IMG/VR virus record: IMGVR_UViG_3300005253_000011
Span: 19,114-83,113 of that record
Origin: a virus
Direction: 5' to 3' (one strand)
Length of the DNA stretch: 64,000 nucleotides
Each line of letters starts with the position of its first letter. Positions within the stretch are counted from its first letter, which is position 1. The position numbers and the translations under genes were made by a program. Of this stretch, positions 1 to 64,000 are shown piece by piece. The notes beneath the pieces were generated by a model. That model saw nothing but the letters and a program-made list of their open reading frames with translations, was not told the origin of the DNA and searched no databases.

Positions 1-694
1 CCGTGCCGGTACGGTAAATCTCTGATAATTGACCTCCTACGATATCAACGTTATGAGAAAAAACATTAGTGGCTACCCCTGTTCTAAATGTGTCGTTTGT
101 CGTATTGTGATTAATGTATCGTGCGATGGAAAAATCACTACCTATCCAATACCCAGTTCCACGAATAACGGATATTATACTAAAATTATCCAATAAAAGG
201 TGTGCTGTGAAATCCAGCCAATCATCAAGACCATCACCCTGAACAACCGAAAGATCATTTATACCGTTTACCAGAGCTGGTTGTAAGGATTCTGTTGGCT
301 GAACCATATGATTCACTTGACTGCTTTGATCCTGCCACTCACTCACCCCTGTAACTATAGTAACCCCAACTGAGGCGTCCAACCATAAAACAAGGTTACT
401 AAGCCTGGCAGGCGTCCATAAAGCAACACCACTTTTAACAGATTTCCCACCTACTCGTACAGACCCTGAAGCCAATTGAACACTAGTAAATTTAGTTTTT
501 GCAAAAATTTCCTCCCCAGCCGACTGAGTACTGGAAATACCGTGTAAAGTCGGAGAATCAGTTATACCAAATTCACCAATAGAAGTGAATACAGCGTCCT
601 CCAATATCTCTATCACATTACCCTCAACCGAATGTAATGAAGTATCAGTAATTTTTACTGATCCATATTTTGATCTTAACGAAAGTATGCTCAT
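1..694 (-). CDS. LamG-like virion structural protein (3' end outside window)
   Basis: Leftward open frame starting at ATG 694 and still open at base 1, so the C-terminus is missing. The start overlaps the stop of the upstream HNH gene (TAATG), which suggests translational coupling. Residues about 1-90 resemble phage baseplate or appendage N-termini. Residues 102-162 show the pattern of concanavalin/LamG-fold phage proteins: LVLWLDAS, then W-QDQS, then NG-ND and a GDGLDDWLDF motif. It follows the connector-like genes and probably belongs to the tail or a surface appendage. The fold call is by motif only; the exact virion position is not known. Confidence 0.7.
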   Translation of the reverse strand, partial: MSILSLRSKYGSVKITDTSLHSVEGNVIEILEDAVFTSIGEFGITDSPTLHGISSTQSAGEEIFAKTKFTSVQLASGSVRVGGKSVKSGVALWTPARLSNLVLWLDASVGVTIVTGVSEWQDQSSQVNHMVQPTESLQPALVNGINDLSVVQGDGLDDWLDFTAHLLLDNFSIISVIRGTGYWIGSDFSIARYINHNTTNDTFRTGVATNVFSHNVDIVGGQLSEIYRTGT

Positions 695-1248
695 TAGTAT
701 GTCATTTTATTTCTATATTCTACCAATTGATCTAACCATTGTATAAAATCCTCAACAGTTTTCTTACCTTTTGCCTTATTACAATACCCACAACATGGAA
801 CGATATTATATTCAGTATACCCTTTAGTACTGTCTATACGATCAATACCATTGTAAATATATTGTCCTTTCACACCTTTATGTGTATTATTTGGGGTACT
901 TCCACAATATACACAATTTTTTGAGATTAGCTTCCTAAATCTTTTCTTATTGAGATCAAAACGTAAACCCCTATTTTTGGCCTGTCTTTTATAGTTACTG
1001 TAAATAGCATTAAATTCTGATTCGCCATAAGGTAATTGATTAGATTTACCTATACGGGAACAATGCTCTTTATGCCAACATCCGCATGATGTTAATTTAC
1101 CTGTAAATACTTGGCTGGTAACAATACAACTATTCCCACATTCGCACGCACATTTCCATAAAGCAGAACCGAATTGACCAGTACCCACTCTTTTGATTAT
1201 GGTTAATCTACCAAATTGTTGTCCTATTTTATATTTAGATAATCCCAT
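694..1248 (-). CDS. Free-standing HNH homing endonuclease with N-terminal zinc ribbon
   Basis: 184 aa. Residues 1-60 hold a GQQFGRLTII start followed by CACECGN and SCGCW cysteines, a zinc-ribbon DNA-binding module. The C-terminal nuclease has CVYCG, the core YNGIDRIDSTKGY and CCGYCNKAKG, typical of HNH nucleases found as free-standing mobile genes in phages. Three paralogues lie at 2043, 35361 and 55355. It sits between two virion genes with overlapping start and stop on both sides. Its last residues (LVEYRNKMTY) closely match the end of the upstream structural gene (LVEYSSKMTE), so it appears to carry a copy of the junction into which it inserted. Confidence 0.88.
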   Translation of the reverse strand: MGLSKYKIGQQFGRLTIIKRVGTGQFGSALWKCACECGNSCIVTSQVFTGKLTSCGCWHKEHCSRIGKSNQLPYGESEFNAIYSNYKRQAKNRGLRFDLNKKRFRKLISKNCVYCGSTPNNTHKGVKGQYIYNGIDRIDSTKGYTEYNIVPCCGYCNKAKGKKTVEDFIQWLDQLVEYRNKMTY

Positions 1249-2039
1249 TATTCTGTCATTTTACTTGAGTATTCAACTAAATCTCTCCACTTCTTCTTGT
1301 CCAATGATCCCAATCTTACCTTGGCTTCGTGCCAAGCTCCGTTAAATCCGTATTTGTCAAGTTGTAAAGCAGCATCAGTTTGAATTGTACGTAATCGACG
1401 ATTACCAGAATCATTGACTTTCAAAGCTCTAGCCGCTCTTTCTACTGTCCATAAAAGTACTGCCTCTGCAGCAAATGGGGGGACTATTTTTATCTTGTCA
1501 ATATCCAATTCTGAAGTAGCTACACCTTTACCGATGATTCTGACATAATCATAGCCGGAGCATGCTGAGGATAAGTAGATTATACCATTTCGCGTATTAA
1601 AATAATAAGCATTATGCGGTGATTGTCTTAGTGCGCTTACTTTGAAAAACGGATCAGTTATATTGTGTTCATGATTATTCGCTGTGTACCCAGACGCGAC
1701 CCATTTATCCTCCCTGATCGTCCCACCCCTGGTTTGAAAATTTCTTTTCCAGTAAACATTCTCTACATATTTAATATTATCCGGGGTCCCGGTATAGATA
1801 TGGATATTCTCAATATTATAGAATCCCTTCGGTATTGACACCTTCATATCATCAGGCATCACAATATCCCTGACCACTTTAATAAAAGGAACATCAAAGG
1901 ATAATTCATCCAACGCTCTTTTCACAGTTTTTCGATACCAACCTGGAGTCAATTGCCGCATATCTGGATCACCTACCTCTAAACAGGCGTCTGCTACGAT
2001 CTCTCCAATATTTACTAAATCTTCGAATGAAAATGTCAT
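1248..2039 (-). CDS. Putative connector or neck structural protein
   Basis: 263 aa, no recognised catalytic motif. The middle is rich in aromatic beta-type sequence. The C-terminal third (about 185-245) is helical and basic, with AAEAVLLWTVERAARALKV. It lies after the capsid in the virion operon, flanked by an HNH gene on each side, where head-completion, adaptor or tail-ring proteins are usual. It ends LVEYSSKMTE and its stop overlaps the next start. The structural role is inferred from position and gene order only. Confidence 0.6.
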   Translation of the reverse strand: MTFSFEDLVNIGEIVADACLEVGDPDMRQLTPGWYRKTVKRALDELSFDVPFIKVVRDIVMPDDMKVSIPKGFYNIENIHIYTGTPDNIKYVENVYWKRNFQTRGGTIREDKWVASGYTANNHEHNITDPFFKVSALRQSPHNAYYFNTRNGIIYLSSACSGYDYVRIIGKGVATSELDIDKIKIVPPFAAEAVLLWTVERAARALKVNDSGNRRLRTIQTDAALQLDKYGFNGAWHEAKVRLGSLDKKKWRDLVEYSSKMTE

Positions 2040-2042
2040 TAT

Positions 2043-2585
2043 TTATAAATTATAATTAATAAGGTTATTTATCCACTGCGTAAAATCTTCAATAGACATC
2101 GTTCCTTTTGCTGTATTGCAATATTTACAGCAGGAAACGGTATTCGTTATCGTATATCCTTTGTCATTATCTACTCTGTCTATCCCGCTATAAGTGTATG
2201 CGCCATTATAATCTCTAACAGATAATGTATTGGATGGAGGAACACCACAATAATGACAATTTCCTTTATGGAGTGTCATAATCTGCTCGTCAGTTAAAGA
2301 ATGTTCAATATTCCTTTTTTTAGCATTGGTTTTATGGACGCTTAATATTTTATTGCGGATAGCTACCCCTTTAGGGAGTTTCCCATTTTCGGCGACTTCT
2401 TTAGCTAAACACCCACAACTTTTAATTCTTCCGTCTGTTACATGGGTTCCCCTTATAATTTTCTCATTACCACAATCACATTTGCATAACCAGCATGTAC
2501 TTCCCCATTTATCAGTATGAGAAAACTCAATTACAGTAAACCGGTTAAACTTCTGCCCTATTATGTTAATTCGTTTTTTACTCAT
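2043..2585 (-). CDS. Free-standing HNH homing endonuclease with N-terminal zinc ribbon
   Basis: 180 aa, the same architecture as the genes at 694, 35361 and 55355: GQKFNRFTVIEFSHTD, CKCDCGNEKI and SCGCLAKE, then CHYCG, YSGIDRVDNDKGY and CCKYCNTAKG. The paired cysteines should bind zinc, and the IDRVD segment contains catalytic residues of the HNH fold. It starts at a TAATG overlap with the gene ending at 2585 and ends a few bases before the next start, so the virion operon stays readable. No role in virion assembly is expected. Confidence 0.88.
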   Translation of the reverse strand: MSKKRINIIGQKFNRFTVIEFSHTDKWGSTCWLCKCDCGNEKIIRGTHVTDGRIKSCGCLAKEVAENGKLPKGVAIRNKILSVHKTNAKKRNIEHSLTDEQIMTLHKGNCHYCGVPPSNTLSVRDYNGAYTYSGIDRVDNDKGYTITNTVSCCKYCNTAKGTMSIEDFTQWINNLINYNL

Positions 2586-3262
2586 TATTTCAAATCTTTG
2601 TTAGTGACAACATTCAATGCCGTTTCCTTGATCTGTTCATTATATTCTTTCGGTAGCTTAGAGACAAATAATCCCATACTGAGGAGCTCATTCTTTAGTG
2701 TTGGTATCAATACCTGGGGGATATCCAACTCCACATCCAAATCCAAAGTGGGATCGTATGCCTGCAGAGTGGTATACAGACCGGCCTCTACTTTAAGTAA
2801 ATTTATCTGCTCGCATCCCAGGAAGTAGATCCTCTCGCCAGAGGTATAAAAATAGGGGTTGCTGGCGGACGGTTTTTCGTCTTCGCTCATATATAACCTA
2901 CGCGATTGCAGTGGCGTTGTACGAGTGAATGGGGTACTGGTAAATGCAGGCGCATTCAGATCCAGTTGCGCATCATAACTGAGATATGCAATTCCTTTAT
3001 CGTCCTCCATATCATAGATGGACGCGGGTATTACACAATAGTTTCTGCCCGTGATGGGATCAACAAGGGCATCTATGCTGGGATATGTGACCATGAACCG
3101 GCCTGTGGAAGTCTGCCCTATGTGCATTCTCCTTAACCTGTCTGCATGCATAATAACCCAATAAGCCACTTGGCCACGGGTTATTTTTGCTTCTGGATGA
3201 TTCTCGCGAACTGTCCGGAGAACATCGAAGACTACTTGTCGTATGGTTGCGTTGCTGGCCAT
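2585..3262 (-). CDS. Putative connector or tail-ring structural protein
   Basis: 225 aa. It begins MASNATIRQVVFDVLRTVREN, a helical N-terminus common in phage adaptor-like proteins. The centre (about 55-150) is beta-rich, and it has a helical tail ending NVVTNKDLK. No enzyme motif is seen. It is three genes downstream of the capsid in the same leftward operon, overlapping the HNH start with TAATG. A head-tail connector or ring component is the most likely role; this is inferred from position and size. Confidence 0.6.
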   Translation of the reverse strand: MASNATIRQVVFDVLRTVRENHPEAKITRGQVAYWVIMHADRLRRMHIGQTSTGRFMVTYPSIDALVDPITGRNYCVIPASIYDMEDDKGIAYLSYDAQLDLNAPAFTSTPFTRTTPLQSRRLYMSEDEKPSASNPYFYTSGERIYFLGCEQINLLKVEAGLYTTLQAYDPTLDLDVELDIPQVLIPTLKNELLSMGLFVSKLPKEYNEQIKETALNVVTNKDLK

Positions 3263-3264
3263 GG

Positions 3265-3963
3265 TTATCTAAATAATCCTATTAATTCTTGAACATCCTT
3301 ATCAGTTAATTGCATATTCTGGAGCGACTGTTTACCGGCCTGGATCATCATGTACTGATAGGCTTTCATTAATACTGGTTGATATAACACATACGGAAAT
3401 TCGAATGAAGTACCTGTAGCGACTACCTTTGTAGGCTGCTTCAAATAAACTACTGCACAATCCTCAGTAACTCCCGGACGAAGAATAAAATGTCGTACTG
3501 GTGTTCCACTAGGATCAACAATATTCATACTAGTATATGAGTATTGTGCCAAATCGGCAGGCTGAGTAGACCCGGCTTCAAACGGATCTTCTTCCGGGTT
3601 ACCGGCCATATTGAATGGAAGATAAGTGGCAAAACTTTTAGCCGGGCCAATATAATCCGCCGTCTCAAAAATAGGAGCTGGATCTATCCCTACTAAACGC
3701 CACATAGTTGTAACTGTAACAACCAGCTTAGATGCATCCAAACCAGTTATTGCAGTAGGGGTGATCTTCTCACCAAATAAAAGTTCTCCAAACACTGTTG
3801 GAGACAATGTACCGCGCTCGAATGCATTATCAAACGCGAGCATTATATATCTTACAGCCGAATTAATGGCTGGCATGTAGTCATTAGTAAAATCATAGCG
3901 ATCTGAGTTCTCGTCATCGACAAGAAACTGGAGATCCGCTACTAAAGCTGAGGCAAGGATCAT
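3265..3963 (-). CDS. Putative head-tail adaptor protein
   Basis: 232 aa. The N-terminus (residues 1-45) is helical and acidic: a DLQFLVDDENSDRYDFTNDYMPAINSAVRYI pattern seen in phage adaptor proteins, given here only as its position. A central beta-rich part follows, and the C-terminus is helical with AYQYMMIQAGKQSLQ. It is packed two bases from its neighbours in the post-capsid part of the operon. Adaptor or head-completion protein is the best guess; no homologue could be checked. Confidence 0.58.
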   Translation of the reverse strand: MILASALVADLQFLVDDENSDRYDFTNDYMPAINSAVRYIMLAFDNAFERGTLSPTVFGELLFGEKITPTAITGLDASKLVVTVTTMWRLVGIDPAPIFETADYIGPAKSFATYLPFNMAGNPEEDPFEAGSTQPADLAQYSYTSMNIVDPSGTPVRHFILRPGVTEDCAVVYLKQPTKVVATGTSFEFPYVLYQPVLMKAYQYMMIQAGKQSLQNMQLTDKDVQELIGLFR

Positions 3964-3965
3964 AT

Positions 3966-4799
3966 CTATTCAGTTGCTGGGTGGCCCACCAGTCTCCTTC
4001 TTTCAAGGTCGCTCTGAAGCTCTTTTGCTTCACCGATATATTCTTCAGCGTACACACCTGTTAAGGATCTGCGTAAATCTTTAATACTCATTTTATCGAC
4101 GTGTGCAACGCCTTTCTGATAACAAGTATTAATTACGCTCTCATCCTTCATGGCAATTACTTGGTTCGCGGCCTTAACCCGGAACTCATTATATACACCA
4201 CTCGCACCCATCGTTGCATTCAAACTCTCAAAGAATTCAACCGCATACATGGGATGGTTCCTTAAAAATTCAATCTCCGCTTTCAAGTGCGTGGTAAAGG
4301 TACAGCTGTTAACAATCGCTTCTTCGTGACCTTCCTTACGCCTATCACTAGACGCATAATGGAGAGTGATCAATTTGTATGGAGGCATTACTTCCATACC
4401 CTTATGATCAAGGTACGAGCCGATTACATAAAAAACTTTCCTACATGAAAATAGCACACCCTCATCCTGAAAGTCATCTGCTGGTACTGGCTTGTATATC
4501 GGTTTGCCAGTCATCTGCATGCTCTGAGACAATGCTACCTGGTCCGAAAGTAACTTAACCTGCACCTGGAGCGTACTAATCATCTCCGCATTGGGGTCTG
4601 CTACTGGTTGTACTGGGGCAACTAGTACCTTCTCAGGTACTGGCTCCGCAGCCTTATCTTTCCACTCCTGAAGCTCTTGTAAAAGATCTTCATTCTTCTT
4701 CTGCAATTCAATAGCCTCTTTACGGGCCTTGATTGCCGCAGGGCTAAGCTTCGCTTGCGCTGCTGGTTGTGTGGCTTGCGCCTGTTCTGTAATTGCCAT
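3966..4799 (-). CDS. Coiled-coil virion-associated protein of unknown role
   Basis: 277 aa. Residues 1-30 are Ala/Gln rich. Residues about 30-95 have heptad-like hydrophobic spacing (AIELQKKNEDLLQELQEW and later STLQVQVKLLSDQV), indicating coiled coil. The remainder is mixed alpha/beta with no known motif. It lies two genes after the capsid gene, in a position often held by head-associated or minor structural proteins. The function is unknown. Confidence 0.6.
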   Translation of the reverse strand: MAITEQAQATQPAAQAKLSPAAIKARKEAIELQKKNEDLLQELQEWKDKAAEPVPEKVLVAPVQPVADPNAEMISTLQVQVKLLSDQVALSQSMQMTGKPIYKPVPADDFQDEGVLFSCRKVFYVIGSYLDHKGMEVMPPYKLITLHYASSDRRKEGHEEAIVNSCTFTTHLKAEIEFLRNHPMYAVEFFESLNATMGASGVYNEFRVKAANQVIAMKDESVINTCYQKGVAHVDKMSIKDLRRSLTGVYAEEYIGEAKELQSDLERRRLVGHPATE

Positions 4800-4807
4800 C
4801 TTAAATA

Positions 4808-5218
4808 TTATTTTATCACGTTATTAATAAGAATTTCTGGGATTAATTCTTTTGGTATAAGTTTACTGTGTGACAATGAGCCGTCAAAAAAATCGCCCGG
4901 TAACTCAATAAATTTGTTTAATTTATCTAACTATGCTAAATACACATCCACCTCACTTTTAGTTGTTAAAGCCCCGCCTTTGGATATTGACCAACTATTT
5001 TTTATGGTCTTTGCTTTTAAGCCTGCAACTTTCACATTAACACGAATGAACTCACCATCTTTCTCCGCTACAAAATCATATCCGTGGTCTGTGACTAAGG
5101 ATATCAAAATGCGATAACCCTTGTTAGAATAATAAGAATATCCAGTTAATTCAACTGTTTGCCAATTTGTCTCAGCTACCACATCAGCCCTGCTAGCAGT
5201 GCCTAATCTCTCTTTCAT
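4808..5218 (-). pseudogene. PD-(D/E)XK homing-type endonuclease interrupted by in-frame TAG
   Basis: The frame opens at ATG 5218 and reads 95 aa to a TAG at 4931-4933. The same frame then continues for 40 codons to TAA at 4808, including the fluent segment KFIELPGDFFDGSLSHSK. The first part has YDFVAEKDGEFIRVNVKV, which matches the D-x(n)-(E/Q)xK core of PD-(D/E)XK nucleases with N in place of the usual E or Q. The gene is inserted just after the capsid terminator and has a spacer on its 3' side. It is either a nonsense-inactivated nuclease or needs TAG readthrough; other genes here end normally at TAG, so readthrough is less likely. Its N-terminus shares 13 residues with the SbcC-like protein at 41661. 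Confidence 0.65.
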
Positions 5219-5234
5219 ATAAGTAAACTTAAAA

Positions 5235-5260
5235 GAGTAGAGGGCCGAAACCCTCTACTT
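5235..5260 (-). terminator. Stem-loop terminator after the capsid gene
   Basis: AGTAGAGGG pairs perfectly with CCCTCTACT around a 6-base loop, just downstream of the capsid stop on the minus strand. It is followed by a short T-rich stretch (CTTTTAAG). It could terminate or attenuate transcription so that capsid mRNA exceeds downstream structural mRNA. Confidence 0.7.
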
Positions 5261-5273
5261 TATTATATCAATC

Positions 5274-6620
5274 CTACTGAGGATTATGTGCAGTGTACAA
5301 GTTGGAAACGATACCGGTTGTATCCATATAGAAAGAGGACAATGGGTTGTTGAACTTTAAGCTCAGCATTCCCTGCGCCCACCATTCTGTATAGTCCTGA
5401 ATCGAACCATTCGTCCCCTTAGGAGAAGTCTGACCCAGTTCAATGGACTGATACCCCTGCATACATACAGGATGGATAGTTGATGTATCGAGAACAAAAA
5501 TACGATGTTGCCAGGTAACTGGGAAGCAAGAGACTTCCTTGAACAATTCAGTTGCTACAGGTACGAAGCTCATGTCTCCGATCTTATAGATCTGAAGGTT
5601 CAGGTCACCAATCTTATCGTCCGGCTTATACCTTAAACCAGTTTCTTTCCAAGCTTTGGACAATTCATACAGAAGCGCGTTCTGTGCGAATACGAAGCGA
5701 ACTCCGCCTTCAGCCTTGTAGTCTGTCTCAAAACACAAAGTTTCGAACGACTCCTGAAGAGTAGCTTTGGTTACACCAGAGGCGCTTGCAGATCCAGCAG
5801 CGATCATACTCGGGAAGATTCCCTGCATGGTCATTGCCTTATAAGGAGAGCTACCATCAGTACCAGGTACCGTGATATTTACTTCACCCCTCAAACCGTT
5901 CCACAATGAAATGAACATGTCTTGAAGCAACAGATCCATCTGTTCTTTCTTGTCCAATTCGTAGTAGTTCGTATTAGAAAGATTGGCAAATTTTTGCATT
6001 TCCTTACGACTCCAACGCTTGTCGCGGTGCATCAACTGAATATAGTTGTACCGCTCAATCTTGGACATTCTATCGTAATGAGTCAAGAAATTCTGACCAT
6101 CAGCGATAACGCCGGTTTGAATCGAGAAATAGTCATCTGTGGAAACTGCAGTAAGATCGGAAGCACCATTGTACTTCTGAACTGTAACTACATCACCAGA
6201 AACGACCTTTACAATACCTTTAGTATTATCAGGATAAACAATAACCTTATTAATAGTTACGTTATTCCCTCCACCAGTTGTCATGGTGATAGCCTGGGTT
6301 GCGCCAGCAGCTACACCACCTGCAGCTTTGAGAGCCACCCTACCAAAGGTCTTCTCAAGATACGTAAACACATCGTTATCTTCATATTGTACGGGTTTGT
6401 CCATCAGCAACCGCAAAGCGGAATACTTCTTAGGTACCGCATCAAAAATTTCACGAGCTATCGCCCTGCGAATCAGAATCGTCTCATCGGTACTAAATTC
6501 CGATGCATATTCCGAGCCTATCGGTTGCAGATTCCACGGTGCCGGGGCGTGTACCGCCGCGGGCTGTACCGGTGAAGGTGTTGCAACATAGGAGTTTGCA
6601 CTGTTAAATTGATCAGCCAT
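5274..6620 (-). CDS. Major capsid protein
   Basis: 448 aa. It follows the scaffold gene and is followed by a strong stem-loop, the usual place for the most highly expressed virion gene. The N-terminal 35 residues are Pro/Ala rich. Residues 40-95 contain a charged helix (DETILIRRAIAREIFDAVPKK) and a beta segment, compatible with an HK97-fold N-arm and E-loop. A Gly/Thr/Val-rich beta segment (about 95-165) may be an inserted surface domain. The C-terminal half has long helix and beta patterns, FVPVATELF and an aromatic tail. The fold is inferred from order, size and composition. Confidence 0.82.
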   Translation of the reverse strand: MADQFNSANSYVATPSPVQPAAVHAPAPWNLQPIGSEYASEFSTDETILIRRAIAREIFDAVPKKYSALRLLMDKPVQYEDNDVFTYLEKTFGRVALKAAGGVAAGATQAITMTTGGGNNVTINKVIVYPDNTKGIVKVVSGDVVTVQKYNGASDLTAVSTDDYFSIQTGVIADGQNFLTHYDRMSKIERYNYIQLMHRDKRWSRKEMQKFANLSNTNYYELDKKEQMDLLLQDMFISLWNGLRGEVNITVPGTDGSSPYKAMTMQGIFPSMIAAGSASASGVTKATLQESFETLCFETDYKAEGGVRFVFAQNALLYELSKAWKETGLRYKPDDKIGDLNLQIYKIGDMSFVPVATELFKEVSCFPVTWQHRIFVLDTSTIHPVCMQGYQSIELGQTSPKGTNGSIQDYTEWWAQGMLSLKFNNPLSSFYMDTTGIVSNLYTAHNPQ

Positions 6621-6659
6621 TTTCTTAATTGTTATTTAAAAAGTTAAAATTAATATTAA

Positions 6660-7865
6660 TTACCCTGAGACATTCATAAAATCGGTTTCGCTCTTGACAA
6701 TAGCTGCGAGTTTGTTCTCGTCTGCTCCGCCTAGACCTGTACCTGCCGCTGGTCGTACATCACTATTTTTAAGGATTTGTTCAGTGGCTTGGGATTGTCC
6801 TTTATTTTGAGCCTTCAAAACTAAATCACCAATGGTGTGTTCCTGGGCTAAAATTGCGGCCTTACCGAATTCCTGCATTGCAATACGCTCTGCTGCTTCT
6901 GACTTGTAACTAAATCCATCCGGATTAAACAATGTATTCTGTAAATCAGACGTCATTATGTCTCTTACCCGCTTTATCTCGGCCTCACCCATATCAGGGT
7001 TGTTGGTCCTCAGCAGCTTGATAGAGTTTTCAACAGAAGTGTCAAATGATATTTGGACAGCTTCGGCCTCTCGCTGATTTTGCTGTATGGTAGCAGCATA
7101 ATTTGCTTGATCCGTCTCGTACTTAGTTTTAGCCAGATTCTTCAGGGCACTAAAATGCTCTGTGTCCATCTCCTTAAACTCGTCATGGGTAAACTTCTTC
7201 TCGCCATAATGGTTAATTATATCATGATCGATATAAGTAGCAAAAGGCTTCTCGAAATCTAACGTGCCGCGTTGAGCAATATTCTGAATTACTTGTGAGT
7301 AATCCTGCTTTTTCACCGCTGCATCCATGATTAACGATACGTCAGTTGGCAATGATTTCAATGTACGTTCATAAGTTTGTACTTGGGTTTGGAGTCCACC
7401 AAGTTGGTCGGCTTCTGATTTAAACTTATTATGTTCTTTAATAAGTCCCTGCAGATCGTTGACATCTTTGATTTCAAGTCCATTCGCTTTCCCGAAAGCC
7501 TGAACATCTTCAAATGAGGCTAAGGTGATTTTTCCATCCTTATCCTCTGTCGCTGCTCCATATGTCTTTGTACCGAAAGCCGTCTTCACCGTTATCGGAT
7601 CTGGCGCCTTAGCTGCGGGAGCCGCTGCTCCTGCTCCGGCGGCTGCTGCAACTGCTGCTGCGTCTCCGCCCTTAGGTACTATCTTCTTAGGTTCTACTCC
7701 ACCTGCTGCTACTGCGGGTGCGGCTGCTGCCGCTGCTCCTGCTGCTACTGCTGGGGCTGGTGTGCCCTTGTCTGCGGCGATTTTTGCCAGTGCTTCTGCA
7801 CTCAAAACGCCTTGTGCGGCTGCGGCTGCTTGTGCGCCGTCACCTGCTACTTTTCCATCTGCCAT
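6660..7865 (-). CDS. Capsid scaffolding protein
   Basis: 401 aa. Residues 1-95 are a low-complexity Ala/Pro/Gly/Lys stretch; the rest is highly charged and predicted helical, with coiled-coil-like segments around 130-175 and 225-300. This composition and a location directly between portal and capsid genes are typical of phage scaffolds. The GC-rich Ala-coding repeat stands out from the AT-richer neighbours. No protease motif is visible, so proteolytic maturation cannot be assigned. Confidence 0.8.
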   Translation of the reverse strand: MADGKVAGDGAQAAAAAQGVLSAEALAKIAADKGTPAPAVAAGAAAAAAPAVAAGGVEPKKIVPKGGDAAAVAAAAGAGAAAPAAKAPDPITVKTAFGTKTYGAATEDKDGKITLASFEDVQAFGKANGLEIKDVNDLQGLIKEHNKFKSEADQLGGLQTQVQTYERTLKSLPTDVSLIMDAAVKKQDYSQVIQNIAQRGTLDFEKPFATYIDHDIINHYGEKKFTHDEFKEMDTEHFSALKNLAKTKYETDQANYAATIQQNQREAEAVQISFDTSVENSIKLLRTNNPDMGEAEIKRVRDIMTSDLQNTLFNPDGFSYKSEAAERIAMQEFGKAAILAQEHTIGDLVLKAQNKGQSQATEQILKNSDVRPAAGTGLGGADENKLAAIVKSETDFMNVSG

Positions 7866-7952
7866 CTTAATTAAATTATTATCACGTTATTTCTTATTTA
7901 GATTAATTCTAAACAAAGGTAATTATAGTTATTGTACTTACCAAAAAATAAA

Positions 7953-8453
7953 TTATTGTGCTATTTTTTCAAACATCAATCCCTTAGCGTGTTTACATTT
8001 ACCTTTTAAAACCTTACTTATATGACTAATTCCCACCCCATAATACCAAGCAGCCTCACTTATAGATGAATGAGTAGATTTAAAATTCCCTGTTCTACAA
8101 TCATAGACACATACCGCTATACCATTAGCTTTCTCCAATTGGGGTGATAGGCCTAGACCTATAGCATGATGTATATTTTCTTTATGTGTTACCCACTCCA
8201 AATTGGATTTATCATTATTTGCCTTATTTGCATCCTTATGATTCACCTCCGCCTTATTATCTGTGCTGCAAAGAAAAGCTTCAGCAACTAATCTATGAAC
8301 GTATTTAGTTACCATTTTTCCTTTATGATATAAACCAACCAAATAATAACCACGCGCATTAGGACTAGATTTCAGATATTTATTATTTCTCAAACTGAAT
8401 ACTCTACCAGATGAAGCCACTAAATAATTCTCAAATCCTTCTATTTTTCTCAT
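7953..8453 (-). CDS. NUMOD4-HNH-NUMOD1 homing endonuclease
   Basis: 166 aa from ATG 8453, one base after the portal stop; the longer frame would run into portal coding sequence. Residues 1-45 (IEGFENYLVASSGRVFSLRNN) are a NUMOD4 DNA-binding motif. The HNH core is VHRLVAEAF, EVNHKDANKANN and NLEWVTHKEN. The C-terminus (AVCVYDCRTGNF, SISEAAWYYGV, ISKVLKGK) is a NUMOD1-like helix-turn-helix. A close relative is at 41161. It lies between portal and scaffold genes, a common site for intergenic homing genes. Confidence 0.9.
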   Translation of the reverse strand: MRKIEGFENYLVASSGRVFSLRNNKYLKSSPNARGYYLVGLYHKGKMVTKYVHRLVAEAFLCSTDNKAEVNHKDANKANNDKSNLEWVTHKENIHHAIGLGLSPQLEKANGIAVCVYDCRTGNFKSTHSSISEAAWYYGVGISHISKVLKGKCKHAKGLMFEKIAQ

Positions 8454-8454
8454 A

Positions 8455-10668
8455 TTATTTACCTTTGTTTCCGGCACCCGGCTTAATTGCCGCAGAGATA
8501 ATTTTTGTAGCCCGATCCTTATCCTTTTGGGAATCCTCTCTGGCCTCATCTCGCAATTTCTCCCCATAAAGAACCTTACCAGTTTCTTCCTGAGCCTGGT
8601 TCTGCATCATAGTTTGATCCTCATTAGCCTGTGATTGCTTACGTTGAAGTTCAGCAAGTCTGCGATGGAATGCTCTAAGTTCTGCCAAGGCCTCTTCATC
8701 GGTAGCTCTACCCATGAGAGTGGCAGCAGTCGGTGCATCAATCAAACTATATTGTAACCAAGATATAGTCCTCTGATCTACGTAAACCCGCTCACTGTCT
8801 GGATCAATTGTACGTACAAGAGTGGTACGGAACTGTTCATGTCTCATATCCTTAGAAATTTTTAAGATCTCCGCAGATTCTTCACCTACTGCGTCAATAA
8901 GCTCAACATCCATATCTATATAATACCGCTTTCCGGATGTGGCTATATTCTGATAACACCCATTAAATATGGTATTAATAGCCGCATAGAAGGGCTCCTG
9001 CATAATGGACCCCCTCTGGATGGCCAGCTGCATAACTCCAACCAACTGATCCGGATTCTGCTGTCCTTTCAAGCCTTCATTCACTCCACTTATCTGTTCA
9101 ATACCATGGCGGAAATTCTCAATTAATTCTGAAAATACCAGGGTGCTTTCTTTGATTCCAGAGTCATAACGCCCTACAGCTTGAGATACACCGCGAGCCC
9201 TACCACGGACACCAATCGGTTCACCCCTCTTCATCTTAATGGCAACCTCATCCTCAGAGCCCTCATCAAATAAATCTTTATCGAAGACTACACCGGCACC
9301 ACCAGCATTGTTAATCTGATTCTCCATAACCGACATAAACCGGTTAATCATCCTTTGAGGATTGATAACCACATCGATTGGGGCCATACATTCTCCATCC
9401 ATATACGCCCATGTACCGCACTTATACGGGGGTTTCATGTTGGTTGGCATATAGAGATCCGGCTCCTGGTAAGGTATGATACCATGATCCAGGACAATGT
9501 TTTCAGTTGCCTTGGATGAATCATACTTTGAAGCAGATATAATTTCATATGGAATAAATCGGCAAAATCTCCACAGGTCAACTTGAAGGGCCCTGATGGA
9601 TCTACCGCGTAATACTTTCTTCTGGTATGGAGTTAGCTGCTCAAGTGGAATTACATCCGCTCTAGTAAATCTTGCTTCCTCTTCTCCCTCATATATATAA
9701 TTAAGTCTCTCTAGTATCCTCTGACCGAATTGATCCGTAACGTATCCAAAGTGATCCACAACGGTATCTCTCCACGTGGCATTGTATACCGGCAATCTAT
9801 TCCGAATATCGAAAGGTTGCCCATTCGCCTGTGTACCTATAATCTGAGATACATAGTTCTCAATAGCTTTCTTCTGCGGAAGTGATAGATCCTGATGACG
9901 CTCATAAATATCAGTTGCCAAGGAGTAATCAAACTCATAGAAATATTCTGAATCGGAAAGATCTTCCTCAGTGGCTCCACGATCCCATCCAAACCTATCA
10001 ACCGGAATTCTTTTAAATTGCCATTCTCCATTCAATGGAAAGGGATGAACAATACCAATACCGCCGGCTGCTATATCAACGGCCAGTTGCTTTTTAAGCC
10101 GGTCTAATCTGGATGTCTTGGCTACATATCTCAGTAACCTATTCATTGCAACGACGTAATTATCCACATAAGTATTCTCAAACCTCATGGCAACATCATC
10201 CTCATCCTTGCCAGTCAAATATCCCTGCTTCTGCATCACAGCACCAAATTCCGGGAATATCTCAGCTGCGTATCCGTATGCCTGTAACCTGGCCAGAGAC
10301 TTATCCCTACGGCTTTTCGCCATGGGTGATATAGCCTGGACCTTTACATCGAATGTCATCCGTTCTGCATTTCCACGGTATTGCTCTACCATAGGCTGGA
10401 TGAAGTTTCTGGTTACTTTGATCCGGTTACGGTCCTGTCCGGACTCATCTTTGAAGAACGCCTCAGTATCCTCCGACAGGAGCCACTGTTTGTCCCTATA
10501 AAAGTTCATGTTGGTTTGATACTTGGCTACGTGGTCCTGCTGCTTTTTACGCATTCCTTCACCAATTACCCAACGGGCATACTCGACGTGATAGATGTCA
10601 CCCTTATCAACCTCCTGAGTTTCAATACGGTTAGGCTTACTTTGACGAGTTTGTATAAGCTGTAGCAT
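8455..10668 (-). CDS. Portal protein (P22-like, large)
   Basis: 737 aa, close in size to the P22 portal. The N-terminal segment QDRNRIKVTRNFIQPMVEQY at about 75-95, followed by RGNAERMTFDVKV, matches the start of P22-type portals, where the protein anchors in the capsid vertex. A central region with RNRLPVYNATWRDT and long C-terminal helices (about 640-737, Gln/Glu rich) would form stem, crown and barrel. It sits downstream of terminase as in most tailed phages. The upstream region (10679-10733) has tandem dyads that may control it. Confidence 0.88.
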   Translation of the reverse strand: MLQLIQTRQSKPNRIETQEVDKGDIYHVEYARWVIGEGMRKKQQDHVAKYQTNMNFYRDKQWLLSEDTEAFFKDESGQDRNRIKVTRNFIQPMVEQYRGNAERMTFDVKVQAISPMAKSRRDKSLARLQAYGYAAEIFPEFGAVMQKQGYLTGKDEDDVAMRFENTYVDNYVVAMNRLLRYVAKTSRLDRLKKQLAVDIAAGGIGIVHPFPLNGEWQFKRIPVDRFGWDRGATEEDLSDSEYFYEFDYSLATDIYERHQDLSLPQKKAIENYVSQIIGTQANGQPFDIRNRLPVYNATWRDTVVDHFGYVTDQFGQRILERLNYIYEGEEEARFTRADVIPLEQLTPYQKKVLRGRSIRALQVDLWRFCRFIPYEIISASKYDSSKATENIVLDHGIIPYQEPDLYMPTNMKPPYKCGTWAYMDGECMAPIDVVINPQRMINRFMSVMENQINNAGGAGVVFDKDLFDEGSEDEVAIKMKRGEPIGVRGRARGVSQAVGRYDSGIKESTLVFSELIENFRHGIEQISGVNEGLKGQQNPDQLVGVMQLAIQRGSIMQEPFYAAINTIFNGCYQNIATSGKRYYIDMDVELIDAVGEESAEILKISKDMRHEQFRTTLVRTIDPDSERVYVDQRTISWLQYSLIDAPTAATLMGRATDEEALAELRAFHRRLAELQRKQSQANEDQTMMQNQAQEETGKVLYGEKLRDEAREDSQKDKDRATKIISAAIKPGAGNKGK

Positions 10669-10678
10669 AATTTTTAAT

Positions 10679-10733
10679 TATTAATTAATGCATGAGAAAC
10701 TGGACATGCCAATTTGTCATGACAAAATGTCAG
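10679..10733 (-). promoter_or_regulatory. Portal upstream control module: two tandem dyads plus a shared motif
   Basis: Two 13-bp dyads abut exactly: TGCCA-ATT-TGTCA at 10707-10719 and TGACA-AAA-TGTCA at 10720-10732 (plus-strand reading). On the minus strand they are followed by TGTCCAGTTTCTCAT and GCATTAAT (10706-10684), then the portal ATG. A TATATTTG -7-like box lies upstream, around 10740-10747, without a good -33. The same two parts recur at 28116-28287. It is probably an operator or other protein-binding module. Confidence 0.6.
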
Positions 10734-10757
10734 TATTTAACAAATATACATAATATT

Positions 10758-11285
10758 TTAAACACTACATAAATTATTTTTATTCTTCTGGGATTCACTC
10801 ATTTTCTTTCGAACTTCTTGAGAAGCCGTTTTACCCTTATGAGCCTCACTCATTTTTCTTTTAGTATCCTCAGAATGCTGTTTACCAATTTTAGCTGCAC
10901 TCATGTTTCTCTTGGCCCCCTCAGAATGATGTTTGCCAAATTTAGCCCCACTTATTTTCTTTCTAGTAATTTCAGAAGGAGATTTTCCATATAGCGGATG
11001 ATTTTCCCCACTTCCAACACCCCTCCCACCAGGACTTATATTATAACAAAGTGAATTATTCCGCTCACTCGCTAATATTTCCTGTTCAAGCCAATATGCT
11101 TCATCTTCAATATCAAAACTTCCCAATAATTTTTTAGTAAAATTTTCTTTACCATACTTGACTACAGCCCGCTTTATATGAAGCCCCGAACCGAAATAAT
11201 CATCATCTACATTATCTGTAGAATGCTTGCCGATATAGAATTGCCCATTTATATTATTGATAATTTTATATACGATGTGTTGCAT
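10758..11285 (-). CDS. GIY-YIG homing endonuclease with NUMOD3 repeats
   Basis: 175 aa. The N-terminus IVYKIINNINGQFYIGKHST is a GIY-YIG domain (VYK/FYIG pair, with downstream HIKRAVVKYG and E in WLEQEILA). The C-terminal 85 residues contain at least four copies of a short NUMOD3-like repeat (for example SEGAKRNMSAAKIGK and SEDTKRKMSEAHKGK), which binds DNA. It is a separate homing family from the HNH genes in this genome and is placed between a small gene and the portal control module. Confidence 0.92.
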   Translation of the reverse strand: MQHIVYKIINNINGQFYIGKHSTDNVDDDYFGSGLHIKRAVVKYGKENFTKKLLGSFDIEDEAYWLEQEILASERNNSLCYNISPGGRGVGSGENHPLYGKSPSEITRKKISGAKFGKHHSEGAKRNMSAAKIGKQHSEDTKRKMSEAHKGKTASQEVRKKMSESQKNKNNLCSV

Positions 11286-11318
11286 TTATACATATATTAT
11301 TATTATGTCGTTTGAAAA

Positions 11319-11516
11319 TTAATTCATCCAAGCTAAATTATCATGCTCTTTAATAGATTGCAATAATGATTTTAAACTAGCGCACTCGAAACGATCTTTC
11401 TTTCCAGCATACAATGTAAATTTCAGATTCTTGCATATACTGATAGATACATCATTTAATTCCCTTTCTTCTGCTGCCTCAAATATATTAGCAACAATTG
11501 ACTCTGATTTTTCCAT
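11319..11516 (-). CDS. Small hypothetical protein
   Basis: 65 aa, acidic N-terminus (MEKSESIVANIFEAAEEREL) and a KSLLQSIKEHDNLAW end. No known domain. It lies in line with the virion operon between the 185-aa gene and the GIY-YIG gene, with short gaps on both sides and an A-rich leader, which supports a real gene. It might be a small terminase or head factor, but nothing in the sequence shows this. Confidence 0.5.
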   Translation of the reverse strand: MEKSESIVANIFEAAEERELNDVSISICKNLKFTLYAGKKDRFECASLKSLLQSIKEHDNLAWMN

Positions 11517-11554
11517 AATTTTATTTTTTACATTTATATTATATATGTCGTTTA

Positions 11555-12112
11555 TTAATCGCCTGCATTCTGATAGTACTCTCTATCAAATCCAGTATTC
11601 TCCTCATCATCGTCCTCTCTGTGTGATACTCCAAATCCCTCTTCCATCTTTGTAATCATACCGGGAAGCTCCTGTGCAATTTTGGTAGTGGCATCTACGA
11701 ATTTTTTAATGTCCTTAAGTTTATCCTTATCCACATATTGCTCCGGATCACACATAGTTTCATAATTCGTAATCAGCTTCTCAATCATGGATCTGGCTTT
11801 CTCCCGTATCCCTGGTTCAACCTTGGACATCCGCTCTATAGCATTAGCCCACTTCTCATCGAAATTCAACTTCATCAGATCCGCATTCAGGGTCCTATCC
11901 GGTGTGAATTTGGCACGTTTAAGTGCTTCCTTAATCCTGAGTGTGTTATCCTCAATGGATGTAACAAGCTCAGACGTAGGATTAGCGTACCACCAGATGG
12001 TGATAAGCTGCACAGCTGTCAAGCCTTCAAATTCCTTAATCCTTTTCAGTTCCGGGTAGCGACTGCGATAATCTGCGGGCCTCATTTTGTACGGATCGAA
12101 TATCTTTCTCAT
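11555..12112 (-). CDS. Conserved-type hypothetical protein between terminase and portal
   Basis: 185 aa, mostly helical and charged: RKIFDPYKMRPADYRSRYPE at the start, ERMSKVEPGIREKARSMIEKL in the middle and an acidic tail (REDDDEENTGFD). It overlaps the end of the terminase gene by 77 bases. No motif is recognised. A packaging-related or head-assembly accessory role is plausible from location only. Confidence 0.65.
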   Translation of the reverse strand: MRKIFDPYKMRPADYRSRYPELKRIKEFEGLTAVQLITIWWYANPTSELVTSIEDNTLRIKEALKRAKFTPDRTLNADLMKLNFDEKWANAIERMSKVEPGIREKARSMIEKLITNYETMCDPEQYVDKDKLKDIKKFVDATTKIAQELPGMITKMEEGFGVSHREDDDEENTGFDREYYQNAGD

Positions 12113-14363
12113 CTATAAAGTTGTTAAAATTCTCTTTTACCGGTACGCGAATCATATTCCAATTAGCATCACGAACCACTTTGTATCGAACGCGCGTTTG
12201 ACTTACCCGGCTATTTGTCCTGTATGTCTTCTTGTGAGCACAAGCTATCCTAGCAATATATGCGTAAGTGAGAGCATCTAAGGCATCATCGTAATGCATC
12301 ATCTTATTCAGCGGTCCCCAAGTTTCCTTCCCACTTGGTTTTATCTCATATGCAAAGGTAGTAAGTTGATCGAAGAATACCGAAATATAAATATTATAGT
12401 GATAATTTCTGAACACTTCAGTCATGTATTCTATGACTGCATCTGCTCGTATTCCCTTCTTATCCAAGCCTATATCCCTGGCACCACCCTGGACTTTATG
12501 AGGCAACTGGGTATTAAATATGAGTGATCCCAGGAACCCTTTCAGCTCTTTGTAGTCAATATAGTTTGTTCCAATGTTCGCCTCTACTAAATCTGGTACA
12601 CCCCTCTTTGACCCTGCTGGATTCTCTACATCATAATATAATCCCAGGAGTGTAGCCTGCATGAAACATTTTTTATGTTCATGGCTCTGCCTGTAGTTCA
12701 TCAAAGCAGAACATGTCTTCAGATGATCATCCCAGATAGCGCTGGCCATTTTCGAATGCCCCGATTCTGTGGCGATGGGGTCAGTCCCCTGCCAGTATCG
12801 ATTTACCCAGTGTTGTTCTGGGTGTTGGAATATCCAGGTTGTCCCTTTCCTGTCCGGGTCATCATCATCTAATGGATAGAACTTGGCATCAATGATACGA
12901 AACGGAACGTCGCTTTCAGGCGGCATGGGATCATTGTAATCATATATAGGCTCAAAGTATCCAAGGGTTGGCCTGGCCTTCGCGCCAAGCGCCCGACAAC
13001 GATCAAGACCACCCTCTATAATTTCCCGGGATACCAGCATACTGGAATTGCTCAGGAACATATCTTTAAAGCTGGATGGGTAATGCTGATGGAACTGGAT
13101 CTTAGAAGTTTCCAGGTCTATATCTCTTTCTGTTGCCCTAGCCCCGTAGTACCAAGCTTGCTCTTTCAAATAATCTTCTTTAGTCAATCTGGCATGCCAG
13201 CTGAAGAACAATGGAACAAATCCACTTTCAAACTGTTTAGCTTCCCAGAGACCTAAGATACGATACCATTCCTTCTCATAGGCTCCTTTACCCTTATCCA
13301 TTTCTCCCCCGGTTCCCCACATCCAAATCTGGCGACGTAATACAAATTTACCTGTAACCGGATCATTCCAGAACATGGTAGGCCTTGCTTCGTTAAGCAT
13401 GGGACCCAGGATTCCAATGTTACCAATTTCATCGATAAGGGCAAGCTGGGGAGATCCCCCGTTGATGGCGGTCTTTTTCGGAGCGACCACATCGCATCTA
13501 CTGTTTGGATACCCCTTTTTACCCTTACCTGGTTTATCAGACAACCAAAATCTGGTACCACTATCAGATTTCACGGGTGGCTGTAACCATCTTGGTAAGG
13601 CGCCGAATGGATATTTCAGCTTATCAGTAAAGATCTCCTCAACTGTGTCCTTATCTTCAGCGATGAATTTTATATAGTAGTTATTATGTATAAGCATCAT
13701 CTTCAGTGCAATGAGGCCCATAGCGGAGGTAAATCCAATCTGTCGTCCTTTACCACCAATCACGTTATAGCGGCAATCGAATAAATAAAATATGACTGCA
13801 TGGTGTTCCTTTGCATAATAACGCATCATACCACTAGCAGCATCACCTTCTTTCAGTTCTCCGTACTTATTGGCAAAGTACAAAGTGTTCTCTTTGATCC
13901 GGTCCCGCTCCTGGTTTGCATACTCCCGTTTAGCGTCCTGATCTTTGTAGTTGGTGATATTATCCTTCTCTTCCAGCCATCGAAATGCCTGGGCTTTATA
14001 CCGCTCGAATAAAGGATATTTGATTGCCTGGGGAAATGGCCCATAAACAATGGAGTTAATCCAATTTATGAACTCATCGGTATGATATAGGTTACTTGCG
14101 GGAAGCCAGTCCGCTTTGGTGAGGTTATCTTTAAACCTGGAGAATGTACCTGAATGGACAAATGGATCGTTCTTCCATCCCTTCATCTTCTTCTGCATGA
14201 TCTGCTGCCCGGGAGACATCTTGACCACTTCAGGTCCATCTTTGATATACCCCTCCCGCCTCAAGACTTCTATCTGAGTGCGATTAAGAGTACCCTTTAA
14301 GTACTGTTTGTGTAAATATGCAAAGTAGCGGGCTTTTGCCGCATCTTTGCCAGTGATGACCAC
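12036..14363 (-). CDS. terL: Terminase large subunit
   Basis: 775 aa DNA-packaging motor. The ATPase part carries the segment GGKGRQIGFTSAMGL at about 205-220 in the Walker A position (a non-canonical P-loop) and LALIDEIGNIG near 310 as Walker B with catalytic Glu. The nuclease part has VPDLVEANIG and a C-terminal DDALDALTYAYIA whose aspartates fit the RNase H-like metal site. It would bind the portal at 8455 and cut concatemeric DNA. It is longer than the usual 450-650 aa, with extra sequence at the N-terminus. The fold call is strong; the P-loop variant should be noted. Confidence 0.88.
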   Translation of the reverse strand: MVITGKDAAKARYFAYLHKQYLKGTLNRTQIEVLRREGYIKDGPEVVKMSPGQQIMQKKMKGWKNDPFVHSGTFSRFKDNLTKADWLPASNLYHTDEFINWINSIVYGPFPQAIKYPLFERYKAQAFRWLEEKDNITNYKDQDAKREYANQERDRIKENTLYFANKYGELKEGDAASGMMRYYAKEHHAVIFYLFDCRYNVIGGKGRQIGFTSAMGLIALKMMLIHNNYYIKFIAEDKDTVEEIFTDKLKYPFGALPRWLQPPVKSDSGTRFWLSDKPGKGKKGYPNSRCDVVAPKKTAINGGSPQLALIDEIGNIGILGPMLNEARPTMFWNDPVTGKFVLRRQIWMWGTGGEMDKGKGAYEKEWYRILGLWEAKQFESGFVPLFFSWHARLTKEDYLKEQAWYYGARATERDIDLETSKIQFHQHYPSSFKDMFLSNSSMLVSREIIEGGLDRCRALGAKARPTLGYFEPIYDYNDPMPPESDVPFRIIDAKFYPLDDDDPDRKGTTWIFQHPEQHWVNRYWQGTDPIATESGHSKMASAIWDDHLKTCSALMNYRQSHEHKKCFMQATLLGLYYDVENPAGSKRGVPDLVEANIGTNYIDYKELKGFLGSLIFNTQLPHKVQGGARDIGLDKKGIRADAVIEYMTEVFRNYHYNIYISVFFDQLTTFAYEIKPSGKETWGPLNKMMHYDDALDALTYAYIARIACAHKKTYRTNSRVSQTRVRYKVVRDANWNMIRVPVKENFNNFIDEKDIRSVQNEARRLSQSLPGTEKD

Positions 14364-14366
14364 GAT

Positions 14367-14636
14367 CTATCTAATTATACCGCGTTCCTGTAACCTCCGC
14401 AGCCGAAGCAACTGGGTTTCCAGGAAGACGACTTTCGACTTAAGTTTCTCCATATACTGAATTGCAATCTGAACTGCATTTCTATCACCTGGAGTAGTGT
14501 CTAATTTGGATAGCGCTTCCGGTAGAGTGGAAAATTCGTTTGCACCAATCTCATCTGCCGGAACATTTCCGACACAATAATCAACTATCTTTTCCAAATA
14601 GTCAAGTGGATCAACTTCCAGTCCCTTATTTGCCAT
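14367..14636 (-). CDS. Small helical protein upstream of terL (possible small terminase)
   Basis: 89 aa. Mostly helix: DPLDYLEKIVDYCVG near the N-terminus and LKSKVVFLETQLLRLRRLQERG as a coiled coil at the C-terminus. It is three bases upstream of terL and downstream of the RHH gene. A small terminase subunit would be expected here, but no DNA-binding motif is evident, so the call is tentative. Confidence 0.5.
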   Translation of the reverse strand: MANKGLEVDPLDYLEKIVDYCVGNVPADEIGANEFSTLPEALSKLDTTPGDRNAVQIAIQYMEKLKSKVVFLETQLLRLRRLQERGIIR

Positions 14637-14957
14637 CTATTTATACTTTTTCTCTAATTCAACTGCATGCTTCTCAATGATCTCATTGAAGGTAAGGTGA
14701 CCCTGAGAAAGGTGAAATGACTCTTGTGCCTTATTATTCTCAGCCCTGATCATCTCATCATAAGTATTCTGATGAACCATTCTGTTGCGCTCCACTTCTC
14801 TTGTAGCAGTCTCTTCATAAACACTCTCCGGCTTCTCTTGCCCTTGATCCAGTAACTGAACCAGGTGAGCTGACATAGAAATCCCCTTAGGTTTAGAAGC
14901 CTTAAGCTTCTCAAACAACTCGGTATCCAGTCTAAACGAAAAATGTTTTGTACTCAT
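14637..14957 (-). CDS. Ribbon-helix-helix DNA-binding protein, first gene of virion operon
   Basis: 106 aa from ATG 14957. This start is chosen because a promoter -7 box lies immediately upstream at 14962-14969; the longer frame would begin before the transcript. Residues 1-45 (KHFSFRLDTELFEKLKASKP then SMSAHLVQLLDQG) look like an Arc/CopG ribbon-helix-helix. The rest is acidic helix ending ELEKKYK. It could be the DNA-recognising small terminase or a regulator of the divergent promoters. Adjacent to terL, the first option is attractive but not shown. Confidence 0.65.
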   Translation of the reverse strand: MSTKHFSFRLDTELFEKLKASKPKGISMSAHLVQLLDQGQEKPESVYEETATREVERNRMVHQNTYDEMIRAENNKAQESFHLSQGHLTFNEIIEKHAVELEKKYK

Positions 14958-14961
14958 AATA

Positions 14962-14993
14962 CAAAGGTAACCATTAAATATGAGACTACCAAA
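14962..14993 (-). promoter_or_regulatory. Bacteroidota-type promoter for the virion operon
   Basis: On the minus strand: TTTG at 14993-14990, a 20-base spacer, and TACCTTTG at 14969-14962. The ATG lies only 4 bases after the -7 box, so the mRNA should start with almost no leader. The first 8 spacer bases resemble those of the divergent promoter at 15325. Confidence 0.8.
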
Positions 14994-15062
14994 AATACCT
15001 GTGCTCATTAATGTATGCAGATAGCTATATCTCAATAACAATAGGCAATTAACTGTGCTCAC

Positions 15063-15324
15063 TTTTGTGCTCGCTTACGAATCTGAACACGAAAAAACAG
15101 TATACTCAGTAACTCAGTAACTCAGTATCTGCAACGCCTGGTGGAGGGCAAAATCATAAAAAATAAAAACCCGGCAAATTCGTAGCATGATTGCGAGCGA
15201 AGCGAGCAAGCATGCTGGCACAAAGAAAGCAAGCGCAGCGCCGCTTTCGACTGCCGGTTCCCCCTATTGTTCAAAAGATTGTATACCTATAAGACGCGCG
15301 AGAGACATATATTTTACCCACTTC
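15063..15324. other. Intergenic region with tandem repeats and strong hairpins next to terminase genes
   Basis: No gene seen. It contains three direct copies of ACTCAGTA (15105-15128) and an inverted pair AGCATG/CATGCT extended by TTGC/GCAA around 15186-15216. An outer near-complementary pair is AACCCGGCA (about 15169) with TGCCGGTT (about 15252). The stretch is more GC-rich than its surroundings. Its place beside the RHH and terminase genes makes it a candidate packaging site or a structured RNA; neither is shown. Confidence 0.4.
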
Positions 15325-15356
15325 TTTGGTAGTGTCAATAATTATCAATATCTTTG
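15325..15356 (+). promoter_or_regulatory. Bacteroidota-type promoter, rightward
   Basis: TTTG at 15325-15328, a 20-base spacer, TATCTTTG at 15349-15356; the ATG of the phosphoesterase gene follows at 15363. Together with 14962-14993 it makes a divergent pair. Confidence 0.82.
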
Positions 15357-15362
15357 TCGTAT

Positions 15363-16226
15363 ATGAAAAAAACAACATTCGATTGGGAGCTATACCATAA
15401 GATGTATCAGTTCCACAAAATTGCTAGTGAACAAGGAATAAGGTTATCAGCTGAAAAGTTACGTGACCATTTTGAAATACCTGATCGCACAGCAAGATAC
15501 TATTTCTTTATGGTATCAAATAATTACAGTCAAAGTTTACAAACTACCAAATCCAGAGGAGAGAACAGATTGATCATTCCAGACATTCATGCACCATTCG
15601 TTAAAAAAGGATTCTTGGAACATTGTGTAAAAGCTTATCATGACTACTACTGTACCAAAGTTACTTTTTTAGGGGATATCCTAGATAACCACTTCACTTC
15701 ATTTTGGAAAAGTGATCCTGACGGGTTATCAGCAAAGGATGAAGTTGAGATGGCTATTGATATCCTTCAGCCATGGTACAACGCATTTCCGGAAGCAGAG
15801 ATATGTACCGGAAATCATGACGTGAGAATACGTCGTCAAGCTTTTGATGCTGGTATATCTGAAAAATGGATCAAGGATTATTCTGAGGTAATGGAAACCC
15901 CTGGATGGATTTGGGATGATTACTGGGATCATTTTGGCACAAGGTATACTCACGGCGACGGACCGGGAGGGGCACTTAATGGCGCCTTCCAAAGAGTACT
16001 GTACTGGGATCTATCAACAGTACAAGGACATTGGCATACAAGTAGTTACACACGTTGGAAGGTATCTGAATCAAATAGACTATATGCTTTTCAATTGGGA
16101 TGTGGCATGGATTACAAATCCTATGCTGCTGCTTATAGTAAAAAATCTCAAAAGAAACCAGTGATTGAATGTGGTGTCATCCTTGACGATGGCAGAATTC
16201 CAATTCACCTCCCAATGTACTTATAA
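15363..16226 (+). CDS. Calcineurin-like metallophosphoesterase with N-terminal HTH-like segment
   Basis: 287 aa from ATG 15363; the upstream in-frame TTG lies inside the -7 promoter box. Motifs of the binuclear metallophosphoesterase fold appear in order: IIPDIHAPF (about 82), FLGDILDN (about 105), GNHDVR (about 150), THGDG (about 196) and QGHWHT (about 220). Residues 1-55 are helical (KLRDHFEIPDRTARYYF) and could form a helix-turn-helix. First gene of the rightward block, directly after a strong promoter. Substrate unknown. It is distinct from the Mre11-like gene at 44475. Confidence 0.85.
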   Translation: MKKTTFDWELYHKMYQFHKIASEQGIRLSAEKLRDHFEIPDRTARYYFFMVSNNYSQSLQTTKSRGENRLIIPDIHAPFVKKGFLEHCVKAYHDYYCTKVTFLGDILDNHFTSFWKSDPDGLSAKDEVEMAIDILQPWYNAFPEAEICTGNHDVRIRRQAFDAGISEKWIKDYSEVMETPGWIWDDYWDHFGTRYTHGDGPGGALNGAFQRVLYWDLSTVQGHWHTSSYTRWKVSESNRLYAFQLGCGMDYKSYAAAYSKKSQKKPVIECGVILDDGRIPIHLPMYL

Positions 16227-16236
16227 TTAGATAATT

Positions 16237-16731
16237 ATGCCAGTAATTTTAAGGCCAATAAAGGAAAGATTTTTTGAAAAGATCAATAAAAATCCAATAA
16301 CGGGATGTTGGAACTGGACTGCTCACAAGAGTAAGAGTGGTTATGGCTACATTTCAGTAACTGGTGATAGAGTACGCCGGGCTCATAGAGTATCTTACGA
16401 ATTATTCGTAGGGCCTATAAAACCTGGATTATTCATTTGCCATAAATGTGATAATCGTGGCTGTGTTAATCCTGATCATTTATTCATGGGAACGCATCTG
16501 GATAATATGGCTGATATGGTTAAAAAGGGTAGAGTAAAACTTAGTGTAAATACTCAATTCAAACCAGGCCACATCCGTAATCGTGTATTATCAGATGATA
16601 TTGTTCGTAAGATAAGACGTGAATTAGCAAAGGAGGAACTTACTTCGGTAAAAATAAGTAAAATATTTGGAATCGGCGTTGATACTGTACGGGATATTAA
16701 AGCTGGAAGATCTTATTCCGAAATTACTTAG
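16237..16731 (+). CDS. HNH homing endonuclease (HNH_3 type) next to tmRNA gene
   Basis: 164 aa. N-terminal RFFEKINKNPITGCWNWTAHKSKSGYG and RAHRVSYELF followed by ICHKCDNRGCVNPDHLFMGT: the C-x2-C, CVNPDH and HLFMGT pattern of HNH_3 endonucleases. The C-terminus (SDDIVRKIRRELAKEELTSVKISKIFGI) is a helix-turn-helix. It begins 10 bases after the phosphoesterase stop and ends just before the tmRNA promoter, so insertion close to a conserved RNA gene is likely. Confidence 0.9.
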   Translation: MPVILRPIKERFFEKINKNPITGCWNWTAHKSKSGYGYISVTGDRVRRAHRVSYELFVGPIKPGLFICHKCDNRGCVNPDHLFMGTHLDNMADMVKKGRVKLSVNTQFKPGHIRNRVLSDDIVRKIRRELAKEELTSVKISKIFGIGVDTVRDIKAGRSYSEIT

Positions 16732-16754
16732 AATCATTCCAAATAACATTTGCT

Positions 16755-16786
16755 ATTGCACAATCCAATTTTTATTTGTAATTTTG
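16755..16786 (+). promoter_or_regulatory. Promoter of the permuted tmRNA gene
   Basis: ATTG at 16755-16758, a 20-base spacer, TAATTTTG at 16779-16786. Transcription is expected near 16792, at the start of the acceptor piece. Confidence 0.7.
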
Positions 16787-16792
16787 TCCCAG

Positions 16793-17205
16793 TCCTTTGA
16801 TGATTGATATGTTGAAAGGCATTTGGACATGGGTTCGATTCCCATACACTCCACTAGAAAAGTCCAACCGGTAGCCAGAAAGAGTATATTCTGCTGGTGT
16901 CTATTCGGCTCTGGCCTTGGGGGATGATTCACTGCCACGGTATCCTGTTGAGGAACAGGTAATCCCACGGATAAGGTGAATATTCCTCCCCCCTTGCAAA
17001 AGGGTAAGTTACAATTTTGTAAGATACGGGGTGTACCGGCTTTTGACAGTGCTAGAGTAGGATATCAGGAGAAGACTAGCTAATTAACAGGCGAAAATGT
17101 TAAATTAATTCCTCATGGCAACTTCAAGGAAGCAGCCTAGCTAGGAGCCCGGGTCCCATGACCTCCAGGATAAGATCGGGAAGGGTGGGTCCCCCGGGTA
17201 AACTT
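16793..17205 (+). ncRNA. ssrA: Circularly permuted (two-piece) tmRNA
   Basis: The tRNA-like domain is in inverted order. The 3' half comes first: T arm ATGGG-TTCGATT-CCCAT at 16829-16845, acceptor strand ACACTCC at 16846-16852 and discriminator A at 16853. The 5' half follows at 17028: acceptor strand GGGGTGT (17028-17034) pairs fully with ACACTCC (one G-U). It continues with ACCGGCTTTTGACAG, very like the 5' end of Bacteroidota tmRNA. Helix 2 is supported by AGTGC (17048) with GCATT (16819), and ATATCA (17062) with TGATAT (16805). The tag frame at 17090-17140 reads GENVKLIPHGNFKEAA then TAG. The 172 bases between the halves fold into a GGGGG/CCCCC hairpin and would be removed. The role is rescue of stalled ribosomes. 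No CCA is encoded, as is common for tRNAs here. Confidence 0.85.
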
Positions 17206-17217
17206 AAAACGTGATAA

Positions 17218-17934
17218 ATGAAGAAACAACTTTTGCAATTACAAGGTCGGTCCAGAACCATTACATCCTATTTGGATAATCTGAACATCAACGCAGACGT
17301 AGTAGAACAGTACAACAAGCTTGGAAATCAAGGTCTTGTCCATTGGAAAGAGTGGAGAGACATTATGCAGGATGAAGAGAAGTACAAAGCTCTGTCTCCC
17401 ATCGAGCAACAAACACTGCATGAGAATTCCAGGTCCTACACTCAAATGCTTACTGAGCTTGATAATGAGGTTAAATATCTTACTAATACCAAGCATTCCC
17501 TGGCCCTGGCCGATTGCCTCAATCACATCCTTTCAGCTAATCAGCTGTTAGACAAACTTGTAGATATTTATGGTGGTCGTGATGGAGCCTTCAGTTTCAC
17601 TAAACTCAAGCACGTCAGACAAAAAGGCTGGGACAAGACTGGATATAAAGACAAAGTATTCAATCTGGCCACAGAGCTGGATCTGTTGACTGAAGATTTC
17701 GGTAATCTTCTGAATACTGAGGAAAAAATGAATTTTGTCCAAACTACAGTAGACGCATTAATGAATTACATTTATGTATCCTTTGTACAATCGCTAGCAT
17801 GGCTTAACAGTGAATATGATCGTATAGAGCAGCAAGGGATGCCGGAAGCAGGAGAATTTAAGCTCCCTGAGATCCAGGTACCTAAAGTACCAGAGGATGG
17901 CGAAAGTGATCAGTCAGAAAAACCTAAGGAGTAA
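17218..17934 (+). CDS. Hypothetical protein with coiled coils
   Basis: 238 aa, soluble, mostly helical (for example HENSRSYTQMLTELDNEVKYL and VFNLATELDLLTEDFGNLL), with a Pro/Glu-rich C-terminal tail from about residue 210. No known domain. It begins 13 bases after the end of the tmRNA structures and may share their transcript. Function not recognised. Confidence 0.7.
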   Translation: MKKQLLQLQGRSRTITSYLDNLNINADVVEQYNKLGNQGLVHWKEWRDIMQDEEKYKALSPIEQQTLHENSRSYTQMLTELDNEVKYLTNTKHSLALADCLNHILSANQLLDKLVDIYGGRDGAFSFTKLKHVRQKGWDKTGYKDKVFNLATELDLLTEDFGNLLNTEEKMNFVQTTVDALMNYIYVSFVQSLAWLNSEYDRIEQQGMPEAGEFKLPEIQVPKVPEDGESDQSEKPKE

Positions 17935-17962
17935 TTCTCCTGCTTTTTAAAACTATAAAATT

Positions 17963-18187
17963 ATGACAAGTAAAAATCGCATCACGGTTCATCTGTTTCA
18001 CACTACAGATAGAGGAGCCATAATAAGGACAGTTAAAAACATCATTCTGTTTAACACGCCATATCAGGAGATTCCCAGTACAATTGATAAAATCGTCATG
18101 GAATTCTACAGTACATATGACTTCCACGAGATCAAAACCATCACATCAATTAAGGATGAGATCTACGTAAACGGGGGTTTGATATGA
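17963..18187 (+). CDS. Small hypothetical protein
   Basis: 74 aa, beta/alpha pattern (NRITVHLFHTTDRGAIIRTV, then IDKIVMEFYSTYDFHEIK). ATG preceded by an A-rich leader typical of Bacteroidota starts. Its stop overlaps the next ATG (ATGA), indicating coupling. No known family recognised. Confidence 0.65.
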   Translation: MTSKNRITVHLFHTTDRGAIIRTVKNIILFNTPYQEIPSTIDKIVMEFYSTYDFHEIKTITSIKDEIYVNGGLI

Positions 18188-18417
18188 GACCAGAAAACTT
18201 TCATTGGTTTCCCATGGATAGTTCCAGGAGTATCGTCGCATACAGAGCAGCAGATTGGCAGATGATGATTATACCATCTCTACAAGTCGAGACCGATCAT
18301 GGAGAAGAGGTTGAATTGTTTCATGTGATCATTGATAGGGCCGGGGAGAACGGAGTTCTTATTAACAGGCTGATGACCTGGTGCCAGATCATTGAAGCTT
18401 TCAAGATTGAAGTCTAA
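18184..18417 (+). CDS. Small hypothetical protein
   Basis: 77 aa, coupled by ATGA overlap to the preceding gene. Tryptophan-rich N-terminus (NFHWFPMDSSRS, ADWQMM) and a beta-rich middle (VELFHVIIDRAGENGVLI). No membrane segment or catalytic motif. Function unknown. Confidence 0.65.
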   Translation: MRPENFHWFPMDSSRSIVAYRAADWQMMIIPSLQVETDHGEEVELFHVIIDRAGENGVLINRLMTWCQIIEAFKIEV

Positions 18418-18547
18418 ATGCTCCGGCTGTCATATAATATACGATAATCTTAAATTGAATAGATGCCGGGGAACCTGGTACATAGAGAACCGGTATAAAG
18501 CATACATCTGCCAATGTGGTAGTAAATCATTTACTGAAATTAAATAA
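18407..18547 (+). CDS. Small zinc-ribbon protein with TTG start
   Basis: 46 aa if started at TTG 18407, the only plausible in-frame start. It overlaps the preceding gene by 11 bases. The sequence has CSGCH near the N-terminus and CQCGS near the C-terminus, a classic four-cysteine zinc ribbon, between basic segments (NRCRGTWYIENRYKAY). It fills a gap otherwise free of genes. The start codon choice is uncertain. Confidence 0.5.
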   Translation: MKSKCSGCHIIYDNLKLNRCRGTWYIENRYKAYICQCGSKSFTEIK

Positions 18548-18557
18548 TTTAAACAAC

Positions 18558-19040
18558 ATGAGAAAAATCGCATTAATCTTAGGAATGTTCATCGCTCTTA
18601 CTTTCATGAGCATGAATTCAGTACAGGCTGAAACCAGTACCTGGACCGTTAATCATTATTGCATGCATGATTCGAATGATGTATCCATAGAGGAACATCC
18701 TGACATAGAGCCTTTTGTGCTGACTATGGTGGCGAAGGCCAATAAGGGTGATTATGGAACGATCTCCATGGATAATGAGGAGAAAACCACATACAACCTT
18801 GTAGAGTTTTCTGCGGGTCGTAAAGGCAATAATTACAAAACTTTTTATTTTAGGGCGATAGACAATGACTCTATTGAATGCCTTATAAATGTTATCTTAT
18901 ATACTGATGGCAGTAATTATGCTTTCAGTCTCAGTGTAACATACCCCGACAAAATATTATATTGGACTGGGGTATTGATCGCATTTGAAGAAGCTGAACG
19001 AAAAATACTAACTTATTGGCAACAACATCAAAGTTTATAA
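18558..19040 (+). CDS. Secreted hypothetical protein with signal peptide
   Basis: 160 aa from ATG 18558. Residues 1-24 (MRKIALILGMFIALTFMSMN, then SVQA) form a Sec signal peptide with an AxA-like site before ETSTW. The mature part is beta-rich, ending in a helix (FEEAERKILTYW). A similar layout recurs at 20570, so these may be periplasmic or surface proteins made during infection. Role not known. Confidence 0.68.
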   Translation: MRKIALILGMFIALTFMSMNSVQAETSTWTVNHYCMHDSNDVSIEEHPDIEPFVLTMVAKANKGDYGTISMDNEEKTTYNLVEFSAGRKGNNYKTFYFRAIDNDSIECLINVILYTDGSNYAFSLSVTYPDKILYWTGVLIAFEEAERKILTYWQQHQSL

Positions 19041-19052
19041 AATCATTTTAAA

Positions 19053-20108
19053 ATGGAAACTAAGAAATTAAAAGACCTCTCATTTGAGGCACTTTGCGCT
19101 ATTATTGCCAAAGTTATTCATAGCGCCAACAGGGCCTATGTCGATGCAATTGGTGGTCGTGCAGTTAATCTTTCCTGGGAAGAGGTCAGGGAAGAAATGC
19201 GCAGTGGTCTGATCAAGGCTGTTGCAAGTACGATTGTAAACCCTCTAACCCCATCAATCTCTCATGAGAAATGGTGTTTAGCCCGGGAGGCAAAAGGATG
19301 GACGAAGGATCTCAAGTATGATTACCATCGCAAGACCCATCCAAATCTGATTCCTTTTGATCAATTGCCCCCTGAGGAGCAATTCAAAGATCATTTATAT
19401 ATGGGTATCGCCAGCATTTTCTGCGGTGGATGGGACATTTTGGATATGCCGGAAGTTCAGGCAGCCAGGAGAATCCTTGCAGAGAAGTTTGCAGCGGAGT
19501 CAGAAGAGGCAAAAATTGCGGTTGAGGATGATGTTATGGATTCAGTAGATCCCGCGACAACTGAAGCTCTCCAAGCGAAGCTGGATGAAGCCAAAGAGAA
19601 GCTTGCTGCAGCAGAGGCTGAGGCTAAGGATGTACGTAAGGATGAAGAGCCGGGTCCAGACTATGTTATCAACGGAGTTGAGAAGAAGTATCAACCGGTT
19701 ATGGATAATGATCAGAGTGAGGGAAGATCCACGGATGAACTCATGGATGGTCCTAAACCAAATCTACCCGCCGATGAGGGCGGTATTGAAACACCATTAC
19801 CGGACGTGAAGCAGGATGAAGAACTGGGACCTGAAGGAGTGAAGCTTAATGCTGTGGTTATTGATCAAGCGGACATTAAGGTACCAGAAACGCCGCTTCC
19901 ATCAGCTAACGAGATCCTGGATCATAAGCCAAAAGAGTTTACTGCCATGGGTGCAGCAAAGGCTATACTTGGAACTTCGCCAGAAGGTATTAAGGACGAT
20001 GGTGGACCAGGTGAAATCAAAGACTTTGAGAATGCTAAAGCTGCACCACTGCCCGGGACTAAAGGAGACAGTACAAAGCCGAAGAAAAAGGCCACTGCCA
20101 AGAAATAG
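19053..20108 (+). CDS. RyR-domain protein with acidic low-complexity tail
   Basis: 351 aa. Residues 71-125 (HEKWCLAREAKGW, KTHPNLIPFDQLP, FKDH) match the RyR-like domain found in many phage proteins and ryanodine receptors. A helical segment precedes it. From about 150 to the end the protein is rich in Glu, Asp, Pro and Lys, with a repeated KQDEELGPEG / KDEEPGPDY motif, and ends in a basic KPKKKATAKK tail. RyR domains are thought to bind small ligands such as nucleotide derivatives; its role here is unknown. Confidence 0.72.
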   Translation: METKKLKDLSFEALCAIIAKVIHSANRAYVDAIGGRAVNLSWEEVREEMRSGLIKAVASTIVNPLTPSISHEKWCLAREAKGWTKDLKYDYHRKTHPNLIPFDQLPPEEQFKDHLYMGIASIFCGGWDILDMPEVQAARRILAEKFAAESEEAKIAVEDDVMDSVDPATTEALQAKLDEAKEKLAAAEAEAKDVRKDEEPGPDYVINGVEKKYQPVMDNDQSEGRSTDELMDGPKPNLPADEGGIETPLPDVKQDEELGPEGVKLNAVVIDQADIKVPETPLPSANEILDHKPKEFTAMGAAKAILGTSPEGIKDDGGPGEIKDFENAKAAPLPGTKGDSTKPKKKATAKK

Positions 20109-20153
20109 AACGATGGGAGGGGCATAGTAGTCCCTCCATCACTATTCAATTAT

Positions 20154-20348
20154 ATGGAATATACAACAACAAAAGAACGCTTACAGCGCATGGCTTTAGG
20201 TCATACAAGTGAAGGATCTGATTTAAGACGACCTGATGGAGGCTTATCATTTCTGGTTATCAACCACTATTCACTGGATGGCACAAAGCATAGAGATCTT
20301 CGTTTCGTTGTCTCTACGCACCCCAAACAACTACCGCTTTATGAATGA
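20154..20348 (+). CDS. Small hypothetical protein
   Basis: 64 aa. Central beta pattern GLSFLVINHYSLDGTKHRDLRFVVSTHP. It overlaps the next small gene by 8 bases in another frame. No domain recognised; coding sequence supported by tight packing. Confidence 0.5.
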   Translation: MEYTTTKERLQRMALGHTSEGSDLRRPDGGLSFLVINHYSLDGTKHRDLRFVVSTHPKQLPLYE

Positions 20349-20493
20349 CGACATGTCCTCTTGCCAAGGTAATGGATGCGACGCCGCATCGAAATGTGCA
20401 CGATATGCGCCAGAGATAACATATATCTTTCAAGATTATTTCAAATCTACTCCAGGTAAGGATGAAACCTGTAAATCTTTTACCGCTATTTAG
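20341..20493 (+). CDS. Small cysteine-rich protein
   Basis: 50 aa from ATG 20341. Four cysteines (SSCQGNGCDAASKCARYAP and later ETCKSF) suggest metal binding. It starts 8 bases before the preceding stop. A longer frame upstream is possible but overlaps the 64-aa gene fully. Function unknown. Confidence 0.48.
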   Translation: MNDDMSSCQGNGCDAASKCARYAPEITYIFQDYFKSTPGKDETCKSFTAI

Positions 20494-20507
20494 AGTCATT
20501 CTACTAG

Positions 20508-20535
20508 TTTGTCTCAATATAAACACTTATCTTTG
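20508..20535 (+). promoter_or_regulatory. Possible promoter with short spacer
   Basis: TATCTTTG at 20528-20535 is a perfect -7 box, 35 bases before the next gene. The nearest TTTG (20508-20511) gives a spacer of only 16, shorter than the 20 seen elsewhere, so strength is uncertain. Confidence 0.5.
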
Positions 20536-20569
20536 TAAAAACATAATCTCTCAATAATAAAACAACACA

Positions 20570-21055
20570 ATGAAACGCAAATGGATTTTACAACTCGTAA
20601 CGATAATGATGATCATGGCCTTGTTCGTCATCACCGTTAACACCTGCTCCGCCGAAAAGGACTACTATTCTGTAGTTGGCGTGGGATTGTCCGTTAATGA
20701 CGTTCCAATACTCTTTGACGTAAGCACACCGACTGTGGTTACCATGGATGATGAGAACGACGTCGTAACAATTATTGCTTCCCCGAGTAGGGTGTACCTG
20801 TACCTCATAACTGACATAATAGGTAAAGACAGCGACTCTGCTTTTCTAGGCGCGACGTTTGCAGCCGTTGATCCCAATCATAACAAGTATATCATTAATA
20901 TGCGAATGTACGTTGATAAGACCATACAATTAACCATAATGGATGATAAAGGCCAAAATGGTTTCGTATTACTCCTGGATGAACCAGAAGAACATAGAGG
21001 TATCCAGACTCGGAATGACCTCATTCGCCGGCGTATTATAGCCGGATTAAAATAA
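20570..21055 (+). CDS. Secreted hypothetical protein with signal peptide
   Basis: 161 aa. Residues 1-29 form a Sec signal (KRKWILQLVTIMMIMALFVI then TCSAE). The mature part is beta-rich (VVTMDDENDVVTIIASPSRVYLYLI), followed by a basic C-terminal helix (LIRRRIIAGLK). Resembles the protein at 18558 in size and layout. Probably periplasmic; role unknown. Confidence 0.68.
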   Translation: MKRKWILQLVTIMMIMALFVITVNTCSAEKDYYSVVGVGLSVNDVPILFDVSTPTVVTMDDENDVVTIIASPSRVYLYLITDIIGKDSDSAFLGATFAAVDPNHNKYIINMRMYVDKTIQLTIMDDKGQNGFVLLLDEPEEHRGIQTRNDLIRRRIIAGLK

Positions 21056-21059
21056 AATC

Positions 21060-21248
21060 ATGAAAAGAAGATTTGTAATTTACAAGAACACAGTACTTGA
21101 AGTAATACACTCACCATATGCTGCAGCATGCCAAGCTTGTTTTTTCCATAACAGGTGCGCGTTATCTGAGCCGATGGAAGAAAGAGTTGGTCATGCGTGT
21201 ACGGATGATGATACTCATTATGTTAAAGTCGGAAAACTTTTAAAATAA
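21060..21248 (+). CDS. Small cysteine-containing protein
   Basis: 62 aa with AACQACFFHNRCALSEP, a CxxC...C cluster, and a second Cys near the C-terminus, suggesting a zinc or disulfide knuckle. It begins four bases after the preceding stop and ends at the next start (TAATG). Function unknown. Confidence 0.6.
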   Translation: MKRRFVIYKNTVLEVIHSPYAAACQACFFHNRCALSEPMEERVGHACTDDDTHYVKVGKLLK

Positions 21249-22213
21249 TGCCTACATACTCAACATTTAACCCCGCAGCCACGGATACTCATGTCATTAT
21301 CGATGAGTATGGTATGGCTGTGATTAAAGGAGATTCTGAATCTCGAAGGGATTCCCCATGGAGAACTGCCGCAGGATACAAAGCCTGGGGTGATCATGCT
21401 CTTTATACAGCAGCCATACATGGACTTCATTTTAATAATCAAGGCTGTATACGATTCCGCGATGGGAAGTATGAATATCGCCGGCATCCAGCGCATGCTT
21501 GGGGTAGTGATATGTCCAGGGATCATGTAGCCGCATTACTCCTCCTGGTTCATTTTGGAGTTGAAGGTGTCCGCTTTGGATCTATGTATTTACTCAGAAA
21601 TATGATCAAGTTCACAAAATGGAAGATCGGTCCCAATGCCTCATTCACTATCGATATGTGGTGCTGGATGAAGGGTATCCTCAACAAACGTTGGAGAACT
21701 CTGTTCTATATGATCACTATTCCGTATATATCTGTGGTCGCACGGTGGAATGCCATACTACTCAAGAAGGGTAATTTCACTGTTCCGGATCTCCAGCAGC
21801 ATGATTTTGTATACAGGAGAATCAATCACGACGTCACAGAGGAGCAGGACAAACTCAGGAAGCGGATGTTTCCATACTACGCCCTTACGGGGATGGCATG
21901 GATGAATCATATCAACCCTGATAGCCCAGGCAAGCGCTGGCTGTCTAAAATCATCCGGGGGATGTGTGGTGCCCATAACTACCTTGTGCGTCTCCTGACG
22001 GACGATATGACCGTTACAAAGGGTCAGGTCATCATGTGGGTAGAAATGACTGGAGCGCCCTTCTCAGTGCTCATGAATGAAGCCACAAGCAGAGATATCA
22101 GGTTCCTGACTCTGGAGGAGGGGGAACATAACAGACTTTATGGAGATTTATTAATAACCATCTGGAACGAAAAACATCCAGAAGATCAGATTAGAGAAAG
22201 GAAAATATTATGA
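21248..22213 (+). CDS. Large hypothetical protein
   Basis: 321 aa, rich in Trp, His and Arg (PWRTAAGYKAWGDHALYTAAIHG, RRHPAHAWGSDMSRDH). A helical, partly hydrophobic middle (HVAALLLLVHFGVEG; FYMITIPYISVVARW) could be buried helices or weak membrane segments. No motif identified. Joined to both neighbours by overlaps. It may be an enzyme, but no evidence identifies one. Confidence 0.6.
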   Translation: MPTYSTFNPAATDTHVIIDEYGMAVIKGDSESRRDSPWRTAAGYKAWGDHALYTAAIHGLHFNNQGCIRFRDGKYEYRRHPAHAWGSDMSRDHVAALLLLVHFGVEGVRFGSMYLLRNMIKFTKWKIGPNASFTIDMWCWMKGILNKRWRTLFYMITIPYISVVARWNAILLKKGNFTVPDLQQHDFVYRRINHDVTEEQDKLRKRMFPYYALTGMAWMNHINPDSPGKRWLSKIIRGMCGAHNYLVRLLTDDMTVTKGQVIMWVEMTGAPFSVLMNEATSRDIRFLTLEEGEHNRLYGDLLITIWNEKHPEDQIRERKIL

Positions 22214-22389
22214 GTGACAAGATTTGTATGACTAGAAAAGAGGCTGATTACGTGTGGAATTGTCTACCGGACTGGATTAAGGAAGTCCCTGGACCTGATA
22301 TTCCTTTAGATCCAACGTTTTTTGGTACCTTATCAAGAGAAACTGACCTGATAGTTCATAACAATATGAAAAAAATACTTCAAAAATGA
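22210..22389 (+). CDS. Small hypothetical protein
   Basis: 59 aa, begins MSDKICMTRKEADYVWNCLPDW and ends with NNMKKILQK. The ATGA overlap with the upstream gene and a 4-base overlap with the downstream one indicate a real coupled gene. No family recognised. Confidence 0.55.
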   Translation: MSDKICMTRKEADYVWNCLPDWIKEVPGPDIPLDPTFFGTLSRETDLIVHNNMKKILQK

Positions 22390-22610
22390 TGGGAACCGAA
22401 AACGTCCCGCTTAAGGAGGACACCAAATTAATGGCAGCCTGGAGGAGACTTACCTTTCTACCGGCTATAGTAGCCCTGTTTGTAATGGGTGCCATAGGAG
22501 TGATAGTAGTAATTGTAACATGGATTCCGTTTGGGGCAGAGTCCATAAGAGGTTGGTGGAGAGACATCATTCTTGATCCTATCATCAATTTTATAGCGGA
22601 GGTGAAATGA
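22386..22610 (+). CDS. Small single-span membrane protein
   Basis: 74 aa with one long hydrophobic segment (about residues 25-47, FLPAIVALFVMGAIGVIVVI) preceded by a basic WRRL, suggesting a transmembrane helix. C-terminal amphipathic stretch. Could be a holin-like or inner-membrane accessory protein; there is no direct evidence. Confidence 0.55.
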   Translation: MMGTENVPLKEDTKLMAAWRRLTFLPAIVALFVMGAIGVIVVIVTWIPFGAESIRGWWRDIILDPIINFIAEVK

Positions 22611-23071
22611 AGAAATACGTAATAGTTGATATTGACGGCACTATAGCTCACAATCCTATTCGCCAGGCTAAGATCCTCCAGAAGCTGGAGATTACTCCTA
22701 TTGAGGAAATGCCATGGGCAGAGTTATTTGAGGATTGTTTGATGGATACGCCCATTTGGCCGGTCATTGATTTAATGCTTGCAATAGCTGATAAGTACCA
22801 TGTTGTATTCTGCACCAGCCGGGATATTGATTTTAGAGATAAAACCCGGATTTGGATTGATACGTATACCGGTTTAATTTGTGCTCCCCTGCTTATGCGG
22901 AAGTCTATAAATGATTATCGATCAGATAGCATCATTAAACCGGAGCTATTGGTGAGAGCCGGGATCACCATTAATAATACAGCCTTCATCCTGGAGGATA
23001 AGAACTCCATGGTTGCTACCTGGAGAGAACTTGGATTTACTGTTTTACAACCTATCAATAACGAATATTAA
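22607..23071 (+). CDS. HAD-superfamily phosphatase
   Basis: 154 aa. DIDGTIAHNP at residues 8-17 is motif I (nucleophile D8 and D10); FCTSRDID (about 69) is motif II with Ser or Thr; the Lys region and LEDKNS (about 128) fit motif III/IV. Similar to the phosphatase domain of T4 polynucleotide kinase and other small phage HAD enzymes, so a 3'-phosphatase or nucleotidase role is plausible. Overlaps the upstream gene by 4 bases. Confidence 0.8.
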   Translation: MKKYVIVDIDGTIAHNPIRQAKILQKLEITPIEEMPWAELFEDCLMDTPIWPVIDLMLAIADKYHVVFCTSRDIDFRDKTRIWIDTYTGLICAPLLMRKSINDYRSDSIIKPELLVRAGITINNTAFILEDKNSMVATWRELGFTVLQPINNEY

Positions 23072-23085
23072 AAAACACAACACAA

Positions 23086-23508
23086 ATGGAATTAATTAAA
23101 TTATTTTTATGGTCACTATGGGTGACCACTGTTATCGCCGGTATTGGCGTAATCGCTGATCTCTGGTTAATTAACTTTAAGTTCAAACCCTGGCTCAAGC
23201 CTAAATGGTTATGGAACCTGGTTGAGCTTGTGGCTATATTTGGCCTGATTAACTGTAGGGGGTGGTCTCCACTTCCCTGGTGGCATATGGCCCCATTATA
23301 TGCTTCTATGGTTTTTGTCTGGTGGGCGGTGCATGATTGCTGGCTGGGATGGGGACTTAATGAGGGTCCTTTCTTTTTAGGTCAGAGCAAATGGGACCGG
23401 TTCTTTTTCCGGATCTTCAACCAATTCGGGTTGCCGGCTGGGCTTAACTTCCTTATTGTTAAACTATTCTGGGGCTTCTTAGCAGCCGCCGCATTCTTTT
23501 CATTATGA
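23086..23508 (+). CDS. Multi-span membrane protein
   Basis: 140 aa, strongly hydrophobic and Trp-rich (FLWSLWVTTVIAGIGVIADL; WHMAPLYASMVFVWWAVHDCW; LIVKLFWGFLAAAAFF), with three to four likely transmembrane helices. No charged catalytic cluster. The lipoprotein gene follows with a 4-base overlap, so the two may act at the envelope together. Superinfection exclusion is one possibility, not shown. Confidence 0.62.
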   Translation: MELIKLFLWSLWVTTVIAGIGVIADLWLINFKFKPWLKPKWLWNLVELVAIFGLINCRGWSPLPWWHMAPLYASMVFVWWAVHDCWLGWGLNEGPFFLGQSKWDRFFFRIFNQFGLPAGLNFLIVKLFWGFLAAAAFFSL

Positions 23509-23990
23509 AAAAATTAAGTAGAAAACTATTAACGTTCGTATTATTGGCAACTTTATTAAGTTGTAAGTGTTACCTACAACAGCTTCCAACACAGTTGGTA
23601 TATGTTGATTCTAATTGCATCGCAATGATTCCGGATTATTTACCTGCAGTTACGGTATTGGGTAATTGTGATGATGATGTAGTTACTCAAACACCCCCAG
23701 CCGGCACAATCATGGATGAACCTTATGGGACTGTAACGATCAAAGCGATAGATGAATTCCAGAATGCTGATTCTATTGTATTTGATATAATCAGAGTGGA
23801 TAATATTGCGCCCGTACTAACTATGGACACCACTTTGATAAATGCCTATGTTCCACCGGTGAGTGTTGATTCTATGATCCTGGTAACCATAACCGGTCCA
23901 GGAGATGCGGGTACCTTCGGTGCTCTTACAAAACCCGGGAAACACGTTGTTATAATGGATGATCGACAATTTAATAAATATATGCAATGA
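23505..23990 (+). CDS. Lipoprotein with HYR-like beta domain
   Basis: 161 aa. Residues 1-21 end in LATLLSCKC, a lipobox with Cys about residue 20, predicting a lipid-anchored protein. The mature part (about 45-105) has LGNCDDDVVTQTPPAGTIM and VTIKAIDEFQNADS, the pattern of HYR-type Ig-like domains common in Bacteroidota surface proteins. It may alter the host cell surface during infection. Coupled to neighbouring genes by overlaps. Confidence 0.65.
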   Translation: MKKLSRKLLTFVLLATLLSCKCYLQQLPTQLVYVDSNCIAMIPDYLPAVTVLGNCDDDVVTQTPPAGTIMDEPYGTVTIKAIDEFQNADSIVFDIIRVDNIAPVLTMDTTLINAYVPPVSVDSMILVTITGPGDAGTFGALTKPGKHVVIMDDRQFNKYMQ

Positions 23991-24148
23991 GTAAACACAC
24001 GAGAACTTACACAGTACAGGACCTGAACAGGGCCCTGATCAAGCAAGGGATGTTACCACCATCCGCACAAATTGATCGTATTGACGTACATGAAGATAGG
24101 TGTATTGTTGATATTTTGTTTGACGCAGATGATTGTGTTAAGAAATAA
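23987..24148 (+). CDS. Small hypothetical protein
   Basis: 53 aa, starting in an ATGA overlap with the lipoprotein stop. YTVQDLNRALIKQGMLPPSA and DRIDVHEDRCIVDILFDADD suggest a compact alpha/beta protein. No known domain. Confidence 0.5.
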   Translation: MSKHTRTYTVQDLNRALIKQGMLPPSAQIDRIDVHEDRCIVDILFDADDCVKK

Positions 24149-24161
24149 ATGACTATCTTTG
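24132..24161 (+). promoter_or_regulatory. Possible promoter before 24202
   Basis: TATCTTTG at 24154-24161 with ATTG at 24132-24135 and an 18-base spacer, shorter than the 20 bases of the better promoters here. The next ATG is 41 bases downstream. Confidence 0.5.
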
Positions 24162-24201
24162 TATTTGGAATTGTTAAACCTTTTTATAAATCTAGTGTAC
24201 T

Positions 24202-24441
24202 ATGAGATTATCGAATTTTAGTTTTAAGAAGAATCCTATTTCGACTATTTTTGGCCTGTTGGTCATTGTAGCCGGATTACTTCCTTTTGTGCTTCCTGGC
24301 AGGATTAGCCTGAGTGAAGCTGTAGAGGTAGGAGAAGGGTTAAAGGCGGTTGAAGTGCTTATCGTTCAATTCGTCGCAGAGGCCGCTGGTCTTGTTTCCT
24401 TGTTCGGCAAGGACTTGGCTGGTATCCCGGACGCAGAATAA
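24202..24441 (+). CDS. Small membrane protein (holin-like)
   Basis: 79 aa. One hydrophobic segment at about residues 14-33 (STIFGLLVIVAGLLPFVLPG) and a C-terminal amphipathic helix. The size and topology fit a small holin or other phage membrane factor, but no family is recognised. It has its own likely promoter and terminator, so it is a single-gene unit. Confidence 0.55.
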   Translation: MRLSNFSFKKNPISTIFGLLVIVAGLLPFVLPGRISLSEAVEVGEGLKAVEVLIVQFVAEAAGLVSLFGKDLAGIPDAE

Positions 24442-24467
24442 TTGAGAGTGTTTCATATGCTGTGTTT

Positions 24468-24500
24468 TCCCCTGGGGGCCTGTCTCCCGGGGGTTTTTTA
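24468..24500 (+). terminator. Rho-independent terminator
   Basis: CCCCTGGG pairs with CCCGGGGG (one G-U) around a 9-base loop and is followed by TTTTTT, directly after the 79-aa gene. Confidence 0.85.
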
Positions 24501-24522
24501 ACCTTACATTAAATCATTACTT

Positions 24523-24783
24523 ATGGCATTCAATAAGAGACTTTACAAGTGTTTATGGAGGGATAAGGTAGACCTGCTGTTCTGGCTGGCTATCATATTC
24601 TTCTTTGTGTATTCCCAGGTAAAGGGCAAGGACGTCAGCGGACTGCTGGTTGTCGTGATCTTTTACCTCTATAACGCCATGATCCGGCTGAACCATTATT
24701 GGCAGGACCGGGCGAAGATGTTCAATTTCCTGAAAAAGCACGGGTACAATATAGATGATGTCCTGGATCAAGAAGACCTTTAA
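24523..24783 (+). CDS. Two-span membrane protein (holin candidate)
   Basis: 86 aa. Hydrophobic segments at about 17-33 (VDLLFWLAIIFFFVYSQ) and 40-55 (SGLLVVVIFYLYNAMI), a basic N-terminus and a charged C-terminal tail. This topology is common for holins, but the endolysin gene lies far away at 38491. The last rightward gene before the convergent leftward island. Confidence 0.58.
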   Translation: MAFNKRLYKCLWRDKVDLLFWLAIIFFFVYSQVKGKDVSGLLVVVIFYLYNAMIRLNHYWQDRAKMFNFLKKHGYNIDDVLDQEDL

Positions 24784-25009
24784 TTTGTCTAGTTTTTACT
24801 GGTAAAAACGTGACTTATCATTTATATGCAATATACAAAATCACTGATAACTAGCTGTTTTATATTTAATTGCATATAGCCGAAAAACGGCTTCACAGGA
24901 GCTCACCTACTGCACGATCTCCATGTAGGTGGACCCAAGGTATTACCCAATATCAGCTATTTTACCGATAGTACTGCTTTAACGGTAATATTACCGATTA
25001 CGAACAGAA

Positions 25010-25030
25010 AACCCCCAATTACGGGGGTTA
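25010..25030 (-). terminator. Terminator for the leftward tRNA/small-gene island
   Basis: On the minus strand AACCCCC pairs with GGGGGTT around a 6-base loop and is followed by TTCTG, 30 bases after the last gene of the island. The 226 bases before it hold only short hairpins (AGCCG-AAAA-CGGCT) and two TTACCGAT repeats. Confidence 0.65.
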
Positions 25031-25062
25031 TTGCTGCTAGAGAAGTAAGGAGTTAAGAATAG

Positions 25063-25251
25063 CTATTCTACTTTAGATCTAAAGTAAGTTGCCCAACAGC
25101 GGTACGCAGTTTTCTCGTATGGACCACACATAAGTCCACATTTGTTTGGATGATCCCAACCATGCATATCCATAGGACATGATCCGGTAAACATCGTAAC
25201 CTCTAAAGAGGCCAGTAGTAATGCTTCGTGAAGTTCTGTTTCTACGCTCAT
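25063..25251 (-). CDS. Small cysteine/histidine-rich protein
   Basis: 62 aa, with FTGSCPMDMHGWDHPNKCGL and later MCGP and RCWATYF, so four cysteines and two histidines that could bind zinc. Overlaps the stop and start of the upstream gene by 4 bases. Function unknown. Confidence 0.6.
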   Translation of the reverse strand: MSVETELHEALLLASLEVTMFTGSCPMDMHGWDHPNKCGLMCGPYEKTAYRCWATYFRSKVE

Positions 25252-25493
25252 GTTCCGTAATTACTGAAATAAAGTATTATAAATAAAACTGTTGCAACTC
25301 CCAGAAGGAGTATCCATCGCCAAGGGCCGGGCCAGCTTTTTAGTGGTCTATCATACGTGTACTCATTAATGAAGTCCTGTATCTCTTCCTCATTGATGTC
25401 CTTATAGGTACCGCCATCGCCGAATCCTACTAGTTGTTCCCTGTACCGGAAAACTTCGCCGGAATATTCCAGTGGTTGATCTAATTCTCTCAT
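25248..25493 (-). CDS. Small tail-anchored membrane protein
   Basis: 81 aa. The soluble N-terminal part is acidic (INEEEIQDFINEY) and the C-terminal 25 residues (RWILLLGVATVLFIILYF) form one transmembrane helix. Coupled to both neighbours by ATGA overlaps. Function unknown. Confidence 0.6.
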   Translation of the reverse strand: MRELDQPLEYSGEVFRYREQLVGFGDGGTYKDINEEEIQDFINEYTYDRPLKSWPGPWRWILLLGVATVLFIILYFSNYGT

Positions 25494-25699
25494 AAGCTTT
25501 CGAATATTTCTTCTATGTCAATGAAGTACATCGCCTGCTCTACCTTATTAACAATGATCATGGCCGTTTCACGGGTGAATTGCGGATCATCGCTAGTCAG
25601 GAATTCTAATGCGTATGCCCTTATCTGATCTTCAATTATATCAGCCTGGGTTTTGTAGTGGCCATAACCACTTCCGAATTTTATGAATTTGTGTGTCAT
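25490..25699 (-). CDS. Small hypothetical protein
   Basis: 69 aa, acidic and helical (DIIEDQIRAYALEFL; ETAMIIVNKVEQAMYFIDIEEIFESL). Four-base overlaps on both sides mark it as part of a coupled four-gene cluster (25944 to 25063). No domain recognised. Confidence 0.6.
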   Translation of the reverse strand: MTHKFIKFGSGYGHYKTQADIIEDQIRAYALEFLTSDDPQFTRETAMIIVNKVEQAMYFIDIEEIFESL

Positions 25700-25944
25700 A
25701 CTTTTGCCCTTTCGTTAAGAATATTAAGCAGTAACTCAGCCTCAAATGGAGTAAGTAGGATACCTTCTTCATACCCCCAGCTCTTTTCATCGTAGCCATA
25801 ATCGCCATCTGCACAGAAACGTCCCACCTGCTCAATCAGCTCCTGGCGTACTTCGGCCTCTGTTGGCCTTTTGGCTTCCGGGTAAAGTTGATGGTGCAGA
25901 CCTGCTTTGATCTGATCATCCATTTTTTGTTTCATGTCGCTCAT
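25696..25944 (-). CDS. Small hypothetical protein
   Basis: 82 aa, helical; contains EAKRPTEAEVRQELIEQVGRF and FEAELLLNILNERAKV. First gene of the four-gene coupled cluster. The spacer to the tRNA-Ile-like sequence holds no clear promoter, so it is probably made from the tRNA-island transcript. Confidence 0.6.
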   Translation of the reverse strand: MSDMKQKMDDQIKAGLHHQLYPEAKRPTEAEVRQELIEQVGRFCADGDYGYDEKSWGYEEGILLTPFEAELLLNILNERAKV

Positions 25945-26036
25945 ACTTTTTTTGGTTTTATGGGCAATATTGAGCCCTTTAATAAATTCAAATTTGCTTT
26001 GCTCATGCTTTAATCATCTGATAATCAATTAGTTAG

Positions 26037-26111
26037 TAGCGGGAGATGGATTCGAACCACCAGCCATCAACTTATCAGGCTGGTGCTCTGACTATGCTGA
26101 GCTATACCTAT
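26037..26111 (-). tRNA. Degenerate tRNA-Ile (GAT)
   Basis: D arm GCTC...GAGC, anticodon loop CTGATAA (anticodon GAT) and T arm GGTGG-TTCGAAT-CCATC are clear, and the 3' strand TCCCGCT with discriminator A is tRNA-like. The 5' acceptor strand (ATAGGTA) pairs at only about four of seven positions and the anticodon stem has one mismatch. Its first 20 bases overlap the end of the small gene at 26092. Probably a decaying tRNA, or one needing editing. Confidence 0.5.
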
Positions 26112-26229
26112 AAGCGAGCATGTCACTCGCTAATTTATCAGCGCACTCATCACATATTGTAAGTGGCTTGATAAGATGCGGGATATACTTTTTTCCGCAC
26201 TTAACACATTTTCTTGTATAATCTTCCAT
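26092..26229 (-). CDS. Small zinc-ribbon protein overlapping tRNA-Ile
   Basis: 45 aa from ATG 26229, 2 bases after the tRNA-Thr 3' end. RKCVKCGKKYIP and ICDECADKL give a CxxC...CxxC zinc ribbon. The TAG stop lies in the D loop of the tRNA-Ile-like sequence. The start directly after a tRNA suggests that tRNA processing creates its mRNA 5' end. Confidence 0.6.
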   Translation of the reverse strand: MEDYTRKCVKCGKKYIPHLIKPLTICDECADKLASDMLAYRYSSA

Positions 26230-26231
26230 AG

Positions 26232-26304
26232 AGCTGAAGAGAGGATTCGAACCCCTGGCCAGTTCCTTACAAGGGAACAGCTCTACCAACTGAGCTACTT
26301 CAGC
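26232..26304 (-). tRNA. tRNA-Thr (TGT)
   Basis: Perfect acceptor GCTGAAG/CTTCAGC; D arm GCTC-AGTTGGTA-GAGC; anticodon arm GTTCC-CTTGTAA-GGAAC; T arm with TTCGAAT. The anticodon TGT reads ACA. No CCA encoded. Confidence 0.95.
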
Positions 26305-26395
26305 ATTGCCGGGTTGAAAACTACGCCATTTAAACCTCCCCCGGCGGGACTGGAGTTTTGCTCCACTCATCCCATAAATTTGAGCTGTACAGATC

Positions 26396-26554
26396 TTAAT
26401 ATGGCCTCTTGAAGATCCCATACCCACTTTCGAGTATTAGAACCAGCTCCCAGCCCTCATGACCAAATTCGTTCAATTTCTCCCGAAGCAACCTGTTGTC
26501 GTTTCGATGCATGTACATTGTGTTGTAATTCCATCTTTTCTTGAATAATCTCAT
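26396..26554 (-). CDS. DUF4177-like small protein
   Basis: 52 aa from ATG 26554. WNYNTMYMHRNDNRLLREKLNEFGHEGWELVLIL, read as WNY at the start, LLREKLNEFG, then EGWELV and a KRP end, matches the DUF4177 pattern, a small widespread alpha/beta protein of unknown role. It sits between tRNA-Thr and other small genes. Confidence 0.65.
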   Translation of the reverse strand: MRLFKKRWNYNTMYMHRNDNRLLREKLNEFGHEGWELVLILESGYGIFKRPY

Positions 26555-26588
26555 CGTTTTATATTTTAGTCTGCAATCGTTGCAAATA

Positions 26589-26750
26589 TTAGATCCACAT
26601 ATAATACTTCCGATATCTGGCACATAATGTGACCACTAGCGAAAGCCTTGCTTCCTTCAAAGTCTTCCAGGTCGCCATGCTATCATCTTCATCCATCATT
26701 GGGATCGTCATCGATGGATCGCCGTCTTTTAAACATAGTATTCCGTACAT
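26589..26750 (-). CDS. Small hypothetical protein
   Basis: 53 aa, start coupled to the preceding stop by TAATG. Contains KDGDPSMTIPMMDEDDSMATW and a hydrophobic, basic end (VVTLCARYRKYYMWI). No domain recognised. Confidence 0.5.
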   Translation of the reverse strand: MYGILCLKDGDPSMTIPMMDEDDSMATWKTLKEARLSLVVTLCARYRKYYMWI

Positions 26751-26914
26751 TATTTTAGTTTTGTGAGTGCGATTAATACTGATTCTACTTCTTCCATGCC
26801 AACCGGATACTCCCCCTCATGAGTGATGTTACTGAGTTCGTCAATTAAATGATAATCAAACTCCCAACTATTGTACCAGTCACCTTTGTTAAAGTCGACA
26901 TGCATTGGCCGCAT
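26750..26914 (-). CDS. Small acidic hypothetical protein
   Basis: 54 aa from ATG 26914: MRPMHVDFNKGDWYNSWEF, then HLIDELSNITHEGEYP and EEVESVLIALTKLK. Its stop overlaps the next start. Soluble; no family recognised. Confidence 0.5.
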   Translation of the reverse strand: MRPMHVDFNKGDWYNSWEFDYHLIDELSNITHEGEYPVGMEEVESVLIALTKLK

Positions 26915-26945
26915 GCCTCAAGTCTTTTAGTTTTCCCATAGTCTG

Positions 26946-27221
26946 TTATTCAAAACCGCCGTATGTAACTACTCTGGAGACTTCCTTCTCACACACCGTA
27001 CATATCTGTATATCAGTGTACTTAGCTTTGTGAAGGTAACCCCCAGCGACATATTCATTCTCTTCTCTTACATGCTTGTGAGGACAGATACCCTGTAATT
27101 CCTTTAGAAGCTCTCGTACCGTAGTCTCTGCGGTAATAGTCTCATCTTGTAAAGTTTTAATGTGGTTTCTATAACACACTATCTGTTTAATAAGATTCGC
27201 TCGTCTCTCCTTCTTTTTCAT
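26946..27221 (-). CDS. Coiled-coil plus zinc-binding small protein
   Basis: 91 aa. Residues 1-45 form a basic then heptad-like helix (RRANLIKQIVCYRNHIKTL, VRELLKELQ). Residues 46-85 have ICPHKHVREE and ICTVCEKE, a Cys/His set that could bind zinc. Function unknown. Confidence 0.6.
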   Translation of the reverse strand: MKKKERRANLIKQIVCYRNHIKTLQDETITAETTVRELLKELQGICPHKHVREENEYVAGGYLHKAKYTDIQICTVCEKEVSRVVTYGGFE

Positions 27222-27247
27222 CGTTTTACCTTTAATAATAAGTTATG

Positions 27248-27320
27248 TAGCCCCACGGAGAATCGAACTCCGGTATTCAGCATGAAAAGCTGACGTCCTG
27301 GTCCACTAGACGACAGGGCC
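27248..27320 (-). tRNA. tRNA-Glu (TTC)
   Basis: Acceptor GGCCCTG/TGGGGCT (with G-U pairs), anticodon arm TCAGC-TTTTCAT-GCTGA (anticodon TTC), T arm CGGAG-TTCGATT-CTCCG. Discriminator A, no CCA encoded. Confidence 0.93.
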
Positions 27321-27324
27321 ATTC

Positions 27325-27495
27325 CTATAACCATTTACATTCACTTATCTTGGCTCGGCAAGACTGCCGTTTACCATCAATCTTAACTGCCTTCCCATCT
27401 ACGTGAGAGTAATTGGGATAAAAGGGGATCGCCCAGACCATATACTCCCGGTCCTCATACATGAATCTCTGGTACATTACTGGTTTCCTACCCAT
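27325..27495 (-). CDS. Small hypothetical protein
   Basis: 56 aa; starts at a TAATG overlap with the upstream gene and ends 4 bases before tRNA-Glu. MGRKPVMYQRFMYEDREYMVW then FYPNYSHVDGKAVKIDGKRQ and two cysteines in SCRAKISECKWL. No domain recognised. Confidence 0.5.
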   Translation of the reverse strand: MGRKPVMYQRFMYEDREYMVWAIPFYPNYSHVDGKAVKIDGKRQSCRAKISECKWL

Positions 27496-27659
27496 TATCT
27501 CATTTTGTTATCCGTAAGGAATTCCGTCAACCTCTCTCCCATCTTCTCAACATCATCATGTGTGAATCCTTTCTCCATCATGACATCAGTGAATGATTGC
27601 CAGCGCCCAGCTACGAAATGATCGTAGTCTGAAATGATTTCTAAAACTTGTGCATCCAT
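27495..27659 (-). CDS. Small hypothetical protein
   Basis: 54 aa from ATG 27659; the upstream part of the open frame runs into the tRNA-like element. MDAQVLEIISDYDHFVAGRW, then FTDVMMEKGFTHDDVEKMGERLTEF: soluble and helical. Stop overlaps the next start. Function unknown. Confidence 0.5.
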   Translation of the reverse strand: MDAQVLEIISDYDHFVAGRWQSFTDVMMEKGFTHDDVEKMGERLTEFLTDNKMR

Positions 27660-27675
27660 AATCTTAATTATTAGT

Positions 27676-27715
27676 GCCAAGGTGAGGAGTCGAACCCCCA
27701 TACCCGGTCCCTGGC
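27676..27715 (-). ncRNA. tRNA-like minihelix on the minus strand
   Basis: Outer stem GCCAGG with CTTGGC (six pairs, one G-U), a GGTATGG block, then a T-arm-like hairpin with TTCGACT and 3' CCTCA. There is no anticodon arm and no D stem. Related in layout to the eight plus-strand elements at 30006-33464. May be a tRNA fragment or the minus-strand member of that family. Confidence 0.45.
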
Positions 27716-27737
27716 TACTCCTAGAAGTATCGCAATG

Positions 27738-27812
<75 letters not shown>

Positions 27813-27815
27813 ATA

Positions 27816-27896
27816 TTAATTACATTGATATTCACTTGGTGAGCACCCGCATAACGCGCAATGTTCACTAGCGCCTTCATAATCGTGTTCTTTCAT
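27816..27896 (-). CDS. Tiny cysteine-rich peptide
   Basis: 26 aa, HCALCGCSP then CN, four cysteines. Starts in an ATGA overlap with the upstream 50-aa gene and ends 3 bases before tRNA-Met. The overlap and spacing support translation. Confidence 0.45.
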   Translation of the reverse strand: MKEHDYEGASEHCALCGCSPSEYQCN

Positions 27897-28045
27897 GATT
27901 GTTCCTGTTCTTTAAACCGGTCAAAGGTACGGATAATTAAATCAATAACTGCCTTATCCATTTCCTCAACCGACATTTCATATAAAGGCTTTTCGTAAAT
28001 TGCCTGTATTTTGTCGTTTAGTTTTCGTGCTTCTACTTTATTCAT
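27893..28045 (-). CDS. Small acidic helical protein, first gene of leftward island
   Basis: 50 aa: MNKVEARKLNDKIQAIYEKP, then YEMSVEEMDKAVIDLI and RFKEQEQS. It is the first gene to the left of the 2-kb non-coding region, so its transcript must begin there. No family recognised. Confidence 0.5.
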   Translation of the reverse strand: MNKVEARKLNDKIQAIYEKPLYEMSVEEMDKAVIDLIIRTFDRFKEQEQS

Positions 28046-28114
28046 GGTGCAAATATAAACATAATTCACGACTTATAACTATAATTCACGGAAATAATGA
28101 TTCTAAATAACACA

Positions 28115-28287
28115 CTGCCACTTTGTCAGGCTTTATGGAAGTAGCACTGCCATTTTGTCAGGGTGGTATTACTGGTAAGTAATTGCCAATTATTGCCACT
28201 AAAGCGGGTTTGCTGGTAATAATTTGCTTGTCCAGTATCTCATGCATTAATGGCCATATACCGGTTTAATGTCCAGTTTCTCATACA
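28115..28287 (+). repeat. Dyads plus TGTCCAGT boxes
   Basis: TGCCA-CTT-TGTCA at 28116-28128 and TGCCA-TTT-TGTCA at 28148-28160, both flanked by AC before and GG after. These are followed by TGTCCAGTATCTCAT + GCATTAAT at 28229-28251 and TGTCCAGTTTCTCAT + ACA at 28270-28287. The same two-part arrangement precedes the portal gene at 10684-10732. Confidence 0.65.
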
Positions 28288-28489
28288 CTGCGTTCAAAAT
28301 TTGATTGTGTTCAAGTTACGTGAACACGTGAACACATGTCGCCAATATATCCTATATATGCGACGGCAGATACATAAAATACACGTTTGTCGTCGTTAGC
28401 ACGTTAGGTACCCGGACCTCCTTCAGTGCGCTAGGGCACCATAGGGACATGTTTCCGTTTGTCTACATAAATGTATAGATCCGGAAATA

Positions 28490-28738
28490 GGGGACCCGAG
28501 CGACATCTGTGTCGGTCACCTAGATACTCGACTACCTCTGCAGGAGATGGGACCCGCCTGAGCCATTTGAGCCGCTTGTGAGCCATTTTCTCAGATAGGG
28601 GTCCCAACTATATAGGATAGGGGTCCCAAATGTCCTGTGGGGGATTAAAGTGTGCGCCAGAGACTGTATACGTGGATGCAGGGGGTCGCTTTGTGAACGA
28701 AACTCGACTCGATCCACGCGCGTGACGGTTAGGGTCCC
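28490..28738. repeat. Five GGGWCCC motifs in 250 bases
   Basis: GGGGACCC 28490, GGGACCC 28549, GGGGTCCC 28598 and 28620 (within the direct repeat ATAGGGGTCCCAA) and GGGTCCC 28732. The motif is near-palindromic and could be a binding site. Confidence 0.45.
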
Positions 28739-29060
28739 CTATTGCGTTCTTAACTGACTCACAGCGTGTTGATGCAATTAGTCCTATAATGATTATTATG
28801 TTAAGTAGACGCATGCACCCCTGTGTATCAGGTACATGGCACGTATGAGGGTGCACGCATGCGGGGCAAAACAGCCCATACGTGGCTACATAAATTAAAT
28901 CACATAAGCGTGTGCGGTGGATAATTCATCTGGCCTACAGGCTACTGTTCATGGGGTGCACAGAGCCACGTCCACAAGTCAACAGGCATAGGGTGTACAG
29001 AGACACATAATTACAGACCTAATGACACAGTGACACGAATGTACACAATAGTAACACCGA

Positions 29061-29174
29061 CTGCCATTATGTCATGCTCTCTGCCACACTGTCATGTCAT
29101 GGTATCAGCACATTACCCACGCTCACCTGACATGTTGTCATGCTATTGCCCTCACTGTCTGCCATTATGTCATG
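29061..29174 (+). repeat. Cluster of four TG(A/C)CA-N3-TGTCA dyads
   Basis: TGCCATTATGTCA 29062-29074, TGCCACACTGTCA 29082-29094, TGACATGTTGTCA 29128-29140, TGCCATTATGTCA 29160-29172. The first and last copies share CTGCCATTATGTCATGCTC exactly. All keep the same half-sites and a 3-base centre. Confidence 0.65.
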
Positions 29175-30005
29175 CTCCCCTCACGTGCGTGTGTGCGCTC
29201 TTTATCCTATTATTCATACAATATCATATCATTTTGTACTATTGCTCATACATTATCGCATATCGGGATACGCAATAGCACCGTTAACAGCACCGACAAT
29301 GATAACGGTTCGATAGAATCGTTCTAAATAAGCCTGAATAACCTATTTACAGGTCTGTAGCGCGTTTGTGTATCATAACGCTACAGTTGACTAAGCTCTT
29401 AGTTTGTTTTTTAACATTTGCTCTGCAGCCCCCGGCGCACTAAGGACACACGTGGTTGTACGCACTCAATTATAACTATTTCATCATCTAAGAACCATTC
29501 TAAATAAGGTCAGCAACACACTCACTATCAGCGGGATACAACGCCGGCTATCTGCTAACTTACTGGCCTGTTGTATTTTAACCTTCCAGTATTTATTACG
29601 TAATTGCTCCCAGTTCATTGACATATTGAGAGCGCGACCGGCAAGCACCGGACGTAAGCAGGGCAGGCAGCCAAAATTGAAGAGATACACTATAGACCAG
29701 CACACGCCGCTGGCAGTGTTAACCACAGAGATGGTTACGAGATCCCGGGAACACATAGCGCACCGGAACAATAAGACAGAGGTATAAGGCCTGCAAAGTT
29801 AGACGGTTAAACAAGACTATTCAGATGGTGAGGATATATTCTTTTATTACCCCTTACGGGTCTTATACTTCAATGACGAATAGTCTACTAATTATTACAT
29901 ATAATAAAACCTCATAACTCTAGTAACATGGTATTGCGGTAACCAGTATAGAGTGTGCATACTCTATGCGTACGGTTTAAAACGGGGATTCGCATCCCTT
30001 TGACA

Positions 30006-30046
30006 GCCAGTATGGTACTCGCTTAAGTTCGCATCTTAAGCAGGGC
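30006..30046 (+). ncRNA. tRNA-like minihelix element 1
   Basis: GCC ... GGC outer pair, then GTATGGTA, then a 7-bp T-arm-like hairpin GCTTAAG-TTCGCAT-CTTAAGC. Followed by GACGTTTAACC and the gene at 30076. A second small TTCGCAT hairpin (GGGA/TCCC) and a TAGAGT/ACTCTA hairpin lie just upstream (29945-30000). Confidence 0.6.
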
Positions 30047-30075
30047 GCGACGTTTAACCAATTTAATATAACATT

Positions 30076-30291
30076 ATGAAAAAATTTGCTTTTAATGGCC
30101 GTAACTATCAGATAGAGAACGGTCTGGTTCACTCTGTAGATAATTCACAGGATTTTACAACATTAGATCCTGTTTACAGGGGTGACAATGTGATCCTAGA
30201 CGGTCACTGTGATGCACTTGGTTTTAAATTGTATGACAGGCCTTCAGGGATACGTGCGTATGGTAATCAGCTTGGATCACGCTCAAAATAG
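30076..30291 (+). CDS. Small hypothetical protein
   Basis: 71 aa: FAFNGRNYQIENGLVHSV, then YRGDNVILDGHCDALGFKLYD and a basic GNQLGSRSK end. Beta-rich, soluble. First gene of the rightward small-gene block. Its TAG stop provides the first G of the next minihelix. Confidence 0.6.
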   Translation: MKKFAFNGRNYQIENGLVHSVDNSQDFTTLDPVYRGDNVILDGHCDALGFKLYDRPSGIRAYGNQLGSRSK

Positions 30292-30331
30292 CCTGTATGG
30301 TACTCGCCTGAGTTCAAATCTCAGGCAGGGC
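30291..30331 (+). ncRNA. tRNA-like minihelix element 2
   Basis: GCCT with GGGC outer pair, GTATGGTA block, hairpin GCCTGAG-TTCAAAT-CTCAGGC. Starts at the last base of the preceding TAG stop. Followed by AACGTTTAAC and the ATG at 30358. Confidence 0.68.
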
Positions 30332-30357
30332 ACAAACGTTTAACTAAATTAAATATT

Positions 30358-30447
30358 ATGAAAGATTATTATCAATCAGAACTGCTGAGTGTACAGCTGC
30401 AAGTTGAAGAACTTTCTTATTACTTACAGACTATACAAACAGTTTAA
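30358..30447 (+). CDS. Tiny helical peptide
   Basis: 29 aa, one heptad-like helix (LLSVQLQVEELSYYLQTI). The start is in the same position relative to a minihelix as its neighbours, which supports translation. Function unknown. Confidence 0.42.
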   Translation: MKDYYQSELLSVQLQVEELSYYLQTIQTV

Positions 30448-30483
30448 TTATTCCTATTAATAAGTAACTAACAAACTAGTAAC

Positions 30484-30660
30484 ATGGATTATTTAACAGA
30501 AGTACGCAACAATTTACAGGCCGCTAAAGATCGCAAAGCGATTGCAATAGCTGAAGAGAACCGCAAACAACGCGGTGCAAAGTTTGGTATTATATTGCTG
30601 ATAGCTGTAATGTTCACCGTTATCATATTATTTGGCGATAATATAGCCAATTGGTGTTAA
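30484..30660 (+). CDS. Small tail-anchored membrane protein
   Basis: 58 aa: charged N-terminus (EVRNNLQAAKDRKAIAIAEENRKQR) and a C-terminal hydrophobic helix (FGIILLIAVMFTVIILF), a tail-anchored layout. Its TAA stop supplies the AA of the next minihelix stem. Confidence 0.55.
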   Translation: MDYLTEVRNNLQAAKDRKAIAIAEENRKQRGAKFGIILLIAVMFTVIILFGDNIANWC

Positions 30661-30703
30661 CCCGTATGGTATACAGGGACAGGTTCGACTCCTGTCCCGG
30701 GTT
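30659..30703 (+). ncRNA. tRNA-like minihelix element 3
   Basis: Outer stem AACCC/GGGTT, GTATGGTA block, 8-bp hairpin GGGACAGG-TTCGACT-CCTGTCCC. The AA belongs to the preceding TAA stop. Followed by GACGTTTAACC and ATG 30728. Confidence 0.72.
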
Positions 30704-30727
30704 CGACGTTTAACCAAATCAAATATT

Positions 30728-30931
30728 ATGAAAAGAACATCTATTTATACCTGTAAGACTTACAAAGGCATTAATCCTGGCAGCACTATTTATATTGATT
30801 TAGATAGTCAGTATATGTTTACAGTTAGCAGAGATGAAAAACAGCTAACATATTATCCGACATTCGACCGAGCTTTACAGTATGTGACTGAGTATCTGAG
30901 AATGAACGGTGTACAATTAGAAATTATTTAA
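30728..30931 (+). CDS. Small hypothetical protein
   Basis: 67 aa, beta-type (TSIYTCKTYKGINPGSTIYIDL, QYMFTVSRDEKQLTYYP), then a helix (DRALQYVTEYLRM). Follows minihelix 3. No family recognised. Confidence 0.55.
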   Translation: MKRTSIYTCKTYKGINPGSTIYIDLDSQYMFTVSRDEKQLTYYPTFDRALQYVTEYLRMNGVQLEII

Positions 30932-30946
30932 CCAATATTTAAAATT

Positions 30947-31120
30947 ATGAAAACATACAAATTTGAAATTATTGCCACTATCAAAAAGATAGTAGAAGTA
31001 GATAGTGAGGACATGCAAACAGCTGAAGAGCAGGCCAATGAGTTATTCAATCCAAATAATGATGGATCTGAAGAATTTTATGGTCAAGAATCGTTCCTTA
31101 TTAGCGTTTACCACAAATAG
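30947..31120 (+). CDS. Small acidic protein
   Basis: 57 aa: KTYKFEIIATIKKIVEVDSED, then TAEEQANELFNP and SFLISVYHK, a compact beta-alpha-beta pattern. Its TAG stop overlaps the start of minihelix 4. Function unknown. Confidence 0.52.
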   Translation: MKTYKFEIIATIKKIVEVDSEDMQTAEEQANELFNPNNDGSEEFYGQESFLISVYHK

Positions 31121-31159
31121 CCAGTATGGTACTTGCCTGGGATCGTTTCCCAGGCTGGC
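31120..31159 (+). ncRNA. tRNA-like minihelix element 4
   Basis: Outer stem GCCA/TGGC, GTATGGTA block, 7-bp hairpin GCCTGGG-ATCGTTT-CCCAGGC; the loop departs from TTCGAAT. Starts at the last base of a TAG stop. Followed by GACGTTTAACC and ATG 31187. Confidence 0.65.
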
Positions 31160-31186
31160 ACGACGTTTAACCAAACTATATCAATT

Positions 31187-31432
31187 ATGGAAACTCCAAA
31201 TTTACATGCATTAAAATGCCATTATTTAGGCCCGACTGGTTACAAATCAGCACGTATCAGCATTCAATCATTACGTTTCAGGCAGAGAATAGTGATCCCT
31301 CAAATTTCTGATAATAATTGGGCTGATTCAATTAAGTATTTAAAAGAGCGCGGTTTCAATATTATTGGACAAGCTGAATATCCCGGCAAAGGCTGGCTGC
31401 TTCTGTCTGATACGTTTGAACCATTGAAGTAA
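31187..31432 (+). CDS. Small hypothetical protein
   Basis: 81 aa from ATG 31187; the longer frame would start inside minihelix 4. TGYKSARISIQSLRFRQRIVI, then DSIKYLKERGFNIIGQAEYP and WLLLSDTF. A small alpha/beta fold. TAA stop immediately precedes minihelix 5. Confidence 0.58.
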   Translation: METPNLHALKCHYLGPTGYKSARISIQSLRFRQRIVIPQISDNNWADSIKYLKERGFNIIGQAEYPGKGWLLLSDTFEPLK

Positions 31433-31473
31433 GCCTGTATGGTATCTGGGACAGTTCGAATCTGTCCCCAGGC
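31433..31473 (+). ncRNA. tRNA-like minihelix element 5
   Basis: Cleanest copy: outer stem GCCTG/CAGGC, TATGGTA, 7-bp hairpin GGGACAG-TTCGAAT-CTGTCCC with a canonical T loop. Begins at the first base after a TAA stop. Confidence 0.75.
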
Positions 31474-31513
31474 ACAATTATTCCTTATTATTTGTACCTA
31501 ACATTTTAGTAAC

Positions 31514-31735
31514 ATGAAACTATTACAAAAGAGATTGATGGAGGCGTTGGAAATATGCGCTGAGAATCACAGTACAAAATTGACCCTGAATCACCTGATG
31601 GGTAAAGATTCTGTACCGAGCGCACAGCCGCTGGTGATCCATAATTGTGTACCTGCTGTTATTGATAAACTTAAAACAGCTGGATTTATGCTTGGCATGA
31701 GTGAATATGGAATGACAGTTGATCACCTGGGATAG
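31514..31735 (+). CDS. Small hypothetical protein
   Basis: 73 aa: KLLQKRLMEALEICAENHSTKL, then QPLVIHNCVPAVIDKLKTAGFMLGM. Helical, soluble. Lies between minihelices 5 and 6. Function unknown. Confidence 0.55.
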   Translation: MKLLQKRLMEALEICAENHSTKLTLNHLMGKDSVPSAQPLVIHNCVPAVIDKLKTAGFMLGMSEYGMTVDHLG

Positions 31736-31740
31736 TAAAA

Positions 31741-31782
31741 CCCGTATGGTATCCGCAGGGGTTCGATTCCCCTGCCAGATGC
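31741..31782 (+). ncRNA. tRNA-like minihelix element 6 (outer stem lost)
   Basis: CCCGTATGGTA block and 7-bp hairpin GCAGGGG-TTCGATT-CCCCTGC are kept, but the expected GGG partner of CCC is absent (CAGATGC follows). It is directly followed by a different folded RNA at 31783. Confidence 0.6.
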
Positions 31783-31861
31783 AATTTGGCTAATTAGGGT
31801 GATACCTAGCATCCACTCACATTGAGATCGTTCGTTAGGAGCGTCCCTGTGAAGCCGAATT
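31783..31861 (+). ncRNA. Candidate multibranched structured RNA
   Basis: AATTTGGCT pairs with AGCCGAATT (nine pairs, one G-U), enclosing TAGG-GTGATA-CCTA, CTCA-CAT-TGAG and a third hairpin with GTTCGTTAGGAGC. AGGG (31796) could also pair with CCCT (31845). Sits 38 bases before the gene at 31899. Could be a leader regulator or an independent RNA; class not recognised. Confidence 0.45.
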
Positions 31862-31898
31862 TTCCTAAATTAATAGTTTTAACCAAAAAACAGTAAAA

Positions 31899-32111
31899 AT
31901 GGCAAAAAGAAGGATTATTAACAGTAGAAGGGTCGCCCGGGGCGCAAAGTTCGGTGGTGGATCAAGTTCAAAGTATGCTGAAAAGATCGCGCAACAAAAG
32001 CACGGCAGATACAGTGAAAATTCACCGATGAGTGTTCATGACGGTGGAATTGGCCTGAGTGTGAACGAAACGAACAGGCGTAGGTTTGACTCTCATAAAA
32101 AGGAGGACTAA
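31899..32111 (+). CDS. Small basic protein
   Basis: 70 aa, Arg/Lys/Ser-rich (AKRRIINSRRVARGAKFGGGSSSKYAEK, abbreviated) with no cysteines; likely nucleic-acid binding and partly disordered. Ends with an AAAAAGGAGG run that acts as a Shine-Dalgarno for the next gene, unusual in this genome. Confidence 0.52.
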   Translation: MAKRRIINSRRVARGAKFGGGSSSKYAEKIAQQKHGRYSENSPMSVHDGGIGLSVNETNRRRFDSHKKED

Positions 32112-32114
32112 TCA

Positions 32115-32195
32115 ATGACTGTATGTATATTCGCTGGAATTTTTATAGCTGCTTATTTATTGATAAGCGCAGTTTTTAGTATCTTTGAAGGATAG
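32115..32195 (+). CDS. Tiny membrane peptide
   Basis: 26 aa, nearly all hydrophobic (VCIFAGIFIAAYLLISAVF), one transmembrane helix. Preceded by AGGAGG at a good distance from ATG 32115. Its TAG stop gives the first G of minihelix 7. Confidence 0.5.
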   Translation: MTVCIFAGIFIAAYLLISAVFSIFEG

Positions 32196-32236
32196 CCTGT
32201 ATGGTACAGGGGTGTGGTTCGAATCCACACCCAGGC
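32195..32236 (+). ncRNA. tRNA-like minihelix element 7
   Basis: Outer stem GCCTG/CAGGC, TATGGTA, hairpin GGTGTGG-TTCGAAT-CCACACC with a canonical T loop. Starts in the TAG stop of the preceding gene. Confidence 0.75.
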
Positions 32237-32267
32237 ACGAATTTTAATTTAAAATTGGAGGTAAATT

Positions 32268-32507
32268 ATGACACGTAAAATTAAAGAGATTGCAGCAGAA
32301 ATCCGTAAGGACTGGAAGAAAGTCAGTATTCATGCTGAACCCTACCTGGGTGCTATGGAGGTCATTGAATCCGCAGATAATGAGTATTATTGGGATTCTG
32401 CCGCTTCAGTCACTCGTTATTTCTTGAGTAATGCTACCACCTGGAAAGGTGAGGTCGCTCGCCGGATCAAGAAGGAACTGAATGAAATGATAGAGGGGAT
32501 CTATTAA
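32268..32507 (+). CDS. Small hypothetical protein
   Basis: 79 aa, charged and helical (KIKEIAAEIRKDWKKVSIHAEPYLG; EVARRIKKELNEMIEG). Preceded by GGAGG 7 bases before ATG. Its TAATGG stop overlaps the next start. Confidence 0.6.
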   Translation: MTRKIKEIAAEIRKDWKKVSIHAEPYLGAMEVIESADNEYYWDSAASVTRYFLSNATTWKGEVARRIKKELNEMIEGIY

Positions 32508-32791
32508 TGGATTGGGTAGAATTTGTTATTCAAAACTGGGCTATGCTGGATCTTAGATTCAGATGGTCTAAACCCAAGCATCCCAGGTATGACTGGAGAG
32601 GAGAGTATATCCACCATATGAATAGATGGCCGGGTTACGAAAGAAACAGACTCTACATTCCTATTTCGTTCATGTCTGATGCCGGTTACATTGACTTGAT
32701 CAAGAAATCATTTCATGTGACCAGTGATATTGAAGGGTCGAAAGCCAAACTTAAAGAGGTATTTGATTACCTCACTGAACACGCTGGATAA
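32507..32791 (+). CDS. Small hypothetical protein
   Basis: 94 aa, Trp/Arg-rich start (DWVEFVIQNWAMLDLRFRWSK), then YIHHMNRWPGYERNRLYIP and a helical C-terminus. Coupled to the upstream gene by TAATG. No domain recognised. Confidence 0.6.
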   Translation: MDWVEFVIQNWAMLDLRFRWSKPKHPRYDWRGEYIHHMNRWPGYERNRLYIPISFMSDAGYIDLIKKSFHVTSDIEGSKAKLKEVFDYLTEHAG

Positions 32792-32834
32792 TATTTAGGC
32801 GGTTCGATATAGTTTTATTAATCTTTAAAAACAA

Positions 32835-33149
32835 ATGCGTATGAGAAAAGTAATTTTTAGTAAATCATCAGAAACAGTTATCCATGTCGATGATATTGGT
32901 AACTACAGTATCACTGGTTTTGAGAGTAAGGACGGCACCCTAAAGGGTGTACTGGTACTTATTGACAACAGCGTAATCGGAGTAACTTTGGTGAAGGGGG
33001 AGCCAGACACGGATCACACTATGCCAGGGCGTCATCCGTACATTAACGGCGGTGTTCAGATTCCTGCTTTTATAAGGGAACTACAAAATGAATTTGATTT
33101 CTTTGTATTTCAAAGCATGGCTGAATTCTTTGACTGGATCGCTGGATAA
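32835..33149 (+). CDS. Small hypothetical protein
   Basis: 104 aa; ATG 32841 is an equally possible start. Beta-rich (KVIFSKSSETVIHVDD; GVLVLIDNSVIGVTLVKG), then a helix (IRELQNEFDFFVFQSM). Stop overlaps the next start. Function unknown. Confidence 0.62.
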   Translation: MRMRKVIFSKSSETVIHVDDIGNYSITGFESKDGTLKGVLVLIDNSVIGVTLVKGEPDTDHTMPGRHPYINGGVQIPAFIRELQNEFDFFVFQSMAEFFDWIAG

Positions 33150-33421
33150 TGGGACGCGAGAAGAAATCTAATGAAGAGCTGGGTTACACTATCCCAGTTA
33201 TGCGGAGACTTGAGAAGGGTAGATATGCTTCTGCCTTTGCTAAGTCTCTTGAGCCAGATAAGAATGGACAGATTAAAGTGAGAACTTCCGATCTACGAAG
33301 TACTAGCTGGTTAGGTACATCGGTCATTCACGTGCCCGAAGGATTCGAAATTAAGGAACCGCCAGCACCAAAAGGCAAGGATGAGGCTGGCCGGTATTTT
33401 AGTGGATCAGATCCCATTTAA
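33149..33421 (+). CDS. Small basic hypothetical protein
   Basis: 90 aa, Lys/Arg-rich N-terminus (GREKKSNEELGYTIPVMRRLEK) and a Pro/Gly-rich C-terminus. No known motif. Its TAA stop supplies the first bases of minihelix 8. Confidence 0.58.
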   Translation: MGREKKSNEELGYTIPVMRRLEKGRYASAFAKSLEPDKNGQIKVRTSDLRSTSWLGTSVIHVPEGFEIKEPPAPKGKDEAGRYFSGSDPI

Positions 33422-33464
33422 CCCTGTATGGTACTATGGTCAGGTCCGACTCCTGACCAGGGTT
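33420..33464 (+). ncRNA. tRNA-like minihelix element 8
   Basis: Full 7-bp outer stem AACCCTG/CAGGGTT, TATGGTA, hairpin GTCAGG-TCCGACT-CCTGAC. Starts in a TAA stop. A second hairpin (AATTGAG/CTCAATT, 33466-33487) follows immediately. Confidence 0.72.
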
Positions 33465-33500
33465 CAATTGAGTAATGTTGCTCAATTTAAACTGTTTTAT

Positions 33501-33731
33501 ATGGTATATATGACAGCGGAAGAAGCTCTCGCCCTAATGGAGAGCGCAGTAGACGTATATCAGTGGAACCAGTTCCGGAGACTGATTACGTACAATCTCA
33601 ATCCCGAATCAATAGAGTCTTTCCTGGGACTTATTGATCACACGGGCATGATCAGGAAAGTAGCCCGAGCCAACAAGTGGCCGAAGGTGTATACGTATTC
33701 TTATGGATGGATTTTAAATAAAAATGAGTAG
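33501..33731 (+). CDS. Small hypothetical protein
   Basis: 76 aa from ATG 33501; the longer frame starts upstream of minihelix 8. TAEEALALMESAVDVYQWNQF, RRLITYNLNPESIESFLGL, then a basic end. Helical. Overlaps the next gene by 8 bases. Confidence 0.58.
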   Translation: MVYMTAEEALALMESAVDVYQWNQFRRLITYNLNPESIESFLGLIDHTGMIRKVARANKWPKVYTYSYGWILNKNE

Positions 33732-34269
33732 TATGGAAGAAATTCAAAAACAAATCAATGCTTTCTTAGAGAGGGCAGAAATCATTAAAGCGGACATGCG
33801 CATGCATGTACCAGGTGCATTGATTGTAAACCAGGTAAATCAGAGTCTTATATTTGTAAGTCCCAAGGGGAGTTACATTTATGAGATGGACTATGTTGAC
33901 AACTTTGTGAACAGAGCCGCTGGTATCCCTGAGGGTCAGTTATTGTGGCAGGATTATTTATTGAAGTCGACCCGGGAATGTCGCCGGGAAGAAGATCCGG
34001 AGTTATTCCTGGAGATCCTGAAGCTGAGTATGAAAACCACACAACACAAGGCGTTTGACATCTATGCCGATGGTAAACATCTCAAGCGAGTCTTGACTTG
34101 GCGTAGAGCTTTGAACGTTGTCTATGCGCTCAAACGGATATGTAAAGACCCGATGGATCTAAGATATCGATCATTCAGGTATATCAAAAAGATCTGGATC
34201 GTCGATTCGGCAGGCAATACAACTTACTTCATTTTTGACCCAAAGGATGCTGTTTACAATCCCTGCTAA
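33724..34269 (+). CDS. Hypothetical protein
   Basis: 181 aa. Helical N-terminus (EEIQKQINAFLERAEIIKAD), a beta hairpin region (SLIFVSPKGSYIYEMDYV), then charged helices (LKRVLTWRRALNVVYALKRI). No catalytic motif seen. Function unknown. Confidence 0.62.
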   Translation: MSSMEEIQKQINAFLERAEIIKADMRMHVPGALIVNQVNQSLIFVSPKGSYIYEMDYVDNFVNRAAGIPEGQLLWQDYLLKSTRECRREEDPELFLEILKLSMKTTQHKAFDIYADGKHLKRVLTWRRALNVVYALKRICKDPMDLRYRSFRYIKKIWIVDSAGNTTYFIFDPKDAVYNPC

Positions 34270-34312
34270 TATGAAAAATTTTAATTTAACCTCTCAATAA
34301 AACAAAACAAGT

Positions 34313-34789
34313 ATGAAGAAAATGAAAAATTTATTAGTTACACTAGGAATAGTGCTGTTGATTTTTGGTGCTTGTCTATTATCCAGTTGTACGGTAATAA
34401 CAAAAATACCGGGATATGAATCATTAACAGGTCTGGACTTTAGACCTTACACTGAACAAGGATTTCTAATAACACCGTATGAATATGGTGGAGAATATTC
34501 AACTATATCAATGATTAATTATGAAGTTATGCCTTCAGCCAGACTTCCACAAACTACATATTCCAATGCACCAAGTGGAATAGTTACAACTCGTAGTGGG
34601 GATTGGGTTATTGATGAATTGGATGTTCAAATAGCTTTAGATAGTATATTTGAAATTTGTATTAATCAAGGAGCAAATGCGTTAGTTGATCTTGAAGTTA
34701 CAGGTATTTCTAAGGGATACATGAATATTGCAAAACCTGTTACTATATATGGAATTCGAATTACAGGGTTAGCTATTGAAAGGAAATAA
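34313..34789 (+). CDS. Lipoprotein
   Basis: 158 aa. Residues 1-25 carry a hydrophobic signal ending LLSSC, a lipobox with Cys at about 26. The mature part (INYEVMPSARL; CINQGANALVDLEVTGI) resembles YbjQ-like small alpha/beta lipoproteins with a conserved GANALVxLxV strand. Last gene of the rightward block; probably anchored in the host envelope during infection. Confidence 0.65.
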   Translation: MKKMKNLLVTLGIVLLIFGACLLSSCTVITKIPGYESLTGLDFRPYTEQGFLITPYEYGGEYSTISMINYEVMPSARLPQTTYSNAPSGIVTTRSGDWVIDELDVQIALDSIFEICINQGANALVDLEVTGISKGYMNIAKPVTIYGIRITGLAIERK

Positions 34790-34824
34790 GTTATTGAGTG
34801 CCCGCAAGGGTAACACAACCAAAC

Positions 34825-34862
34825 AAAAAAAGGGCACCTGGTTATCCGGGTGCCCTTTTTTT
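34825..34862. terminator. Bidirectional terminator between convergent blocks
   Basis: AAAAAAAGGGCACC pairs with GGGTGCCCTTTTTTT around a short loop, giving A/T tracts on both sides. It ends the rightward block (from 15325) and the leftward block. The leftward gene stop (34842) lies in the loop. Confidence 0.93.
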
Positions 34863-35309
34863 GTTTATGGTAACGGGAACAACCAGTTGGCCTGGGGTGA
34901 CCTTGTATTCATAAATCCGTTCACTGACAAGAAGCATATCTAATTTATTTTGTTTGGTTTGCTTTTGAGTTTTCATCTTACCGATGACGGTATCAATAAC
35001 CGACATCGCCATATCATTCTCAATCAGAACGCTATAAATATTAACTTCTCCAGGGCTATTGAATAGCTTGGAATACCCCATCATACGCGGCTCAGCATTG
35101 GGGTCATCTTCTGGGTCAGGGGGAGCGGGCATGTACTGTAGTGTGGGAGCATATTCAAAGTCGAACTCTTCTAGGGCCATTTCAACATGCCCGGTTTTGC
35201 TATTGATAAGCTTGCCTGCAAATTTAGTCAAAGACTCGACTTTGCTGTCTAGAATTTCTATCTCCTTGACCAATCCTGCGATTTCTTTCGCTACTGTGAA
35301 GTTTCTCAT
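34842..35309 (-). CDS. Hypothetical protein; last six residues encoded by the terminator stem
   Basis: 155 aa from ATG 35309; the longer frame starts inside the promoter -7 box. N-terminal coiled coil (AKEIAGLVKEIEILDSKVESL), an acidic Pro-rich middle (PAPPDPEDDPNAEP), and a second helix (MSVIDTVIGKMKTQKQTKQNK). The C-terminus KKRAPG-stop is read from the terminator arm. It has its own promoter. Function unknown. Confidence 0.7.
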   Translation of the reverse strand: MRNFTVAKEIAGLVKEIEILDSKVESLTKFAGKLINSKTGHVEMALEEFDFEYAPTLQYMPAPPDPEDDPNAEPRMMGYSKLFNSPGEVNIYSVLIENDMAMSVIDTVIGKMKTQKQTKQNKLDMLLVSERIYEYKVTPGQLVVPVTINKKRAPG

Positions 35310-35327
35310 GTGTGTGATATTTATATA

Positions 35328-35359
35328 CAAAGATAACGAAAAAAAGCCACCGGGTCAAA
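35328..35359 (-). promoter_or_regulatory. Bacteroidota-type promoter
   Basis: Minus strand: TTTG at 35359-35356, 20-base spacer, TATCTTTG at 35335-35328. The -33 box lies directly after the HNH stop, so the HNH insertion left this promoter intact. Confidence 0.82.
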
Positions 35360-35360
35360 T

Positions 35361-35900
35361 TTATAATTTTAAATGTGAACACGATTGTTTTAACCAATCC
35401 AAATATTCATCATAAGTACGACTACGTTTAGCATAATTGCAATCCATACAACATGGTACCACATTCGCAAGGGTATACCCTTTAGTATCATCTACTCTGT
35501 CTATCCCGTTGTAAGTGTATGAACCGTTAGCACCAAGAGGGAAATATGTATTTGAGGGCGAACAACCGCAATAATGACAATTTCCTTTATGAATAGCTAT
35601 AATCTGTTCATCGGTTAAAGCTGATTCATGATTTCTTCGTTTAGCATCCATCTTATGATTATGTATTACCTTATTTCGAGCTGCTACCCCTTCAGGGAGT
35701 CGCCGCCGTTTACTACGCAACTCTTTAGCTAAACAACCACAACTGTTAGTAGTGCCCCTTTTAAGATTATTACCTATAACTACTATCTCATTCCCACAAT
35801 CACATTTACATAACCAATACGATTTCTCTTTATCAGTATGTGAAAACTCAATCACAGTAAGCCTCCCAAACTTCTGCCCTATTAATTCTAGTCGTTTCAA
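35361..35900 (-). CDS. Free-standing HNH homing endonuclease with zinc ribbon
   Basis: 179 aa; zinc-ribbon start (GQKFGRLTVIEFSHTD, CKCDCGNEI, SCGCLAKEL), then CHYCG, YNGIDRVDDTKGY and CCMDCNYAKRS. Close to the copy at 55355 (both end with a SHLxL tail) and more distant from 694 and 2043. It is inserted between the helicase gene and the promoter of the 34842 gene. Confidence 0.9.
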   Translation of the reverse strand: MKRLELIGQKFGRLTVIEFSHTDKEKSYWLCKCDCGNEIVVIGNNLKRGTTNSCGCLAKELRSKRRRLPEGVAARNKVIHNHKMDAKRRNHESALTDEQIIAIHKGNCHYCGCSPSNTYFPLGANGSYTYNGIDRVDDTKGYTLANVVPCCMDCNYAKRSRTYDEYLDWLKQSCSHLKL

Positions 35901-37315
35901 TATATGATAATTAGGTCTCTGCGTGGGCGAGTGCAGGCAGTGTAAAGTATCCTGTTTTTCTCGTATGTGTCACGGTTCTTTTCAATGTCGTCTTCCATCA
36001 CGACCGCAATATTATAAGTCGACCCCTGGGATTTGTGGCACGTGATTGCGTAAGAATATCTCACCCAGAAAAATGTCCGCTTGAATTCGTAGAAGTCCAT
36101 CCACGCGGATCTCGCCTGAAATGATCCCGATGGTAAACTCTTGGCATAGTTGGCCTGCCGCTGGAGTAGATCATTATACTTCTTCTCTGAGTCCTCATGA
36201 ATCAGCTTAACTATGAACTCAGTCCATCCTTCATCATCCCTGAATATATTCACATGGGCATTATAATACTTAAATGGTGTACCATCCTCATCCCAATCCT
36301 TTATTTCATAATCCATGATCTCCATCTCTTCACTGTTATGCACCATCACAACCTTATCCTCCATCAATGGCTCCATCGCAATCAATCTCTCACCTGGGAG
36401 ATACTTAGCCAAATCCTTTTGCTGGTAAATATGGTGCCGGATCATCGCATTATATGTGTCCACAGTCGCGTTCCTCCAGGCCAGGATTTTCACATGGTCA
36501 TTATCTCGTTGAAATGCCTCACTGGTATATTCAGGTAAAATTTCAGTTATGATGAATCTATCCTTATCAGATCGGGGTACAAATTGTATACTCCCCTGCT
36601 TGGTCATGTTACCCTTCTTGATGGGAACAGGATCAGGCCGGTATATCATTTCCCGGATCTTGAATGAATAATCAATGATGGGATTGCCCTCAGCTTGCCT
36701 GATGATAGTGTCCATCTTTGTATAGCCTATATCATCCTCTCTTCTGTAATCTCTGTTAAATGGAATTGAGTCAGGTTTGTTAACCGGGGGGATTTGTAGT
36801 GAGTCACCGACAAACAAAACTTTAAGGCCACGAGAAGCGTATATTCTGATCTCTTCGTATAGCCCATCATCTAACATGCTTGTCTCGTCCACTATAAGGA
36901 ACTGAATCTTATCAAGTTTGCACGGTAGAAACTTATCCTTAACGAATGAGATGATCCCATGCCCGTCAATATGCTCTTTTAATCCTAGCGCACTGTGGAT
37001 AGTAGCAAAATTTACCCGGGAATCATGGACATGCTGCCTGATAACTTTGACCGCTTTGTGAGTTGGTGCCGTGACCAAGATCTCTCGCTTGGTGACATCT
37101 CCAATATACTGGATCACCACATTCATGAGATAAGTCTTCCCGCTGCCGGCTACCCCGTCCAGGAGGAACATGCCCCCGACTGGTTGATCAACGAAGATCT
37201 TTATGGCATCAAATGCATCAGGCTGATCCCCCTTCAGACCATCCTTGTAATTAATATCACACTTTGCAATTTGCGCAGCGGTCTTCCCGTCGAATATTCT
37301 GTCTATCGAGCTCAT
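35897..37315 (-). CDS. SF1 DNA helicase, Dda/RecD2-like
   Basis: 472 aa. Walker A DGVAGSGKTYLMN at about residue 55-68; TAPTHKAVKV motif Ia; LIVDETSMLDD motif II near 137; motif III GDSLQIPP; C-terminal TCHKSQGSTY (motif V/VI region) and TRPRRDLIII. The order fits phage Dda and RecD2 5'-3' helicases, which act in replication initiation and recombination. Overlaps the HNH start by 4 bases. Confidence 0.9.
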   Translation of the reverse strand: MSSIDRIFDGKTAAQIAKCDINYKDGLKGDQPDAFDAIKIFVDQPVGGMFLLDGVAGSGKTYLMNVVIQYIGDVTKREILVTAPTHKAVKVIRQHVHDSRVNFATIHSALGLKEHIDGHGIISFVKDKFLPCKLDKIQFLIVDETSMLDDGLYEEIRIYASRGLKVLFVGDSLQIPPVNKPDSIPFNRDYRREDDIGYTKMDTIIRQAEGNPIIDYSFKIREMIYRPDPVPIKKGNMTKQGSIQFVPRSDKDRFIITEILPEYTSEAFQRDNDHVKILAWRNATVDTYNAMIRHHIYQQKDLAKYLPGERLIAMEPLMEDKVVMVHNSEEMEIMDYEIKDWDEDGTPFKYYNAHVNIFRDDEGWTEFIVKLIHEDSEKKYNDLLQRQANYAKSLPSGSFQARSAWMDFYEFKRTFFWVRYSYAITCHKSQGSTYNIAVVMEDDIEKNRDTYEKNRILYTACTRPRRDLIIIY

Positions 37316-37769
37316 TGTTGATTTTGTCTTTAAAATACGGATTAACTAATTTTGAATAGGCATCTGCGGCCCTGTTCTGCTTCCTGGATACCCACTCAAT
37401 ATCAAACCACAAATCGTGGGCTTGCTTCTCCAAAGCCCTGTATTCAGCATAATAATATTTCAGAGAGTTCTTTCTAACCTGCATCTTGCCATTAGCCTGT
37501 CCGGCTACCAGGGCGCTATCTGTGTAGATCTGATACTGGGTATGTGGATTAGGCTTCTCCCTGGAATGCTTAATCATCAACTCCATGCCAGCCAGAAGGG
37601 CCAGCCATTCAGCGGTGTTGTTAGTACCAGCCCTGTCCCATCCCGTTTTTGTCTCAATCACCTCAGTCATAAGAGGATCAAACTTCTTTGAGAGGACAGC
37701 GGCATAACCTACCGTATTGTGATCCGGGTGATTGTAACATGACCCGTCACAGTGGATATAGATTGTCAT
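37257..37769 (-). CDS. rnhA: Ribonuclease HI
   Basis: 170 aa. DGSCYNHP (Asp 8), NNTAEWLALLAGMEL (Glu near 52), YTDSALV (Asp near 85) and RAADAYSKL (Asp near 140) are the DEDD residues of RNase HI. Removes RNA primers during phage DNA replication. The C-terminal extension (about 145-170) includes RREDRCANC. Overlaps the helicase gene by 59 bases. Confidence 0.92.
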   Translation of the reverse strand: MTIYIHCDGSCYNHPDHNTVGYAAVLSKKFDPLMTEVIETKTGWDRAGTNNTAEWLALLAGMELMIKHSREKPNPHTQYQIYTDSALVAGQANGKMQVRKNSLKYYYAEYRALEKQAHDLWFDIEWVSRKQNRAADAYSKLVNPYFKDKINNELDRQNIRREDRCANCKV

Positions 37770-38494
37770 TTCCGGTAGTTTAAAATGGCCTGGGTCCCGA
37801 GCATTATGATAGCACCTTCTAATCTATGCCACCAAGGGCGTTTATAGAATGGTGGTTTGTTCTGTATTGTTACATTATGCATCTTTACAGTGCGGACATA
37901 TGGGTTAGCGTCTTCTATCGTTACTACAGGCCTAAGAGGCTTGAATAATCCCGTCTTCTGGTACCCTAAGAATATGGTACTTTCCTGTTTAATTGTAAGA
38001 TCCAGGATACCGACTGTGGCACCGTACACTATTCCATTCAATGATATCCACTCGCTAGAGTAGGTGAACGTGGATGGAACCTTTAGGTATGTACCCTCAG
38101 CAATATCGGGGCAGTCAACTGAGTCAACCGTCACAATATTGGGCGTATCTACCTCTGCTATCAACTCTTCATAGAATACGATTTGATTCTCCAGCTTGAT
38201 AATATGATCAATTTGCTTCAGATTCTTATTTTTCAGGTCCTCCTTCTCGATGATACCTGCAGCTATAGCATTCTCCAGGGAAGCTACCTTCTGATCCTGG
38301 ATATAGATTTCCTGACCCTGGTCTGTGACTATCACCTCAAAGTGATTGATAGTATCAGATAACAGTTCCTGCAATTGGGCATGTCCAGCTTTGGCTTCTC
38401 TCAATTGTATCCAAAAATACATTGCCAATACAATGACGATACCAAATATGATATACTTTATATTGCTAATTATTGCTTTTTTGTCTCGGTTCAT
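37766..38494 (-). CDS. Membrane-anchored coiled-coil protein (spanin-like)
   Basis: 242 aa. Residues 13-31 (YIIFGIVIVLAMYFWIQL) form an N-terminal transmembrane helix. Residues 33-120 are coiled coil, then a beta-rich C-terminal part ending in a second weak hydrophobic stretch (LEGAIIMLGTQAIL). Directly downstream of the endolysin gene with a 4-base overlap, so an i-spanin or other lysis accessory is plausible. Confidence 0.6.
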   Translation of the reverse strand: MNRDKKAIISNIKYIIFGIVIVLAMYFWIQLREAKAGHAQLQELLSDTINHFEVIVTDQGQEIYIQDQKVASLENAIAAGIIEKEDLKNKNLKQIDHIIKLENQIVFYEELIAEVDTPNIVTVDSVDCPDIAEGTYLKVPSTFTYSSEWISLNGIVYGATVGILDLTIKQESTIFLGYQKTGLFKPLRPVVTIEDANPYVRTVKMHNVTIQNKPPFYKRPWWHRLEGAIIMLGTQAILNYRK

Positions 38495-39204
38495 GATGCT
38501 TTCTTTAAAAGATTCTTACGTATCACAGTCTCATGTGTCTCTCTGAATGCCTGTACAATCAGGCTCATGTTACTCAGTGTTAGCATGTTTACACACTCTG
38601 CATAGTTGGTATAGAATCCTACTTCAGTTAGCATAGCAGACATATGTGTCCTAACTAACACAGTAAATTTGGCTTCTTTGTCCGGATCTCCATCTCCCAG
38701 GCCTGGGCGCATCTTCCAACCAAGTAATTCTTCCAGTTTATAGAACATTTCAGTGGCTATAGGATCGCTTAAAGTCTGTCCTGGTGAGGTATACACCTCT
38801 ATGCCGTTAACTGACTCAACGCCGAAGGCATTGCCATGAATAGAATGATAATAGGTCTTAATGCCACGCTTCCGTACCTTCGCATTGAAATGATTGGCAC
38901 GGATACAGCGTTCAGTCCTGCCGTAATCCTTATGACCTGGTGTTACCATGTAGTATCCTAGGTTGTTTGCGTATAGATCTGCAGCATATAGCCAGGCAAC
39001 AACCCGTGTCCATAATCCCTCATAAAATACCATGGGACCATGGTCATACATTTTCCTGGGCGCGGTGACGTATTCACCATTGATGATACCACCGTGTCCA
39101 GCGTCGATTAACTCTACTACTTTCGAGTTAATCGGTATCGATTCAAGCGGAGTATGCTCCTTCAGGTAATCGATAGTGTCGATTAAAGTCTGTGTATTCA
39201 ACAT
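38491..39204 (-). CDS. N-acetylmuramoyl-L-alanine amidase endolysin
   Basis: 237 aa. Amidase_3 motifs: LIDAGHGG (zinc His near 35), E after FYEG (about 60), YHSIHGNAFG (about 118-127) and LTEVGFYTN (Glu near 195). It cleaves the stem peptide from MurNAc. No signal peptide, so export depends on a holin. Overlaps the upstream nuclease gene by 62 bases. Confidence 0.9.
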   Translation of the reverse strand: MLNTQTLIDTIDYLKEHTPLESIPINSKVVELIDAGHGGIINGEYVTAPRKMYDHGPMVFYEGLWTRVVAWLYAADLYANNLGYYMVTPGHKDYGRTERCIRANHFNAKVRKRGIKTYYHSIHGNAFGVESVNGIEVYTSPGQTLSDPIATEMFYKLEELLGWKMRPGLGDGDPDKEAKFTVLVRTHMSAMLTEVGFYTNYAECVNMLTLSNMSLIVQAFRETHETVIRKNLLKKAS

Positions 39205-39709
39205 TTTTAAATAAGTTTATTGAGTCTACACCTACAATACCAGATCCTCTGGCTATTATAAGTATGTTATTAACAATGAGATAAGATAACAGCGTTGGTG
39301 TTTGTACCAAGAATATAGAGTACTTGGTTCTTGGTATGTCACCAGTCTGCCGTAACATAAGTATTGGAAGCCGCTCTGCTCTAAGGCTATCACGTTTTAC
39401 CTGCTCCCAAATTGTGTAAATATTTGAGTTTTTGCGTAAGTCGTAAGTTATATGTACCTTTGCTAAGTCCTTTGTCTCTACCACGTATGGGAAGTCAAAG
39501 GAGGGATCTGTAGATAGTACATCCCCACATATATTCATCACGTTTTGCCATCTTAACGAGCCGGACCCTGGAATGCGAGCAAACTCGCTCCCGGTCCAGC
39601 TCGTTAATAGTTTACAGACATAGCGTTCATTGCTATTGCCTTTTTTTTTCTGATTGATAGGTTGCACGTAGCCCCCACCAAATAAATCTTCCTTCATTCC
39701 CATCATCAT
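39143..39709 (-). CDS. PD-(D/E)XK nuclease, Holliday-junction resolvase-like
   Basis: 188 aa. KGNSNERYVCKLLTSW supplies Glu in the N-terminal helix; SGSLRW then ICGDVLS (Asp) and FPYVVETKDL (ExK) give the PD-(D/E)XK core. The layout fits phage resolvase-like nucleases that trim branched DNA before packaging. The C-terminal half is hydrophobic beta. Role inferred from fold. Confidence 0.75.
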   Translation of the reverse strand: MMMGMKEDLFGGGYVQPINQKKKGNSNERYVCKLLTSWTGSEFARIPGSGSLRWQNVMNICGDVLSTDPSFDFPYVVETKDLAKVHITYDLRKNSNIYTIWEQVKRDSLRAERLPILMLRQTGDIPRTKYSIFLVQTPTLLSYLIVNNILIIARGSGIVGVDSINLFKNVEYTDFNRHYRLPEGAYSA

Positions 39710-39712
39710 ACT

Positions 39713-40603
39713 TTATTTAGTTCCGTGTAATAATATTTTCAAAGCTTCTTCATACGTAATTCCGTTATTTTTAATGTTCATCATTTGGTTATATCTTTTC
39801 GGCTCCCTTTCCTTTAATCTTTCAAATCGGGTTTTGTCAAACATAATTCCAAATCCACAATAAGCACATCCTGTATAGCTTTCTCCTTTATCATAGATGT
39901 CACAATATCTTACATTATTTTGTTTTATGAATTCCCAAATATTTTCCTTTGTCCAAATTGATAAAGGCGAGCATGTATGCTTAATAATATTTATACAACC
40001 AGTTTGAAGATATGCATATCTTCTGGTAAAAGAATCAGTCGCCATCGTACCTACTAACATCCCATTTTTCCGAAAGGGGCGTAGAGGATTTATTTTTAGA
40101 ATATCACAACATTTATTAGTAACATCAAATGGAACATCTATCAAATATCGATATTTTTTAGGTAATTTAAAGTATTTGCTTTTCGTTCCATCCCTTTTAA
40201 TACCTGTGAGATATAATTTTCTTGAAGCTTCATTATGTGGTCCCGGATCACGAAGTGTTGCTATCATCTTAGCTACTTTTTTACTGATCAGTGGAAATCC
40301 ATATTTATTCACAGTCTTAATAAAGGTTGTGTTTGGATGGACTATCTCTATATTCTCAATGGTTTTAACAAATCTTAAAATTTCAGAAAATTCATTAGTG
40401 GTATTTGAAAACACAGGGATTTTGTCTTTATCTATTATTTTAACAAGATGCAGCATTACCGTACTATCCACTCCACCAGAAAATGAGATTTTACTATCCG
40501 GATACATTGCATGAAAAGAATCAATAATATACAAAGAATGATCTATTTTTTGATTCAAAGTCCAATTAATTTTGTCATTCAGTTCTTTTGATGATATTTT
40601 CAT
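39713..40603 (-). CDS. PP-loop (PAPS reductase-like) ATP pyrophosphatase
   Basis: 296 aa from ATG 40603, one base after the upstream stop; earlier starts lie in that gene. ISFSGGVDSTVMLHL at residues about 36-50 is the SGGxDS PP-loop. NKCCD, QTGC, KHTCSP and GCAYCGFG supply cysteines for a possible iron-sulfur cluster. Similar proteins reduce PAPS or activate sulfur for nucleic acid (DndC-like). In a phage, DNA or tRNA thiolation is possible; substrate unknown. Confidence 0.78.
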   Translation of the reverse strand: MKISSKELNDKINWTLNQKIDHSLYIIDSFHAMYPDSKISFSGGVDSTVMLHLVKIIDKDKIPVFSNTTNEFSEILRFVKTIENIEIVHPNTTFIKTVNKYGFPLISKKVAKMIATLRDPGPHNEASRKLYLTGIKRDGTKSKYFKLPKKYRYLIDVPFDVTNKCCDILKINPLRPFRKNGMLVGTMATDSFTRRYAYLQTGCINIIKHTCSPLSIWTKENIWEFIKQNNVRYCDIYDKGESYTGCAYCGFGIMFDKTRFERLKEREPKRYNQMMNIKNNGITYEEALKILLHGTK

Positions 40604-40604
40604 T

Positions 40605-41159
40605 CTATGCAATGATATCAGCGGGAATTCTATCCCAGTATGCCCGGAACAATTCATTAACACTCTTCTTTACAAGCTTAGACTTGATCTTGTACCAGCG
40701 CGTTCTCCACTTGTAATCAATCACATTCCTGCGGAACCACCTATCAAACATACTTTTCTGGTACGCTTCCTTAGCGGCCTTGATCTGTTCCTTCTCCAGG
40801 TTCAGATAATACTCAGCTCTATCCATGAATGCTTCAGGACGCAGTGTAAACCTGGCCCGGGGACGTTTGTTGAAGTTCTTACAGGTAGTTACCCAGTTAT
40901 TATTAAGCCGGTCCAGTAACAGGCCAGCCTCCTCACCATCAGGATCATCCAGAAAACTTCTGAGTTCCAGTAGCCTCTGTGCCAGTCCATCCAGCTCATT
41001 GAGATACTTCTTCTTCAATCTCTTCTCTTCCCTGCCCTCTGTGCCGGTCTCAGATGTATGCATACTACCAGGCTTGACCAATTCCTTGATCGCGCTCTGC
41101 CTGGCTTCGTTAATTTGGTGCTCCAGAATTTCTTCTGGTGTTTTTGTTTCGTCTACCAT
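40605..41159 (-). CDS. Charged hypothetical protein
   Basis: 184 aa, very rich in Lys, Arg and Glu, all-helical (REEKRLKKKYLNELDGLAQRLLEL; LEKEQIKAAKEAYQ). C-terminal VKKSVNELFRAYWDRIP. No motif. Sits between the recombination nuclease SbcC and the PP-loop gene; may bind DNA, not shown. Confidence 0.62.
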   Translation of the reverse strand: MVDETKTPEEILEHQINEARQSAIKELVKPGSMHTSETGTEGREEKRLKKKYLNELDGLAQRLLELRSFLDDPDGEEAGLLLDRLNNNWVTTCKNFNKRPRARFTLRPEAFMDRAEYYLNLEKEQIKAAKEAYQKSMFDRWFRRNVIDYKWRTRWYKIKSKLVKKSVNELFRAYWDRIPADIIA

Positions 41160-41160
41160 T

Positions 41161-41664
41161 TTATTGTATTTTATTGAAAGTTAATCCTTTTGTTTGTTTA
41201 TACTTACCCTGTAAAACTTTATGCGCATTTTGTAGTTGTAATCCATATGATCTAGCGGCGTCAGACATAGAAGGATGAGTTGATAGAAGTTTTCCTGTTT
41301 TATAATCATATACATTTACAGGAATTGGTTTCATGCCCGAATTTGGGGAACGTTTCCATAATCCTAATGCTATAGCGTGCTGCATATTTTCTGATTGTGT
41401 TACCCACTCTAAATTGGAAACATTATTATTAAATTTATTTCCATCTTTATGATTAATTTGCGGCTTATTATCCGGATTTGATATAAAAGCTTCTGCAACT
41501 AATCGAGAAATATATTTATAGTGTGTTTTATTTTGTTTACGTAATCCTACTCTGTAATATCCCCAATTAGTGGGTAATGGTTTTAGACATTTATTACGAA
41601 ACAAACTAAATATCTTTCCTGAATCCTCTATTAGGTAATTTTCAAATCCCTTTATTGATTTCAT
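41161..41664 (-). CDS. NUMOD4-HNH-NUMOD1 homing endonuclease
   Basis: 167 aa, paralogue of the gene at 7953: IKGFENYLIEDSGKIFSLF (NUMOD4), QINHKDGNKFNN and NLEWVTQSEN (HNH), VNVYDYKTGKLLSTHPS and ARSYGLQLQNAHKVLQGK (NUMOD1 HTH). Overlaps the SbcC-like stop by 4 bases, so it sits in a gene junction without breaking a gene. Confidence 0.92.
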   Translation of the reverse strand: MKSIKGFENYLIEDSGKIFSLFRNKCLKPLPTNWGYYRVGLRKQNKTHYKYISRLVAEAFISNPDNKPQINHKDGNKFNNNVSNLEWVTQSENMQHAIALGLWKRSPNSGMKPIPVNVYDYKTGKLLSTHPSMSDAARSYGLQLQNAHKVLQGKYKQTKGLTFNKIQ

Positions 41665-43766
41665 CCTATTATTTTAGTTGCTCCTAATTCGTCTGCTACC
41701 GCCGTTAATGTCGATGAATACAAACTATCGATATGTGGCGAATGGGTGATCACGTAAATTGATTTCCCTTCCTCAGCTTTTGCCCTAATTAAATCAAATA
41801 CTGCAGCCTCACCAGCTTCGTCGAGCCCTTCAAAAATTTCGTCCATGATCAATATGTCAATATTACTATCAGCACTAACCAGGGTATACATGGCAAAGAT
41901 CAGAACAATATCTAAACGTTGTTTCTGGCCTCCGGAGAACTCTTTATACTCCTTATTGAATTTCTTTCCAACAGAGCATACGGTGGTGAATGGCTTGGAA
42001 GCTTTGGTCAAGTCAATACTGAACTCAATGGATACTCCCAGACGATCCGAATAAGGCTTCACATACTCATTCAAATCATTCAACATAGCCTTGAAGACGA
42101 AGGATGGGAGACCAGCAGCAACAAACCCCTTCTTAGTCCACCATTGGTGCAGGTTCATTTCATATGCAATGTCCTCCAGTGTGATATTCATCTCATCCAG
42201 CCCCTTATCAAATTTATCATACTTATCAATCAATTGATCAATAGTATGCGAAAACTTAGGTGGCTCCTCTTTCTGTGCTGTCTCCAGGGATGATATCATC
42301 ACTTCAATCTGACCTGTATAAACCTTAATCTCATTCTCATTGCTCGTCACCTTCTCAGTTTTCTTGGTAATTTCACCGGCTTCTATTTGCAGGGCCATCT
42401 CTTTTTTTGTCCCCTCTGTGAACATTCGCTTAACATCCTGACCATCCTCTTCAGCTTTATTGTGTGCGTCCTTGGCTTTTATAGCAGCATTTCCAGCGTC
42501 TCCCAGTTCTTTAATCGCCCCTTTCCGGATATCCTTTAGTTCCGGTAGGTTAGAAATCGGTGGTTTTTCTGCCTTCTTTGCCTCTAATTTGGCGTCCGCG
42601 GCTTCCAATTGTGGAATATACGTATCCACTATAGAATTCTTAACAGCTGTAACATTAGCTAATGGGAGTTTCTGCTCACAGGCGTAACATATATCCTTAA
42701 CAGCCTTAATCTCCTCAGCCTTTTTATTCGTCAACTCTTGTAATTCATCCTTTAATCCGGATACGGCTCCAGCCTTATCAATCACCCACTTATCACACCG
42801 CTTCTTCTCGATATTGACATTAGTTTCAGCAACTACATCAGCCCTACTGGCAATGCCTAATCTATTTCCGGCCTCTACATGCGCATTATATGGAACTTCA
42901 AGAGTCTTCTCCAAGGCATTATACTGCCGCTCCAGCTCATCCATCTCTGTCTTAAACTTATCAAACGCCTCAGCATCCCATTTGTCAATTTCTACTGTAA
43001 GTTCCTCACTTTCGAACTTACATGCAGTGAGATCATCCCTGGTGTTGGCGATATCCTCAGAGATCTTATTACAGTTCTCTACTTTTTTATCCTCAAACTC
43101 CTCCAGTAGCCTAGTCTGTTCATTGGTTTCAGTTGTAAGAGCTTCCATCTGTAAAGTCAGGCTATTCTGCTCTCCCTCTGCTTTCAGACAGTCAACAGAA
43201 AGCTCCAAAAGTTTCGCACCAGCTTTGGCCTTACCATCATTGATGAATGCTGTCTCAAATAACCTTTCAAAGAGATCTCTCTTATCCTTATTATCTGATT
43301 CTACCAGTTTAGGCATACGCTGCCCAAATAGAATGGATGCCATAAAAGTTTGTGAATCGATACCCAGAAGGGTAATGATCTGTGCCTGGACATCCTTTTT
43401 ATGGACACCGATCTGATTCTGGCCTCTGATAACCAAGGCATCTCTGCCTATACCTTCTCCGCCTGACCAGCCTATGGTCCTAACTATCCAATAATCACGA
43501 CCATCAACCTCAATGGTAGTCTCTGTATAGGTCCCACGGAAAGCATCAGTACGAGAATCTTCCCATGTTGGGATCTTCTCATTGGTGGTATCCTTTAGGT
43601 TTGTCCCGTAGATACACCACACCACGACTTCAAATAAGGTAGTTTTCCCTGCCCCATTCTCGCCCTTTACTAGGTTAAGGCCCGGACGGTCCAGATTTAC
43701 CTCAGTACGCTCAGCAAGGCTACGGAAGCCTTCTGCAACGACGTTCTTTATCTTGATTATTTTCAT
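41661..43766 (-). CDS. SbcC/Rad50-like recombination ATPase (gp46-like)
   Basis: 701 aa. Walker A GENGAGKTTLFEV at 36-48; long coiled coil from about 190; zinc hook CYACEQKLP near 365; return coiled coil; ABC signature FSGGQKQRLDIV near 625; Walker B DILIMDEIFEGLDE near 655; THSPH switch His. Pairs with the Mre11-like nuclease at 44475 to process DNA ends. Residues about 300-314 (RLGIASRADVVAETN) match the N-terminus of the interrupted PD-(D/E)XK gene at 4808, an unusual shared peptide. Confidence 0.9.
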   Translation of the reverse strand: MKIIKIKNVVAEGFRSLAERTEVNLDRPGLNLVKGENGAGKTTLFEVVVWCIYGTNLKDTTNEKIPTWEDSRTDAFRGTYTETTIEVDGRDYWIVRTIGWSGGEGIGRDALVIRGQNQIGVHKKDVQAQIITLLGIDSQTFMASILFGQRMPKLVESDNKDKRDLFERLFETAFINDGKAKAGAKLLELSVDCLKAEGEQNSLTLQMEALTTETNEQTRLLEEFEDKKVENCNKISEDIANTRDDLTACKFESEELTVEIDKWDAEAFDKFKTEMDELERQYNALEKTLEVPYNAHVEAGNRLGIASRADVVAETNVNIEKKRCDKWVIDKAGAVSGLKDELQELTNKKAEEIKAVKDICYACEQKLPLANVTAVKNSIVDTYIPQLEAADAKLEAKKAEKPPISNLPELKDIRKGAIKELGDAGNAAIKAKDAHNKAEEDGQDVKRMFTEGTKKEMALQIEAGEITKKTEKVTSNENEIKVYTGQIEVMISSLETAQKEEPPKFSHTIDQLIDKYDKFDKGLDEMNITLEDIAYEMNLHQWWTKKGFVAAGLPSFVFKAMLNDLNEYVKPYSDRLGVSIEFSIDLTKASKPFTTVCSVGKKFNKEYKEFSGGQKQRLDIVLIFAMYTLVSADSNIDILIMDEIFEGLDEAGEAAVFDLIRAKAEEGKSIYVITHSPHIDSLYSSTLTAVADELGATKIIG

Positions 43767-44239
43767 TGTTTAAAATTTAAACCTGCGTTATTACCATATA
43801 ATTCTAAAACTTTAGTATCATAAGCCCTGGCAGCTTCCTCAGCCGTCTCAAAATAACCAAGATGCAGCCTTTTGTTATTTATTCTACACCTGCTGGCAAA
43901 ACAACGTGTGCGATTAGGGTAATAAGTTACGCCTTTATACCCGGACTTGGCCCATGTCTTTTTATTTTGATTATTCACCGAAGCAGTAGAATTTCTAAGA
44001 TTACTTTTACAGTTATTTAAACCATTCCGGTCTATATGATCAACCTGAATACCTATAGGAGTATTCATTATTACTCGGTGCATACGTACTGTCGTTTGTT
44101 TTCCTTCTGAACGGCTAATTCTACAAGCATAGAACACATCTTTATCCTTTTTAGCGTACCATTTGAACCAACTTAGATAAACATAATCTTCGTCATCTAC
44201 CTGAGTTACTTTACCTTGTGTAAGTTTAATCTGTTTCAT
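43763..44239 (-). CDS. HNH endonuclease with AP2 DNA-binding domain
   Basis: 158 aa. MHRVIMNTPIGIQVDHIDRNGLNN with NLRNSTASVNNQN is the HNH core (H, D/N, N). KSGYKGVTYYPNRTRCFASRCRINNKRLHLGYFETAEEAARAYD, read as the GYKGV and LGYFETAEEAARAYD ends, is an AP2 domain. A fourth kind of homing gene, sited between the SbcC gene and the 79-aa gene with 4-base overlaps. Confidence 0.92.
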   Translation of the reverse strand: MKQIKLTQGKVTQVDDEDYVYLSWFKWYAKKDKDVFYACRISRSEGKQTTVRMHRVIMNTPIGIQVDHIDRNGLNNCKSNLRNSTASVNNQNKKTWAKSGYKGVTYYPNRTRCFASRCRINNKRLHLGYFETAEEAARAYDTKVLELYGNNAGLNFKQ

Positions 44240-44475
44240 TCCTCTATTATTACATCAAGATCCATATCAAAAAGCCCACCTGGAAGGCGATACTGACCAA
44301 AATTCTTTTCAAGCTCCTCAACAACCTTATACCATTCGTCACTATCTTCATCAAGCTTATCGAGTTTAACGGATAAAACATCAAAAGTTCTGTAATAAAG
44401 CTCTGGTATCAAATACCAGTGATTAGAATTGTCTTGTCTTAATTTTCCTGTCTGGAATTTATAAGGTGTTTTCAT
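44236..44475 (-). CDS. Small acidic hypothetical protein
   Basis: 79 aa. NHWYLIPELYYRTFDVL, then LDEDSDEWYKVVEELEKNFGQYRLPGG and an acidic end. Lies between the Mre11-like gene and the AP2-HNH gene with overlaps, so it probably once lay next to SbcC. Function unknown. Confidence 0.62.
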   Translation of the reverse strand: MKTPYKFQTGKLRQDNSNHWYLIPELYYRTFDVLSVKLDKLDEDSDEWYKVVEELEKNFGQYRLPGGLFDMDLDVIIEE

Positions 44476-45476
44476 TATTCAAAATATTTAGTGGCAACGC
44501 CCTGGAGATCTGCCTTCGGAAATTCTAATGTATCCGCATTCACATCTAGGAAATTATTAAGTATTTCCATGGGCCCTACCTTTTGTGTATTAAACTTGGA
44601 TGCGTCAAACGTATCCTTTTTCTTTTTCTTCATATCCTCTGGATGGTACCAGACAACATACTGCTCCTTCATCCAATCATCCAGCTTATACCCATAAGGT
44701 CTGCGGATGTACTGTGGATTTCTCTTTGTAGTATCCCAGAATGCTGGTAGCTCACCATTATCGGTATCCAGGAGCCAAAGCCCCTTAGCGACAGCAATGT
44801 CGCTCGCATCCCTATGCATTGGAGATCCAACATTAATGAAGTTATTACATACCATCGATGGATGATGGACATGCCCGTTAAAGATCCATTTAAAAGGTTT
44901 TAACCGGTCATCTATGAAATTGAGGTCATCTTGTATGAAACTATTCTCAGGCCATACCATCTGATGCATCAGTAGATACATATTCTCAGGATACTGAGCC
45001 CTTGGCACAAGTGCTTCTAAGGCTCTCCAGAAGTTATCCGGATCTTCAAAATATGGTACACCAACAATAGTGAATTCCGCTTCGTGTGAATAAACACCCT
45101 GGTTCAATAAAACAAAATTTTCAAATAGTCCACCGTTTGGTCCCCTCTCAAATACATCCATAACAGATATACCTGGAATAGAGAAGGTGTTCTTAGTAGC
45201 GAAATCATGGTTCCCGGGGATTGCGATAAATTCAATATCCGGATATAAAGCAAAGCAATTCTGAAGTGCTAATATTAGCGCATTCATTGCAATGACTGAA
45301 ATATTCGCGAATTGATCTCCGATATCGCCGCAAAACCAAATTTGCTTGATATCATTTTTATTGGCGAGCTTAAAGATGTACTCAATCATATCCGCGGCTT
45401 TCTGAGCTCGGGTTTGATCTGGGTTAAACTGCTTGTAATCATGGACATGTACGTCCGAAAAAACTAGTGCTTTCAT
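44475..45476 (-). CDS. SbcD/Mre11-like nuclease (gp47-like)
   Basis: 333 aa. Metallophosphoesterase motifs: FSDVHVHD (residues 6-13), WFCGDIGDQ (about 47), IPGNHDFA (about 88), LLMHQMVW (about 168) and FNGHVHHPS (about 200). C-terminal half contains a capping region with KKKKKD. Partner of the SbcC-like ATPase at 41661; together they degrade or resect DNA ends. Confidence 0.88.
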   Translation of the reverse strand: MKALVFSDVHVHDYKQFNPDQTRAQKAADMIEYIFKLANKNDIKQIWFCGDIGDQFANISVIAMNALILALQNCFALYPDIEFIAIPGNHDFATKNTFSIPGISVMDVFERGPNGGLFENFVLLNQGVYSHEAEFTIVGVPYFEDPDNFWRALEALVPRAQYPENMYLLMHQMVWPENSFIQDDLNFIDDRLKPFKWIFNGHVHHPSMVCNNFINVGSPMHRDASDIAVAKGLWLLDTDNGELPAFWDTTKRNPQYIRRPYGYKLDDWMKEQYVVWYHPEDMKKKKKDTFDASKFNTQKVGPMEILNNFLDVNADTLEFPKADLQGVATKYFE

Positions 45477-45958
45477 GCTGCGTCTTGTTCATAATCAGTT
45501 ATAAAATTGTTCGTTTTGGGTTTGGGAAGCCTTATTTTTAGTCCTCTCTCTGCATAATATAATACTATCTTTTCTACCGCATCACTGAACTCCTTGGTAT
45601 TCATCTGGGAAAATCTCTTCCCGGATAAGAATATTATGTCTTGGTCATCTATGGTCTCAACCCACATTTCATTTCCAATGACCCGTGTACGAAGAAAGGA
45701 ATAAACCGCCTCTTTTGAGTGTTCTACCCCTGTAGTATCCACTAAGAACCGTATGACATCAGGTACACATACTCCCCAAATGTACCGGTTTTGTGCGAGA
45801 GAGCGCTTCCTGTAGAACTTCTTGAATGTGATCTCAAGTTGAGTTCCCTGCAGATGTTTCCACAGGCGCTTAGCTCTAAAAGAATTGGAGATCACCAGAT
45901 TTTGTCCATCTGGTGAAAGCTCTCCAACTACTGTTATTTCTTCGTTAAGGCTAGACAT
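45473..45958 (-). CDS. NinB-like recombination protein
   Basis: 161 aa. YRKRSLAQNRYIWGVCVPDVIRF is the RSxxQNxxxW motif of NinB/Orf-type recombination mediators, and the C-terminal part MNTKEFSDAVEKIVLYYAERG matches their helical end. Would load or anneal strands with the SSB gene just upstream (8-base overlap). Moderate confidence by motif. Confidence 0.68.
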   Translation of the reverse strand: MSSLNEEITVVGELSPDGQNLVISNSFRAKRLWKHLQGTQLEITFKKFYRKRSLAQNRYIWGVCVPDVIRFLVDTTGVEHSKEAVYSFLRTRVIGNEMWVETIDDQDIIFLSGKRFSQMNTKEFSDAVEKIVLYYAERGLKIRLPKPKTNNFITDYEQDAA

Positions 45959-47042
45959 CCTTCATGTCATCAGTCATGCTGCGTCCTCCTCTACCGCCGC
46001 CACGGGTCGGTCCCGGCGCTCTGGTAGTATTGGCTTCAACATCCTTCGGGGTTGCCTGTCTTGCAGATGAACTGGGCCTAACCGGTCCCCCACCTTCCTT
46101 CGGTTCCTTTGCACCCTCTGTGGACTGCTCTTCCTGCTCTGCTGGTCCCTTTGTATCCTCCGCAGGTGCCGTTGAGGATCTAACTCCTGTCCCGCGTTGC
46201 GGCCTGCTTGGCTTCGATTCTTCAGCCGGTGCATCCTTCTTCAATGATGCTCTTATCTCCGGGTAGCGATAATCAGATTCAACACGATCCTCAAGCTTCT
46301 CTCCGTAGAGATATTCACCCATGAGCCTATAGATATAGTCATCAGTGAACATAGAGCCCTTACAGATATTCACGACATCCGGGGTACCTTCACCATAAAA
46401 CTGAGCTGGCATCGGTAAGACGTCCGACTTAAGAGCCGTATACGTAATCTTACTTTTTTCTTCCACTCGTCCGAGATTAAGATTGAATCCATTCTCCTGG
46501 TCAAACATCTCTGATCCACCCCTGGCAGTAGCGATACGATTGATGGCTTTCATCAACTGAATCCTGGTAGTGAGAATCTTGCCTGCACCGTCTCTGACGT
46601 ACTGGGCAACTGCCGCGACATTGAATGAGTCATCATCATTCCAAATTCCCATGATGTGCCCCTTCTCGTCAAATTCCCAGTCAAAAGCCAGCCCTGGAAT
46701 CCAATATTCAGTCTGCTTACGCAGTGAGGGCTTGTTGTACTTGTCACGCTTATCCAGCAATTTAGCCATCTCCTCATCACCGGAAGCTTTCGCCTCATCA
46801 ACGATGATTTGAACCTGGTCATCTTCGCCGGTTAAAACGCCCGGGGTGTTCACTTTCGTTTTCCCTACCCACCAGAAGTTCACCTCAAGGGCGTACAATC
46901 CGTCCATGTTTGGCAAGGGGTCGAGAATCCTGAACTCCTGCGCTTTGTCCATTTTACTCGCGTTCAAAAACGAGCTGGGACCGTTACCCTTTTCGGCTAG
47001 ATCCTCTTCAAATTCCTTCAATTTACTTTGATCAATTGGCAT
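45951..47042 (-). CDS. Single-stranded DNA-binding protein (gp32-like)
   Basis: 363 aa. GPSSFLNASKMDKAQEFRILDPLPN resembles the LAST-like and OB-strand 1 of phage gp32-type SSBs; aromatic beta strands follow (LEVNFWWVGKT; WIPGLAFDWEF). The C-terminal 110 residues are low-complexity, with Ser, Pro and Glu, ending MTDDMKDV, an acidic-type tail for protein contacts. Located just upstream of DNA polymerase. No zinc site seen, unlike T4 gp32. Confidence 0.7.
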   Translation of the reverse strand: MPIDQSKLKEFEEDLAEKGNGPSSFLNASKMDKAQEFRILDPLPNMDGLYALEVNFWWVGKTKVNTPGVLTGEDDQVQIIVDEAKASGDEEMAKLLDKRDKYNKPSLRKQTEYWIPGLAFDWEFDEKGHIMGIWNDDDSFNVAAVAQYVRDGAGKILTTRIQLMKAINRIATARGGSEMFDQENGFNLNLGRVEEKSKITYTALKSDVLPMPAQFYGEGTPDVVNICKGSMFTDDYIYRLMGEYLYGEKLEDRVESDYRYPEIRASLKKDAPAEESKPSRPQRGTGVRSSTAPAEDTKGPAEQEEQSTEGAKEPKEGGGPVRPSSSARQATPKDVEANTTRAPGPTRGGGRGGRSMTDDMKDV

Positions 47043-47075
47043 AATTAATGATTTAATAATTCGTTAAAAATAATT

Positions 47076-50000
47076 CTAAGCTGCTAACTTACCCCAACTC
47101 TCTTTGCTTCTTTCGAAGTCAACTTTCATAGGTAGAGAAAGTGTTCTATCAAAATATGTCTCAATTGGTAAATTCTCCATAACTGTTTTGATCAATAAGA
47201 TCGTTTCTTCCAGAATATCGTCTGGTACGTAGTAGAGAATACTGTCATGAATTGTATTTATAAAGATCACCCGCTCGTCCAACAATAGCTCCAACAATGG
47301 TTGTAGTAGGGTAAATGCAAATATAGTCATCTCGCCAGCGGTACCTTGGATCGGTGAATTAATAGCGTTCCGTTCCGCATGGCCAACTTTAAATCTGTTG
47401 AAATTTTTTAGGTCGGGTAATCTTACTTTTCTCCCGAACATGGTCCTGACGTGTCCAAATTTATACGCCTTGGCTATATATGTCTTGTGATACTCCTTTA
47501 GACCGGGGTATAACTTAAAGAAATCATCTCGCCGCTGCTCAGCTTTACGCTTGCCCATGATAATCCCATATTGTACCCTGGCATAATCCCGGTACCCACC
47601 GGCAGACATGCCATAACAATTATGGGATACTAAATTATTGGCTATGAAACTATTATCCTGATCAACGGTTAAATCATATACTTTATCGGCATGTTTAAAA
47701 GTATTTATTGATGTAATTAATTCTTCTGCGAAGTATTGTCTACTGGACCTGTATTCTACTCTATTAGCTTTTACGGTCGGTATTAAATCCAAAAATAAAC
47801 TACGGCCAACACTTCCAATAATATTAAGACTATACATGTAATCATCATATCCGTATATTTTAGATGGTATGCCGAAACTATACAAACACTCCTGTATATC
47901 ACTAAGCAAATCCTTACTAATAGAAGTATACTGAATAGTCAGCTTAGCTTTTCCCCGCATCGAAATTGATCCATCACCGTCCCACAACCCCGCTAATATA
48001 TACCTTTTATCTTCTCTACTTAAAGCGGGTATTAAATGTGAAAAAGTTTTATCCTCAGCTTTTAGTCTATAATCAATATACTTACCTAAAACATTCCGCA
48101 TAATATCTGACGAGATAGCAAAATATTCTACATTATGTGCATATTTTGCTATCCTATAAGAATATTTTGGGCATAGTATTTTACGCATACGTTTATACAC
48201 ATCCGGATTACTTTTTTCTATTTGAGATATTTTTCCGTTATTTCCTTGAGATCCGCCTTCTGATAAATACCACCCAATAAACAAAGACAAGTCTTCTCCA
48301 AAATTAGAATCTCCGTGATAACCCTCATAATGATTATTTACCAAATACATACCCAATTCCATATCCTCTGCTCTTACCCACCCGTATTTAACCTTTAACC
48401 CGTTAGCCGAAGGAAAACAAACATACATCATATGATCTCCTGTACATTTAATATTCTTACCGGATCTGGTATTTATATTATACAGTGTATCCGCCGTTAA
48501 ACATTGTGTATCAGTTACCTCTTGCCAATTCCCTTTATGGGTTAGTACTTTATCTCCCACAACAACCTCTTTTATTAATATAGTACCTCTATCTGTTATT
48601 ACAGCCGTTTCTTCGGATAAACAAAGACCGAAGTTCTCAGACTTGGCTTCAAACCTACTCTCTTTCTTCTCCTTATCATCTAATTCTTTCCATTTCGACA
48701 GGGATAAACCCTTGACATTAGCTGCTGTAAGTTCATGCAGATCCTGATCATCAAGATATGTCTGCATCATTTGCTTATCCTGGGAGTAATGAGCTATCAA
48801 TCTCAGCTCTGCCTGGGAGTAGTCAGCCTGGAGAAGGGTATGCCCGAACGGCACTGAAAATGATCCCTTCACTCTCCCCACTGCTTTCTCAACTATCTCA
48901 TATTTTGTCCGGGTGATTTGGTTCTGCAGATTTGGCTTACTGGAACTCAACCGGCCCGTCTTTGCAATATGCTGATTAAAACTAGTGTGAATCCTACCAT
49001 CCTTACCTACTTTATCACGAATGGATATCAGATAAGTGCTCAGGATCTTAGTCAGCTGACGATAAGCCAGCAGGTTGTCCAGGAATCCGGATCTATCAGC
49101 AATGTAATTAAGTACGTCTTTACCGGTACCACTCTTAAGCTCACCGGTTATAGGATCTTCTGGATAATCAAAATTAAAGCCTTCATCACTGTATATCAGC
49201 TCATTCATCTGTGCCGGACTACCAAAATTAAGAAGATCGCTGCTACTAACACTACCTGTTTTCCAAGCGTCTATCTGCAACTTCATGGTCTGTATCCGCT
49301 TAACGCTGGCTGCCTCTGCAATGCCTCCATATACTTTGGCTTTTTCCTTCGCTATCCGCAGCATCAGTATACTAACCCTACCAGCATCTTCTTCATGTAT
49401 AATTTCCTCCTGTATGTTAATTACTCTCTTATCCCTGCGGTCTGCAGGCGTCTCAGCAAACTCCCTCTCACCCTCTCTCAGGATCTTATCCTCAAGCTTG
49501 GCGATCATACTATTTTTAAACACTATATCTTTATGCGCTTGATACTTCTTCACGGTTTTGTTTTTCCGCAATTTATACTCCTGCGCAATGATATCAGCCT
49601 CTGTCTGTAGGATAGCCTGATCTATGTAGTTTTTATCGATCAGCATTCCATTCTGCTCTGCTTGGAATAAGGCCTTGGTAGCCGGTGCGGTAAGATTCCT
49701 AAACAGGTTATAGATCCGTGGATGTTCCTCAAGCATAATGTTTGTGAAGAGTAAATATAGGCGAAGGGTGAGATCCGAGTCAAGTGCAGCATAGGGGGCC
49801 AGCCTTTCCACGGGAATACTCTCCCAGCTGGTGCCCTGTAGCTTGTTCTCATACCCTGCAAATGCTGGAAAATACACACTAACCTGATATTTCAATCCGT
49901 TAGGTGTATTCTCATCCAGTAGCTGGGACATAAGCATAGTACAATGGAATGCACCTTCGAACCGCTTAATGCCCATTACGACAGCACAATGCATGTCAAA

Positions 50001-50678
50001 CTTTACATTGTGCCCAATCTTAACGATGTCCGGATTACCGAACACTTTTTCGTCCAGGGCCATAGCTACATGTCTGAGATCATCTGCAGACATATTTTCC
50101 AAATCTAAGAAAATGGCTGATCCAATTTGATAGGTTAACGCTAGGCCCCGGAGCCGGAAATTCGGGTCGAATGTGGCCATATCCGTAAGGGTCGTGGTCT
50201 CAAAGTCAAATGAGACCCATGACGCATTGCTTAAGTATGGTAGGTACGGAAGCAATTCTTTAAACGTATGGATTATTTCGAACTCGTTTTCCGGTTCATT
50301 AAATTTTTCTCCGCTTGCAATCATGTAGGCCTTTTGAATGGCTTCAGCGTATGGTGCAAGCTCTGATGGATGACTTGTGATATAGCCCGGGGACAGGAGA
50401 AGAACAGTCATTACGCCATTCCACTCCTTTATCTGTCCAGACATTCTTTTTATTCCCTTAATTCGAAATGTGTGATTCAGGGCTTCCTCACCACATACGA
50501 ATACAATGTCTGGACTGTGACTGCCGATGCTATCAACAGCCGCCTCAGTCCCGGACCAATACTCGAAAGACAGTTCATCCTCCGGTATTTCTATCACATT
50601 AGTCATCAATGACTTCAGTGTGTTTAGATGTAGCTCTTGCGAGCTCCCTTTGTCTATGAATGTAAGTACTTTAGGCAT
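47076..50678 (-). CDS. polA: Family A DNA polymerase with exonuclease and an intein
   Basis: 1200 aa precursor, 865 after splicing. Exonuclease: DFETTTL (159-165), NVKFD (224-228), YAALDSD (296-302). Polymerase: TGRLSSSKPNLQNQ (574-587), motif A LLQADYSQAELRLIAH (615-630), motif B split by the intein (AKSENFG / YGMSAGGY), motif C TIHDSI. The exonuclease residues look active, so it is a proofreading replicase. The intein (residues 686-1020) begins with Cys and ends HN followed by Cys. N-terminal 150 residues are not recognised. Confidence 0.95.
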   Translation of the reverse strand: MPKVLTFIDKGSSQELHLNTLKSLMTNVIEIPEDELSFEYWSGTEAAVDSIGSHSPDIVFVCGEEALNHTFRIKGIKRMSGQIKEWNGVMTVLLLSPGYITSHPSELAPYAEAIQKAYMIASGEKFNEPENEFEIIHTFKELLPYLPYLSNASWVSFDFETTTLTDMATFDPNFRLRGLALTYQIGSAIFLDLENMSADDLRHVAMALDEKVFGNPDIVKIGHNVKFDMHCAVVMGIKRFEGAFHCTMLMSQLLDENTPNGLKYQVSVYFPAFAGYENKLQGTSWESIPVERLAPYAALDSDLTLRLYLLFTNIMLEEHPRIYNLFRNLTAPATKALFQAEQNGMLIDKNYIDQAILQTEADIIAQEYKLRKNKTVKKYQAHKDIVFKNSMIAKLEDKILREGEREFAETPADRRDKRVINIQEEIIHEEDAGRVSILMLRIAKEKAKVYGGIAEAASVKRIQTMKLQIDAWKTGSVSSSDLLNFGSPAQMNELIYSDEGFNFDYPEDPITGELKSGTGKDVLNYIADRSGFLDNLLAYRQLTKILSTYLISIRDKVGKDGRIHTSFNQHIAKTGRLSSSKPNLQNQITRTKYEIVEKAVGRVKGSFSVPFGHTLLQADYSQAELRLIAHYSQDKQMMQTYLDDQDLHELTAANVKGLSLSKWKELDDKEKKESRFEAKSENFGLCLSEETAVITDRGTILIKEVVVGDKVLTHKGNWQEVTDTQCLTADTLYNINTRSGKNIKCTGDHMMYVCFPSANGLKVKYGWVRAEDMELGMYLVNNHYEGYHGDSNFGEDLSLFIGWYLSEGGSQGNNGKISQIEKSNPDVYKRMRKILCPKYSYRIAKYAHNVEYFAISSDIMRNVLGKYIDYRLKAEDKTFSHLIPALSREDKRYILAGLWDGDGSISMRGKAKLTIQYTSISKDLLSDIQECLYSFGIPSKIYGYDDYMYSLNIIGSVGRSLFLDLIPTVKANRVEYRSSRQYFAEELITSINTFKHADKVYDLTVDQDNSFIANNLVSHNCYGMSAGGYRDYARVQYGIIMGKRKAEQRRDDFFKLYPGLKEYHKTYIAKAYKFGHVRTMFGRKVRLPDLKNFNRFKVGHAERNAINSPIQGTAGEMTIFAFTLLQPLLELLLDERVIFINTIHDSILYYVPDDILEETILLIKTVMENLPIETYFDRTLSLPMKVDFERSKESWGKLAA
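47619..48623 (-). mobile_element. Intein with LAGLIDADG homing endonuclease in polymerase motif B
   Basis: 335 aa, from Cys 686 to Asn 1020 of the polymerase. N-terminal block CLSEETAVITDRG; block B GDHMMYV; block F/G VYDLTVDQDNSFI and VSHN then C. LAGLIDADG motifs: LFIGWYLSEGG (799-809) and YILAGLWDGDGS (893-904), with an acidic residue in each, so the endonuclease may be active. Splicing should rejoin motif B, the nucleotide-binding helix. Confidence 0.93.
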
Positions 50679-51108
50679 CTATAAAAATCTCCCCGTTATC
50701 GGTGCACTTTAGTTTATTCGGTTTTAAGGACTTCTCAATAAACAACTTAATCATAAACGGATCTTTGATATGTGCCAAGTCCTTGACATATCTCATCAGT
50801 TCTTCATAAGTCATCGGTTCACCCTCATTTTGATACTGGGACACTAATTTGCTTATCTTGGCCCAATCTACTTTTTTGAAGTCCAAAAGGTCCAGGGGTA
50901 GTGATAAATCGAAATTCTTTTTCTTCGGGATCACTACCTTCTCCTGGAATACAACCCCACAAATATCTACATCTGCGCACACGCTACAGAGACGGTGTTG
51001 GGGGTCCCACGCTTTGCCAAAGCAATCATCTGATTGGAGCAGATCATCAATGTTAAGTGGTTTCAACCTGCTGATCTCTGATTTTTTTGTTCGTTTTTTT
51101 CTTTCCAT
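50671..51108 (-). CDS. Hypothetical protein with cysteine cluster
   Basis: 145 aa. Basic N-terminus (ERKKRTKKSEISRLKP), a cysteine cluster (DDCFGKAWDPQHRLCSVCADVDICG) and helical, charged C-terminal half. It overlaps the polymerase start by 8 bases and the Mom-like gene by 56. May be a small DNA-binding or regulatory protein; not identified. Confidence 0.6.
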   Translation of the reverse strand: MERKKRTKKSEISRLKPLNIDDLLQSDDCFGKAWDPQHRLCSVCADVDICGVVFQEKVVIPKKKNFDLSLPLDLLDFKKVDWAKISKLVSQYQNEGEPMTYEELMRYVKDLAHIKDPFMIKLFIEKSLKPNKLKCTDNGEIFIDA

Positions 51109-51727
51109 TCGTATGTTTCTTTGGATATGGTTCTATTTTATAGTTCAATTTTTGTAAAAGTTCAATTTTTCGTTTTTTACTACTATTAAAATAAACATAT
51201 CTGTGTTTTCTAGGACGATCAACTAATTTAAACTTATCACCATACTTTTCTCTTATCTCCTTTGCAGTATATTTATCAGCTAAAGTTTGACAATGCTTAT
51301 CAATTCCTTCAATGGTCCAGTTTGTACGTTTTGCACTTAATCCAGTATATATCCAGTTTGTAGCTTGATAAATTACTCCTAAATGCCCTTGCTCAATTTC
51401 CGCATAAGACACAACAATTTCCTTGTCTATTAATTTTATTGTGTTACCAATAAAGTAACTTTCAGTATTTTTAGGTGTATCATCTTGTATCCAAAGACGA
51501 GTAAGTTCTATTACATTATTTTTTTCCGAATCCCCGCAAATACCTCTTCTTAAAGGAGCACTACTAGGAGTGCCATATATAATAACGCCTATAAGTTTAT
51601 TGGATTCAAATAAACCAAAAGCAAAGCTACATGGCGCAGATCTATGTAAATAATGCTCTTTTATAACAATACCCATAGCTGTTTTGTAATCTATAGCTTG
51701 TATTTTATACTGATCTTTTAAATTCAT
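51053..51727 (-). CDS. Mom-like DNA base modification protein (GNAT fold)
   Basis: 224 aa. EHYLHRSAPCSFAFGLFESNKLIGV, ELTRLWIQDDTPKNTESYFIG and SYAEIEQGHLGVIYQATNWIYTG match the Mom family pattern (HYLHR, ExTRLWI, GHxGxIYQAxN, Y-G). Mu Mom adds a carbamoylmethyl group to adenine and protects phage DNA from restriction. A basic Lys-rich tail follows. Its own promoter lies at 51871. Best identified as a DNA hypermodification enzyme. Confidence 0.82.
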   Translation of the reverse strand: MNLKDQYKIQAIDYKTAMGIVIKEHYLHRSAPCSFAFGLFESNKLIGVIIYGTPSSAPLRRGICGDSEKNNVIELTRLWIQDDTPKNTESYFIGNTIKLIDKEIVVSYAEIEQGHLGVIYQATNWIYTGLSAKRTNWTIEGIDKHCQTLADKYTAKEIREKYGDKFKLVDRPRKHRYVYFNSSKKRKIELLQKLNYKIEPYPKKHTNGKKKTNKKIRDQQVETT

Positions 51728-51863
51728 CGATTTCCTGCTGTTTCTGCCATACCCATCTAGCGCCCTCTACAAAACCCATCCGCTGACCTTCCTGAAGATA
51801 ATTCATAGGTTCTAACTGGGGGTGACGCTTCTGGGATTCTTTTATTATTTCTGCTTTTGTCAT
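51705..51863 (-). CDS. Small hypothetical protein
   Basis: 52 aa: MTKAEIIKESQKRHPQLEPM, then YLQEGQRMGFVEGARWVWQK and a charged end. Starts 8 bases after a perfect -7 box and overlaps the start of the Mom-like gene by 23 bases. Function unknown. Confidence 0.58.
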   Translation of the reverse strand: MTKAEIIKESQKRHPQLEPMNYLQEGQRMGFVEGARWVWQKQQEIDEFKRSV

Positions 51864-51870
51864 CTGAGTA

Positions 51871-51902
51871 CAAAATTACGGTAATTATTTCAATTATGCA
51901 AG
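51871..51902 (-). promoter_or_regulatory. Internal promoter for Mom-like and polymerase genes
   Basis: Minus strand: CTTG at 51902-51899, 20-base spacer, TAATTTTG at 51878-51871. Directly follows the helicase stop. Confidence 0.72.
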
Positions 51903-51904
51903 CA

Positions 51905-53392
51905 TTAGGCAGTAATTTCTTTAATTATTTTTCGATTATAATGCTCAATGACATCTAGTTGTTCTTTCTTATACGCTGCCCTGCGGGACCTAGAGTGAGT
52001 TTCGACGTATGGTCCAATGTCGTAAAAATCATGCATAATAAAATCTTTTGCGCCCTCCAACAGACGCTCAACTCTCCCCATCCACTGCTTCAGATCCACC
52101 TTAGCCTTACCGCCGGCAGCATAAATAAGCTTGGATATGATGGGTATATTTACACCCTCCTTGAGAATGGTAGTGCTCACTAACGTCTTGGTCCTGCCGG
52201 TTTTAAAGTCGTCAATTTTCTTGGTTCTCCATTTGTCATTATCCTTACCACTGACAAAATCTATTGACTCAATACCCATCATACCCAAACTGGCGGCTAA
52301 TAATCGCCCATGCTCAATATAATTTACAGCTATTAGAGTAGATCCTTCATAATCCTTCAGGATATCATACATAATTGCAACACGCTTTGCTGATTTGGCG
52401 ATCCTGTTCTCTAACGCCCAGTCGAAAGGCTCCTTACCTTTCCCTGTCCACGCCACTGGCTCATTACATAGGTGCATATGGATCTTAGCCTCCAGGCTAA
52501 TTCCCTTGTCCATTAGTTCCCTCTTGCTGATATAGAAGAGTTCTGGACCGGAGAGGCCTATAGATATCATTTTGTTTACAATCGCGTCAGAGTCGAAAGG
52601 GGTGCCGGATACGAACATGCGAATTGGGGCCGGGACATGCTTGAGTACATGCTGATAAGTTTTTCCACCGGCCAAATGACATTCATCCACAGCTACCACG
52701 TTGAAAGTAGCTAGATCCTTCTTAACATTGACACTCTTTGCTATCCTATTAGAAAGAGTTTTAATCATTGCTACTGTTATGATATTAGGCTTATAGGTAC
52801 TTGCGTTGATAATTCCTACATCCCCATTGAACACATCCTCAAAGGCCACTACCAGCTGATCAAATATAGTTTTCTGGTGAATCAGGACCAGCATCCGGTT
52901 CTTTCCCTCTAAGTTGAGGAACAATCCGGCGATTACAGCTGTTTTCCCTGCATTTGTTGCGGCGTTTATGATCCCTCTGGGGAAGGGGATTTGCAATTCG
53001 CGAAGCGTGATCCACTTATCCATGGCAGCTATGGCATGCTTTTGATGAACATAATCCCCCTCAGCGAGCATAGATCCAATCTTGGTCACTAGCTCACTTT
53101 TAAATGCCGGGATCTCTCCGCGCTCATCAATCAGCTCAATATACAGATTGGGATAATCTCTATCCAGTACATTTACAAGTAATGGAAGGAATCCGGTAGC
53201 CATTTTGCCAGTTGGTGTGATGAAATATCGTTTGCCATCCCACTGCCTTTTTTTGTATTGTGACGAAAACCAGGCCCCAGGTACATTCACAGACATATAA
53301 TCCCGGAGAGCATCTTTGACCCCCGGGTATGCCATGTCGTCATGTCCACTGATGACGAGATGGGTTTGGACATTACCTACAATAATCTTCAA
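51905..53392 (-). CDS. SF2 helicase, UvsW-like
   Basis: 495 aa. Walker A NAATNAGKTAVIAG near residue 145; VDECHLAGGKTY (DExH) near 236; FVSGTPF motif III; IDFVSGKD and VSTTILKEGVNIP motif V; WMGRVERLLEG motif VI. N-terminal 110 residues are the UvsW-like small domain (SSQYKKRQWDGKRYFI). Acts on branched DNA and origins in phage replication. Confidence 0.88.
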   Translation of the reverse strand: MKIIVGNVQTHLVISGHDDMAYPGVKDALRDYMSVNVPGAWFSSQYKKRQWDGKRYFITPTGKMATGFLPLLVNVLDRDYPNLYIELIDERGEIPAFKSELVTKIGSMLAEGDYVHQKHAIAAMDKWITLRELQIPFPRGIINAATNAGKTAVIAGLFLNLEGKNRMLVLIHQKTIFDQLVVAFEDVFNGDVGIINASTYKPNIITVAMIKTLSNRIAKSVNVKKDLATFNVVAVDECHLAGGKTYQHVLKHVPAPIRMFVSGTPFDSDAIVNKMISIGLSGPELFYISKRELMDKGISLEAKIHMHLCNEPVAWTGKGKEPFDWALENRIAKSAKRVAIMYDILKDYEGSTLIAVNYIEHGRLLAASLGMMGIESIDFVSGKDNDKWRTKKIDDFKTGRTKTLVSTTILKEGVNIPIISKLIYAAGGKAKVDLKQWMGRVERLLEGAKDFIMHDFYDIGPYVETHSRSRRAAYKKEQLDVIEHYNRKIIKEITA

Positions 53393-53939
53393 CGAATTGC
53401 TTTAAAGGCTCAATGAAGTTTGTTCCTAATAGATCCCCGTTGTTACTAATGACGAGATCAAACTGATGATCATCTAACGCTGTCTCAGAGACATGATCAT
53501 CCCCTTCTACGAATGGCATATCCCTCTCAATCCGGATTACATACCCTCCCTGGTCCTTGATAGCCTCATATTCATTAGGGAACCGGGTATCCGGAATCAA
53601 TATGATCCCCTCTTTCCTGGCCGAGAGCTCTTTCATGAACTGAAATACCCAGAAATTTGGATGAAATAGATCCCGAAAACAATCAGTGCCGAACAACTGA
53701 AGGAATTTTCTACCAGTCATAAATATCCCGGTGGCAATTTCATATTCCTTGTCCTTGTTGGCATCTGTAAAGAAGTGGTAAGTAGGCAGCCCTAGCATCT
53801 CTGCTGCTGCGATCTTCAACTTAGTGGCCCAATACATTGTCTTTGCGTTTGCTGCGCCCAGGAGGCTGCTTAAGTACAATGCTGCGGTGTCTTTTCCGCG
53901 TCTCTTCTTTCCTGAAATTCCAATAATAAGTTTGCTCAT
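53373..53939 (-). CDS. Deoxynucleoside monophosphate kinase (T4 gp1-like)
   Basis: 188 aa. SGKKRRGKDTAALYL is a P-loop variant used by dNMP kinases. GRKFLQLFGTDCFRDLF and IPDTRFPNEYEAI match the family's nucleotide-binding and lid segments. Would supply dNTPs for the phage polymerase. Overlaps the helicase start by 20 bases. Confidence 0.85.
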   Translation of the reverse strand: MSKLIIGISGKKRRGKDTAALYLSSLLGAANAKTMYWATKLKIAAAEMLGLPTYHFFTDANKDKEYEIATGIFMTGRKFLQLFGTDCFRDLFHPNFWVFQFMKELSARKEGIILIPDTRFPNEYEAIKDQGGYVIRIERDMPFVEGDDHVSETALDDHQFDLVISNNGDLLGTNFIEPLKQFVEDYCR

Positions 53940-54133
53940 GCTCCTAATTTTATATATTCCGATTTATACTTCTCGATTACTTCTTCGCGGGCAATCTCCA
54001 TCCTCTTGATAGTACCTTTGCGTAACGTGCGGATACTTCCAGTCCCTACCTGGTACCAAAAATAATGCTCGTCTTTAACCTTGGTTTCACGGATTTTACT
54101 AATAAAGACCCGTCTCTTCGTCACTTTCTTCAT
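53936..54133 (-). CDS. Small basic hypothetical protein
   Basis: 65 aa from ATG 54133 (MKKVTKRRVFISKIRETK), ATG 54142 being an alternative. Beta-rich basic sequence, then EVIEKYKSEYIKLG. Overlaps both neighbours. Function unknown. Confidence 0.5.
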   Translation of the reverse strand: MKKVTKRRVFISKIRETKVKDEHYFWYQVGTGSIRTLRKGTIKRMEIAREEVIEKYKSEYIKLGA

Positions 54134-54548
54134 GATAATCATATTTAGTGTCAATTCCGGCCTCAACTATGGCCATAATCATTTTATTGTATTCCTCTGG
54201 TGCATTGTCATATCGATAAGCCATGATATCATCAAAGTCCTTGAACCTGACTATGGATTCAATCTCCATATTATCCAGCTTCTCATGACATCCATGGTGT
54301 TCGCCCCAATCCTGACATCTGGACGAAAGATTCTTCTTATCCAGCTCAAGATGTTTAAACCGGCCTTTGGGTAGGTTGTGGCTGTGACCCCATGATCTTC
54401 CACCCAAGTTTATGTGACAGCTAGTACAGACTAGACAGCCCAAATCATAGAACATCTCTTCATCAATTTCTTTGCACACTTTCGCGTACTTAGCCTTTAT
54501 CTTGACCTCTTTGGCGCTTCTCGCCTTTGGCTTGGATCTTTTTACCAT
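54099..54548 (-). CDS. HNH-like zinc protein (NinG/Rap-like)
   Basis: 149 aa. CTSCHINLGGRSWGHSHNL supplies CxxC and HxH, and NLSSRCQDWGEHHGCHEKLDN gives a second Cys/His set, the spacing of HNH-like NinG/Rap recombination nucleases. Basic N-terminus and acidic C-terminus. Resides next to the dNMP kinase in the replication operon. Moderate confidence. Confidence 0.6.
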   Translation of the reverse strand: MVKRSKPKARSAKEVKIKAKYAKVCKEIDEEMFYDLGCLVCTSCHINLGGRSWGHSHNLPKGRFKHLELDKKNLSSRCQDWGEHHGCHEKLDNMEIESIVRFKDFDDIMAYRYDNAPEEYNKMIMAIVEAGIDTKYDYHEESDEETGLY

Positions 54549-55353
54549 CTTTCACGTTTTTAAAATGCTCTTTCTCAGCGTCATTAATATATTTCTTACC
54601 TTGCGTAGCCATGTATTTCGTATGGGCGAGCTTGGCATTGTCACCATTCAACTGGGAAAATTCAGGCATGTCATCCTTATACGACCACTTATCGAATTGA
54701 GCATCCATCCAGTCTTGTATACTTGCCTTAGCTTCCTTAGCTTCTTGTGAGGCCCTAGCGATATCAGCTAATTGATCCTGATTTACGTCTAGGCACAAAC
54801 TATAGAAGTTTTTAAGCGAAAGATCCCAGGCTTCGTGAGCTGCTTCGACCTGTTTCTTGTCTACCCACTTTAGAGTTTCTACGCTCTCATGCCGGTCCCT
54901 GATCCTATAATCAACACCCTTAATCCGCTGTAGAGTAATCTTGCTTAAGCCAATTATGGCTATAGCATATTCTATATACAGCTTGAAGGCTGTAGTTAAA
55001 TACTTCATTTTGTAATCCTGTGCGAAATTATGAGCAGCACTAGCCACTTCTTTTAAGACTAGATATTGCCTTGTGCCCTTATGAACCGATGTGGTTCTCC
55101 TATCGTGACTATGAAGGGTACCCATGTATATACCGTTGAACTGAGCTACTACATTATCAGATGTAACTGCCGTCCGGGCAATTTTGCTGGCAGTAGCAGC
55201 CTTGGCTGTAATCATCACCCGCTTAGTTAACTTTACCTTTGAGGCTTTAGCCAATAAGGCTGAAACAAAGTCCTCAGGAAAGGTTACACCCTCCTCTTTA
55301 CATATCCGTAATAGGTCTGATTTTCTTATATGTATTGCTGGGTCTCGAATCAT
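54490..55353 (-). CDS. Hypothetical protein in replication block
   Basis: 287 aa, helical, basic. KRVMITAKAATASKIARTAVTS, a HSHDRRTTSVHKGT segment (H-x-H, R-R) and a long C-terminal helix with KEAKASIQDWMDAQF. No family recognised. Overlaps the HNH-like gene by 59 bases. Confidence 0.6.
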   Translation of the reverse strand: MIRDPAIHIRKSDLLRICKEEGVTFPEDFVSALLAKASKVKLTKRVMITAKAATASKIARTAVTSDNVVAQFNGIYMGTLHSHDRRTTSVHKGTRQYLVLKEVASAAHNFAQDYKMKYLTTAFKLYIEYAIAIIGLSKITLQRIKGVDYRIRDRHESVETLKWVDKKQVEAAHEAWDLSLKNFYSLCLDVNQDQLADIARASQEAKEAKASIQDWMDAQFDKWSYKDDMPEFSQLNGDNAKLAHTKYMATQGKKYINDAEKEHFKNVKDGKKIQAKGEKRQRGQDKG

Positions 55354-55354
55354 T

Positions 55355-55882
55355 TTATAAATTTAAATGCGAATGTGTTTGTTTAATCCATGCTTTAAAT
55401 TCTTCGTAGCTTCTATCTCTTTTAGAATAGTTACAATTACTGCAGCAAGGTACCGAGTTACCTATTGTGTAACCTATATTGCTATCTACTCGATCAATTC
55501 CGTTGTAGGTATATAAACCGTTTTTGGACTGCTGCACATTTGATGGAGGAGAGCCACAATAATAACAATTCTCTTTATGTAAAGCTAAAATTTGTTCATC
55601 AGTTAAATCATGATCAAGATTTCTTGCTTTAGCATTGGCTTTATGGCTATTTAAGGCCCTATTACGAGCGGCTACCCCTTCAGGGAGTCGTTGCTGGTCC
55701 CAGTTTAAACAACCACAACTTTTAGTCACTCCGGATTTTAAACGAAATCCCACTATTATTTTCTCATTTCCACAGTCGCATTTACATTTCCAACACCCAT
55801 GTACGTTTTCATTAATATGAGAAAACTTAATTACAGTAAGCCTCCCAAACTTTTGTCCTGTTAATTCTAATCGTTTACTCAT
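55355..55882 (-). CDS. Free-standing HNH homing endonuclease with zinc ribbon
   Basis: 175 aa; GQKFGRLTVIKFSHIN, CKCDCGNEKI, SCGCLNW, then CYYCG, YNGIDRVDSNIGY and CCSNCNYSKR. Closest to the copy at 35361. Inserted between the primase and the 287-aa gene, with ATG in the last codons of the primase gene and the stop overlapping the next start context. Confidence 0.9.
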   Translation of the reverse strand: MSKRLELTGQKFGRLTVIKFSHINENVHGCWKCKCDCGNEKIIVGFRLKSGVTKSCGCLNWDQQRLPEGVAARNRALNSHKANAKARNLDHDLTDEQILALHKENCYYCGSPPSNVQQSKNGLYTYNGIDRVDSNIGYTIGNSVPCCSNCNYSKRDRSYEEFKAWIKQTHSHLNL

Positions 55883-56837
55883 GCCTTAATCCTTTGTAGA
55901 GCCGCGCCCAACTTAAATACTCAGTTTTATTTGTCTGGTATTCCACGGAACGTTTTCCTATCTCATTAATATCTTTACCCTTTGTATTTAACTGCGAAAG
56001 ATCTACTACTTTAACCTTCTTGTGCTCATATAACTTCTGGGCCTGCTTCAGCCCCTCTTTGTATGCTCCAATATCCGGAACGATAATTATCTCATTCACC
56101 GGGGATTCCAAAATAGTGCTACTTTGGTATTTACTGAGATCCAGGCCCTGATAACTTACCCCCTGCGGACCCATAGTTGCCGAATCTGTCCAACCTTCAG
56201 TCAAATATATACTATCATACATGTACAGGGCCTCCTCATTAAATAGGAATTGTGATTTTCCTACCCCAAACCAATCCTTTGGTGGATTCTTATACCGGGG
56301 GAAGTTTCCCATAAAGTCCCGGGCTAAAAAGTAGCACAGTTTACCCCTACTCTTGAGTGGGATAATGATATACCCGAAGAAATTCTTCTGGGGGTCCTCA
56401 TGTTCTTCGTTACAGTAGCCCAATCCCAGGTTATCCAAATGCCCCAGATTAAATCCCCGGCCAGATAAATAACTTCTAGCCCGGTCACCGATGACGCCCT
56501 CCCCACGTAGTAGGCCTTGATAGCCTGCGGGAAGGGCGACTTCGGACACCTCAACCTGACCTTTAATGTATGTGTAATCCAGAGGCTTGCCCTCATAGGA
56601 TTCCAATATCTCATATGCTTCAAATCTGCGGACCCCTTCGATGTCTATTATGAAATCAATAATGAATTGCCGATCAAAACAACCTTTCCAGCACTTAACC
56701 AAATTGTATTCAAAGGTCACGGCCAGCTTCATATCAGCGCATAAAGGGCATACCCCATCATACCAACCGTGTGTGGAAGGGCGCAATGGCCCATGTACAG
56801 CATCAAAATACGCGAATGCTTGTCCTTCGTCAATCAT
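55875..56837 (-). CDS. DNA primase (zinc finger plus Toprim-like)
   Basis: 320 aa. Residues 28-60 hold CPLCADMKLAVTFEYNLVKC and CF, a zinc-binding primase finger. SYLSGRGFNLGHL, NFFGYIIIPLKSRGKL, DSIYLTEGWTDSATM (Toprim Glu) and EIIIVPDIGAY (Asp) follow. Toprim order is right, but the second Asp motif is DIG rather than DxD. Works with the helicase at 57174. Overlaps the HNH gene by 8 bases. Confidence 0.85.
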   Translation of the reverse strand: MIDEGQAFAYFDAVHGPLRPSTHGWYDGVCPLCADMKLAVTFEYNLVKCWKGCFDRQFIIDFIIDIEGVRRFEAYEILESYEGKPLDYTYIKGQVEVSEVALPAGYQGLLRGEGVIGDRARSYLSGRGFNLGHLDNLGLGYCNEEHEDPQKNFFGYIIIPLKSRGKLCYFLARDFMGNFPRYKNPPKDWFGVGKSQFLFNEEALYMYDSIYLTEGWTDSATMGPQGVSYQGLDLSKYQSSTILESPVNEIIIVPDIGAYKEGLKQAQKLYEHKKVKVVDLSQLNTKGKDINEIGKRSVEYQTNKTEYLSWARLYKGLRHE

Positions 56838-57181
56838 CTCATATATTTTAATGAATAATATCCTGATGTCATATATTCTTTGTGTTTCTTTTGATGCTCA
56901 TCTAAATCACTTTTTAAAAATTTTCTAGTTAAATACTCTAGCCTTTTCCAAAATTGAGGATTATGTCTTTGATTACAATATTTAGCTGTATCTATATGAG
57001 CTATTTCATGTAAAATTATCTGTCTTATATCTCCATTATAATTTAAGCTAACATCAATTCTTTTGTAAAAATGCCAACAATAATAATCATTACAAAAATT
57101 AATGGTCCAATCATAATACCCTAATTGAATTATTACATTTTTAAAAAAAGATTGAATTTTTTTATCCGTCTTTTTAATCAT
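56834..57181 (-). CDS. SprT-like zinc metallopeptidase
   Basis: 115 aa. IILHEIAHIDTAKYCNQRHNPQFW: HExxH with a third histidine in the downstream RHNP segment, as in SprT/SPRTN-type and WLM peptidases. N-terminal basic helix (KKIQSFFKNV). SPRTN-type enzymes cut DNA-bound proteins, so a role at the replisome is possible. Overlaps the primase start by 4 bases. Confidence 0.78.
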   Translation of the reverse strand: MIKKTDKKIQSFFKNVIIQLGYYDWTINFCNDYYCWHFYKRIDVSLNYNGDIRQIILHEIAHIDTAKYCNQRHNPQFWKRLEYLTRKFLKSDLDEHQKKHKEYMTSGYYSLKYMR

Positions 57182-58505
57182 CTGTTTCGTTGGTTTCTAC
57201 CCATTCAGCCTCTTGTACGGACCCTATGGCCTCATTAATTCTAATAAGGACATGATTCTTACCGTCGTAGCGTTCTCCCTCTCTTTGCACCACCACTACA
57301 ATTCTCCGAGAACTATAACCCGTCTCCTCATCCGGTGTCAGCTCCTCAGGAGTACCACAAATGGCAAATACCCCATGGGCATTCATGACCTTACCAAAAT
57401 CTTCATTCAGGTCTTTTATATCAAATACTGGCTTGTCTATGGCGGCTTTGTTCACCTGGGATGGTGCGAATGCGAAAGTATCAAGCTCTGCGTTAATTGC
57501 TATTGCTTCATGGTATACCTTCTGGATCTGGAGTCTGGTAGCTAAACGCTGATCCTCTGGATGAGTAGGTAAAAAATGATCGAGAGGGTCCCATATTATT
57601 ATATTAGGCTCCCAATTCTTTGTTTCTTTTATGTAAGCGAGTCTGCTCTTTACATCCCCTATACTAGCTGTACCAGACGGCCAGTAGTCTACGAACAGAT
57701 CCCCGCCGGGAAACATCGATACACCACCATTGAAATTATTTAAAGTAAAATCAAGATCTTTAGCAGTTATAAGCTCCCTGGCGGTGCATTCCATAATGGA
57801 CATTTTTGCCCGGCGGCGGATGGATCTTACTCCATTCTCCCCGTCGGCATAATATACCTTATACCCATCTCTGGCGTACTCTACAGCCAATTTAATTATG
57901 AATCCGGTTTTAAAATGCTTGGGACCTGACGCGAAAATGATCAATTGCGGAGAGTAGAATCCTCCTGCTGCAGTCAGGTTATTAAGGCCATGTAGGAATG
58001 TTGAATTTCCCTCTTCTAAGTCGTCATTATGTAGTTTCCTATCATTAATGAGTAATCCGTCAGCGTCCACAATCTTATGCTGCTTCATCAGGTTCAATTG
58101 ACCTAATTTAGCGGTGAGTTGGTCCAGGGATAGTTTCTTATCCCCGAATCGCATTATGTGTTTGTCTGCTTGTTGCCCCTGAATGGTGAGGATCAGCACA
58201 TCTTCAATGTACTCGCGGTCCTTGGGGTCCAAGGGCTCATTGAAATGGGAGAATATAGCACGTAATTCTGTGCTCGCCTCCTCTGTTATTCCATCTGTAC
58301 CCTTAAGATCATCCTCTAGTAGCTTCTCAGCAGTTGTTGGGGTAGGCACGTCGCCATACCGCTTAAAATAAGCATACAGTATATCAAACGCGAGACTATG
58401 ACCAACTAAATCAAATAAGGAACTATCTAAATACTGGAAATATTGGCCTCCGTTAGGAGTCTGTAACAGGTACTTCAGGATATTCGTCTGAAAGTCTATC
58501 TTCAT
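57174..58505 (-). CDS. Replicative DnaB-like helicase with altered Walker A
   Basis: 443 aa. RecA-like core starts at IIFASGPKHFKTGFII near residue 190: GPKHFKT differs from GxxxxGK(S/T) by F for G. YADGENGVRSIRRRAKM follows; NIIIWDPLDHFLP (Walker B) near 320; Q-rich FAPSQVNKAA motif H3. N-terminal helical domain resembles DnaB-N. Should unwind DNA ahead of the polymerase and bind the primase at 55875. Confidence 0.82.
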   Translation of the reverse strand: MKIDFQTNILKYLLQTPNGGQYFQYLDSSLFDLVGHSLAFDILYAYFKRYGDVPTPTTAEKLLEDDLKGTDGITEEASTELRAIFSHFNEPLDPKDREYIEDVLILTIQGQQADKHIMRFGDKKLSLDQLTAKLGQLNLMKQHKIVDADGLLINDRKLHNDDLEEGNSTFLHGLNNLTAAGGFYSPQLIIFASGPKHFKTGFIIKLAVEYARDGYKVYYADGENGVRSIRRRAKMSIMECTARELITAKDLDFTLNNFNGGVSMFPGGDLFVDYWPSGTASIGDVKSRLAYIKETKNWEPNIIIWDPLDHFLPTHPEDQRLATRLQIQKVYHEAIAINAELDTFAFAPSQVNKAAIDKPVFDIKDLNEDFGKVMNAHGVFAICGTPEELTPDEETGYSSRRIVVVVQREGERYDGKNHVLIRINEAIGSVQEAEWVETNETDD

Positions 58506-58722
58506 TAAGCCTGTTTATTATTTTAGCCGGAATGGCACTCTTCACTACGTTGGCTGCTTGTCTCCATCCTAATAGACCGGCTGATATAGTAGTACTCTTA
58601 AAGAATACTTCTACTGCTAGGTCTTGATCTTTTTTTAATAGGTATATGGAGATAAAGAGGCCCGCAAGGAAGATTACGCTTGCTATCAATTTCGACCAGG
58701 TTAAAGTAATTGCTAATTTCAT
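58453..58722 (-). CDS. Small membrane protein
   Basis: 89 aa. Hydrophobic segment at 8-28 (TWSKLIASVIFLAGLFISIYLL), basic loop (KKDQD), weaker second segment near 45. Acidic C-terminus. Holin-like topology. Overlaps the helicase gene by 53 bases, so it may be expressed with replication genes. Confidence 0.58.
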   Translation of the reverse strand: MKLAITLTWSKLIASVIFLAGLFISIYLLKKDQDLAVEVFFKSTTISAGLLGWRQAANVVKSAIPAKIINRLNEDRLSDEYPEVPVTDS

Positions 58723-58952
58723 TAAATGATAACTTTTAAAATAAAAATTATCACGGCGACTGCACCACTAACAGTCCACATAATACGCTCTATACGAAGT
58801 ATACGTTTTGCGTTACGGGCTGTTTTCTGCTTAATTCCATCTGGATGAAATTCATCCCCCAACAAAAAAGCTTTTATTTCATCAACATCCTTTGCTGTTT
58901 GATCGATTACAGACGATTTTTCACATGTGGTACAGGTGTTGTTTGGAGCCAT
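58722..58952 (-). CDS. Small tail-anchored membrane protein (holin-like)
   Basis: 76 aa from ATG 58952. Cys pair (NTCTTCEK), an acidic helix (VDEIKAFLLGDEFH), basic ARNAKRILRIERI and a C-terminal transmembrane helix (WTVSGAVAVIIFILKVI). Layout resembles XhlA-like haemolysin/holin partners. Coupled to the 89-aa membrane gene at the same base. Confidence 0.58.
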   Translation of the reverse strand: MAPNNTCTTCEKSSVIDQTAKDVDEIKAFLLGDEFHPDGIKQKTARNAKRILRIERIMWTVSGAVAVIIFILKVII

Positions 58953-58959
58953 TGATTTC

Positions 58960-59271
58960 TTATTTCTTTTGCGCTGAAGCTTTTCCCTCCAGAAGATCCC
59001 AGGCTTGACCAACCACAATCGGATACATGTATTTTCCAATAACCTCCTTAATCATGGTAATCTCTTCGGACTTCAGAGTAACCTCACCGCCTCCTGCTAC
59101 CTTAGTAGCCAGACAATAATGCTCATACTTCTTCTCTCCGGTTTGCTTCTCGTCCAAAACTAGAAGAGCCTGCTTAGCCGCACTGGCTAATGTCAGATCC
59201 TCATTCTTGTCGTCCTTTAGGGGGCCGCCCTCAAGCTTCGTTAATACTACACTAAAATTAATCTTTGCCAT
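58960..59271 (-). CDS. Small phage hypothetical protein
   Basis: 103 aa: KINFSVVLTKLEGGPLKDD, then TLASAAKQALLVLDEKQTGE and SEEITMIKEVIGKYMYPIVVGQAWDLL. The pattern resembles a common small phage protein of unknown role found between tail and lysis genes. First gene after the promoter at 59306. Confidence 0.58.
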   Translation of the reverse strand: MAKINFSVVLTKLEGGPLKDDKNEDLTLASAAKQALLVLDEKQTGEKKYEHYCLATKVAGGGEVTLKSEEITMIKEVIGKYMYPIVVGQAWDLLEGKASAQKK

Positions 59272-59305
59272 CTTAATTAAATTTATGAATCGTTAAACAT
59301 TGGTA

Positions 59306-59337
59306 CAAAAGTAGGTATAATATACGACATATCCAAA
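59306..59337 (-). promoter_or_regulatory. Bacteroidota-type promoter for the leftward replication block
   Basis: Minus strand: TTTG at 59337-59334, 20-base spacer, TACTTTTG at 59313-59306. Lies in the gap between the tail-fibre gene and the 103-aa gene. Confidence 0.82.
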
Positions 59338-60084
59338 TTAGGTCGTATCATTGACAGCGAGTATCTGCTCCAGGCTGACACCGCTGATCTTACCCATCTC
59401 AAAATTATCAACTCCCAGAAACTTGTGAGGCCAGCCAGCCCCCGGCTTTAAAGCAAATGTATTACTTATCCAATGACTCGTTGTTCCGGTTATGCTTCCA
59501 ACAGTGTCCGATACTGTCTGAGCCGTGGCTACCTGCCTATCCTGCATTTTATGATAATACCCTGCTGAGTTATTTGTATGCCTACTGATCCAACCCGCTG
59601 CTGTATTCGCTGTAGAGGAACTATACAATATTGTATACCCCAATAAAAGCCTTTCAGTATCAATAGTTGTTCCCCCACTTTGGATATAGGTACTTGAAGC
59701 ACCTGTAGATACACCACCCGTACTAAAATCAAATGGAAATCCGCCACCAACAACCGCAGTAAATCTATACATAATTGTAGTACAATAATTATATGCAGCA
59801 GCTTGCCATACCATATTAACTGTACCTGATTCAGTTCCGTCAGCTCTCTTGTAATACATAGCAGTAGTTAAGGCATAAGATCCTTTATAACTTGATATTC
59901 TTACTGGTCCAGTACTAAAACCAGCTGGATGGGTAGTTATTGCGTTATTGGTAAGCATATCCTTACTACTAAACATGACCAGGAAATCCCCGGCGTTTAT
60001 CGTACCCGGGAATGTTGCGTTTATTGAAGCGGCTTGAAATGCGTTTGTAACACCGCCGTTACTTGAATATACTGGATATGCCAT
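59338..60084 (-). CDS. Tail-fibre or virion surface protein
   Basis: 248 aa, beta-rich and Ser/Thr/Gly/Tyr-rich, with FALKPG near residue 212 and little charge. The composition resembles phage tail-tip or adhesin domains. Starts in a 1-base overlap with the stop of the large fibre gene and probably forms part of the same appendage. Fold not identified. Confidence 0.6.
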   Translation of the reverse strand: MAYPVYSSNGGVTNAFQAASINATFPGTINAGDFLVMFSSKDMLTNNAITTHPAGFSTGPVRISSYKGSYALTTAMYYKRADGTESGTVNMVWQAAAYNYCTTIMYRFTAVVGGGFPFDFSTGGVSTGASSTYIQSGGTTIDTERLLLGYTILYSSSTANTAAGWISRHTNNSAGYYHKMQDRQVATAQTVSDTVGSITGTTSHWISNTFALKPGAGWPHKFLGVDNFEMGKISGVSLEQILAVNDTT

Positions 60085-63000
60085 TATGAAACCCTTTCTA
60101 CCATTGCGAAATCAGGATTAAAAAATAAAGCCGTGGTTGTCATTGCAATTCCTACCGCCTGTATCATATCGCCGAGACTGCTGGGAGCTGTGGTAGTAAG
60201 ACCCCCTTCCGAAGTACTTACGTATACTACTGCACCAACAGTAAAACTATAACTGGCATCTCTTAAATATCCCAGTAACAATATTTTTTTAACTGCGCCG
60301 GTACCAGTCTCTAAAGCTAATGCAGAGCAGGGCATTTTAGTGGGAAAATCGGCATCACATTCTATGTAATTACCATCTGTATCCATATGCAATGCGGCTC
60401 CTACCCCAAAATTATTATCATCCACATCTACCAATGCGGTAATACCTGAAGCCGTAGTAGCAGCCGGAGTGCTGTTTATCTCAAAGCGATCAGATTTTGT
60501 AGTACCTCCTACAGTTAGGGCATAATTAGTACCAGTATCAGGAGCAGCGTTTATACCTACGTTTCCACTAGGTCCATAAACCGTAAGTCCTTGATTTAAT
60601 GTACTACTACCTATTCTCATCCATTTGAAAGCAAGACCGCCTTCATCCCATACGTATAAAGATCCATAATCATCCGCTAAAGTCATTGTAATCCGCTCGT
60701 CCACATCAGTAGTACCATATTGTGAATAACTACTTCTTAGAACAAGACCCCCATTAACAATTACCTGAGTTCCACTCCACACTAAATCCGCAGATCCCCC
60801 AAAAGCACCGCCATTATTGTATTGTATGTTTGTATCAGCGCCGCCAGGGCTTCCTGCTGCTAATTGAGCCAAAGTCTTTGTCCCTATATTGGTATCATTA
60901 AAAGACAAATTATTTGAACCATCTTTTGTTATTCGAGTATTTACATCTTTAAAATTAACTTGATCTGCATATAATAAACTCCAATAAAGTGAAGTGGTTC
61001 CTAAAGAAATACTGCTTGTTGTAGAAGGTTCAAGTTTTTGATATGCTGTTATGCTTGTTGGGCGCACTCTAAACGTTTGTGCTGAAGCACAAATAATATC
61101 TACGTAACCCGTTGAACTAGATCCTATTCCTGTTGTAGCATCACCTTTACGCGGAAGAATATTAGGGACGGTTCCTGAAGAATTAGTATTTGCTATTCTT
61201 GGTCCTAAAGCAATATCAAAATATAAATCACCATCCAATTTCACTGCATCGCCAGAATTGATTGGGGATAAAACTGCGGCAGTTCTAGCCCAATATCCAT
61301 TAACAGGTATTGACCAGGCACCTATAGCATTAAGATAATAAGTTGCTCCGACACCGACTGATCCTGGCGCAAGGCCTGATACTGCTGAAGCTACATTAAA
61401 AAGGGATATAGTATCACCGCCCGTACTCAGGTGAGTAGTATTGTGTGCCTGTGGAGCGGGGTGAGTTCCACCTAATTGTGCATAAGTAACTGCATGTGGG
61501 TTACCTGTAATTATTTGGCTATGCGTATAAGCGGTATCCCAATTCGCAGAATTAGCAACTAGCGAATCAACATATCCTTTATCTGGTATCCAACGATCAC
61601 CAAGGGCTGCGCCAGCAGCACTATAATCTGCATAATATCGTAATCCAATAGTGCTTGAATCATCCCTAACTGTTATAGAACTAATAGTCATGTATATTCC
61701 TACCGGAGCAGTGGGTCCATCGACATCCATAATAAGATTTACAGCCGCATCATCAATATAAATAGAACCGTATGCTCCGGTATAATTCTCAGCAGACCAT
61801 GAAGCAGCGCTGAATGATTTGCCACTATTACTAAATTCAGCATAAACAGATCCAGTAGCAGCATGAACCGATTGAACACGCCATGTATTAGTATTACTAC
61901 CTGTTATAGTCCAATTTCCAGTTAGAGTTCCACTAAAATTATTTATAGCATAACCAGAGGGATTAATAAATTCCAGCGCGTCAGGAGTAGAATTAACCAT
62001 AACCATATATCCAGCTACTCCACCTGTCCAATCAGCGGGGCTATCGGAAAGCCCAATAAATGTAGAAGATCCACCACCAGCGGGGACTGTCCACCCACCG
62101 TCTGCGTTAAGAAAATTTAATGTTCCACCACCTGATTGAGGAAACGTCATTGTAGGAGTATTACCAGCAGTAAGCGTAATAAAATCAAGATAAACTACTC
62201 CATCCACGTCATACGCCGACAAACTAAATGCATTAGTATCTGCCTGAGCAGTTACAATAGCACTACCAGTATTATACATATATATATCAGAACGAGCTTG
62301 AATATTATTTGTACCTGCGTTAATAACAATAGGAGAATTATTACGAGATGTAAAAGCTATAGCTTCTGCATTTAAAGCAAAATCCCGTATATAATTAGAT
62401 GATGTACCCAAATTAAAATCATAAGTACCAGCTGTAGCATTAGTTAGACTGGTCGCCCCTGTTAAATCTCCACCTAATTTGACAGTGCCTCCGGATTCAG
62501 TAAGACCATTTTCAAAGGCGTAAGTAGTTCCTACAGGAACTGTCCATCCACCAACAGCATTTAAAAAATAAGTTGCTCCTGCGCTATCTGATCCAGGTAC
62601 AAGACCTGATATTACTGAGTCTGTAGCAAAAAGAGATATGGTATCACCACCCGTACTTAGATGCGAAGCAGCATGAGCAGTAGGGGTTCTGGCATCAGAA
62701 AGTCTGGAGTCATCGCCTACGCAAAATGTATTGGCACCAGTTCCAAAAGATCCTACTGTTAGGACGCCGGAAGTGGTTGTAATAATAGGTAAATTTATTG
62801 TAGATCCTATAGCTCCGACATTTGAAATATTACCATGAACGTGTGAAAGATTAGCATATAATCCAGAATGATCTCCCCAACCATAAGCTGTATTCCAATC
62901 TGCGGAGTTATTTGCAATTGATGTACCCCATGCAGTACCCGTTGAAAGTGCTATACCTGCATCCGGATAAACCATAGCAGCAGACCCAATTGCACCATAG

Positions 63001-64000
63001 ACAGCAGCAGAGGTCGGCATGTGTGTGGCATCATCTGTAAGAGTAGTTTCAATTTCATTTACTGTAGCTCCTGTTGCAAGTGTTATTCCACCATCTTTTA
63101 ATTCTATAGTTTCTATAGTTACACCTGCATCAGTGTTATATTCAACTATACTATCAAATCTAGCTTCATAAGATGACCCTATCCATTCAGAAGATGTAGT
63201 CATATTTCCCTCTAATATATATTTGGTTCCAGTTCCAAGTCTGAATTCATAACTAGCATTTGAGGCGGAAGCATCCAGATTATTACCTATAATAATATTA
63301 TAACCACCACTTACTAAATTATCACCTGCGTAACCCCCTATTAATATATTACCGCTTCCACTTTGTACTAACTGACCAGCACCAATTCCTATAGCAACAT
63401 TATAACTACCTGTATTATTTGCCGGGGTTGAACTTCCTTTTAATGCACTATGTCCTATACCCACTTGAGCAATTCCAAGATGATACCTACATGCTGCATG
63501 ACCAATTCCAACTGTGTAACTTCCGGCTCCACCAGCATAAGTCCCAATACCTACTGAATAATTTGTTGCCGTATATCCATTAACAGAACAAGCATATAAT
63601 CCGATTGATATATTATCGCGTCCAGTTTGATTATAATAATTAGCTGCCGATCCAATAGATACATTATTCATACCAGTACGATTATTAAATGCAGCAGTGT
63701 AACCAATGGCTACGAAATTACCGCCGCTTGTAACTTGGTTTGCTGCTAAACTTCCAAAAGCTACCAGTGAGTTTCCAGTAGTTAAATATTGAGCTGCTCT
63801 TGAACCCATGATAGTTGAATATTCACCACTAAAGAAAAATCTTAGATATGCCTTATTTCCTTCAGCATCTTTAAAGAAACTTGTTTCAGCATCATTACGT
63901 TTTCTATAAAAACCATCCGTTGTATCCAATGATCCATCAGGTACATTGTCTACAAAAGAAGTAGTTGTATTATCATTAAGTGTAGTAACTAAATATAAAA
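60084..64000 (-). CDS. Large tail fibre with YadA-like head repeats (5' end outside window)
   Basis: At least 1304 aa, open to the right edge. Residues about 60-260 carry left-handed beta-roll repeats: VAIGYTAA, VSIGSAA, ISIGLYAC, VGIGTYAG, VAIGIGAG, ILIGGYAG, IIIGN. Then come large modules, two of which repeat TGGDTISLF followed by SGLAPGS/SGLVPGS and GATYxLNAxGxW. The C-terminal 130 residues (FTVGAVVYVSTSEGGLTTTAPSS, read as VGAVVYVSTSEGG) resemble DUF2190-type capsid-decoration domains. No intramolecular chaperone is seen. Likely trimeric receptor-binding fibre. Confidence 0.82.
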   Translation of the reverse strand, partial: LYLVTTLNDNTTTSFVDNVPDGSLDTTDGFYRKRNDAETSFFKDAEGNKAYLRFFFSGEYSTIMGSRAAQYLTTGNSLVAFGSLAANQVTSGGNFVAIGYTAAFNNRTGMNNVSIGSAANYYNQTGRDNISIGLYACSVNGYTATNYSVGIGTYAGGAGSYTVGIGHAACRYHLGIAQVGIGHSALKGSSTPANNTGSYNVAIGIGAGQLVQSGSGNILIGGYAGDNLVSGGYNIIIGNNLDASASNASYEFRLGTGTKYILEGNMTTSSEWIGSSYEARFDSIVEYNTDAGVTIETIELKDGGITLATGATVNEIETTLTDDATHMPTSAAVYGAIGSAAMVYPDAGIALSTGTAWGTSIANNSADWNTAYGWGDHSGLYANLSHVHGNISNVGAIGSTINLPIITTTSGVLTVGSFGTGANTFCVGDDSRLSDARTPTAHAASHLSTGGDTISLFATDSVISGLVPGSDSAGATYFLNAVGGWTVPVGTTYAFENGLTESGGTVKLGGDLTGATSLTNATAGTYDFNLGTSSNYIRDFALNAEAIAFTSRNNSPIVINAGTNNIQARSDIYMYNTGSAIVTAQADTNAFSLSAYDVDGVVYLDFITLTAGNTPTMTFPQSGGGTLNFLNADGGWTVPAGGGSSTFIGLSDSPADWTGGVAGYMVMVNSTPDALEFINPSGYAINNFSGTLTGNWTITGSNTNTWRVQSVHAATGSVYAEFSNSGKSFSAASWSAENYTGAYGSIYIDDAAVNLIMDVDGPTAPVGIYMTISSITVRDDSSTIGLRYYADYSAAGAALGDRWIPDKGYVDSLVANSANWDTAYTHSQIITGNPHAVTYAQLGGTHPAPQAHNTTHLSTGGDTISLFNVASAVSGLAPGSVGVGATYYLNAIGAWSIPVNGYWARTAAVLSPINSGDAVKLDGDLYFDIALGPRIANTNSSGTVPNILPRKGDATTGIGSSSTGYVDIICASAQTFRVRPTSITAYQKLEPSTTSSISLGTTSLYWSLLYADQVNFKDVNTRITKDGSNNLSFNDTNIGTKTLAQLAAGSPGGADTNIQYNNGGAFGGSADLVWSGTQVIVNGGLVLRSSYSQYGTTDVDERITMTLADDYGSLYVWDEGGLAFKWMRIGSSTLNQGLTVYGPSGNVGINAAPDTGTNYALTVGGTTKSDRFEINSTPAATTASGITALVDVDDNNFGVGAALHMDTDGNYIECDADFPTKMPCSALALETGTGAVKKILLLGYLRDASYSFTVGAVVYVSTSEGGLTTTAPSSLGDMIQAVGIAMTTTALFFNPDFAMVERVS

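Follow-up and report, generated by a model that had tools for sequence, protein, structure and literature searches.

The phage DNA analysed here, a stretch of 64,000 nucleotides (the window), contains eight minihelices interspersed with small genes. All eight are real, and they belong to a new, phage-specific RNA family; what a sequence-only reading of the window had noticed is confirmed, and was understated. That these are tRNA-mimic punctuation elements working at the RNA level is strongly supported by covariation, the elbow, a 12-13 bp limit on the helix, the N73-C74 end that real phage tRNAs share, the CCA encoded in one array, the 5' hairpins close downstream, the occupancy of gene gaps in cultured phages and a strict orientation. 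Our explanation, to which we give a probability of roughly two in three, is that they are RNase Z/RNase P processing signals in a putative polycistronic phage transcript. Taken as a whole, the earlier interpretation is partly supported.

Eight minihelices and their relatives

A covariance model (R3) whose training set held no sequence from the window, L093 or L020, so that the phage itself and its near relatives were excluded, scored all eight copies (E 2e-18 to 3.3e-10; Table 1). Its scan of the whole 64 kb gave nothing else below 1e-4, and thus returned exactly the eight elements, on the + strand, that had been listed from the sequence. A structural descriptor recovered five of them in 29901-33600 and had no match in 300 dinucleotide shuffles. 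The limits of each copy, nt 1 to C74, were set by a 12-bp rule. For five tested ORFs of the run in which the minihelices lie, a PHROGs search gave no match. Among the seven copies with a preceding ORF, nt 1 is the third base of the stop codon in five, a refinement of the remark that most begin in or beside a stop codon. The sequence GTTTAAC is present only 3' of some window copies, within the leader. A divergent candidate for a ninth copy scored E=5.7e-6 with model R2 (full record) and E=4e-4 with R3. The three complete tRNAs lie in gaps between genes of the leftward operon and terminate in N73-C74, CCA not being encoded; full tRNAs in this phage thus sit in the same kind of gap as the elements.

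Table 1. Minihelices and neighbouring features, in window coordinates
Feature	Position	Strand	Evidence	Context and structure
Minihelix 1	30006..30048	+	R3 E=3.3e-10; sequence	Upstream of first gene; acceptor 3 bp only, with bulged A; T-stem 7 bp
Minihelix 2	30291..30333	+	R3 E=3.2e-15; ORF table	nt 1 = G of TAG, ORF 30076-30291
Minihelix 3	30660..30704	+	R3 E=1.6e-16	nt 1 = last A of TAA, ORF 30484-30660; A(-1)-T73 pair lengthens helix to 13 bp
Minihelix 4	31120..31161	+	R3 E=3.9e-11	nt 1 = G of TAG, ORF 30947-31120; T-loop ATCGTTT; stack of 11 bp
Minihelix 5	31433..31475	+	R3 E=1.4e-15	Directly 3' of TAA, ORF ending 31432
Minihelix 6	31740..31782	+	R3 E=2e-18	4 nt past stop of ORF 31514-31735
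Minihelix 7	32195..32238	+	R3 E=1.8e-16	nt 1 = G of TAG, small ORF 32115-32195
Hairpin, 7-bp stem	32240..32256	+		Begins 1 nt past C74 of minihelix 7
Minihelix 8	33421..33465	+	R3 E=2.3e-16	nt 1 = last A of TAA, ORF 33149-33421
9-bp hairpin	33466..33487	+		Immediately after C74 of minihelix 8
Run of small co-directional ORFs	30076..33421	+	ORF table	Minihelices in between
Candidate divergent ninth copy	27671..27717	-		Between tRNA-Met and next gene
Complete tRNA genes	26231..27807	-		Thr 26231-26304, Glu 27247-27320, Met 27737-27807

The same element is present on hundreds of phage contigs. In the cultured mycobacteriophages Cuke, Indlulamithi, Fowlmouth and MrMiyagi it lies in 28 of the 41 gene gaps of at least 60 nt, against 0/41 in antisense and 16 of 710 CDS windows in the same four phages. 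Each cultured mycobacteriophage genome holds 11-13 model matches, and in these arrays the stop is usually 8-10 nt upstream of the element. The cultured phages bearing it include some that grow on laboratory Mycobacterium smegmatis. Searching for relatives with the DNA of the region, and with the terminase protein in INPHARED, returned nothing. We rejected an origin in host chromosomes: the pattern matches 28 times in 257 Gb, many of these being real tRNAs or chance, and R2 matches 3 of 248 genomes of one phylum. One tail of the pattern matches is a separate thing, tRNA-like RNAs of 120 nt with two T-arms, which were left out of the models.

A tRNA elbow with no anticodon arm

No family of Rfam 15 reached its gathering score with these elements; below threshold there were fragments of the tRNA clan and some weak matches unrelated to it. 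They are not canonical tRNAs (RF00005): the anticodon arm is missing from every copy, as had been claimed, and ARAGORN and Rfam are silent at all eight. The U-run of an intrinsic terminator does not directly follow the hairpin, positions 75-78 being A-rich or mixed, and the integron attC core boxes RYYYAAC / GTTRRRY are absent from the two ends, which vary freely in the alignment; on these ends and positions 75-78, simple-repeat, terminator and attC readings were rejected.

What is found is an acceptor stem that stacks on a T-arm whose loop has 7 nt. Both stems covary strongly, with 553 double-change cells versus 162 in shuffles and 91% of cells paired. An outer stem of at least 4 bp is present in 59 of 95 distinct relatives retrieved by pattern only, when 11.4 were expected and the maximum in 1,000 permutations was 24; further permutation tests on pattern-only matches gave 55/85 and 78/100. 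Pairing is therefore kept by compensatory change, as the sequence-only reading had it, and covariation in homologous phages, whose absence it had named as fatal to the idea, is present. The acceptor-like outer stem that it described is imperfect in copies 1 (3 bp) and 6 (three of five pairs).

Two further statements of it have to be corrected. The block GTATGGTA, described as invariant, is not constant across phages, since relatives have GCATGGTG or GAATGGTT; and the D stem, described as absent, is reduced to one or two bp, for GTATGGTA is a mini D-arm with an AUGGU loop. In the N-ATGGT-N' loop both G's are conserved and the closing pair covaries (T-A in 59, C-G in 30, A-T in 23, three unpaired). 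The pair is present in 45 of 47 members of a set obtained with a model that does not require it, and patterns with a paired D-block match at least about 120 stretches each, as against 28 for the mismatched pattern. These G's match the docking G18-G19 of tRNA, hence the tRNA elbow appears to be kept and the anticodon arm alone to be missing. The T-loop (consensus TTCGANT) conserves the C needed for the elbow. From published elbow structures, among them that of mascRNA, which is made by two conserved D-loop guanosines, we infer that the D-loop GG docks on the T-loop (PMC11693755).

From T-loop to end the distance is about 12 bp, and it is completed by a discriminator and a tRNA-type 3' end. Stacked helices total 11, 12, 13 and 14 bp in 39, 58, 60 and 1 elements; of this total only the 13-bp upper limit is sharp, and the idea that acceptor and T-stem lengths compensate to a constant sum was discarded (correlation -0.05). 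C74 is present in 125 of 151 elements and C75 is rare, while array L276 encodes CCA after the element. In Bacteroidetes-type phages, this one included, real tRNAs also end in N73-C74 without CCA.

Co-directional genes border the elements, which are on the transcribed strand and have ORFs both upstream and downstream in 88 of 142 cases (antisense 11%, random positions 18%). In 38 of 117 cases the stop codon reaches the acceptor: nt 1 overlaps it by one or two bases in 29, and in nine it lies deeper inside the element; the commonest single offset is +1 (26). The median distance to the downstream ORF start is 43 nt, and a Shine-Dalgarno-like GAGGATGG and a separate hairpin come after the element. 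Just past C74, 45% of elements have a hairpin of at least 5 bp (controls 16-19%) and 27% have one of at least 6 bp (controls 7%); over half show no clear hairpin downstream. The hairpin that follows minihelix 7 is possibly the 5'-terminal hairpin of the downstream mRNA.

A putative processing signal and its alternatives

Both RNase P and RNase Z find their cut by recognising the elbow and measuring from it (PMC11693755), and bacterial RNase P tolerates extensive truncation of tRNA (PMC4919922). We propose that an anticodon-less tRNA mimic is embedded in a polycistronic phage transcript, where host tRNA-processing enzymes would read its elbow and measure as far as the helix end. A cut at N73/C74, made by RNase Z or a 3' endonuclease equivalent to it, would provide the downstream gene with an mRNA of its own, in many cases carrying a 5' hairpin that begins 0-2 nt later, and would leave a tRNA-like 3' end on the upstream gene. 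A second cut, by RNase P before nt 1, may release a minihelix of roughly 43 nt. One promoter would then yield single-gene mRNAs, much as tRNA punctuation does in mitochondria. Both cuts are putative; the 3' cut is the more probable, given how often stop codons overlap the acceptor strand. What makes the RNase P cut doubtful is that it would in many cases remove the final base of the stop codon, and sometimes all of it, leaving UA- or nonstop ends. Bacterial RNase P prefers U at position -1; this preferred U is not seen (position -1 is A in 45 of 76) and C75 is rare, both of which speak against the proposal. So do the missing trade-off between acceptor and T-stem lengths and the many elements with no clear hairpin downstream, and the length of the helix could also be set by some other binder of tRNA ends. 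On a broader version of the proposal our confidence is evenly divided: a dedicated, independently evolved punctuation system, a phage-specific family found with distant hosts (Bacteroidetes-type, mycobacterial and others), in which gene boundaries are where host RNase P and RNase Z cut, some of the cuts falling within the stop codon as in animal mitochondria.

A serious though rather unlikely alternative shares the 3' cut and differs in the 5' one. The element would be cut or trimmed at its 3' end only and the minihelix would stay on the upstream mRNA, its tRNA-like end resisting 3'-5' exonucleases and able to receive CCA, with no RNase P cut and stops intact. The stop overlaps just described, and particularly the frequent +1 offset, are in its favour, as are C74, the encoded CCA and the downstream 5' hairpins. 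However, RNase P recognises precisely these two features, the 5' strand and the elbow, and mycobacteriophage stops, mostly 8-10 nt upstream, leave room for a 5' cut.

It is improbable that the excised minihelices are decoys, abundant small RNAs occupying tRNA-binding host proteins such as RNase P, the CCA-adding enzyme, EF-Tu or tRNA-targeting defence nucleases. The many copies per genome (11-13 matches in the cultured mycobacteriophages) and the retention of the tRNA elbow and 3' end would suit such a role, but one copy per gap, the orientation and the linkage to stop codons suit a cis role, and decoys would not require spreading between genes. Lacking the anticodon arm, they could not be decoys for anticodon nucleases. 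We give equally little credence to a translational element, an uncut mimic at the stop that acts on termination, on the recycling of ribosomes or on re-initiation at the following gene. Although the exact stop-codon overlap and the median of 43 nt to the next start fit this idea, most mycobacteriophage copies lie 8-10 nt behind the stop, the hairpin and the Shine-Dalgarno-like motif downstream are separate, the terminating ribosome would unfold the 5' strand, and C74 and CCA are left unexplained.

A role of the DNA itself, as a site for recombination or gene cassettes (resembling integron attC, or an attachment site) that is palindromic by chance, is very improbable. Integrons contain hairpin-rich sites, and the elements sit beside small genes that have no known relatives, but the ends have no shared core sequence, a DNA site would have no use for the conserved TTCGANT T-loop, D-loop GG and N73-C74, the strand relation to genes is strict and the 3' end is that of real tRNAs. 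Functionless remnants of tRNA genes (decaying tRNAs or attachment-site fragments) might be expected of phages that do carry tRNAs, in a world where host genomes commonly hold tRNA fragments left by integration (PMC9897764), but compensatory change throughout, arrays of one copy per gap and a uniform architecture in unrelated phages contradict them, and given the covariation found this reading is close to refuted.

Known systems and what the family would mean

The processing signal that we favour has partial counterparts elsewhere. In animal mitochondria, tRNA structures between protein genes are likewise the cutting sites of a polycistronic transcript, tightly abutting stop codons, and the predicted 5' cut often leaves UA- (Ojala, Montoya and Attardi 1981, cited in PMC8003010); those are full decoding tRNAs, whereas the phage mimics are anticodon-less, ~43 nt long and putatively cut. 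Plant mitochondrial t-elements (Forner et al. 2007, cited in PMC8003010), a substrate of PRORP (PMC4919922), are also non-decoding tRNA-like structures that signal mRNA end formation; they are described from organelles, with a protein-only RNase P as the cutting enzyme, whereas the phage elements form a uniform family in long arrays, with an RNA-based RNase P expected in the hosts. The mammalian mascRNA and menRNA (from MALAT1 and MEN-beta) share the acceptor and T-arm, the reduced D-arm and the two elbow guanosines, and their processing by RNase P and RNase Z and their CCA addition are predicted for the phage elements too. On the other hand, mascRNA retains an equivalent of the anticodon stem and derives from a single long noncoding RNA, at its 3' end (PMC11693755), whereas a third arm is missing from the phage elements, which are arrayed between genes. 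In bacterial operon mRNAs and tmRNA, tRNA-like or transient structures are also processed by RNase P (Li and Altman 2003; Komine 1994, cited in PMC4919922); these are single, unrelated host sites with no repeated dedicated element, unlike the phage minihelices. Phage tRNA arrays fill the same kind of gap in some phages and have the same N73-C74 end, but consist of decoding tRNAs with anticodon arms, whereas the minihelices are uncalled by ARAGORN and Rfam.

In the searchable open-licence PMC papers we found no description of tRNA punctuation in phages or of intergenic phage minihelices, and nothing there contradicts the earlier statement that no such phage array has been described; as far as that literature goes, the chopping of phage operon messages by tRNA mimics was not known so far. 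The family bears on annotation as well, since at least one gene, Cuke gene 43, apparently has its start called ahead of an element. If our explanation is true, a widespread unannotated RNA family accounts for the regular gaps of ~90 nt between small genes of cultured phages, and offers a natural minimal tRNA-elbow substrate, from which compact natural processing tags for multi-gene constructs could result. The M. smegmatis phages would be a ready genetic system for the effect of RNA punctuation on phage gene expression, and on the broader version tRNA punctuation would have evolved independently in viruses of bacteria.

Anatomy of the minihelix

The eight copies in the window follow, on inspection, a common plan: an outer stem of 4-6 bp, GTATGGTA, a hairpin of 7-8 bp capped by a TTCGAAT-like loop, and finally the second strand of the outer stem. 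To avoid circularity, we trained the covariance model R3 solely on 54 elements from other phages (alignment A6), leaving out sequences of the window and of its relatives L093 and L020. In the 64-kb window it picked out exactly the eight elements that the sequence-only reading had claimed (E 2e-18 to 3.3e-10), each remaining match being a lone T-arm, a real tRNA, or weak (E > 1e-4). A structural descriptor with a 7-bp T-stem recovered five elements and none in 300 dinucleotide shuffles. At the eight sites there is no ARAGORN or Rfam call, although both detect genuine tRNAs in other parts of it.

Pairing had been thought to be kept by compensatory change, and the covariance search of other phages did find covariation. 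Across 119 distinct copies, standard pairs fill 91% of pair cells, double changes number 553 versus 162 in shuffles, and the covariation score is 0.84, versus 0.19 in shuffles and at most 0.23 when slid one column. The supposedly invariant block is indeed GTATGGTA in the window copies, but GCATGGTG or GAATGGTT replaces it in others, which a model trained on GTATGGTA also recovers; with that model, the closing pair of the D block is kept in 45/47 copies. Across the whole collection, GCATGGTG and GAATGGTT each occur in at least about 120 stretches, and mismatched GCATGGTA in 28 in total. Outer stems accompany the two other paired forms in 55/85 (16 expected) and 78/100 (15 expected), among the matches listed. 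The constant-looking GTATGGTA is thus itself a stem.

Paired D-block forms and outer stems therefore give the plan of acceptor stem, mini D-arm, short linker, T-arm and acceptor strand. The anticodon arm is absent, as initially claimed, but the D stem is kept as a mini D-arm of 1-2 bp with the loop AUGGU or ACGGU. The GG of this loop lies at the position of tRNA G18 G19, and the T-loop retains C56. By analogy with tRNA and mascRNA structures, from which we infer docking (PMC11693755), the element would be a tRNA that keeps its elbow but lacks the anticodon arm. The stacked helix totals 11, 12 or 13 bp in 157/169 copies and 14 bp in one, the 13th pair being N(-1)-N73. At the helix end follow N73, the discriminator position, and C74 (C in 125/151). 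N73-C74 without CCA also ends real tRNAs of the window phage and of other Bacteroidetes-type phages, and the minihelices of one array (L276) have an encoded CCA. This common end is the best internal sign of reading by tRNA 3'-processing enzymes.

Distribution among phages

A scan of IMG/VR for GTATGGTA-N5-12-GGTTCGANTCC, which leaves the outer stem unspecified, matched at least 119 stretches; in 59 of 95 distinct flanked hits, among the matches listed, the outer stem is 4 bp or longer, against a mean of 11.4 and a maximum of 24 when flanks are permuted. L093 holds at least eight full copies within 3.1 kb, and L276 (record G042, 69 kb) eleven within 4 kb, one per gap. Searched against 257 Gb of bacterial and archaeal genomes, this pattern gave 28 hits, several being ordinary tRNAs or chance, and a covariance-model search of one phylum found the element in 3/248 genomes. 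The minihelix is essentially a phage element. This distribution is a sample from scans, with pattern counts as minimum numbers, and counts are biased to GTATGGTA, GCATGGTG and GAATGGTT types because training sequences were partly pattern-chosen.

Cultured carriers were reached via isolates in IMG/VR. The mycobacteriophages Phantastic and Rockstar have one copy; Cuke, Indlulamithi, Fowlmouth and MrMiyagi, which grow on M. smegmatis mc2 155, also carry minihelices, and whole-record searches of cultured mycobacteriophages gave 11-13 hits each. In these four phages the element occupies 28 of the 41 annotated gaps that measure 60 nt or more (antisense 0/41), while 16/710 coding windows score by chance. 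Gaps with elements have no annotated tRNA or RNA feature in the annotated stretches, and no ARAGORN call. The typical unit is a stop codon, 5-18 nt, a minihelix ending ACG/ACA, a small hairpin, a GAGGATGG-like ribosome site and a start codon. In some of the other gaps sit variants in which a hairpin is inserted at the anticodon-arm place, a possible bridge between minihelix and tRNA. Cuke gene 43 may have a mis-called start codon.

Phage tRNA arrays also carry tRNA-like RNAs of ~120 nt, with a 7-bp acceptor and two T-arms, in the order D-arm, hairpin, T-arm 1, GNRA-type hairpin, GTATGGTACTATT, T-arm 2. They mostly miss a proper anticodon loop, have no ARAGORN call, and have the mini D block in common with minihelices. 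Elsewhere in the window, the A-type DNA polymerase ORF appears, from its translation, to hold an intein (CLSEETAVITDRGT ... NLVSHN), and several HNH- and GIY-YIG-like ORFs are scattered among structural genes.

Features in the window and in other phage stretches (L454, Cuke)
Feature	Stretch	Positions (strand)	Remark
Eight minihelices	window	30003-33470
Permuted tmRNA-like gene	window	16763-17231 (+)	ARAGORN, tag ENVKLIPHGNFKEAA; no Rfam support at gathering level
T-arm in tmRNA-like gene	window	16829-16845	top lone T-arm match of models
Fourth tRNA	window	26037-26111 (-)	Rfam 43 bits; missed by ARAGORN
DNA polymerase A-type ORF	window	47076-50678 (-)	1200 aa
~120-nt RNA	L010	1900-2040	also L012, L016, L018, L040, L041, L052, L070, L074, L119
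Minihelix with long hairpin at anticodon-arm place	L454	7486-7682	remaining gap
Same	L456	5837-5956	remaining gap
Same	L456	6912-7111
Same	L455	7258-7406
GGCCACTCTCGAAAGAGAGTGTGCC ... GGTCAATTCAGACC, conserved structure in gap without minihelix	L454	3294-3372	three related mycobacteriophages
Same	L456	2762-2837
Same	L457	3117-3196
Cuke gene 43	L454	5388-5669	annotated start precedes element; gap there in related phage
Predicted element at gene 43	L454	5392-5440

Gene context and predicted cutting

With ORFs called mechanically in contigs, 117 of 142 copies with enough flank have a same-strand ORF upstream and 88/142 have ORFs on both sides (controls: antisense strand 11%, random positions 18%). 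Most elements were said to begin in or beside a stop codon; in the window, nt 1 (the first acceptor base) is the third stop-codon base in 5/7 copies, and this is the commonest single offset overall (19/76, and 26/117 in a larger set). An ORF stop falls within the 0-3 nt window for 37% of elements versus 1.8% of random positions. Downstream, 27% of copies, against 7% of shuffled or downstream control windows, have a hairpin of 6 bp or more that begins no more than 8 nt past C74; most of these hairpins start 0-2 nt beyond it. This is the placement expected at the 5' end of a new mRNA.

The elbow serves RNase P and RNase Z as recognition feature, and both find their cut site by measuring along the stacked helix (PMC11693755); bacterial RNase P tolerates extensive tRNA truncation, and its L15 loop pairs with the 3' RCC (PMC4919922). 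Since the element has the elbow, stacked helix and tRNA-like end that these enzymes read, except C75, we infer that it would be cut by RNase P/RNase Z. A 3' cut is better supported, given N73-C74, the CCA and the downstream hairpins, than a 5' cut before nt 1. The latter is less sure because stop codons would be shortened or removed (a UA- or similar end in 29/117, the stop removed in 9) and U(-1) is not preferred ahead of elements. Messages could be translated before the 5' cut, their ends could be completed as in animal mitochondria, or the 3' cut alone could occur.

The open-licence literature searched holds no description of the element, and no described family tested takes it in (no Rfam family match, no tRNA call). 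Its proposed mode of action would be like that of mitochondrial tRNA punctuation, mascRNA and plant t-elements (PMC8003010), and we class the minihelix with tRNA-like processing signals, outside any described family tested.
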